From positions 1 through 33,037 of IMG/VR virus record IMGVR_UViG_3300047476_000925: a DNA stretch of 33,037 nt, one strand, 5' to 3'. The DNA comes from a virus. This document shows, one piece after another, positions 1 to 33,037 of the stretch. The notes below the pieces were generated by a model, which had not been told where the DNA came from, ran no database searches, and worked only from the letters and a program-made list of their open reading frames with translations. The first letter of the stretch is position 1; each line of letters opens with the position of its first letter. Made by a program: the position numbers and the translations under genes.

Positions 1-1
1 G

Positions 2-526
2 TACTCTAACGCTCTTCAGATCGATGAGGCCCTGTACAAGGCGCACATCGAGCCTTTGATGCTTTTGATTGTAGACGCGCTTACTGTTGTCTACCTACGC
101 CCATATCTAAAGTCAATTGGCTACTCGGATGTTGACGTAAACCGACTCAACATCTGGTACGACCCATCGCAGGTTGCTACCCGTAACGACCGCGCTGCAG
201 ATGCAGATGCAGGTTTCGACAAGATGGCCGTCAGCTTTGACACCTGGCGTCGTGCTCATGGGTTCTCCGACCAGGATGCTCCAACCCCGGAAGAGTTGGC
301 AATGCGCCTAGTTGTAAACAAGGGTGCGATTACTCCAGAACTAACTGAAGGTCTACTGACTGCAGTGGCTCCAGATATTATGAAGCTTATCCGCGCAACC
401 TCTCAGGCTGAAGCAGTAGCACCAATTCCACCAGAAATTGATCAGCTTCTTAGTGGTCAACCAGCACCTACCGAACCAGCAGCACCCGCTGCAACCCCGA
501 CCCCACTAGCTGAACCAGAGGCATAA
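2..526 (+). CDS. Portal protein, C-terminal part (5' truncated by window edge)
   Basis: The frame is open from base 2, so the gene begins outside the window and about 174 C-terminal codons are visible. The portal forms the dodecameric DNA channel at the head vertex. The visible part has a long helical segment (PLMLLIVDALTVVYLRPYL), then RLNIWYDPSQVATRNDRAADA and SFDTWRRAHGFSDQDAPTPEE, which resemble the C-terminal wing/clip region of actinophage portals as I remember them. It ends in a Pro/Ala-rich tail (PAPTEPAAPAATPTPLAEPEA, split here only by description). The position directly upstream of head genes supports the call. The internal TTG/ATG codons near bases 56-61 are not the true start, since coding continues upstream. 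Because only the C-terminus is visible, another portal-neighbour protein cannot be fully excluded. Confidence 0.65.
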   Translation, partial: YSNALQIDEALYKAHIEPLMLLIVDALTVVYLRPYLKSIGYSDVDVNRLNIWYDPSQVATRNDRAADADAGFDKMAVSFDTWRRAHGFSDQDAPTPEELAMRLVVNKGAITPELTEGLLTAVAPDIMKLIRATSQAEAVAPIPPEIDQLLSGQPAPTEPAAPAATPTPLAEPEA

Positions 527-528
527 AA

Positions 529-1011
529 ATGGACGAGTATTCAGAAGTAACTCCGCAGGAAGTTACCAAATCAGATCTAGGAATGAAACTGGCTCACACC
601 CTTTCAGACGTGGTGTCCGCAAAGTTTCTGGCCCACGGCTATCACTGGAATGTGATGGGCCCAGAGTTTTCTCAGATGCACGATTTCTTTGCCGACATCT
701 ATGCAGAGATTGATTCATCGGTAGACCCGCTTGCTGAAAACATTCTAAAGCTTGGCTATGACGCTCCATACTTGCTGTCTGACTTCCTAGAGATGTCATG
801 CATCCGCGAGGAGCGCATCGAAGGTGGTAACGCTCAGGCTATGGTTGGCTCGCTTCTTAGGGTTAACGAAATGCTTGTTATCTGCTTCACGGAGATCTTC
901 GAGCTAGCCGACACGCTAAACATTCAGGACATTTCAGACTTCGCAGCTTCTCGAATTGACGCTCACGCGAAGTGGGTTTGGCAGCTAAAAGCCACTCTTG
1001 GCATGCGCTAA
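529..1011 (+). CDS. Dps/ferritin-like protein
   Basis: This 160 aa protein has the length and motif spacing of the Dps (DNA-binding protein from starved cells) family, which stores iron and detoxifies peroxide in a dodecameric shell. The ferroxidase signature is intact: H39 in YHWNV, H51 twelve residues later in MHDFF, and D66 and E70 in DPLAEN, the same spacing as the His/His/Asp/Glu ligands of bacterial Dps. One auxiliary acidic position (residue 55) is Ala, with Asp at 56. The C-terminal HAKWVWQLKATLG matches the usual Dps ending. It starts two bases after the portal stop, with AGAGG about nine bases upstream, so it is translated with the head genes. It may be a packaged or host-protecting oxidoreductase, or a shell-like structural protein; the role in the phage is inference. 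Confidence 0.8.
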   Translation: MDEYSEVTPQEVTKSDLGMKLAHTLSDVVSAKFLAHGYHWNVMGPEFSQMHDFFADIYAEIDSSVDPLAENILKLGYDAPYLLSDFLEMSCIREERIEGGNAQAMVGSLLRVNEMLVICFTEIFELADTLNIQDISDFAASRIDAHAKWVWQLKATLGMR

Positions 1012-1106
1012 GCAAATAACCTTCCCAAACCTTCTGTAAACTTTTAATAGGCATTTTTATTGCGCTAACTTTACCTTATTTTTTGGCGTTCAGAAGAAGG
1101 ATACGC

Positions 1107-4100
1107 ATGTCTTATCTAGACAAATTCAAGCTCTCAGCATTAGTAGCGTCTATCGGATTTAACGATGGTGCGAACAAGGGGTTTTGGCGAATCCAGCCAC
1201 GTGCAGCAAAGGGTAGACAGGGTGCTGGCCAGTGGATTGAGATGGGTGCCGAGCTTCGTGCACTACTAAAAGTTAAAGGCAAACTAGTTAGCGTTATTGG
1301 ACGCTCAGTTGGTTCGAACGGAACTCCAGATGGCGTTCGTGTTTTGTTCCAAGGTCTTGCTGATCAGGGTATTCCAGACAGCATCGTAGAAATTCCTACT
1401 CGTTTTCTTGACCTTGTTAGCGCGTCTATTCCTGAAGAACTTCTAAAGAAGAAGGGTATCTCTAAGCCTGGCGCTGTCGAAGACTTGGACCAGGATGCTC
1501 CAAACTTTGAAGACCTACAGCGTGCAGAAGTTACTCCTGACGATATTCGTATTGCCAACGAAGGCATCAACTCTCCAGAAGGTAAAGAGCAAGCTGCCTT
1601 TAAGGACTCTCCAGAAGGTAAGGCTATTGAAGCACTCGAACCAGTTGATACAGGTAAGCCCGCGTCTAATAGCAACTACGAAAAGCGTATCGTCGAAGGC
1701 GAGCTGGATGCTACCGATAAGTTCTCTAATGAAAAGATTAAAGAGAGAGTTTCAAAGCTAGTAAAGCAGCTAGACCCAGCTAGCTCCGACATAGAAAAAG
1801 AGAACGCTAAAAAAGCTGCCATTAAGGCCCTGTCTGACCGTATCCGCGAGCGTGGCGAAGCCGATTACTCTCCCGCTAAGGAGTATGAGTACATCGGTCA
1901 AAGAGATATGGAAATGCTTGATCGCCCAGAGTTCTTTATTGATGACTCTAGTGCCGAAATTCTTGACCCGATCCGCGAGTCCCTAACTAAAGCAGCAGCT
2001 GGAGACGACTCTCTATTCAAAGATGCATTCGAAGCAATGGATGACGGCGTTCTAACCGGAGATGAAAAACTTCAGGCTGTAGCTAACGCAATTAAGTCTC
2101 AGAAGCTAGGGGACATTCAAGGTTCTAAAGAAAAAGCTCGTCAGGCTCAGTACAAGGCCCTAAAGACTCTCGAGGCTGAAGGTGTTGACGTCGGTAATAT
2201 CAACCGCACTGGAAGCACTCCAGCAGAGGATCGCGAAATTGACGGTCCTAACGGTCAAGTAACTCCTCGTATGCGTCAAGCAGCTATTAGAAAGGCTGCT
2301 CAAGATATCGCTGATGGTAAGCCAGTAACTGTTGACGACGTAATTACCTACGCATCTAAGGGCGAGCCTAAAGCATCAGCCATCAAGCCTAAGGGTCAGA
2401 AGCTAAACCTAAAGCCAGGAGATATGAAGCCTGGCGACCGCTTTGACTACAAGGGCGAAGAGTATTCGTTTGAAAGTGCCGGCGAGCGCGACCGAGTTTC
2501 TAAGACTCAGGATGTTGTTGCTACCAACCTACGTACCGGTAAGTCTGAAGATGTAATCCTAGACACCGACAAGACCACCCCTATCTTGCGTCCTGATGCA
2601 GTTCAGCCAGAACCAGCAGCCCCGGCTGCCCCTAAAGCACCAGAGGCTGCTCCAGTCGCTCCTAAAGCCCCAGCGGCTCCTAAGGCTCCTGTTGCCAAGA
2701 AGACCGAGCCTCTACCTAAAGCTACCCCTGCGCCAAAGCCAGAAGAGCTTGCAGCACCAGAGCGCGTAGATAACGGTCAGGATATTGCATTCTCTCCTCT
2801 AACCGATGAAGAGCTATACAACCGTCAGGTTGCATTCGTAGTTCCAGATGCTAATGGTAAGACCAAGAAAGCCTACAACCCTATCACCGGCAAGAATGAA
2901 ATTGCTCAGGATCCAGACGCTATTGTCACCACTCTTCTTCAGGATCACCCGGAAGCAGTTATTAAACCTAACGGTGAGATTATTCTTCAGCGCGAGACAT
3001 TCACTGATAATGCTGGTAAAGAGTGGAAAATCGAAAGCTTTGTTGTTCGTACCGACGGTGCTAACTTTATGGTTGGTTACCGCCTAAAAGATGTAGCTTC
3101 TGGTGAAGAAAAAACCTACTATAGCTACGACTACCGCGACTCATACGCGTCTATCTTTGGTAAGCCCGCTGATCCAACTACTGGAAAACGCCGCGGTAAC
3201 GGTATCCGCCGTATCTCCGATGTTCTACAGGGTAAGGATGAAATCCTCTCTAATGAAAACTCTAAGGAGTTCAAGCAGTTCTTTGCCCCAGGGCGTGGAG
3301 TAGATGGCAGACTACGCTACTTCCGTGACAAATATAAGTCAACTGCTACAGAGGAGTCGCTAGCAAAGGCGCTAGAGAAGGCTAAAGCTGGCGGTAAGAC
3401 CGACGTCATTGCTGAGGCACAGGATCGCTATGACATGCTATTCGATAAATTTGGCGGAGACATTGATCGCTTCCGCGAGTGGGACACCATTCAAAACATG
3501 CGTTTCCTTAATATCGAAGAGACTGCTAGAAAGTACATCTCTGGACGACCTCGCCGATTGAATGAGAGCAAGTCAACAAAGGGCGGAGAAAACACTAGCC
3601 AAGAGGCAAACGTTCTTCGTAGTGCAGTTCCTAGCTTGGTTGACGGAATCCTTACTCAGGACACCGCTACAATCACCGAGCACATGGTTGCGGTTCAGGG
3701 TAGAATGCCTATGCTTTCTAAGAACCCTGAAATTGCGCAGCTGATGTTGGACATGATTACAGAAGAAGTTAATGCTCGCATCCCTAAGGGTAGCCGTAGA
3801 AAGCTTGCTGGATACAAGACTGCAGCGTACAACCAGTGGATCGACAATACCTACACCCCGGACAACGCAAACTCAGTACCTCACGTTGGCTCTGACGGTA
3901 CCGTTATCAAGCCTGGATACTTCGTTGAGTACGAGAACTCTCAGGGAGTTAAATCTCGCGGATATGTTGTAAGTGTTAACGAGCGTGTTGCTAACCCAAG
4001 AAAGCCTAACGAGTATTTCGATACCGTTAACGTTAAGTTTGTTGATTCTAAGGGAAACATCTCTAAGGCAACAGCCCGCCTATGGGCCAAGAACCTAACC

Positions 4101-4475
4101 ACCTATGACAAGACTGGTGACAACGCGGAAGCCCGCAAGCAGATGACTAAATACACCCCTAACCCTAGGGGCGAGGACAAGATTGCTCAGCGCTTCGGAG
4201 AAAATTACCTACAGTACGATAGCGAAGACCCTAACCTAGGATCTGAAGGTGAAGAAGGTGGAGACTCTGGTGACGAGGGTAAGACAGTCGACGACTACGT
4301 AGAAGGTGACCTACACTTCAGCAAAGAAGGCGAACTTCTAGGTGAAGTTGTTGACGTAACTCCGGTCACCAACAAGAAGGGCCAGAGCGGCTTTGTAATC
4401 ACATACATTGACGAGAATGGCGATCTACAGCGAGACACTGTCAAGGCTGGTGAATTCCGCGGCCCAAAACCCTAA
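1107..4475 (+). CDS. Giant head-region protein of unknown function (zero-frame product, 1122 aa)
   Basis: I place the start at ATG 1107 because AAGAAGGA lies just upstream; an in-frame TTG at 1083 has no such site. The N-terminus (FWRIQPRAAKGRQGAGQWIEMG) resembles head-region proteins of other actinophages, but I know no function. A short DSPEGK repeat lies near residues 155-175. A KPGDMKPGDRFDYKGEEY segment near residues 440-457 looks like a small SH3/KOW-type fold. A Pro/Ala/Lys-rich linker covers about residues 498-536. Two more barrel-like segments (PGYFVEYENSQGVKSRGYVV near 940, and HFSKEGELLGEVVDVTP near 1070 onward) close the protein. The position between portal and protease suggests an internal or minor head protein. 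The last codons carry a -1 frameshift signal that should add the next reading frame. Confidence 0.8.
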   Translation: MSYLDKFKLSALVASIGFNDGANKGFWRIQPRAAKGRQGAGQWIEMGAELRALLKVKGKLVSVIGRSVGSNGTPDGVRVLFQGLADQGIPDSIVEIPTRFLDLVSASIPEELLKKKGISKPGAVEDLDQDAPNFEDLQRAEVTPDDIRIANEGINSPEGKEQAAFKDSPEGKAIEALEPVDTGKPASNSNYEKRIVEGELDATDKFSNEKIKERVSKLVKQLDPASSDIEKENAKKAAIKALSDRIRERGEADYSPAKEYEYIGQRDMEMLDRPEFFIDDSSAEILDPIRESLTKAAAGDDSLFKDAFEAMDDGVLTGDEKLQAVANAIKSQKLGDIQGSKEKARQAQYKALKTLEAEGVDVGNINRTGSTPAEDREIDGPNGQVTPRMRQAAIRKAAQDIADGKPVTVDDVITYASKGEPKASAIKPKGQKLNLKPGDMKPGDRFDYKGEEYSFESAGERDRVSKTQDVVATNLRTGKSEDVILDTDKTTPILRPDAVQPEPAAPAAPKAPEAAPVAPKAPAAPKAPVAKKTEPLPKATPAPKPEELAAPERVDNGQDIAFSPLTDEELYNRQVAFVVPDANGKTKKAYNPITGKNEIAQDPDAIVTTLLQDHPEAVIKPNGEIILQRETFTDNAGKEWKIESFVVRTDGANFMVGYRLKDVASGEEKTYYSYDYRDSYASIFGKPADPTTGKRRGNGIRRISDVLQGKDEILSNENSKEFKQFFAPGRGVDGRLRYFRDKYKSTATEESLAKALEKAKAGGKTDVIAEAQDRYDMLFDKFGGDIDRFREWDTIQNMRFLNIEETARKYISGRPRRLNESKSTKGGENTSQEANVLRSAVPSLVDGILTQDTATITEHMVAVQGRMPMLSKNPEIAQLMLDMITEEVNARIPKGSRRKLAGYKTAAYNQWIDNTYTPDNANSVPHVGSDGTVIKPGYFVEYENSQGVKSRGYVVSVNERVANPRKPNEYFDTVNVKFVDSKGNISKATARLWAKNLTTYDKTGDNAEARKQMTKYTPNPRGEDKIAQRFGENYLQYDSEDPNLGSEGEEGGDSGDEGKTVDDYVEGDLHFSKEGELLGEVVDVTPVTNKKGQSGFVITYIDENGDLQRDTVKAGEFRGPKP

Positions 4476-4490
4476 GGGCCGAGTCGGCCC
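4463..4490 (+). promoter_or_regulatory. Predicted -1 programmed ribosomal frameshift site
   Basis: The heptamer CCCAAAA at 4463-4469 is in the correct phase (C CCA AAA). It is followed by six bases, CCCTAA, holding the zero-frame stop, and then by a hairpin at 4476-4490: GGGCCG, loop AGT, CGGCCC, six consecutive G:C pairs. The -1 frame is open from 4454 (its last stop is TGA at 4451-4453) through to 5818, so the two frames overlap by only about 20 bases and the slippery site lies exactly there. Slippage would read ...GPK then TLRAESAPSDKTPQEV. Heptamer, spacer length and stem all match the standard architecture of bacterial and phage frameshift signals. Confidence 0.8.
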
Positions 4491-5818
4491 CGTCCGACAA
4501 GACTCCTCAGGAAGTTGATTTTGACTTTGACGACGAGGATATTGACCTTAGCCAGGTGAAGTTTAAGTACGAAACTGCTGCAGATATTTACAAGGCTAAG
4601 GCGTACCCGGCTCTAGACCCAGCCAGTGCAGACCAGACTGCTAGCAAAGTAATAGCTGACATGTCAGACAGGTTCTTCTTAGCATATGACACAGACGAAC
4701 TGAGAAGACTTGGCACTTTAGCTAAAAGCGTTAAATCTCTTGCCGCAGAGATTGTCGACAATCCTGCAGATAAAGATAAGCGCGAGGAATATAAATTAGC
4801 TCTTCGTAAGCTTGCGGTAGAGGCAAATAATCTTGCAGATGACAAACTTTCATATAAATTTGCCTTCTCGCCTTCCTTAATTAAAGATGATCCAATTCTC
4901 AGCAAGGTAGAGCTGAAGAAACTTAATGACCAGATAAAGGATTCTACTCCAGCGCGCGATGGTGGTATGAAAGTACCGTCAGCATCTGATTTAGAGCAGA
5001 TGATCAAAAACTCCCCCGCTCCAGCAGCCACTTCTGTGCCAAAGGGATGGACTATCCAATCCGACTGGGACTCCTACCAAGAAGAGCTAGAAAAGCAAAA
5101 ATTAGATGCTTGGCGCTTGTCTAGCTACCTGAGCTACGAAGACCCTCAGGTATCTGATGCCGCTGCTAGACGTCTAATCCTATCTAAGTACTGGGATAGA
5201 TTCCGTCTTAAATATGACCCAGCTGCATCAACCAAAATAGTTTCTCCTAACGGTACAGTCCTTAAGGTGACTAGGAGAGCGTCATCAAATAAGCCAGTTG
5301 CTCAGCCGGAAGATATCCTAGCTACTGCTGAGACTATTGATCTAGTGTTCTCTAAGATCAATATGCCAGCCAATACTAAATACTCTCTAGTATCGAGCGG
5401 AACTAGCCGACAGAAGCCAAATGTCCTTGGGTATGCAAATGCCATAGCTGGCGGCCACACTATTGTTGACCGAGTTCGCAAGGCGGAAAAGAGAGATTCT
5501 TCTGAAAAGCCAAAGTTTGTAGAAGACGAGTCTTGGCATTCAACAGATACCTACAAGCGTCCGGGGGACTACTTCCGTCATACTGCTGCCCACGAGCTAG
5601 GGCACGTAGTTGCGTTTGAGGTTTGGTCTTCAGAGTCTCAAATGAATCAAGAGTATGCTGCCCTACGTAAGCAGCAGATCAGCAAATACGGTAAGGAATC
5701 GACTCACGAGCACTTTGCCGAGGCTTTTGCTAAGTATGTTCTTACTGGCAAGGCAACCCCCGAGTTCCTAGACCTTCTACGTAGCAAAAATCTACTAAAG
5801 TCTCAGCGGAACGACTAG
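4469..5818 (+). CDS. Zincin metalloprotease-like domain, expressed as -1 frameshift extension
   Basis: These 449 codons continue the preceding giant protein after the -1 slip, giving a fusion of about 1570 aa. A GTG at 4556 could be called as an independent start, but no good ribosome-binding site precedes it and the 29 codons before it read as normal acidic protein (DFDFDDEDIDLSQ). The domain carries HTAAHELGHVV, the HExxH zinc motif (H346 and H350 counted from 4556), and downstream STHEHFAEAFAKYV supplies glutamates E385 or E389 as third ligand, as in gluzincin-type and anthrax-lethal-factor-like peptidases often attached to phage minor head proteins. The remaining 340 residues are helical and charged with no recognised domain. 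Likely roles are processing of a virion protein or action in the host after ejection; both are inference. Confidence 0.7.
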   Translation, partial: TLRAESAPSDKTPQEVDFDFDDEDIDLSQVKFKYETAADIYKAKAYPALDPASADQTASKVIADMSDRFFLAYDTDELRRLGTLAKSVKSLAAEIVDNPADKDKREEYKLALRKLAVEANNLADDKLSYKFAFSPSLIKDDPILSKVELKKLNDQIKDSTPARDGGMKVPSASDLEQMIKNSPAPAATSVPKGWTIQSDWDSYQEELEKQKLDAWRLSSYLSYEDPQVSDAAARRLILSKYWDRFRLKYDPAASTKIVSPNGTVLKVTRRASSNKPVAQPEDILATAETIDLVFSKINMPANTKYSLVSSGTSRQKPNVLGYANAIAGGHTIVDRVRKAEKRDSSEKPKFVEDESWHSTDTYKRPGDYFRHTAAHELGHVVAFEVWSSESQMNQEYAALRKQQISKYGKESTHEHFAEAFAKYVLTGKATPEFLDLLRSKNLLKSQRND

Positions 5819-5828
5819 GATATAGAAT

Positions 5829-6011
5829 ATGACGGAAAAACCATATCAAACCAAAATCAGAGCTATTTCTGACTCGTTCAATCCGGGCGACACTGCTCCG
5901 GCCGAAGAAATCATTGATTTAGAGCAACTTTCAGAGTCGGAGCTAGAAAAACTAAGCGAAGACATTCCGGAAGCTAGACTAGAGTTACTATACCGAGCCC
6001 TCGCTAAATAA
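5829..6011 (+). CDS. Small acidic protein, unknown
   Basis: This is a 60 aa, strongly acidic protein (LSESELEKLSEDIPEARLEL) that I do not recognise. AGGA lies about nine bases before the ATG, overlapping the end of the metalloprotease-like frame, so the two are translationally close. The second half is predicted by eye to form an amphipathic helix. Its position right behind a protease-like domain would fit an inhibitor or chaperone of that domain, but nothing in the sequence proves this. Confidence 0.6.
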   Translation: MTEKPYQTKIRAISDSFNPGDTAPAEEIIDLEQLSESELEKLSEDIPEARLELLYRALAK

Positions 6012-6012
6012 C

Positions 6013-6024
6013 TAGCCTAGGCTA
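6013..6024. repeat. 12-bp perfect palindrome in an AT-rich gap, possible operator
   Basis: TAGCCTAGGCTA is identical to its reverse complement and begins two bases after the stop of the 60 aa gene. It overlaps a TATGAT sequence at 6023-6028 that could serve as a -10 box for the gene at 6079, though no matching -35 is visible. A dimeric regulator could bind here. A 12-bp palindrome can also occur by chance. Confidence 0.35.
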
Positions 6025-6078
6025 TGATAAAATTAAACTAACTATAGTAGTATTTTAGATACAACTAGAAAGAAAAAA

Positions 6079-6432
6079 ATGGCCGAACTCGATATTACTT
6101 TTGATGTACGCATGTTCGTCAACCCGGAAACCCGAGAAGTTGATGAGATGTACGCCTACCACTCGTTCGGAATCTCTCGCCGAGAGAACGGCACTTGGGC
6201 AGCATACACCCGCGAAGATTCTAACCTAGACGAGCTTACCGACCACATCGAGTACGACCTCAACTGGGATACTGACTACCTAGCCAACGAAGATGCAGGC
6301 GACGATTTTGACGAGCACGCGGCCGTGCTTGCATTTGACGCTGGCACTCTAGACGAGGCCGGAGTTAAGGAGTACGGGACTTTGGTCTACGACCCAGCCA
6401 GCAACGAAGACGACGCTGTTTTCGAAGATTAA
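6079..6432 (+). CDS. Acidic protein, unknown (117 aa)
   Basis: I do not recognise this protein. It is rich in Asp and Glu throughout (YDLNWDTDYLANEDAGDDFD) and has several Trp/Tyr residues, so it is probably a compact, very acidic soluble protein. The ATG is preceded by a purine run (AGAAAGAAAAAA) instead of a clear Shine-Dalgarno sequence. A 67-base AT-rich gap with a palindrome and a TATGAT box precedes it, so it may have its own promoter. Lying among head genes, it could be a small head or assembly factor; DNA mimicry is another possibility for so acidic a protein, but there is no direct support. Confidence 0.65.
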   Translation: MAELDITFDVRMFVNPETREVDEMYAYHSFGISRRENGTWAAYTREDSNLDELTDHIEYDLNWDTDYLANEDAGDDFDEHAAVLAFDAGTLDEAGVKEYGTLVYDPASNEDDAVFED

Positions 6433-6455
6433 TAGCTCCATTCAGGAACGGTAAA

Positions 6456-9176
6456 ATGCTAGAATACATCGGCTCTTCGGGCGAACTGTCTCTATTCAAT
6501 AGTGGCGACTTCGCTGTTGTTATTGACACCTCTATCGACATGGTAGTCCACTACGGATCATTTATTGACACCCTAGAGAGTGCTACCTGGGTTGCCGATG
6601 GCAAAGAGTTCCCGAGCAATATTACTGAACTAGCTGTCCAGGCATTTTCTGTAAATCTAGCATCCGAGCCATTGACTGCTGGTGCTGCTCGTATGTATAC
6701 CATTCCTGGTGGCGTTCAAGCTGAAGCTAAAAAAGCTCTTGCTTGGCGTAAAGAAGAAAAGCGCGGTGGAACTCCGGTAGGTATTAACACCGCTCGCACT
6801 CTTGCAAAGGGTGGCCAGATCGGCATTGAAAAGATTCGCCACATTGCTAAGTACTTCCCTCGTCATGAGGTAGACAAGCAGGGTAAGGGCTGGAAGCCTG
6901 GAACATCTGCATTCCCTTCTAATGGTCGCATCGCTTGGGCGCTTTGGGGTGGAGACGCTGCATGGCGTTGGGCTGAAGCAATCGTAGAGCGCGAAAACAA
7001 GAAAGCCCTATCGGCTAGCGGTTATGCTATCGAAGAAGCATATTCTGGTAGCAAACGTACTAATGAATTTAAGATTGCTCATGAGCTGGATGTCAACGTA
7101 GGCCCCGAGTTCCTTGCCCGTGTTCGTCACGATGGTTCTGGTATTGACCGACTATATAAAATTGAAATTGAAGGCGACGTATATGTCTGGGACGACTGCT
7201 GCTGGGATTCTCTAGGGCACGTTGACGGAGACATCTACACCTATGACGCCGCACTAGATGATGTCTATGACACCTGCGAAAAGACTCACGTAATCATTGA
7301 CCCTAGCTCTGCTATTATCATTGCTTCACAGCTGGACAAAAATCCAATGCTGCCAGTTGCCCTTGAAATGGTAAACCCCGAAGAAGCTCAGCTAGTAGCC
7401 AACGCTATGGAAGAGGTTGACTGGACCTTAGTCGAGAGAGCACTATCTGCAGCTGCCGAGCCTTCAGGCTCCATCAACCCAAATGACAAAGTAGATACTC
7501 CAGCTGAAAAAGCTCAGCGTGCTACTAAGCAAATTAGAAACGCTATGGGAGAATTTGCCAAAGCTGGACAAAGAGTAGCAGTAGCTGGCGACACCGCTAG
7601 AGGCAGCGGTATTGTCGATTCAGTAAACAGTGAAACTGGAACAGCCGTTGTTAAGCTGGACTCCGGTAGAAGTATTGAAGTAGATACTAAGCACCTAGTT
7701 CCAGAGGATAGAGCAACTAATCGTCCAAACGCTACTCGGGTTAACGACTACGAATCTGGTCCGATTGATACTTCAGGAATCCTAGGTGAGCCTAGAACTC
7801 CTATTAATAAGCCTCTAGCTCACCTGCCGGGAACCCTACCTCCGCTAAACGATAAAGAACTTAAAACACTGCTAAATGACTTTGGCAAATACGTAGAAAA
7901 CATGCGTAAATCCTATAAGCCAAGTAGTGCAGCTGACAAAAAGAACGCTACTCAGAAATGGGGAGTTACTAAGTTTGCTGGAGAGAACTCGATCACCGCT
8001 GCAGCAGATGAGGCTAAACCAGAGCTGACTCCAGACACTTCAGATGTAACCCCCAAGTATCTAGCGATCGTTATGCGTGAAGACCCACAAGCGGTAATGG
8101 ATTTGGTAGCCATCGTGCCTGCAAGTGCAACTTCAACAGAGCCTACAACCTATAAGCGTAAAGATGGCCAGTGGGTATACGACGCTCAAGTTTTGATGGA
8201 TCTAAAATCAGCAACTCCACCAGATGTAATTGAACTAGAGGGTGAATACCTAAACGATGTTCTTAAGCAAGTAGACGGCACTAAAGAAATTACTGCCAGC
8301 GCGCAACTTGCAGCACTACTAGACAACGATCTGATCTCGCTAGTTGCTAGTCTTTCAGCTGCAGGTGGTCTGGATCGTAATCGTGGCAATGCCGAAGAAC
8401 TTAGACGTTATTGGACAGTAGGTGAAGGTGCCGCTAAGATCCGCTGGGGAACTCCTGGCGACTGGACTCGTTGCGTTCGTAACCTTTCAAAGTACATGGG
8501 ACCTCGTGCGAAGGGCTACTGCCAGCTTCGCCACAAGGAAGCCACTGGCATCTACACTGGTGACTCAAAGAACCCAGGTAACGACTTCTCTATCGAAGAG
8601 TTTGATAACTCAATGATTGAGCACTCCGTATTGGCTGCCCGCGCCGCAGATGCGAAAAGCCGATTCACTGGAATCGTCGCTGGTGCCGGTGAAACTGGAG
8701 CTAAATTCTCTATCCCGTTGCTGATCCCAGAAGAGCTGGAGTCTGGCGATGGTCGTAAATTTAAGGCTGACGCCATTGAAATCCGTGAGCTTCCACTGCC
8801 ACTAATGTGGCAGATTAAGACTGGCGAAGGTCATAATGGTTCGGTTGTTGTTGGACGCATCGACCACATGGAGAGAACTGAAAATGGTATTGGAAACGCC
8901 TACGGTGTATTCGATACTGGAGCATATGGCCAGGAAGCTGAACGACTAGTTCGTAATGGATTTATTCGCGGTGTATCAGCGGACCTTGACCAGTTCGAGG
9001 CTAAAGAGGATAAGCCAGAAGTTACAGAGAATGCCGAGGGTCCAGAGGAAATCGGCAAACAAAAACTTACCATTAATCACGCCCGTGTAATGGCTGCTAC
9101 AATTGTAGCTAAGCCTGCATTCCAAGAATGTACAATCTTTATTGACGAGGGCGAACCAGATACCCAGGAGTATTAA
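6456..9176 (+). CDS. Multidomain head maturation protease
   Basis: This 906 aa protein starts at ATG 6456 behind AGGAA. Residues about 76-185 form a block (ARTLAKGGQIGIEKIRHIAK, then FPRHEVDKQGKGWKPG and GRIAWALWGGDAAWRWAE) that I know from many phage head-region proteins. A KOW-like stretch follows near 370-415 (VVKLDSGRSIEVDTKHLVPE). Residues about 641-705 (RRYWTVGEGAAKIRWGTPGD, GPRAKGYCQLRHKEATG) form another actinophage-type block. The C-terminus, about 746-898, looks like a prohead protease: LPLPLMWQ, GEGHNGSVVVGRID with H793, and FIRGVSADLDQF with S841 as likely catalytic pair. It would cleave scaffold or capsid extensions during head maturation. It is much longer than the usual 200-300 aa protease, so it probably also acts as scaffold or is self-processed. 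Confidence 0.7.
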   Translation: MLEYIGSSGELSLFNSGDFAVVIDTSIDMVVHYGSFIDTLESATWVADGKEFPSNITELAVQAFSVNLASEPLTAGAARMYTIPGGVQAEAKKALAWRKEEKRGGTPVGINTARTLAKGGQIGIEKIRHIAKYFPRHEVDKQGKGWKPGTSAFPSNGRIAWALWGGDAAWRWAEAIVERENKKALSASGYAIEEAYSGSKRTNEFKIAHELDVNVGPEFLARVRHDGSGIDRLYKIEIEGDVYVWDDCCWDSLGHVDGDIYTYDAALDDVYDTCEKTHVIIDPSSAIIIASQLDKNPMLPVALEMVNPEEAQLVANAMEEVDWTLVERALSAAAEPSGSINPNDKVDTPAEKAQRATKQIRNAMGEFAKAGQRVAVAGDTARGSGIVDSVNSETGTAVVKLDSGRSIEVDTKHLVPEDRATNRPNATRVNDYESGPIDTSGILGEPRTPINKPLAHLPGTLPPLNDKELKTLLNDFGKYVENMRKSYKPSSAADKKNATQKWGVTKFAGENSITAAADEAKPELTPDTSDVTPKYLAIVMREDPQAVMDLVAIVPASATSTEPTTYKRKDGQWVYDAQVLMDLKSATPPDVIELEGEYLNDVLKQVDGTKEITASAQLAALLDNDLISLVASLSAAGGLDRNRGNAEELRRYWTVGEGAAKIRWGTPGDWTRCVRNLSKYMGPRAKGYCQLRHKEATGIYTGDSKNPGNDFSIEEFDNSMIEHSVLAARAADAKSRFTGIVAGAGETGAKFSIPLLIPEELESGDGRKFKADAIEIRELPLPLMWQIKTGEGHNGSVVVGRIDHMERTENGIGNAYGVFDTGAYGQEAERLVRNGFIRGVSADLDQFEAKEDKPEVTENAEGPEEIGKQKLTINHARVMAATIVAKPAFQECTIFIDEGEPDTQEY

Positions 9177-10967
9177 ATGATCCCGCAAGATGGCATCTAT
9201 GAAGAGTCTGTCGACTCAACCCTGGTGGAGACAATCGTTGCTTCTGGATTTCTTGAATCAGAGATTCCACTGACTCCGCCAACAGACTGGTTCTCTAACC
9301 CTAATTTGAACAAGGCTACCCCTTTAACTATTGACCCAAATGGCCGCGTTTACGGACATATTGCAGCTTGGCATGTGAACCATATTGGTATGCCTCGCTC
9401 TACCCGTCCACCACGCTCAAAGAGCAAGTACTCATACTTCCACACTGGTGTAGTTCGCACCGATTCAGGTAAAGATATGCCGGTTGGTCAGCTAACCCTT
9501 GCTGGCGGTCACGCTAATCTAAACGCTAGCGCGGCTCAGGCTGCAAAGCACTACGACGACACTGCATCTGCAATTGCTGATGTCCACGCAGGTGAAGATG
9601 ACTATGGCATTTGGGTAGCAGGTTGCTTACGTCCAGATGCTACCGAGTCTCAGATTCGCGCACTACGCGCATCCGCCCCTTCAGGTGACTGGCGTCCAAT
9701 CAACGGACAGCTTGAGCTTGTTGCAGTTTGCCAGGTTAACGTTCCAGGATTCCCTATCGCCCGTGCCCTAGTTGCATCGGGTAAGGTTATGGCTCTTGTT
9801 GCAGCGGGTGCAAACTACATGGCAGTAATGCGTAGTGAACCTGTGATCGCTCTAGCTACTAAGGCTCAGCTTCTAGGCGACCTAAGTGCATCGGCTCCTA
9901 ACCTTAAAACAAAAGCTCGTGCTGCTAAAAAGGCACTAAAAAAGAGGAACCTAGAGACTCTAAGCTCTACCGTGAATTCTCTAAAAGAGCGCGCACTTAT
10001 TGCTTCTGCTGTCACCGAGCTAGCTAAGTTCTCCGATGAAGAGCGCGAGAAGCTTGCTGATAAGGGACTTGCTCTTCCGGATGGCTCGTACCCTATCCGT
10101 AACGAGCAGGATCTACGTAACGCTATTAGTGCTTACGGTCGCTCTAAGCCTCAGGATCGAGTCAAAGTTCGCAAGCATATTATGAAGCGTGCTCGTTCTC
10201 TCCGTAAGGGATACCTGATCCCAGATGAGTGGGGCACAGCAGCGTCAACCGAGGCATCAACTATTCTCGCATCGATGAGATCTCGTATTGCTACTTTCGC
10301 TGACGAGAAAAAAGAGATCTCAGATGCTGATCTAGAAGAGCTTAAGAAGACTAAAGCAGAAGCTGACAAGCAGACTGAAGAAGAAATTCAAGTTGCCGAG
10401 GATATCCGTACTGGTAAGACTACAGCTAAGGAAATCTATGATGAAGAGGGTAAAAGCAAGTTCATCTCTGGTGTAAACCAGCCTCGTGATGCTAAGGGTA
10501 AATACCGTAAGGTTCTTGCTCGTCTCAAGCAGGATCTAGGTGTTGCCGGACTTCAGGATGCATTGAAAAAGGCAGAAGAAGCCGAGAACATGGACTTTGC
10601 TGGTAACTACGTAAACTCGGCAGAGGCTAGCGGTCAGCTACTAGACATGATTGATCGTCTAGATGTCAAAGCCCTGAACCCTAAGGCCTTAGAGAACGTG
10701 CGCCTTACTGCTGCAGAGCTTGGCAAGACAATTGCCAACCTACCGTTCGCATTCGGAAATGAATCGGACAAACTTAGATTTAGCGATCTACCCGCTGGAC
10801 TCAAGGATCTCATCGACCAGATGATTACTAGAGTTGAAGCAAAGATCGGTAAAGAGGACGCGGCTATTGCTACGCAAGAGCTTAAGTCCTACATGTCCGG
10901 AGCGGACGTTTATTCTCAGGCTGAAGTTCAGTCTCAGATGGCTAAGCTGCTCCGACTCCTTACCTAA
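9177..10967 (+). CDS. Head assembly protein with GRVYGH-type domain and DUF6582-like domain
   Basis: This 596 aa protein begins directly after the TAA of the maturation protease and in the same frame; AGGAG six bases before the ATG supports real initiation. Residues about 38-218 hold an actinophage domain with NGRVYGHIAAWHVNHIG, HYDDTASAIADVHAGEDDYG, APSGDWRPINGQLELVAV and VNVPGFPIARALV. Residues about 285-352 (EKLADKGLALPDGSYPIRNE, RKHIMKRARSLRKGYLIPDE) resemble DUF6582, seen in many phage proteins. The last 230 residues are charged and helical, suited to a scaffold or internal head role. In related phages I recall this domain near the capsid protease, so the pair may be the two halves of one ancestral fusion. 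Catalytic activity is not evident. Confidence 0.65.
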   Translation: MIPQDGIYEESVDSTLVETIVASGFLESEIPLTPPTDWFSNPNLNKATPLTIDPNGRVYGHIAAWHVNHIGMPRSTRPPRSKSKYSYFHTGVVRTDSGKDMPVGQLTLAGGHANLNASAAQAAKHYDDTASAIADVHAGEDDYGIWVAGCLRPDATESQIRALRASAPSGDWRPINGQLELVAVCQVNVPGFPIARALVASGKVMALVAAGANYMAVMRSEPVIALATKAQLLGDLSASAPNLKTKARAAKKALKKRNLETLSSTVNSLKERALIASAVTELAKFSDEEREKLADKGLALPDGSYPIRNEQDLRNAISAYGRSKPQDRVKVRKHIMKRARSLRKGYLIPDEWGTAASTEASTILASMRSRIATFADEKKEISDADLEELKKTKAEADKQTEEEIQVAEDIRTGKTTAKEIYDEEGKSKFISGVNQPRDAKGKYRKVLARLKQDLGVAGLQDALKKAEEAENMDFAGNYVNSAEASGQLLDMIDRLDVKALNPKALENVRLTAAELGKTIANLPFAFGNESDKLRFSDLPAGLKDLIDQMITRVEAKIGKEDAAIATQELKSYMSGADVYSQAEVQSQMAKLLRLLT

Positions 10968-11064
10968 AAAGTAAGGTAAAATTAGTGATAGGTGGAGCGC
11001 CTCGCACACGCATGTGAGAGTCCCTCGCCTTGACTGTTCACCGACATGCACAACCGTGTATGTC
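10958..11064 (+). promoter_or_regulatory. Structured leader of the capsid gene (three tandem hairpins)
   Basis: The 122-base gap before the capsid start holds consecutive inverted repeats. The first is CCTTAC/GTAAGG at 10958-10976, overlapping the previous stop. The second is CTCGCACA/TGTGAGAG at 11001-11020 with one mismatch and a four-base loop. The third is GACATGCAC/GTGTATGTC at 11043-11064, nine pairs with one G:U. None is followed by a T-run, so they are more likely mRNA structures than terminators. TTGACT at 11030-11035 could be a -35 box, but I see no -10 at normal spacing. Confidence 0.5.
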
Positions 11065-11089
11065 AAAAATAACTGGCCTAGGAGGTACA

Positions 11090-13180
11090 GTGTACGACCA
11101 GATTAAGACTCAGCTTGATACTATCGCTGAGCTTGGTGACGAGCAAGTCGCCGAGCTACAGGCAGATATTATCAGCCAGTTTGAAATGGTTGAGGGTGAA
11201 GACCCGACTCCTGAAACAGTTGATGCTATGACGTCTCTTGCAGACTCTCTTGACATCGTGAAGGGTGAGCTGGCTCGTCGAGAGGCACTTGCCGAAGAGC
11301 TAGCAGCCCGTGCGGCTGAGGCTACTGCCCGTGTTAAGGGTAGTGCTGAAGAGACCGGAGAGGAAATGGCTATGGATGAGCCTACTAACGAAGAACTTCC
11401 TGTAGAGGAAGTACCTGCGGAGGAAGCTCCAGTAGAAGAAGCCCCAGTGGAAACTGAGGAAGCTCCTGCTGAAGAAGCCAAAGAGACCGAGGAAGAGGAC
11501 GAGGAGAAGAAGGCTATGAAAGCTTCTGCCGAGACCCCAGCCGAGGAAGCATCAATTGATCAGGAATCAGATTCTGAGCTATCAACCGACGAATCAGTAG
11601 AAGAAATTACTGAAGAAACCATCACTGCAGACGCATCTGTTGAAGAAGTTGTTGCTGAAGTTGTAGAGGAAGCAGCTGTTGAAGCTGAAGTCCCTGCTGC
11701 TGAAGTAGCCGCTGAAGAAACTGTTGCTGAAGTAGCAGTCGAAGCTGAAGCAGCTGTAGCGGAAGAAACCGCTGTAGTTGAGGCAGTGGAAGGTTCTGAA
11801 GCTTCTGCTGAAGAAACCACTCTAGAAACATCACCTATCGCTGAAGAGATTCAGCAGGAAGAGCAGGCAACTGTGACCGCATCAGCAGAAGGAATCATCG
11901 AGGTTCCAGCTGACCGTCAGCCTGTAGTTCAGGTAACAGAATCAGCACCAGTAGTGGCAATCACCGCTGGCGCAGACATTCCTGGCTACACCGCAGGCAG
12001 CACCATCAACGATATGAACGAAGTAGCTCAGGCTATGGAAAAGCGTATCCACTCACTACGCCGTGTTAACGGTGGCGACGGAGAGCAGCACATTGTTGCA
12101 TCTATCACCACTCAGTTTGACGAGGCACGCACCCTAACTACCGATGCAGAGGCTAACTCAGCTAAGATCTCAGCTTTCGCGGCTGACTCTCAGGCTCTTG
12201 TTGCTTCTGGTGGTCACGGTGCTCCTTTCGAAGTTAAGTACGACATCTTCGGTCTTGGTTCAACCACTGCCCGTCCTGTTCGTGACTCACTTCCTAAGTT
12301 CCAGGCAGACCGTGGCGGTATCCGCTTCGTAACTCCTCCATCATTTGCTTCAGGCGACTACGCTGACGCTGTTGGTGTATGGACTGCTGCAAACGATTCA
12401 GCTGAGACTCCTTCTCCTTCGACCAAGGCATCTCTAACTGTTTCTGCTGCTGCAGAACTAACTGCAACCACTGACGCTGTAACCCTACAGCTACAGTTCG
12501 GTAACTTGATGACCCGTGCATACCCAGAGCTAATCGCTCGCCACAACGAGCTAGCTCTTGTACAGCACGCTCGCGAGGCAGAGCAGAACCTACTAACCAA
12601 GATTGGTGACGCTTCAACCGCTGTTACCACTTCTTCGCTAATCGGTTTTGGTCGCGACTTCCTAGTTCAGATCCGCCGTGCAGCAGTTGCTTACCGTTCA
12701 CGTCACCGTATCGACGCTGGTACTCAGCTAAAGGCTATCGTGCCTGACTGGGTTATCGATGCAATGGCAGCTGACTTGACTCTATCAATGCCAGGCGATG
12801 GTACCATCGCTCTGTCAAAGGCAGAGATCGAGGGCTACCTAGCTAACAGCAACGTAACTCTAGTTGCATCTCCAGATGCAACTCCATTTGGTGCACAGGG
12901 TGCTACCTCACTAGTTGAGTTCTTTGACTCATTCGTGTGGTACATCTTCGCTGAGGGAACATTCTTGTTCCTTGACGGTGGAACCCTTGACCTCGGAATT
13001 ATCCGCGACTCATCTCTAGTTGGCACCAACGACTACAAGATGTTCGTTGAGACCTTCGAAGGTGTAGCAAAGGTTGGTATTGAGTCATTGAAGATTACTT
13101 CAACCATCTCAATCAACGGTGTTGCTGCAGCACTTCGTGACACCACTGGTGGCGCTACTGCCGCTGCTGTAGAGTACTAA
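11090..13180 (+). CDS. Major capsid protein with long acidic N-terminal extension
   Basis: I set the start at GTG 11090, five bases behind AGGAGG; an upstream in-frame TTG at 11030 has no such site. The 696 aa product divides in two. Residues 1-90 form a helical, coiled-coil-like segment; residues about 90-265 are low-complexity Glu/Ala/Val (PAEEAPVEEAPVETEEAPAE). From about residue 291 (ITAGADIPGYTAGS) the HK97-fold capsid core begins, a junction typical of actinophage capsid proteins. Later segments such as TRAYPELIARHNELALVQHA and LKAIVPDWVIDAMAADL match capsid-core patterns. The extension is far longer than the roughly 100-residue delta domain of HK97 and probably works as fused scaffold removed by the maturation protease. 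Cleavage near residue 290 is inference. Confidence 0.85.
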   Translation: MYDQIKTQLDTIAELGDEQVAELQADIISQFEMVEGEDPTPETVDAMTSLADSLDIVKGELARREALAEELAARAAEATARVKGSAEETGEEMAMDEPTNEELPVEEVPAEEAPVEEAPVETEEAPAEEAKETEEEDEEKKAMKASAETPAEEASIDQESDSELSTDESVEEITEETITADASVEEVVAEVVEEAAVEAEVPAAEVAAEETVAEVAVEAEAAVAEETAVVEAVEGSEASAEETTLETSPIAEEIQQEEQATVTASAEGIIEVPADRQPVVQVTESAPVVAITAGADIPGYTAGSTINDMNEVAQAMEKRIHSLRRVNGGDGEQHIVASITTQFDEARTLTTDAEANSAKISAFAADSQALVASGGHGAPFEVKYDIFGLGSTTARPVRDSLPKFQADRGGIRFVTPPSFASGDYADAVGVWTAANDSAETPSPSTKASLTVSAAAELTATTDAVTLQLQFGNLMTRAYPELIARHNELALVQHAREAEQNLLTKIGDASTAVTTSSLIGFGRDFLVQIRRAAVAYRSRHRIDAGTQLKAIVPDWVIDAMAADLTLSMPGDGTIALSKAEIEGYLANSNVTLVASPDATPFGAQGATSLVEFFDSFVWYIFAEGTFLFLDGGTLDLGIIRDSSLVGTNDYKMFVETFEGVAKVGIESLKITSTISINGVAAALRDTTGGATAAAVEY

Positions 13181-13215
13181 AAACTCTCGGCTACAAATAG
13201 TAGCAATCTCGTTGA

Positions 13216-13241
13216 GGGGGAGTCAGGTAACTGGCTCCCCC
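13216..13241 (+). terminator. Strong hairpin after the capsid gene
   Basis: GGGGGAGTCA and TGGCTCCCCC form a ten-pair stem (one G:U) around loop GGTAAC, 35 bases after the capsid stop. There is no T-run behind it (AATACGAAAC), so it is an imperfect intrinsic terminator. It may act as a partial terminator or as a 3' stabiliser for the capsid mRNA. Confidence 0.5.
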
Positions 13242-13284
13242 AATACGAAACACATAAGACTTTAATTATTTAAGGAACCTACAA

Positions 13285-14160
13285 ATGGCTTTCACAAAGA
13301 CTGGTGTTGTAACAGCACCTAAGATTGTGCCTTCTGCATTCGGCCTACTTGCCGTAGTCAAGCCTGAAAATGGTCCATCAGAGGACCAGTGGGTCCGTGG
13401 ATTCTCACAAGAGTGGGAAACAACCCTTTATTCAGCAACTAACTGGGACGATACCGACTCAACTGACGGCGAAGTCGTAGCTGCTGGCACACCAACTTAC
13501 TACACAGAAATCAAGCCTTGGTTTATCGAGGCTGAAGAACTACGCTCTGCCATGGGCTTCAACGGCCTTGACCGCATCGAGCGTCTAAAGCGCCAGCTTG
13601 AAGGTGTAACCCAGCACGCTATGGAAGTAGAGCTTTGGGATGGTGCTGTTCGCAAGGGTGAATCGCACGCAAACGTTGCCCTTTCAGATGCATCTGCAAC
13701 TATTCTTAATTCAGGTAATGCTCTTTCACCCCGTCGTGCACTTGCTCTTCTAGAGCACGAAATTGGCTTGGCTTCAGATGGTGGCGAGCAGGGCATCATC
13801 CACATGACTCGCGACGTTGCAGCCCTACTTGCTAGCAACTCAAACATGCTTTTTCACGAAGCTGGCAAAGAACACCTACAAACACTAGGTGGTACCCCAG
13901 TTATCGTTGGTTCAGGATATACAGGAACTGGACCAGATGGAGCAACTGGAGCTACGGCAACAGCTGCTAACAAATGGATTTACGCCACCGGCACCGTCAA
14001 GACTTATGTTGGCGATGTTGATGTCGTGAACGACAATCTTGCGCAAGCGTACGATGTGTCGGGTAATGCGAATGACATGCGTCTCAAGGCAATCCGCCCA
14101 GCTGCGGCTTACTTTGATACATCAATCCACCTAGCTATTAGAGTAGATCTAACAGCGTAA
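13285..14160 (+). CDS. Second capsid-like or minor head protein
   Basis: This 291 aa protein starts at ATG 13285 behind AAGGAA. It contains KPWFIEAEELRSAMGFNGLD, EVELWDGAVRKGES and a stretch GIIHMTRDVAALLAS followed by LGGTPVIVGSGYTGTGPDG, WIYATGTVKTYVGDVDVVND and a C-terminal AAYFDTSIHLAIRVDL. The order (helical spine-like segment, a Gly-rich GTPVIVG loop, then beta strands) looks like an HK97-type capsid core without the extension. It follows the capsid gene immediately. It could be a pentamer or minor capsid protein, or a head-completion protein. I am fairly sure it is a virion protein and unsure of its exact place. Confidence 0.5.
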   Translation: MAFTKTGVVTAPKIVPSAFGLLAVVKPENGPSEDQWVRGFSQEWETTLYSATNWDDTDSTDGEVVAAGTPTYYTEIKPWFIEAEELRSAMGFNGLDRIERLKRQLEGVTQHAMEVELWDGAVRKGESHANVALSDASATILNSGNALSPRRALALLEHEIGLASDGGEQGIIHMTRDVAALLASNSNMLFHEAGKEHLQTLGGTPVIVGSGYTGTGPDGATGATATAANKWIYATGTVKTYVGDVDVVNDNLAQAYDVSGNANDMRLKAIRPAAAYFDTSIHLAIRVDLTA

Positions 14161-14179
14161 TAACAAGGAGAATAGCTAT

Positions 14180-15310
14180 ATGGCTACTCAAGAATATGCA
14201 GCTAGCATCCAGGGTGTGTCAATTCGTGTCACCCGCTTGGACTCTGCTGGCAACCTGCTAACCGGCCCGGCCGATAGCTACACAACCTCTGCTTTCATGC
14301 GTATCTCATTTACCCCTGAGTACGAAGAGGGCGATGAAATCACTGAAAAGGGTGCAAACGGTGTTGTATGTGTAACATACAAGGCTCCAGACACTCTAAA
14401 GCGCATCACCATGGAGCTTGCAATCTGTGAGCCAGACCCAGAGCTTTCTGCTCTTCTATCTGGTGGTCTTCTACTTCGCAAGAACGTAGGTACCTCTGGA
14501 AATACAGACATTAAGTCAGTCGGTTGGGCTGCTCCTGGTGTTGGCGATGACCCTGCTGGTAACGGTGTTGCGATCGAAGCTTGGTCACACGCTGTTAAGG
14601 ATGGAAAGCGCGGCGGCGCGCTACCTTACTTCCACTGGATCTTCCCTTACGCTAAGTTCCGTCAGTCTGGTGACCGCGTTATTGAAAACGGTCTAATGGC
14701 TAACACCTTCGAGGGCTACGGTCTTGGAAACCCATCATTCCAGTCAGGTATTGATGGCCGCTGGGAATTCCCGGTTGCTGCAGAGCGTCCATACGCTTAC
14801 GCACGCACTTCATGGGCTCCAACAGGTCTATCAGGATTCTACACTTGGACTGACAACGCTACTGACCAGGTTGTATTCACTTCAACCACTGCTAAGGAGC
14901 CTACAACTAAGAACGTTACCAAGGCATCTGCTACTGTAGTTGACCACACTGGTGTTCTTACCTTCTCAGCTGCTCACAACATTGCTGTTGGTGACGTTAT
15001 TTACATCCAGAACATCAGTTCTGCATTGAATGGCACCCAGACTGTTACTGCTGTAACCACCACCTCGCCTTACACTGTTGAATTCGAAAATGAGACTGCA
15101 ATCACTGCTGACATTGCCGAGTTCACCATCACAAGCACAGGTGCTCGCGTTACTGTAACTAACTCTGTAACTGAGAGCCACCCAGCTCCGATTGCTTCAA
15201 CCACTACTCAGATCGGTGCTGGTGGCGACACCTTCAACGTTCCAGGTAACATCAACTACAACGCTGATGCTGCAATCGACAACATTATTGCTGCTAACGA
15301 AATCGGTTAA
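14180..15310 (+). CDS. Probable major tail (tube) protein
   Basis: The ATG at 14180 has AAGGAG in front. The N-terminal part of this 376 aa protein (SIQGVSIRVTRLDSAGNLL, MRISFTPEYEEGDEITEKGA, LKRITMELAICEPDPELSAL) resembles actinophage tail tube proteins as I remember them. The middle has aromatic-rich strands (LPYFHWIFPYAKFRQSGDRV). Residues about 244-325 hold a beta-rich module (AAHNIAVGDVIYIQNIS, LNGTQTVTAV) found again in three other tail proteins of this window, so it is probably a surface-exposed addition. Its place ahead of the neck genes is unusual for a tube protein, which normally sits just before the chaperones; a head decoration protein is the main alternative. Confidence 0.55.
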   Translation: MATQEYAASIQGVSIRVTRLDSAGNLLTGPADSYTTSAFMRISFTPEYEEGDEITEKGANGVVCVTYKAPDTLKRITMELAICEPDPELSALLSGGLLLRKNVGTSGNTDIKSVGWAAPGVGDDPAGNGVAIEAWSHAVKDGKRGGALPYFHWIFPYAKFRQSGDRVIENGLMANTFEGYGLGNPSFQSGIDGRWEFPVAAERPYAYARTSWAPTGLSGFYTWTDNATDQVVFTSTTAKEPTTKNVTKASATVVDHTGVLTFSAAHNIAVGDVIYIQNISSALNGTQTVTAVTTTSPYTVEFENETAITADIAEFTITSTGARVTVTNSVTESHPAPIASTTTQIGAGGDTFNVPGNINYNADAAIDNIIAANEIG

Positions 15311-15323
15311 TAAGCTATAAAGG

Positions 15324-15365
15324 AACGGGTGGCGGACTGGTCTAATCACTAGTTTGCCACCCGTT
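15324..15365 (+). terminator. Rho-independent-terminator-like hairpin
   Basis: AACGGGTGGC at 15324-15333 pairs perfectly with GCCACCCGTT at 15356-15365 (ten pairs); the 22-base loop contains a further short ACT/AGT pairing. It is followed by TAAACTTATAG, a weak T-tract. It lies in the 76-base gap between the tail tube gene and the neck genes and would lower transcription of downstream genes. Confidence 0.6.
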
Positions 15366-15386
15366 TAAACTTATAGAGAGGTATAT

Positions 15387-16499
15387 ATGTCTAATAACTA
15401 CTGGGTTCAACCAGAAGACCTAGGCGAATACGCCTATACGGAATTTACCGATGAGGCTATTCGTACTGCGTCATACCTACTCTGGGCAATGTCCGGTCGC
15501 AAATATACAGGTGAAACTACTGTAACCGAGCGTTACACTTGTACTCTACGCAACAATCGCATGGGGCCTTCGATTAAGACCAACTCTCCGATCCTCTTTG
15601 GCGGAGATGTTTACAACATTCCTTCCGGTGATTACGATGAATACTCGGAGCTGACTGCGGACGGTATGTCTCCTGACTCTCGTATCCGACTACGCGGTCG
15701 TCCGGTAACTAAGATTCACTCAATTCGTAACCGTACTGGCGGCATCGTTGACCCCTCGAGCTACTATCTAGTCGAACATTCGACTGTCCACATTAAAGCT
15801 GGTACCCCTTGGACTCCTTGTAATACCGAGATTACCTACTCGTATGGCACTGCTGTTCCTGCAATGGGGAAAATGGCTGCCCGTACTCTGGCTATAGAGT
15901 TCATCAAACTCTGGTCAGATGATGATACTTGCGCCTTGCCCCAGCGCGTTACTTCAGTTTCTCGCCAGGGGGTGTCATACACCATCCTCGATCAGCAGGA
16001 ATTTATTCAAGAGCTACGTACCGGTATGTACGTCATCGATCTTTTTATCAAGACCGTAAACCCTGACGGCGCTCGTCGCAAATCAAAAGTATTCTCCCCG
16101 GACCAACCTCGAGCTCGACGTTATACTCCGAAGTCATTGGTTATGACGGCTAACTCTGACTATGACATAACTTTAATTAAGGGTGAGACGGCTGCTTGGA
16201 GCTCAGCGGGTCTAGACGAACTTGATTTAAGTAACATATTCCCTGATAGCGGGTGGAGTACCTCTGTAACACTTAGAAGCTACAGCGGCGCTAAGTCGGT
16301 TGAACTAGATTCAGACAGTATTGCTCTTAACTATGGTGCTGAAACAGTAGGCTTTGCTGTAACATACGAGAAGGCTCTGGCTGCTTTAGGAATGGTAGAT
16401 CCTGGATCGTGGTCCCTTTATGCGTCAAAAACAATTGACGGCGTGGAGAATATTGTAGAACTTGCTACTGGTAATCTGAAAATTCAAATGTGGAGCTAA
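15387..16499 (+). CDS. Head-to-tail adaptor protein
   Basis: The ATG at 15387 follows GAGAGG. The first 245 residues of this 370 aa protein match the actinophage adaptor pattern I know: an N-terminal helix with ASYLLWAMSGRKYTGETTV, then RLRGRPVTKIHSIRNRTGG, EITYSYGTAVPAMGKMAA and a highly typical block LPQRVTSVSRQGVSYTILDQ, then RTGMYVIDLFIKTVNPDG and FSPDQPRARRYTP. The adaptor binds under the portal and completes DNA retention. Residues about 250-370 form an extra beta-rich, Ig-like domain absent from short adaptors, possibly exposed at the collar. Confidence 0.7.
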   Translation: MSNNYWVQPEDLGEYAYTEFTDEAIRTASYLLWAMSGRKYTGETTVTERYTCTLRNNRMGPSIKTNSPILFGGDVYNIPSGDYDEYSELTADGMSPDSRIRLRGRPVTKIHSIRNRTGGIVDPSSYYLVEHSTVHIKAGTPWTPCNTEITYSYGTAVPAMGKMAARTLAIEFIKLWSDDDTCALPQRVTSVSRQGVSYTILDQQEFIQELRTGMYVIDLFIKTVNPDGARRKSKVFSPDQPRARRYTPKSLVMTANSDYDITLIKGETAAWSSAGLDELDLSNIFPDSGWSTSVTLRSYSGAKSVELDSDSIALNYGAETVGFAVTYEKALAALGMVDPGSWSLYASKTIDGVENIVELATGNLKIQMWS

Positions 16500-16511
16500 T
16501 AAGGAGAGAAA

Positions 16512-17018
16512 TTGGCTACTGAAATCGACTTCACCGGTGTATCCGAAGATGCGACAAATCTTCGTGACATGATGAACGGTGTACTGGAGAGAATTCAAAC
16601 TATATTCCAGTCCTATAACGTGAATCTGCCACGTCGTCAGTACTGGACAATGGGGCAGCCGGCAATTGACTGCGAACAACTAGTTGTGTCATTTGTCCAA
16701 ATGTACCTCGGAACCCCAGGCGCTCAGGTTGGAGAGCCGCAGCGTTGTCACGTGCCTCGTAGTGCCACCCTGAATATTCAAATCTCGCGCGAGACTCCTA
16801 TTGTTGGTCAGAACGGCCGCCCGCCCTCACCGGAAAAGATTCAAGTTGCTTCAGAGACCCTGGCCTATGACTCGTGGGTTCTTATGGAGTCTGTAAATCT
16901 TTTAGATCAGTGGGACGAGACAGGCTATGGTATCGGTGTTATTGCAACACTGGACGTTTCAGCACCAGAGGGCGGATTTCAGACTACAACTATGACACTA
17001 ACTATGGCGGTCCCATAA
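16512..17018 (+). CDS. Neck protein (tail terminator or head-tail stopper type), TTG start
   Basis: Start codon is TTG at 16512; the strong AAGGAGAG at 16501-16508 decides it. The 168 aa protein contains NVNLPRRQYWTMGQPAIDCE, VVSFVQMYLGTPGAQVGEPQ, RCHVPRSATLNIQISRETP and a C-terminal strand pair ending GFQTTTMTLTMAV. This DCEQLVVSFVQLYLG-like pattern with a Pro-Arg-Ser strand is one I associate with a conserved actinophage neck protein located between the adaptor and the HK97 gp10-like gene. It is most likely the tail terminator or stopper that joins head and tail. The exact assignment between those two is open. Confidence 0.6.
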   Translation: MATEIDFTGVSEDATNLRDMMNGVLERIQTIFQSYNVNLPRRQYWTMGQPAIDCEQLVVSFVQMYLGTPGAQVGEPQRCHVPRSATLNIQISRETPIVGQNGRPPSPEKIQVASETLAYDSWVLMESVNLLDQWDETGYGIGVIATLDVSAPEGGFQTTTMTLTMAVP

Positions 17019-17019
17019 A

Positions 17020-17538
17020 ATGCCCCTTCATGGGATAATTCCTGATAGCCCGCTGATCTACGCAGCTCAGAGAATATCGCACAGTAAAACCTTAAGATCA
17101 GTCTCTAGCTCATTTAAGAATTCAAGCTCCTTCTCTTTCTCTATCAGGTTTCAAAAACTTATCATATATAAGCCACTTCTAAATTTTGAGCTTACCCACC
17201 AAGAGGGTTTAGTCGGTCGCCATCTAACTAAAATTGGTCGTCGAATTGTCACCGGAGCTAAGGCTCAGGTTGGCGTTAGGACTGGCCATCTACGTCGCAG
17301 TATAAAGATGGAGCATATCTACTACTCCACCGGTGCTGCCGTAAAGGTAGGATCAACCCTGAGCTATGCGTACTTACATCACGAAGGTAGTAAGCCTCAT
17401 ATCGTAGCACCTAAAAATAATGAATTACTGCGATTTAACCGCGGATCTAGAATTATCTACACCAGGCAAGTTATGCATCCAGGGACAAAACCTAATAGAT
17501 ATCTGGCTGACCAACTCAGGGTCCATACTAGAGGGTAA
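17020..17538 (+). CDS. HK97 gp10-like neck/tail-completion protein
   Basis: The C-terminal 100 residues of this 172 aa protein match the HK97 gp10/minor neck family: VGVRTGHLRRSIKMEH, VGSTLSYAYLHHEGSKPHIV and RQVMHPGTKPNRYLADQLR. Such proteins join the tail to the head-connector. The ATG overlaps the region one base after the upstream stop, so coupling by reinitiation is likely. The first 60 residues are odd: Ser/Phe-rich (SVSSSFKNSSSFSFSIRFQ) and unlike the family, so the real start could be further in, although I see no better ribosome-binding site. The gene lies in the expected place between neck gene and tail chaperones. Confidence 0.7.
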   Translation: MPLHGIIPDSPLIYAAQRISHSKTLRSVSSSFKNSSSFSFSIRFQKLIIYKPLLNFELTHQEGLVGRHLTKIGRRIVTGAKAQVGVRTGHLRRSIKMEHIYYSTGAAVKVGSTLSYAYLHHEGSKPHIVAPKNNELLRFNRGSRIIYTRQVMHPGTKPNRYLADQLRVHTRG

Positions 17539-17549
17539 AATATAAGTAC

Positions 17550-17558
17550 TGCTATATA
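17550..17558 (+). promoter_or_regulatory. Extended -10 promoter candidate
   Basis: TGCTATATA lies 40 bases before the tail chaperone start and has the TGn extension that lets a promoter work without a -35 box; none is visible. Similar TGCTA boxes occur in three other gaps of this window. Confidence 0.3.
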
Positions 17559-17597
17559 TGCAGGATGGACAAACACTAAAGAAAGACACTTTATATT

Positions 17598-17933
17598 ATG
17601 ACTAAGTTCAAGGATTTCGGGGTTGGCCCGGATACCACCAATATTGAAGCAACTACCTTCATGCTGCACGGAGAGACCTTTGAGTGCATCAAAGCTGTTC
17701 AGGGTAAGGTGCTTTTGCAACTAGTTTCTGACTCTGGGTCAAACGACCCTGTGCTGCAGTCAGCCACTATCGACAAGTTCTTCTCTCACGTCTTGACTGA
17801 CGAGAGCTTGGAGCGTTTTAATGCTCTACTAACAGACAAATACAAGATTGTAACCGTAGAGACTTTGGGCGAGATCACTGGCTGGCTAATCGAGCAGTAC
17901 TCAGACCGCCCGGAAGAGCAGCCAGAGGCTTAG
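17598..17933 (+). CDS. Tail assembly chaperone, first frame (gpG-like)
   Basis: This 111 aa protein sits right before the tape measure gene, the fixed place of tail assembly chaperones. Its sequence (KFKDFGVGPDTTNIEATTF, LHGETFECIKAVQGKVLLQL, LGEITGWLIEQYSDRPEEQP) matches the actinophage chaperone pattern, including the WLIEQYxDRP ending near which the ribosome usually slips. It binds the tape measure during tail assembly and is not part of the virion. The next frame is open in -1 across its last 37 codons, so a fraction should be made as a longer gpG-T fusion. Confidence 0.75.
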   Translation: MTKFKDFGVGPDTTNIEATTFMLHGETFECIKAVQGKVLLQLVSDSGSNDPVLQSATIDKFFSHVLTDESLERFNALLTDKYKIVTVETLGEITGWLIEQYSDRPEEQPEA

Positions 17934-18292
17934 CAGAATGGGCTGTTGACCTCTGGCCCTACATACACGGTAAAACTTTAACACTTGGTTTGGATTTAAA
18001 GGAGTTGGATATGGCAGACATGCTAGACGTTGTCCACTACCTTTTTGAAGAAGATTCAAGGTATAAGTCTCAAGAAGAAGCCGAATCAGTGAGCGCAGTT
18101 CGTACCCAAATATACGAAGTGCTATATGGAACACCTTACAGATACAAGATGGGTAAGTCGCAGGCTAACACCGCCGGAGCTGCTACATCTACATTCTCTG
18201 ACACGGAGATCAAACCGTACATCCCTCCTACAGAATTTGATCCGGATGCGTACAACCCATTCGGATCGGCTCTAGAAGCTCCACTAGGGTAG
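17909..18292 (+). CDS. Tail assembly chaperone, -1 frameshift extension (gpT-like)
   Basis: The -1 frame is open from 17822 to 18292 and reads LAEWAVDLWPYIHGKTL and DMADMLDVVHYLFEEDSRYK, typical of the second chaperone frame, then a Pro-rich end. The exact slip point is not settled: TTTGGGC at 17864-17870 is a canonical heptamer in phase, but family comparison from memory favours a slip nearer the zero-frame stop, for example CCCG at 17909-17912; I drew the start there. An internal ATG at 18011 has AAAGGAG six bases upstream and could give a short separate product. The gene is essential for tail assembly in related phages. Confidence 0.65.
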   Translation, partial: PGRAARGLAEWAVDLWPYIHGKTLTLGLDLKELDMADMLDVVHYLFEEDSRYKSQEEAESVSAVRTQIYEVLYGTPYRYKMGKSQANTAGAATSTFSDTEIKPYIPPTEFDPDAYNPFGSALEAPLG

Positions 18293-18304
18293 GTGATGTA
18301 GCTA

Positions 18305-21142
18305 ATGGCATTAGTTGGTGAAGCTCATATATTAGTCCGCGCGATTACAACGAACGTCTCTAGGGACATTCAGCGTGGGTTTAACGGGATAAGCGGAGAT
18401 GTTGCCGCTAGAGCTGGTCAAAGCATCGGACGCTCCTTCTCTAAAGGATTTAACTCTAGTGGTAGCGGTAATATCTTTGGAAAAATAGCAGACGGGCTAG
18501 GAGACCTATCCCCTGGTGCCGAGGCTGCTAGAACAGCCTTCCAATCTCTGATGCGTAGCGGATACACCCTTCAAGCCGGCCTAGGCATTCTTCTCGGCGG
18601 TATATCCTCTCTTATTGGTGGATTAGGTGCTCTAGTTGGCTCGGCTGGTGCCGCTGCTGCCGGACTTATTGCTGTTGCTGGAGCTGCTGTATCTCTGAAG
18701 GTAGGGTTCAGTATCGCCGGGCTGGCTCTCGGTGGGATTAGTAAGGCAGTAGCTGCAGCGACTAAAGCTAACGGGGCATACGGAAAATCTCTCAAGGAAC
18801 TTCAGTTTGATGCAGAAGACGCTGGTCTAAATGTTGATAAAGCTGGCATTGCTCTCGAGAAGGCAATTGAAGCTAGAAACCGAGTAGCGGATCTTGCTCC
18901 CAACAACAGAATTAGACGTGAAGCAGATCTAGCTGTTAAGGAGGCAGAACTTGCTCTTCGTAAGGCTAAGTATGCTGAAGAGAACCCAAAGAGTGCTGGT
19001 GGTGCAGCTGGACAAGATCCTTATGCTGACCTAACCCCCTCGCAAAAACAGTTTGCTAAATATCTCGCTGGACTAACTCCGCAGCTGGAAGAAATTAAAG
19101 AAGCTGTAGCTAAGGGCTTCTTGCCCCTATTGCAGGCGCAAATGGATCGTCTCATCGAGGCCGGTACCTTAGAGATTATAAAGACAAGATTTTATGATAT
19201 TGCCCGCGGTATGGGGCTTGCCACAAAGCGTTTTGTCGATGTTATAATAGGCAGAAAGAGCCTAGAAAAACTTGATGAAGTTTTATTTAATATCTCAGAG
19301 CATCTACCGCCACTAGGAACTGTCCTAGGCAACCTATTTGATGGGCTTCTCGGCGCGTTACGACTAGCAGATCCGGCTATAAGAAACTTTATAACATACC
19401 TTGAAACAAAATCTAAAAAATTTGCAGATTTCTTTGAATTTAAAGGCCCGATTAAAAACAGTGGCCTCGCTACGTTCTTCTTAGAGGGTGAAAAAATTCT
19501 AGAAAGGTTCTTTGGAGTCTTCGGAAACGTATTTAAGTCACTGTCTAACATAGTAAGAGCCAACATAGGACCTGGTAGTGGTGGCGAAATTATGCTTCAG
19601 TGGTTGGAAAAGACAACCACCGGCTGGGCAAACATGGGGCGCGAGTTAAATGGTAGCGTCAATCCAGCTTTTAAAAAGTTTTTTGCAAATGCTGCAACAA
19701 ACACTACTAAGATTCTAGACTCTATCGGCGCGCTAGTCAAGGAGTTCCTAAAACTAGGCGACATGCCAGAAATCGGCCAAGCATTTGACATCCTAAAAGA
19801 AGGTGCTCCTGCAATGGGCGAGCTCATGCGCGCTTCAGTTAAAGCTGGCCCAGCCCTATCAAGACTAGTAGTTGAGCTGACTAAGATATTTGCAGCTCTT
19901 GCTGATGATGGGGCCCCGACAAAGTTCTTTGAAACCCTTACTTTTATGGCAGCCGGAGTAAGAAGAGTTCTAGAAAACGACACTGTAAAAGTAATTATGG
20001 ACATGGCAGGACGAATTCTTGCAGTCGCCCTTGCGATTGGTACTGTAGGAAAACTTGTCAGCTTCTTTGGCAAAGTAGTTGTTGGTAGTTTTGCCGGACT
20101 AGCTACCGCCGTAAGCAACATCATAGGCTTTATTGGAAAAATTCAAACATTCTTCCTACGTCTTAGCCTAGCTCCTGGAGGGTTTATAAAATCAATCGGT
20201 ATGATAGGTAGGGCTTTCACCAGCCTGCCTGTGATTGGCTGGATTGTTGCAGTTGTTTCACTTTTTGTTGAAGCCTATAATCGCTCGGCTGATTTTAGAA
20301 GCATTGTTGAAGCTACGATAAAAACCATAAGCGACTCTTTTGCTGGCCTATGGGCCTCGCTAATGGGGCTATTTGATCAACTATTTGGTAGTGGCGGTTT
20401 TGGTGGAATCATGACATCACTTCAACCCGTTACTGACTGGATTTTGTCGTTTCTAGTCCCTATTCTAGGCGGAGCTATCGCTACGATTATTGATGTTGTT
20501 AAAGTTGCAGTAGATCTTATCAGCTCCCTAATTGGTAGCATAATGAATGGAATTAGGCCAATCATTTCTGGAATTATGGATCTTTTCGCTGGAAAACTAG
20601 GCCCCGGACTTGCAAAGATTTTTGGTGGTATCGGTATCCTAATTCTAGGAATTTTTGAGGGAATCGTGAATGGCGTTATTGGTGCCATTAACTTTGTACT
20701 GTCTATTATCAATAACATAGCTAAAGCAATTGGTACCGGCCCTATAGGCCAATTCCTAAAAGCTGTTTCTGGCGGAGCTATCGACTTGACAAAAGTCAAT
20801 ATGAAAGTTGACTACGTTAAGTGGACTGACCAGGCGTCTAAGAATGTCATGAGTAACGCTGGTAAAGCTATCCCCCCTAAGGTGAAGCTCGCGGAGGGTG
20901 GGGTTGTATATCCAAAATCTGGCGGTTCGATGGTAACCGTAGCAGAGGCCGGTCGTCCAGAACGCGTGGAACCGCTACATCCTAATGGCCTATCTGACCG
21001 CGACATTGCGATAATTAATAAGCTTTCTGGCGGTCAATCTGTCAATATAACCGTAAATCCATCGGCCAAGATGAACGAAAAAGAATTGGCAGCGGAAGTT
21101 TCACGACAGATTGCCTTCAACATCCGTAAGGGCGGTTACTAA
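18305..21142 (+). CDS. Tape measure protein
   Basis: This 945 aa protein is the longest in the tail block and follows the chaperones. It opens with ALVGEAHILVRAITTNVSRD, then hydrophobic Gly/Ala-rich membrane-active stretches (GLGILLGGISSLIGGLGALV near residues 90-150, LVPILGGAIATIIDVV and IGILILGIFEGIVNGVIGAI near 720-800) and charged helical coiled-coil parts between them. The C-terminus (VAEAGRPERVEPLHPNGLSD) is common in actinophage tape measures. It sets tail length and is ejected to help DNA cross the envelope; at about 1.5 angstrom per residue it predicts a tail near 140 nm. I see no lytic peptidase domain in it. Its stop overlaps the next start by one base. Confidence 0.85.
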   Translation: MALVGEAHILVRAITTNVSRDIQRGFNGISGDVAARAGQSIGRSFSKGFNSSGSGNIFGKIADGLGDLSPGAEAARTAFQSLMRSGYTLQAGLGILLGGISSLIGGLGALVGSAGAAAAGLIAVAGAAVSLKVGFSIAGLALGGISKAVAAATKANGAYGKSLKELQFDAEDAGLNVDKAGIALEKAIEARNRVADLAPNNRIRREADLAVKEAELALRKAKYAEENPKSAGGAAGQDPYADLTPSQKQFAKYLAGLTPQLEEIKEAVAKGFLPLLQAQMDRLIEAGTLEIIKTRFYDIARGMGLATKRFVDVIIGRKSLEKLDEVLFNISEHLPPLGTVLGNLFDGLLGALRLADPAIRNFITYLETKSKKFADFFEFKGPIKNSGLATFFLEGEKILERFFGVFGNVFKSLSNIVRANIGPGSGGEIMLQWLEKTTTGWANMGRELNGSVNPAFKKFFANAATNTTKILDSIGALVKEFLKLGDMPEIGQAFDILKEGAPAMGELMRASVKAGPALSRLVVELTKIFAALADDGAPTKFFETLTFMAAGVRRVLENDTVKVIMDMAGRILAVALAIGTVGKLVSFFGKVVVGSFAGLATAVSNIIGFIGKIQTFFLRLSLAPGGFIKSIGMIGRAFTSLPVIGWIVAVVSLFVEAYNRSADFRSIVEATIKTISDSFAGLWASLMGLFDQLFGSGGFGGIMTSLQPVTDWILSFLVPILGGAIATIIDVVKVAVDLISSLIGSIMNGIRPIISGIMDLFAGKLGPGLAKIFGGIGILILGIFEGIVNGVIGAINFVLSIINNIAKAIGTGPIGQFLKAVSGGAIDLTKVNMKVDYVKWTDQASKNVMSNAGKAIPPKVKLAEGGVVYPKSGGSMVTVAEAGRPERVEPLHPNGLSDRDIAIINKLSGGQSVNITVNPSAKMNEKELAAEVSRQIAFNIRKGGY

Positions 21143-22326
21143 TGGCAGATTACTACGAACTAAATACCGATCTAGTCCCAGATACACAAGCTGAAGAAAA
21201 TAGAGTTGTAAATAAAGCTCTTACAAAACTTCCCGCTCCCTACCTATCTGGCCTAAAGCTAAAAGCTGATATCAAACTCGGCGAGCTAACCCTAAACACT
21301 ATTGATGAAAACAATGTTGTTTGGGTTTGCACCGATATTGATGGTTGGTGGAACCTCCCTGACCCAGAGCTCCCAGACTTACCTCGCGGTTGGGGGGATG
21401 GTTCATACGATGCTCGTGGGCGTTACGCAGCCCGTATATTAACCCTCAATGGTGTGTTTATGACTCAGGAGCCTAGCCAGGTAGAGGCCGCTCGTCAGAA
21501 ACTATTTAAAGCAATTGACCTAGTCTACGAAGGTGGAGACTTGGTAGTTGACGAAAGTCCTGTAGTAAAGACGGCTTTTGTAAGACTACAAGGAAGACCG
21601 CAAATTTCAACCGTATCAGCTCGCGGTCGTACAGAGTTTTCTATAGGACTTAAAGCACCGGACCCTATTAAATACGAACATCTGACTCCAGTAACAGCCA
21701 CTCCTACAGGGGCAGCACCGTCTACACCTTCATCTGGTTCAGTGACCTACACTACTTCGGCTACTCACGGGTTTTTAGTTGGACAGTATGTAACAATTCT
21801 AGGGTCTTCTGTCGCTGGATATAACGGAACTTTCTTAGTTAATGCCGTTACTGACACAACCTTTATCGTATCTAATGCAACTACTGGCACTGAAACTTGG
21901 TCAGATGCATCAGCGGTAATGTATGAAGACGGCTATCGAGTAAGGCCTATCGCGGCTGGAGGGAATGCTGCTTTTGTCAATGCTGGCACAACTAAGTCTC
22001 CAATTGTAATTGAGCTAACCGGTCCAATAGCTGTGGGGGTGACAGTAGTGAACACTATTGACTACGCATCGGGCTACGGGGTCGACACTACTGAAACGAT
22101 AACAATCACTACAGCAGTTCCTAGCGGGTCTACCTTAGAGATTGATACTTTAAACCGAGAAGCAATCTTGGTCACCGGAGATGAAGTAGAGAATGGTAGA
22201 AGCTATCTATCCACGCTGAGCGATTGGATCTACATACAGCCAAGCTTTAAGGCAACAAATACTATAGCCCTAAGCGGATCTACTGGTTCAGCAAAGGTGT
22301 TTTACCGGTCTGGCTGGATCGGCTAA
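21142..22326 (+). CDS. Distal tail protein (Dit-like minor tail protein)
   Basis: The first 180 residues of this 394 aa protein carry WVCTDIDGWWNLPDPELPDL, PRGWGDGSYDARGRYAARIL, LFKAIDLVYEGGDLVVDESP and ARGRTEFSIGLKAPDPIKYE, a pattern shared by distal tail proteins of actinophages, which form the ring joining tail tube to tip. Residues about 197-262 hold the beta-rich module (SATHGFLVGQYVTILGSS) also seen in the tube, hub and fibre proteins. The C-terminal part (RSYLSTLSDWIYIQPSFK) completes a typical tail-ring beta sandwich. The gene overlaps the tape measure stop by one base, so translation is coupled. Confidence 0.75.
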   Translation: MADYYELNTDLVPDTQAEENRVVNKALTKLPAPYLSGLKLKADIKLGELTLNTIDENNVVWVCTDIDGWWNLPDPELPDLPRGWGDGSYDARGRYAARILTLNGVFMTQEPSQVEAARQKLFKAIDLVYEGGDLVVDESPVVKTAFVRLQGRPQISTVSARGRTEFSIGLKAPDPIKYEHLTPVTATPTGAAPSTPSSGSVTYTTSATHGFLVGQYVTILGSSVAGYNGTFLVNAVTDTTFIVSNATTGTETWSDASAVMYEDGYRVRPIAAGGNAAFVNAGTTKSPIVIELTGPIAVGVTVVNTIDYASGYGVDTTETITITTAVPSGSTLEIDTLNREAILVTGDEVENGRSYLSTLSDWIYIQPSFKATNTIALSGSTGSAKVFYRSGWIG

Positions 22327-22327
22327 G

Positions 22328-22336
22328 TGCTATAAT
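22328..22336 (+). promoter_or_regulatory. Extended -10 promoter candidate
   Basis: TGCTATAAT is a perfect extended -10 box, two bases after the TAA of the distal tail gene and 32 bases before the hub start. There is no clear -35, which extended -10 promoters do not need. It could boost transcription of the tail tip genes. Confidence 0.45.
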
Positions 22337-22367
22337 TCTTATAGAGACATAGACGAAAGTACACCAA

Positions 22368-24683
22368 ATGCCAATTACAACAGTTCAGCAAACCCTGGCG
22401 GCTAACTATCGCTATTTCCTTTGCGATCTAGTTACCAACGAGCTATTGGCTGAAATTCCTTTCAATAACGTAAGCTATGGTAGATCTCTGCGCGAGGCAG
22501 GGCCTTTTACAGGCGATATCCCTATTACCGCGGAAACTTATAATCTAAACCCCTATGCTAACACTCTCCCTGGAAAAACAGCCTTGTATGTGGTACGCAA
22601 CAACGAATGCGTTTGGGGTGGAGTGGTTTGGTCTCGTTCTTACGATATAAAAAATAAGATTCTTAATGTTAGCGCGTCTGAGTTTACTAGCTACCTTTAT
22701 CACCGAGTTGCTTGGAAGACTTGGGACAATGCATATGCTGCGTCTATTAGCATAACTGCTGGAGTTGGCAAGGCAACCCTGCTAGACGGTGGCTCCTTCG
22801 ACTTCGAGGCTAATATGCCTATTCTTATTGACTTTGGTGCAGAGCTTAACAAAACACATAGCGGATATTTTTACGTTAAGTCTAGCCCTGCCCCTACATC
22901 TACTGTTATATATTTCACAGCCGAGGATGGCGATCTGATCATCCCTACAAGCTTGAATGATGAAGAAAGCACGGTGACGGTACGTCAAGACTCTTACGAG
23001 TATGCTAGAGATTTGATAGAGGGTCTAGAGCTTGACTTTTTTGGTCCGATTTTCGAGAACTCCGAGCTGGAACCTGCCCAGGTCTTCTCTCAAGACGTAG
23101 AAAGTATTTCTAGAGCTAGCAATATTGCTACCCTAACCTTTACCAAGACTCACTATCTGCTTGACGGGCAGGGATTTTCTCTGCGAAACATTAGCAGTGA
23201 GTATGACGGTCGGTATGTTGTAGCGTCTGTTGTAGATGATACAAAGATAACTTTTGCTAAAACCGGAACCGACCATTCAGCAACTACTTACACCTCTACG
23301 ACCGTTGACGTGGCAACCTATTCTAGAGCTAAAACAGGTGTAGTCACCCTAGCCTCGACAACTAGTCATGGATTTGTTAAGGGTGACTTGGTCGATATCA
23401 GTGGAGTTAGTCCGTTCATCGACGGTCTTCAAGTTGTAGCCAGCGCGCCAACATCGACAACTATTACAATACAGACTGAGTACCTAACTCCGGTTGCGAC
23501 TAGCATCCCAAGTGATGCCACCATCTCTAGGCGAGCAGAAGTCAGGTTTGGCTCGTACGGGGAATACTCTAAAAACTCCGGACTTCAGGTTGGATACTCT
23601 ACTACCGAGCTCAGTACGCAGTCGCCTAAGTTTAACCACCCATTCCGAGGGTTTGAGCTAAAATATATTGGAGAAATTCTAGAAGAGTATTCGAATGTTC
23701 CTGGTGGCTTTGAGTATCGAATAGACTGCGCTTATGATTCTGGTACGAATTCGTTTACGCGCACTTTCGTATTTCTTCCTATGCAGCCGGATTCATTCAC
23801 TGCGTATCTGAACACGCTAGGCAATAAAAAACTTCCGGCCGGCAAGTATGCCCCTATAAGCGCGTTTAATGCTGTAACTACCGTATTCGAGCACCCTGGA
23901 AATATTCTAAATGCAACCATGATCGAGTCAGCTGAAGATGCTGCCACTCGCTTCTGGGTTCAGGGAGATGACGATACAGATAATGCCGATTCTAGCTTGC
24001 CATATGCAGCAGAGACTGATTTTGCGTTGCTAGATGCTGGTTGGCCACTGCTTGACCAAGTAGAAAAGATTGATAACGTTTCTGAAGAAACAACGCTTTA
24101 CGACAAGTACGCGACAAGATTTTTGCTAGAGGCTACCCCTCCAATTTCCAACTTCTCTATTAGTGTTGACGGCTCAATTAGGCCTACGCTAGGTAGCTAT
24201 GCTCCAGGGGACTGGTGCTCAGTTATTATTGATGACACCTTTGTCCAACTGCGTATGGATAACTCTCTAGAGCCTGGAAGTGGGCAAGCTGGTAGAGACG
24301 GAATCCTATTGCGTAAAATTGATGCGTTTGAGGTCTCGGTTCCCGACACCCCTACGGTGCCAGAAGAAGTTACCTTGACATTGGTTACGGAGCCAGAAAT
24401 AGACAGACCTGGAGCAGCGGTTAGCTCGATAACTCTAGTCTCTGCTACCGATGATACGATTGTTGTTCAGGTGTCGGTAGACCTAGAGATTACTGCCTCA
24501 ACCCCTGTAACCCTGTATGAAGATGATGTATTGCTTAAGAGTTGGACTCTTACTCCGGGATCATTTATCTATGAAAACTATACGTCCGTGTCTTTATCTG
24601 CCTCTACCTCTTATAAATACACGCTGTACGTTAACGGAGTGTCATACGACGTTCTGATTGCGACAACTAAGGATGCTACTTAA
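22368..24683 (+). CDS. Tail hub/minor tail protein (ReqiPepy6 Gp37-like)
   Basis: The N-terminal half of this 771 aa protein (YFLCDLVTNELLAEIPFNNV, ALYVVRNNECVWGGVVWSRS, LNVSASEFTSYLYHRVAWKT) matches the Siphovirus ReqiPepy6 Gp37-like family, the tail-tip hub seen in Gram-positive phages. Two copies of the beta-rich module lie near residues 247-310 (TKTHYLLDGQGFSLRNIS) and 320-390 (TTSHGFVKGDLVDISGVS), inserted in the hub. Hub sequence resumes with LEEYSNVPGGFEYRIDCAYD. The last 110 residues look like a fibronectin-III or Ig-like domain (SATDDTIVVQVSVDLEI, STSYKYTLYVNGVSYDV). It probably closes the tail tube and carries the fibre. The ATG has only a weak upstream purine run (GAAAG). Confidence 0.7.
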   Translation: MPITTVQQTLAANYRYFLCDLVTNELLAEIPFNNVSYGRSLREAGPFTGDIPITAETYNLNPYANTLPGKTALYVVRNNECVWGGVVWSRSYDIKNKILNVSASEFTSYLYHRVAWKTWDNAYAASISITAGVGKATLLDGGSFDFEANMPILIDFGAELNKTHSGYFYVKSSPAPTSTVIYFTAEDGDLIIPTSLNDEESTVTVRQDSYEYARDLIEGLELDFFGPIFENSELEPAQVFSQDVESISRASNIATLTFTKTHYLLDGQGFSLRNISSEYDGRYVVASVVDDTKITFAKTGTDHSATTYTSTTVDVATYSRAKTGVVTLASTTSHGFVKGDLVDISGVSPFIDGLQVVASAPTSTTITIQTEYLTPVATSIPSDATISRRAEVRFGSYGEYSKNSGLQVGYSTTELSTQSPKFNHPFRGFELKYIGEILEEYSNVPGGFEYRIDCAYDSGTNSFTRTFVFLPMQPDSFTAYLNTLGNKKLPAGKYAPISAFNAVTTVFEHPGNILNATMIESAEDAATRFWVQGDDDTDNADSSLPYAAETDFALLDAGWPLLDQVEKIDNVSEETTLYDKYATRFLLEATPPISNFSISVDGSIRPTLGSYAPGDWCSVIIDDTFVQLRMDNSLEPGSGQAGRDGILLRKIDAFEVSVPDTPTVPEEVTLTLVTEPEIDRPGAAVSSITLVSATDDTIVVQVSVDLEITASTPVTLYEDDVLLKSWTLTPGSFIYENYTSVSLSASTSYKYTLYVNGVSYDVLIATTKDAT

Positions 24684-24685
24684 TC

Positions 24686-27406
24686 ATGGGAATTAGACGC
24701 CGTCGTAAAAAATTAACTAGCCTGCTTTATACAATGGATCGCAGGATTAGGTCCGTTGAGCTTAAAAAGGTCATAGTAAAGACTTCTGCTGCCAGCTCGG
24801 ATGCTGCAGACGAAGCAGCAGACACTCCGGCTGATCCGGCCGGTACGGTTTACGCTCCTACAGCTGTAAACCCCTGGAAAAGAATTTATAAGGCATACTA
24901 TCACGGCTACAATGTAACAGGACAGGGTAGCGACCGAGTTGATATCTGGTTTGACGGTGTCGAGCTAGATGCTGAGACCGGCGAAGGTATTTCGGTATCT
25001 AACCTGTACTTTGCTGCAAAGCCTACTCGTATTGATAGAACATACCTGTCTGCACCTGATACCCCGAGCTATTCGGTTAGAGCTCATGGTGACCCGGAGT
25101 GGTCTACAAGCGCAACCAATACTAGAGATGACTACGTCCAGCCTTCAGGATATTTAGAAGCACTGGATAGTACAGTTGACCACACGTACCTAATCTCTCA
25201 TGGTGCTAAGACATCATTCACTGCAAAGAGTCAGCCTCTGCTCTACAGACAAGCTGTGGTAAAGCACTCAGCCACCACTACTACAGCCACTATTACCCTC
25301 AATAGCGGACACCACTATAAAGCTGGTGACATCATTGAGGTAAACGACCTACCTACAGGGTACCGTGGCATTGATGGGATTTTCAAGATTGCCTCGGCTA
25401 CCACTACGACTATTACATATGAGTTTGACTCGGCGCTAAGTGCGTCTATCTCCGAAGCAAATGCATCCTCCGGCGTGTATATCTACTCTGTAGCATGTAA
25501 GTACCGCCGAGTAGGTTCTACTCTTTTTGATTCAAATAACAAAGTTTATTACTGGAACGGTCTTCGATACCAGACTACTGCAGTAGAGGGCTTAACTAAC
25601 GACGGCTCAGCACCTTCGCCACCAACCGACTTAACAATATCAAAAACTGCATATGCTATGGTCGACGGATCGCAGAGGGCCAGGGTTGATCTTGGTTGGA
25701 CTGCTCCAACTACGTCAGCTAACGGTAATGCTCTAGATGACCTGGCTGGGTACCGTGTATACATAAGTGAAACTGGTCTTTCTGACTGGACTCAGAAGCT
25801 CACTTTTGGCGTAGAGACTAGTCAAACAATCATAGGATTAGAGCAGGACAAGACATACTACTTCCGAGTCATTGCATATGACTCTTTCGGAAATGATTCT
25901 GTGGGCCTTGATAGCTCTGGATCGGGAGAGGTAACGCCGATTGCAGCGCTAAGCGTTGTTACACCGTCAGCTCCTATAATCCCCACCCCTAGGCTTGGAA
26001 TAGTAAAGGTGAGCTGGGATGGAAAAGACAATACAGCAGTTCTAACCCCCCTAGAGCTACTAAAGTACATAGAGGTACACGCTTCTACAACAAGTGGATT
26101 CACCCCAGGTAGCGGGACTCTTCAGGGTAAAATATATTCAAGTTCTGACACTCTATACGTGTCTGATTTAACTTATAACGCGACCTACTATTTTAAGTTC
26201 ATTGCCGTTGATAAAGCAGATAACGCTACGTCAGCCTCTACGCAAACGTCTACGGTAGTTAAGCCTCTAGTAGACGCTGACTTAATTGCTGCTGCATTAA
26301 ATGCCCCGCTTAGCACCTGGCCATTTGCCCCTAAAGCAGTAACTGCCGGAGCTCTTGCTGACGGGTCTTTGGATGCTAGCACCGTTTTTGGTACCGGAGT
26401 AATCACTCAGACTGCTATTGCAGCTGACGCTATTGGCGCAGATCAAATGGCCGCTAATGCTATTACTGCTGGAAAAATCGCCACTAATGCCGTAACTGCT
26501 GACAAGATTGATGCTCTTGCTGTCACGGCTGGAAAGATAGCTGCCAACGCCGTTGAGGCCGATAAAATCAATGCTGGTGCCGTTACTGCCGATAAAATCA
26601 GTGCTGCAGCAGTAACTGCCGCAAAAATCACTGCCAGCGACGTATTTTACTTTAGCGGAAATAACGGAACCGACTACGTCAGAATAGGTTATGAAGCAGT
26701 AGGTGGTTATTCTTCCTCTATCGGATTAAATTTTAGAAAAAGTGGAACAACTGTTGGTTGGTTAGGTACCTGGGGTACGTATGGACTAGAGTATGGCAGT
26801 CCTTCTGGTAATAATGTTGCGATAGGGTCTACTGGTGTATATATTTATAGTGGCAACACTGCCTCTATAGTCGGTAATACATCGGAAATTAATATAGATG
26901 GCGCTAATGGAACGATTATCCATGAGGCTAGCTACCATGGGTTCTACAACATCGGCCTTTCGACTTACACGTTATACGTTAACGCTATATCAAACGTCAA
27001 AACTGTAGAAGTTGTTGGTAGGAACTCTACAACTAACACTCTACTGGTAACTGGCCGTGTGACCGCTAACGGTACGGTATTGACATCTTCTAGAACATTT
27101 AAGGAAGATATTAAACCGTATTCTGTACCCGAAGCAATTCTTGACATTCCAATAGTATCTTTTAAATATAACAATAAAAAACTATTTAAAGATGGTCAGA
27201 TGCCAGAAGAGGAATTTAGCGAAGAAACTATAGGTGTTATTGCGGAGGACCTAGAGGATCTAGGGCTGCACGACTTTGTTTCTTATGAAGAGGGTAACCC
27301 GGTACCTACCGGTGTCGACTACTCTAAACTAGGAGTAGCCCTGATTCCTATCATAAAATCTATGAAACTAGAAATTGAAGCACTAAAAACTGGAGGTCTA
27401 TCTTAA
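24686..27406 (+). CDS. Tail fibre with FN3 domains, repeat stalk and S74 self-cleaving chaperone
   Basis: This 906 aa protein has a basic N-terminus (GIRRRRKKLTSLLYTMDRRI), a beta-rich module near residues 190-265, and two fibronectin-III domains (about 313-420, with LEQDKTYYFRVIAYDSFGND, and about 425-530, with LTYNATYYFKFIAVDKADNA). Seven decapeptide units (AVTADKIDA type) follow at residues 581-650, a trimeric stalk. The distal part is Gly/Ser-rich beta sequence. The C-terminus is an intramolecular chaperone of peptidase family S74: TSSRTFKEDIKP with the probable Ser/Lys dyad, then IGVIAEDLEDLG and YSKLGVALIPIIKSMKLEIE. Family members trimerise the fibre and cut themselves off at the Ser. 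It is the best candidate for receptor binding. Confidence 0.8.
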   Translation: MGIRRRRKKLTSLLYTMDRRIRSVELKKVIVKTSAASSDAADEAADTPADPAGTVYAPTAVNPWKRIYKAYYHGYNVTGQGSDRVDIWFDGVELDAETGEGISVSNLYFAAKPTRIDRTYLSAPDTPSYSVRAHGDPEWSTSATNTRDDYVQPSGYLEALDSTVDHTYLISHGAKTSFTAKSQPLLYRQAVVKHSATTTTATITLNSGHHYKAGDIIEVNDLPTGYRGIDGIFKIASATTTTITYEFDSALSASISEANASSGVYIYSVACKYRRVGSTLFDSNNKVYYWNGLRYQTTAVEGLTNDGSAPSPPTDLTISKTAYAMVDGSQRARVDLGWTAPTTSANGNALDDLAGYRVYISETGLSDWTQKLTFGVETSQTIIGLEQDKTYYFRVIAYDSFGNDSVGLDSSGSGEVTPIAALSVVTPSAPIIPTPRLGIVKVSWDGKDNTAVLTPLELLKYIEVHASTTSGFTPGSGTLQGKIYSSSDTLYVSDLTYNATYYFKFIAVDKADNATSASTQTSTVVKPLVDADLIAAALNAPLSTWPFAPKAVTAGALADGSLDASTVFGTGVITQTAIAADAIGADQMAANAITAGKIATNAVTADKIDALAVTAGKIAANAVEADKINAGAVTADKISAAAVTAAKITASDVFYFSGNNGTDYVRIGYEAVGGYSSSIGLNFRKSGTTVGWLGTWGTYGLEYGSPSGNNVAIGSTGVYIYSGNTASIVGNTSEINIDGANGTIIHEASYHGFYNIGLSTYTLYVNAISNVKTVEVVGRNSTTNTLLVTGRVTANGTVLTSSRTFKEDIKPYSVPEAILDIPIVSFKYNNKKLFKDGQMPEEEFSEETIGVIAEDLEDLGLHDFVSYEEGNPVPTGVDYSKLGVALIPIIKSMKLEIEALKTGGLS
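26426..26635 (+). repeat. Seven tandem 30-bp units coding a decapeptide stalk repeat
   Basis: Seven consecutive units encode DAIGADQMAA, NAITAGKIAT, NAVTADKIDA, LAVTAGKIAA, NAVEADKINA, GAVTADKISA and AAVTAAKITA. The protein pattern is kept while codons differ, so selection acts on the protein. It lies between the FN3 domains and the fibre tip and probably folds as a trimeric stalk. Confidence 0.75.
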
Positions 27407-27738
27407 TGTACTGGAACTATAGTATTGCCATAGTGGCAGACAACTCTGCTGACGATTATGGGATACGTTTTTATAAAACACTTATCTCGGATACCGGAGA
27501 AGAACTAACTACAGTACAAACTACCGCTTTAGATGCTAGAGATAACGCTGAACCCGGTTTTATAGATGAATACTATTCTCAGATGCAGACAGTTTTTAGA
27601 AATCGACTAGAGTGGCTAATAAAGTACGAACCTGACGTTGATCCTAGAACACTACCTTCAAACGGGCACGGCTCCTCGTTTGGTTCGCTATTAAATCAAG
27701 CTCTGATTCATGCTAAGACTTTACGATTAGACTTATAA
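27406..27738 (+). CDS. Unknown protein (110 aa), tail-adjacent
   Basis: The ATG overlaps the fibre stop by one base (TAATG), so it is translationally coupled to the fibre gene. I do not recognise the 110 aa product (SIAIVADNSADDYGIRFYKT, FIDEYYSQMQTVFRNRLEWL). It has no signal peptide or membrane segment and ends in a short helix. The coupling suggests a minor tail or fibre-assembly role. Confidence 0.6.
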   Translation: MYWNYSIAIVADNSADDYGIRFYKTLISDTGEELTTVQTTALDARDNAEPGFIDEYYSQMQTVFRNRLEWLIKYEPDVDPRTLPSNGHGSSFGSLLNQALIHAKTLRLDL

Positions 27739-27752
27739 GATAAAGAGAGACA

Positions 27753-27947
27753 ATGATGACAGAAAATACCACCAATAGAGAATTAACTCCTGAAGAGTCA
27801 GTTGAATACCTAACTAAGCTTCTTATTGCCACTAGGGAGAGATTATATGCAACTATGGCTCTAAATATTGATTTAGAGGTAAGACTAGATAGTGCTCATA
27901 ATTACATAAAATCCAAGGGCATAGAGCCGATGGTTAGCAATAGCTAA
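27753..27947 (+). CDS. Small helical protein, unknown (64 aa)
   Basis: The start has AAAGAGAG six bases upstream; ATG 27756 is a second in-frame choice. The protein is predicted by eye as helical and coiled-coil-like (LTPEESVEYLTKLLIATRER, NIDLEVRLDSAHNYIKSKG). I know no function. Its last base is the first base of the next ATG, so the pair forms a coupled unit. Confidence 0.55.
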   Translation: MMTENTTNRELTPEESVEYLTKLLIATRERLYATMALNIDLEVRLDSAHNYIKSKGIEPMVSNS

Positions 27948-28417
27948 TGTTTGAAGTAAAAGACGGAGCTCGTACACTCCAATTCAACGGTACCCTTCTC
28001 GGGAAGTCATCTTCCTGGAGAAAGAGCTCTACCCGCTGGATTGAGTTTGAGCTCTATCTTACGGACGGCGGTTCTTATATTCTTTCTCGTATCGGCGTCT
28101 CTCTTGTCTATCACGGAGCCGCCTGCGCCCTCGTAAAACGTTACTCGCTTACAGAGGTACCAGCAGATGACATATCCGATGAGTCTATTCCGTGTGAAGA
28201 ATGTGACCCTACTCTAGAGGCTGACCTCCTCTTTCCTGAAAAACATCGCTACTGGGCTCAGGTATATGATGACCCGATTGATGTCTTGGACGCCCTCTAT
28301 AAATACGACGATAAGGGCGTCGAGTATCTTACAAATGTTGCTCAAAGGCTTCTTGATGAAGCGGCTAAAGCAGACCCTGATATAGCAGAGGTATACCACT
28401 ACGAAATAATTCCGTAG
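27947..28417 (+). CDS. Conserved actinophage-type hypothetical protein (156 aa)
   Basis: The ATG overlaps the preceding stop by one base. The first half (FNGTLLGKSSSWRKSSTRWI, EFELYLTDGGSYILSRIGVS, then LVYHGAACALVKRYSLTEVP) matches a protein type I recall from many actinobacteriophages, without assigned function. A CEECDP segment follows, then a helical C-terminus (GVEYLTNVAQRLLDEAAKAD). No signal peptide or membrane segment is present. The gene closes the left transcription unit before the DNA polymerase promoter. Confidence 0.65.
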   Translation: MFEVKDGARTLQFNGTLLGKSSSWRKSSTRWIEFELYLTDGGSYILSRIGVSLVYHGAACALVKRYSLTEVPADDISDESIPCEECDPTLEADLLFPEKHRYWAQVYDDPIDVLDALYKYDDKGVEYLTNVAQRLLDEAAKADPDIAEVYHYEIIP

Positions 28418-28434
28418 ACGACACGCCGCTCTGG

Positions 28435-28463
28435 TTGACTTCATAGATTATTCTTGCTAAGGT
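28435..28463 (+). promoter_or_regulatory. Promoter for the replication genes
   Basis: TTGACT at 28435-28440, a 17-base spacer, and TAAGGT at 28458-28463 with the TGC extension in front give a good sigma70/actinobacterial SigA-type promoter (-10 of the TAnnnT class). A small inverted repeat GGTAG/CTACC at 28461-28475 overlaps the expected transcription start and could be an operator or the start of a 5' hairpin. The polymerase ATG lies 28 bases downstream. Confidence 0.55.
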
Positions 28464-28490
28464 AGTTCATCTACCATAGTTAGGATTTTC

Positions 28491-30308
28491 ATGAGCGGTT
28501 TAGATGGCGTACAACTTGAGCTAGTCGACAGTGTCGAACAGGCTGAGCGCTTTCTATCTTGGCTAGGTGAGCGACGCCCGCTCAATGCCATTGCAATCGA
28601 CACCGAAACTGGTGAACTTCCAGGTAATCCACGCGACCACGCCCTCTCTGCTTGGCACGGGCGTCTACGTCTAGTTCAGGTTGGCGACGGCATGACTGGT
28701 TGGTCAATTCCATGGGATCACTGGAAGGGCGTCTTCTATCAGGCAATGAATCAGTTCGACGGGCCGATAGTTTGTCACAACATCGCCTTTGAGGCTCGCT
28801 GGTTCGACGTCCAATCCGACTGGGACCTTCCGTGGCACCGCGCCCACGACACAATGATTATGGCTCACCTAATTGACCCGCTTGGTCTCGGTGGCCTAAA
28901 GCCACTCACGGCTAAGTACATTGATAGAAAGGCTGCTCACCTGCAGTCAGTACTCGATGACGGGCTAGTTGATAACGGCTGGACTTGGGGGACTGTGCCA
29001 ATCAACTTTGAACCTTACTGGGCCTACGGTGCTATGGACACTGTTCTTACAATGCGTCTATTCGAACAGTTCTGGAAGCTATGCGGTCCAGGTCAGGCAT
29101 ATTCTCAGGCTTACGAACTTGAAATGAACACTCGTCGCATCGTAACTCGCATGGAGCTAAATGGCGCACGCCTGGATCTTGATTACTCAAAGAAAAAGTA
29201 TGAAGAGCTCATGAACTATACCGAGCAGGTAAAGCTCTGGACTTTCAACACATACAACGCTTCAGTAACTAGTAACGTGCAGATGGCCAAGGTCTTTGAA
29301 GAGCAGCTGGGTGCATACATCAGTGAGACAACTCCTAGCGGTGCTAAATCTCTAAATGCCGATCAGCTTAAGTGGTTCACTATTCAGGGATCTCCTGAAG
29401 TAAAGCAGCTTGCTGACACCATGCTCAAGCAGCGTAAGGCTGACAAGATCGCCAATACATACTTCCTAAACTTTATCAACGATAATGTCAATGGCTTTGT
29501 ACACCCGTCTGTAAAGACTCTCGGTGCGCGTACTGGTCGCATGTCGATTCAGAACCCGGCGCTGCAAACTCTTCCTAAGGGTGACGATACTGTACGCCGT
29601 GCATTCCTCCCTAAGGATGACGACCACGTAATTATCACCTCCGACCTTGACCAGGTCGAGTTCCGTATGTTCTCTTCTCTATCTGGCGACGAGAACCTAA
29701 TCAAACTCTTCAACCTCGCAGATGCAACTGGCTCCGATCCCTTTACTGAAATTGGCCGTGAGATTTACGCTGACCCAACTATGCAGAAATCCGACAAGCG
29801 CCGTGGACTTATCAAGGGCGTTGTGTATGGGCGTCTATATGGTGCTGGTGTAACTAAGCAGGCTCTTACCGCTGGTGTTCCAGAGGAGCAGATGCGTGCC
29901 GTCTCTGATGCCTTCGATGTTCGATTCCCTGGAATGCACGCTTTCCAAAAGAAGATTGAAAGCAAGGGTATGGAACGCCAGCTCAAGGAGGGTCAAGGTT
30001 ACGTGACAACCTGGACTGGACGTCGACTACCTTGTGACGAGGGCCGCGTATATACCCTAGTTAACTACTTAATTCAAGGAGGTGCTGCCGAGGTGTTTAA
30101 ATCAAACCTTGTCAAGCTGGATCAGGCAGATTTAACCGAGCTAATGATTGTCCCTGTGCACGATGAAATCGTGCTAAATGCGCCTCGAAAAGACGCCGAG
30201 GAGCTCAAGCAGCTAGTTCGTAAATGTATGACAACAACCGAAGGATGGGCAGTGCCTCTTACAGCTGATGCCGACGGACCACTAGAGAACTGGGGAGCCA
30301 AATACTGA
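28491..30308 (+). CDS. polA-like: Family A DNA polymerase with 3'-5' exonuclease domain
   Basis: At 605 aa this is a typical phage PolI without the 5'-3' exonuclease. The proofreading domain shows AIDTETGELPG (D37, E39), VCHNIAFEARWFD and YGAMDTVLTMR. The polymerase domain shows SDLDQVEFRMFSSLSGDENL (motif A, D385), KRRGLIKGVVYGRLYGAG (motif B, with Tyr and the Lys/Arg helix) and VPVHDEIVLN (motif C, D558). TARTGRMSIQNPALQT-type sequence (GARTGRMSIQNPALQTLPKG) is also present. All catalytic residues appear intact, so it should replicate the phage genome. AGGA lies six to seven bases before the ATG, behind its own promoter. Its stop overlaps the RuvC-like start by one base. Confidence 0.92.
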   Translation: MSGLDGVQLELVDSVEQAERFLSWLGERRPLNAIAIDTETGELPGNPRDHALSAWHGRLRLVQVGDGMTGWSIPWDHWKGVFYQAMNQFDGPIVCHNIAFEARWFDVQSDWDLPWHRAHDTMIMAHLIDPLGLGGLKPLTAKYIDRKAAHLQSVLDDGLVDNGWTWGTVPINFEPYWAYGAMDTVLTMRLFEQFWKLCGPGQAYSQAYELEMNTRRIVTRMELNGARLDLDYSKKKYEELMNYTEQVKLWTFNTYNASVTSNVQMAKVFEEQLGAYISETTPSGAKSLNADQLKWFTIQGSPEVKQLADTMLKQRKADKIANTYFLNFINDNVNGFVHPSVKTLGARTGRMSIQNPALQTLPKGDDTVRRAFLPKDDDHVIITSDLDQVEFRMFSSLSGDENLIKLFNLADATGSDPFTEIGREIYADPTMQKSDKRRGLIKGVVYGRLYGAGVTKQALTAGVPEEQMRAVSDAFDVRFPGMHAFQKKIESKGMERQLKEGQGYVTTWTGRRLPCDEGRVYTLVNYLIQGGAAEVFKSNLVKLDQADLTELMIVPVHDEIVLNAPRKDAEELKQLVRKCMTTTEGWAVPLTADADGPLENWGAKY

Positions 30309-30763
30309 TGAAACACGTACTTTCAGTCGATCCTGGAAAGGCGACAGGGATGGCCCTATTTAGCTTCGAAACGGGCCAGGAACCGGTTCTAGTCTGGTCA
30401 GGAGAGTTTCAACAGAACGAATACGCCACTCCAATTAGAGCCTCTCTAGAGCTCATACAGGGCGATTTAGAGATAGTTTGTGAGCGCTTTACAATCAATG
30501 CTCAGACTGTTAAAAACTCTCAGGCGCCTTTCTCACTGGAGCAGATTGGCATCCTAAAGCAGTGCCTTATGGACGTTGGTCGCCCGGCAGATGACATATA
30601 TTTCCAGAGTCCTGCTGACGCAAAGGCAATGTTTCCAAATGAAGCCCTGAAGAAACTAGGCTATTGGCACCGTGGTGGCGAGGGGCACGCGCTAGATGCA
30701 ATCCGACACGCCCTACTTAGATTAATAAAGAGTGGCTGGAAACCAGTTAAACTACTAGAATAA
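30308..30763 (+). CDS. RuvC-like Holliday junction nuclease
   Basis: This 151 aa protein has the RNase H-like fold of RuvC: SVDPGKATGMALF with the first Asp at D8, IVCERFTIN with E59, and a C-terminal GGEGHALDAIRHALLRLI with H127 and D130 as the remaining metal ligands. Length and motif order match phage RuvC-like resolvases, which debranch replication or packaging DNA. It is coupled to the polymerase (ATG overlaps TGA), so it acts in the same pathway. Confidence 0.85.
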   Translation: MKHVLSVDPGKATGMALFSFETGQEPVLVWSGEFQQNEYATPIRASLELIQGDLEIVCERFTINAQTVKNSQAPFSLEQIGILKQCLMDVGRPADDIYFQSPADAKAMFPNEALKKLGYWHRGGEGHALDAIRHALLRLIKSGWKPVKLLE

Positions 30764-30768
30764 TTAGG

Positions 30769-30811
30769 TATTAGCAGAAATTTTACATATGACGCATTTT
30801 TTCTGCTAATA
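30769..30811. promoter_or_regulatory. 12-bp inverted repeat overlapping a promoter-like region before the helicase
   Basis: TATTAGCAGAAA at 30769-30780 and TTTCTGCTAATA at 30800-30811 are perfect inverted copies 19 bases apart. The right arm contains TGCTAATAT, an extended -10 box at 30804-30812, with TTTACA at 30782-30787 as a possible -35 (spacing 19, slightly long); TATATAAC just downstream is another possible -10. The layout suggests a promoter whose -10 is covered by an operator. As RNA it could form a hairpin with an AT-rich stem, but no T-run follows. Confidence 0.5.
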
Positions 30812-30839
30812 TGTATATAACGAAGACGAAAGGAATACG

Positions 30840-32651
30840 ATGACAGTTCACGTTGAGCTAGATAGCGACAGCAAGCGCATCGTAATTAACGCCGAATGGC
30901 GTCTAAAAGAGCTCTGCAAGAGCATCCCGGGAGCCTCCTGGGCGGCTAAAGAACAGGTATGGCACCTGCCACTATCTTGGGCTAGCTGTCTTGCCCTTCG
31001 TTCTACTTTTAAGCAGGACCTAGAAGTCGGTGCGGGGCTCAGCGCCTGGGCCGCTAACGAGAAGGCGGTTCGAGTAGACCCATCCAATGAGCTTCGCGAC
31101 ATCGAGATTAGCGATGACGGTGACGAGGACCTGTTTCCCCACCAGCGAGCTGGTGTTAAGTTTTTGGCTACTGCTAAGCGTGCTCTACTTGCCGACGAGC
31201 CGGGCCTTGGTAAGACTGCTCAAGCTATTCGTGCGTTGAAGCGTATGCACGACAACGGCGAAGAAGTATTTCCAGCCCTAATTGTTTGTCCTAACACTTT
31301 GAAAATGAACTGGGAGCGTGAATTCGACCGTTGGTGGCCAGGAGTTGATGTTCAGGTTGTCAAGGGCTCGGCTGTTCAGCGCCGTAACCAGTTCGAGCAC
31401 CCTGCTCAGGTCTATGTTGTGAACTGGGAGTCGCTACGTACGCACTCTAGACTAGCTCCTTATGGCTCTATTGCCCTAGCTCGCTGCGTTGAGTGTAAGG
31501 GCATTGACCCTAGAATCACTCCCTCCCGCTGTGAAGTCCACAATCGCGAGCTCAACGAGATTGAGTTCAACTCTGTGATTGCTGACGAGATGCACCGCTC
31601 TAAGGATCCTAAATCTAAGCAGTCGCGCGCTCTTTGGGCTGCAACCGGAAATGCCAGAGTTCGCTTTGCTCTTACTGGAACTCCTATTGCAAATAACGTT
31701 GTAGACATGTGGGCAATCCTTCACTGGATTTCCCCGGAAGAGTGGCCTAACAAGACTAAATGGATTGACCGAATGGTTAACACCATGTTCAACGCATTCG
31801 GTGGGATGATGGTCCTTGGTGTTAAGCCAGATATGGAAAACGAATTCTACGCAGCAATCAACCCACGCATGCGCCGTATGCTCAAGGCTAAGGTTCTGCC
31901 TTGGCTCCCTGAGGTCCTAGCAGACCGACGAGATGTTGAAATGGGTGCGAAGCAGGCTAAGGCATATAAGCAGATGCGCGAGCACATGATTACAATGCTT
32001 GAAGATGGTGCTGGAATTCCAGGAGAAACTGTTGTTGCTCCTAACCCGCTAACTCAGACAATCAGACTCCTACAGTTTGCTAGCTCCTATGCGACAGTTG
32101 CTGTTGACGAAGCTGGCCAGGAACAGATTCTTTTGTCAGACCCCTCCTGTAAAGTCGATGCTCTGATGGACGACATTAAGAATGAAGACTTCGGTGAGGA
32201 CTCTGTTGCAGTATGCGCAGTATCTCGCCAGCTTATTGAAATCCTGAGTGCACGTATGACTAAAGAGGGGATCCCTCACGGCCTCATTACAGGTGCATTG
32301 GATGCCGATGAGCGTCAGAAGTCTATTGACGATTTCCAGAATGGTAAGACTAAGTGGATTCTATTCACTGCTCAGGCGGGTGGTGTCGGGGTTACCTTGA
32401 CAAAAGCACGTCGTCTTGTTATGCTTCAGAGACCGTGGTCACTAGTTGACTACAAGCAGGCTCTAGACCGTGTACACCGTATCGGTTCAGAGATCCACGA
32501 GTCAGTTCTTATTACTGACTACGTGACCGAAGGAACCATTGAAGATCGTGTTATTCAAGCACTTGACACTAAGGCCGACAATTTTGAACAGATTGTGAAG
32601 GACAAAGTTAAGTTGCTAGAAATGCTAAAGGAAGATAAGGTTAAGCCATGA
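30840..32651 (+). CDS. SNF2-like DNA helicase/ATPase
   Basis: AAAGGA lies six bases before ATG 30840. The 603 aa protein has the SF2/SNF2 motif series: HQRAGVKFLATAKRALLADE then PGLGKTAQAIRAL (Walker A), VIADEMHRSKDPKSKQSRA (motif II as DEMH), FALTGTPIANNVVDMW (motif III), AQAGGVGVTLTKARRLVML (motif V) and YKQALDRVHRIGSEIHES (motif VI). The first 95 residues have a HARP-like look (WAAKEQVWHLPLSWASCLAL). A zinc-ribbon-like CVECKGIDPRITPSRCEVH is inserted between motifs Ia and II at about residues 215-236. It probably remodels replication forks or recombination intermediates. The stop overlaps the next start by four bases (ATGA). Confidence 0.88.
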   Translation: MTVHVELDSDSKRIVINAEWRLKELCKSIPGASWAAKEQVWHLPLSWASCLALRSTFKQDLEVGAGLSAWAANEKAVRVDPSNELRDIEISDDGDEDLFPHQRAGVKFLATAKRALLADEPGLGKTAQAIRALKRMHDNGEEVFPALIVCPNTLKMNWEREFDRWWPGVDVQVVKGSAVQRRNQFEHPAQVYVVNWESLRTHSRLAPYGSIALARCVECKGIDPRITPSRCEVHNRELNEIEFNSVIADEMHRSKDPKSKQSRALWAATGNARVRFALTGTPIANNVVDMWAILHWISPEEWPNKTKWIDRMVNTMFNAFGGMMVLGVKPDMENEFYAAINPRMRRMLKAKVLPWLPEVLADRRDVEMGAKQAKAYKQMREHMITMLEDGAGIPGETVVAPNPLTQTIRLLQFASSYATVAVDEAGQEQILLSDPSCKVDALMDDIKNEDFGEDSVAVCAVSRQLIEILSARMTKEGIPHGLITGALDADERQKSIDDFQNGKTKWILFTAQAGGVGVTLTKARRLVMLQRPWSLVDYKQALDRVHRIGSEIHESVLITDYVTEGTIEDRVIQALDTKADNFEQIVKDKVKLLEMLKEDKVKP

Positions 32652-33037
32652 CAACCGAACCGATTAGAATCTCAAACTCAGAGATTCAGACATTTAAGGA
32701 TTGCCGACGTCGTTGGTGGTTTACCTACTATCGCCGTCTAAAGCCAAAGATGCAGAGCTACACTGGAGCACTTGCTCTAGGTTCTCGCATCCACGAGGCT
32801 CTAGATCAGTACTACACCTCTGGTATGGAACGAGACCTACTTGAGATTCACGCTGAACTAGTCAAGATTGATATGAAGAAGCTAACCGACGACTACCAGG
32901 ACACTACTGGACTAGAGACCGAGGGTGAACTAGGCCGTGTAATGCTTGAGGGCTATCTAGAGTGGATTGAGCTAGAAGGCATTGATGCTGAGCTTGAAAT
33001 GATTTCTACAGAAGAAATTATTGAGCGTCCAATGCTA
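32648..33037 (+). CDS. RecB/Cas4-like PD-(D/E)XK nuclease, N-terminal part (3' truncated by window edge)
   Basis: The frame starts at ATG 32648, sharing ATGA with the helicase stop, and stays open to the last base (130 codons). The opening ISNSEIQTFKDCRRRWWFTY, followed by YRRLKPKMQSYTGALALGSR and IHEALDQYYTSG, is the usual N-terminus of RecB-type PD-(D/E)XK nucleases, with the conserved GxxxHEALD helix. The catalytic Asp/Glu-x-Lys residues would lie beyond the window. In phages this enzyme commonly sits next to a helicase and RuvC-like protein and processes DNA ends for recombination. Confidence 0.8.
   Translation, partial: MTTEPIRISNSEIQTFKDCRRRWWFTYYRRLKPKMQSYTGALALGSRIHEALDQYYTSGMERDLLEIHAELVKIDMKKLTDDYQDTTGLETEGELGRVMLEGYLEWIELEGIDAELEMISTEEIIERPML

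Follow-up and report, generated by a model that had tools for sequence, protein, structure and literature searches.

Phage-encoded Dps proteins as such were known before this study, and they have been proposed to raise the oxidative-stress tolerance of the host (PMC8008677). Those of the Stanwilliamsviridae, Grimontviridae/phiEco32 relatives, cyanophage S-SRM01, and 'Gratiaviridae' belong to the same family (phrog_3636) as the protein described here, but where their surroundings are annotated, they are found among early, DNA-metabolism or accessory genes, and they fall outside the head-linked clade defined below. In cultured Streptomyces, Salmonella, Cronobacter, and Aeromonas phages, dps is present among early or nucleotide-metabolism/replication genes, and this placement favors an intracellular role in those phages. 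Among cellular proteins, the closest solved relative is PaDps (PA0962) of P. aeruginosa, a stress protein with no tie to virus assembly, in whose crystal structures Fe1 is bound by H37, D64, and E68 and Fe2 by H49 and E68 (PMC10002758). The pairing of an HK97-fold shell with ferritin-like cargo is known from encapsulins, for which targeting-peptide and shell-fused classes exist (PMC11202242).

The locus analyzed here lies in a 33,037-nucleotide stretch of a virus record (IMGVR_UViG_3300047476_000925; hereafter the window), which opens within a portal gene and continues into a head cassette, with a head maturation protease and a major head protein placed before the tail genes and replication genes (Table 1). 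The closest named phages are DSL-LC01 ('Nanparkviridae'), which was assembled from a lake metagenome and has a predicted host within the Actinomycetia (PMC10611076), and Microbacterium phages such as Pumpernickel, with portal/capsid identities of 71/70% and 65/58%, respectively. These phages have a similar cassette order but, unlike the window, no Dps after the portal. Cultured neighbors of the window phage infect Microbacterium, Arthrobacter, and Gordonia, and together with the prediction for DSL-LC01, this suggests that the host is probably an actinobacterium.

The portal remnant at the start of the window comprises the C-terminal 174 aa of the protein and is 64-84% identical to the portal C-termini of relatives. 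The ATG of dps lies 2 bases past the portal stop codon (TAA, 524-526), and the first-pass annotation of a gene wedged against the portal is thus real, as judged from the ORF map and the phrog_776 match upstream. The CCAGAGGCATAA context was found again at the portal/Dps joint in many relatives. A scan of the nearby plus strand identified neither a promoter nor a terminator of its own for dps above chance, and Rfam and tRNA scans of the whole window gave no matches.

Several other genes of the cassette have features worth recording. The large protein at 1107-4475 has an N-terminal motif like GANKGFWRxQxRDxxGRWxxMG, which is common to unrelated-looking large head-cassette proteins (also in L013 122-4057 and 10916-15028, L181 4384-11091, L183 3693-13034, and L180 6169-7569) and might mark proteins brought into the head. 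The gene at 4556-5818, between portal and protease, contains a zincin-like HELGHVV motif, with weak, sub-threshold matches to metallopeptidases. The first ~280 residues of the major head protein are extremely rich in Glu, Ala, and Val and are possibly a scaffold-like delta region.

Table 1. Features of the window discussed in the text (positions are those of the window).
Feature	Position	Strand	Basis or remark
Portal protein gene, C-terminal part (gene cut by the window start)	2..526	+	phrog_776, 1.8e-26
Shine-Dalgarno-like AGAGG within the last portal codons	517..521	+	7 nt upstream of the Dps ATG
Dps (mini-ferritin), standalone, 160 aa	529..1011	+	Pfam Ferritin, PaDps 8ff9, AF2, Foldseek
His39 ligand codon (Fe1 site)	643..645	+	aligns with PaDps H37; conserved in 77/77
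His51 ligand codon (Fe2 site)	679..681	+	aligns with PaDps H49; conserved in 77/77
Asp66 ligand codon (Fe1 site)	724..726	+	aligns with PaDps D64; conserved in 77/77
Glu70 ligand codon (bridging)	736..738	+	aligns with PaDps E68; conserved in 77/77
Large cassette protein	1107..4475	+	likely start ATG 1107, not TTG 1083; homologues after Dps in most relatives
Head-cassette protein, phrog_859/6439 domains	6456..9176	+	homology with the first part of the giant proteins in L350/L351
Head maturation protease (residues ~1-240) and C-terminal part	9177..10967	+	phrog_18402, 7.6e-62
Site matching the L350/L351 Dps insertion, Dps-free in the window	9894..9951	+	tblastn colinearity
Major head (capsid) protein	11030..13180	+	phrog_777, 4.3e-77

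The ORF behind the portal matches Pfam PF00210 (Ferritin) at 6.8e-13, better than the family cut-off, phrog_3636 at 5e-20 in a PHROGs search, and PaDps (PDB 8ff9) at 5.7e-20 in a search of PDB sequences, and the profile searches did not place it outside ferritin-like proteins. Its AF2 model (pLDDT 95.7) has helices at residues 14-41, 47-62, 65-74, 83-89, 102-129, and 133-156, forming a four-helix ferritin-like fold with the BC helix of Dps. Foldseek ranks 8ff9 first for this model, and the best 50 Foldseek matches listed are Dps-type mini-ferritins. PaDps is thus the best match in both sequence and fold, with the same four di-iron ligands, although it is only ~30% identical to the window protein. 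These results confirm, at the level of sequence and predicted structure, that the ORF encodes a true Dps-type ferroxidase, and the first-pass assignment is borne out.

The ligand spacing had been described as complete, and this holds for a PaDps-type, four-ligand site. H39, H51, D66, and E70 correspond to the inter-subunit di-iron ligands at Dps spacing, and since all four are kept in 77 of 77 aligned phage relatives (33-76% identity to the window Dps), the match is far beyond chance; the loss of ligands in close relatives, which had been named as evidence against a ferroxidase, was not observed. Only nine columns of the alignment are invariant (H39, W40, N41, G44, F47, H51, D66, E70, and W151), and the iron ligands account for four of them. 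The search that yielded the fused sequences described below gave 77 ORFs with the HWN motif typical of Dps, and these also keep the four ligands. The description as complete does not extend to a fifth ligand, an acidic residue that in the Dps of E. coli (D67) and Listeria follows the second His by four positions. The window Dps has Ala55 at this position, and Asp never occurs there among the 77 phage relatives. In the cellular relatives sampled, Glu and Met predominate at this position (35 of 80 have Met); PaDps has Glu, and this residue is absent from the PaDps ligand list (PMC10002758). Judged from these sequences, the fifth ligand is no defining feature of the PaDps branch. A ferroxidase site decayed at Ala55 was considered and rejected, as cellular relatives vary there too and PaDps is without that ligand. 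The dN/dS of dps in close pairs is 0.03-0.13, in the same range as that of the portal, and the four-ligand di-iron site is under strong purifying selection. In addition, Dps divergence follows portal divergence (Mantel r 0.79, a value reached in none of 999 permutations), as expected from long joint inheritance.

Non-specific DNA binding, which had also been put forward at first pass, is not supported. The window Dps is acidic (pI 4.46), with a net charge of -3 in its N-terminal part, and we looked in its sequence for the lysine-rich (basic) tail of E. coli-type DNA binding and found none. Many Dps proteins do not bind DNA. Binding via a charged tail was therefore rejected as the default for this acidic protein, and the view of Dps as a coat on DNA, drawn from E. 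coli, should not be applied to it.

In the viral collection, dps is immediately 3' of a homologous portal gene at all 96 loci found with Dps queries, a number that includes repeats of one contig. To avoid the bias of Dps queries, we also searched with the portal and built a portal tree from representatives. In the window's portal clade, standalone Dps follows the portal in 60 of 62 representatives, and the sister clade (38 representatives) includes 14 with Dps fused to a longer protein, 13 without Dps, 10 with standalone Dps, and one with Dps upstream. Relatives without Dps include DSL-LC01 and two large contigs, L301 and L314, and Dps is therefore dispensable for heads. Overall, the place in the head cassette that was noted at first pass is real and conserved across relatives. 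Some individual loci depart from the common arrangement. In L330 (1601-2110), dps is directly upstream, not downstream, of the portal, and in L061 (8216-10444), portal and Dps share one frame with a single TAG between them, so that read-through would yield a portal-Dps fusion. L074 and L077 have identical Dps and differing portals (dN 0.037, dS 0.35), a sign of local recombination.

In the Dps tree, the head-linked phage proteins form a single clade with 95% SH-aLRT support, separate from the sampled cellular and cultured-phage Dps. The tree suggests that a single origin is likely, short of proven given a short alignment, some long branches, and a set of cellular sequences limited to those sharing search peptides. 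A single Dps match was present in each Dps-bearing record of two sets (9 of 9, L350 and L351 among them, and 16 of 16), some of which may be fragments, and the large contigs have one copy each; this suggests that the domain moves between sites and does not gain extra copies. About 20 further phage Dps of this clade have no assigned gene context. In one set of phages, which includes L393 (3446-6420) and L406 (4144-6447), dps lies downstream of a cytidyltransferase gene, either adjoining it or with one short gene in between. Both observations weigh against the head-cargo reading given below.

The first-pass annotation had also proposed that the protein is made with head genes and perhaps packaged, and this proposal is strengthened by fusions of Dps to head proteases. 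Two contigs of the window's family, L350 and L351, with portals 68-69% identical and the same protease-MCP-tail order, contain a Dps domain in frame inside the homologue of the window protein at 9177-10967, between its two parts, of which the C-terminal one is probably scaffold-like. In L350, a single open frame of 2363 aa comprises protease residues 2-239, Dps, and residues 259-588, and in L351, residues 1-233, Dps, and residues 260-352 precede a stop in one frame, with the rest of the homologue in another. A separate group (L357, L365, L376, L385, and others) encodes single polypeptides of roughly 600-850 aa that join an S78 prohead protease to Dps and an acidic tail resembling a coiled coil; the window-type portal was not detected in the three members of this group that were checked. 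The major head protein gene follows the S78 protease-Dps fusion in L357, and the fusion in L352/L353 is located between portal and virion structural protein genes. We count 22 distinct fused sequences overall (<97% identity in the Dps part), including L350, L351, and some truncated ones. In L100 and L337/L338, dps follows a phrog_2522-type major head protein; the L100 stretch (1-7041) was binned to a gammaproteobacterial genome and looks like phage DNA. By conserved position or by fusion with portal, protease or capsid genes, dps thus belongs to the head-assembly module. Our literature search, which covered open-license PMC papers, found no report of phage Dps in virions or of protease-Dps fusions, and virion proteomics turned up for none of the members.

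In the 14 sister-clade fusions, the Dps partner carries DUF5824 and related modules, and a DUF5824 protein without Dps also sits after the portal in several Dps-less relatives. A DUF5824-like stretch is present in a gene between the portal and main capsid genes of the unrelated Roseobacter phage CRP-823. In Melnitz phages, the DUF5824/CWxGYKQ module is fused to a cytidyltransferase, and cytidyltransferases occur in cyanophage virions (PMC10665884). The module is absent from the S-CREM2 virion protein gp154 (287 aa) and its neighbors gp155 and gp156, and we therefore rejected the idea that DUF5824/CWxGYKQ is proven to target proteins to virions. For the fusion tail, AF2 gave a weak model (pLDDT 66), and the BFVD matches of this model, among them proteins annotated as prohead protease and XkdF, are only suggestive. 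Three Dps-DUF5824 fusions (L268 5075-6829, L299 3423-5612, and L325 2580-4628) have Cys-rich stretches beside the ferroxidase domain, with a CxNC...C...C segment resembling high-potential iron-sulfur proteins.

Taken together, the position and the fusions lead us to lean toward Dps as a head cargo that is delivered via the prohead to detoxify iron and peroxide in the surroundings of the genome, whether packaged or newly injected. Prohead proteases and scaffold segments lie inside the prohead in HK97- and T4-type phages, and a Dps built into the protease polypeptide would therefore ride inside it. The simplest reading of the standalone Dps is that it serves the same function without covalent linkage, and the protein is probably carried within the particle beside the DNA. 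Dps would be made late together with the head proteins, would enter the prohead through its own contacts in the standalone form and through covalent linkage in the fused form, and would stay with the packaged DNA. Given its intact PaDps-type site, the protein, expected to form the usual 12-mer cage, should oxidize Fe2+ with H2O2 and hold Fe3+ in the particle, during packaging or upon ejection, and would thereby suppress Fenton attack on the genome.

Two rivals stand out, namely action as a late intracellular antioxidant and a role in assembly. As an antioxidant, Dps would remain unpackaged in the infected cell and lower free iron and peroxide during head filling, with the position behind the portal setting only timing and dose. 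This would suit the standalone gene of the window, the host-stress role proposed for phage Dps elsewhere (PMC8008677), and the cultured phages that keep dps away from head genes, but it leaves unexplained the in-frame protease insertions in two phage groups and the fusions to a post-portal protein, and we consider it unlikely, if still deserving of serious attention. The placement of Dps between protease and C-terminal scaffold-like segments could also be taken to mean that Dps, as a metal-dependent oligomer, takes part with protease and scaffold in building the prohead core, its iron chemistry being secondary. At neutral pH, PaDps needs divalent metal to form its 12-mer (PMC10002758), and conserved ligands could accordingly serve assembly. 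However, relatives assemble heads without Dps, and W40 is retained together with all Fe1/Fe2 ligands, beyond what a structural metal would need, which makes a structural part improbable.

Two further explanations fare worse. DUF3626 and DUF5824 proteins occupy the slot after the portal in Dps-less relatives, as might be expected if this were an accessory slot and dps a cargo gene under neutral or loose selection, yet the dN/dS of dps (0.03-0.13) is as low as that of the portal, the ligands are invariant, and 60 of 62 clade members retain it, and we regard such loose selection as very improbable. PaDps also cleaves DNA in vitro (PMC10002758), and the phage protein could by analogy be a metal-dependent nuclease acting on DNA; the residues for this activity are undefined, identity to PaDps is low, as given above, and it is implausible that a phage would pack a free nuclease together with its own genome, so that we give this idea almost no credence.

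Head-cargo Dps would resemble encapsulins in that an HK97-type shell is paired with a ferritin-like ferroxidase, a functional similarity that is loosely analogous. It is not an encapsulin, however: the window is that of a phage with portal, protease, MCP, and tail rather than of a stand-alone shell, the cargo is Dps and not EncFtn or IMEF, and the fusions are to protease or cassette proteins and not to the shell protein. We tentatively suggest, short of an even expectation, that several groups of tailed phages place a ferroxidase mini-ferritin inside HK97-type heads through protease fusion or co-assembly, as a viral counterpart of encapsulin cargo that is possibly kin in origin.

Phage Dps have so far been classed as host-stress helpers, and what is newly found is a phage-specific Dps clade tied to head assembly. 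If Dps is indeed a head cargo, virions would carry their own iron and peroxide chemistry, which would bear on phage survival in oxidizing surroundings and on iron in phage particles. An HK97-type shell together with a ferritin-like enzyme is also the same pairing as in encapsulins, and ideas on the origin of encapsulins from phage heads may thereby become testable.
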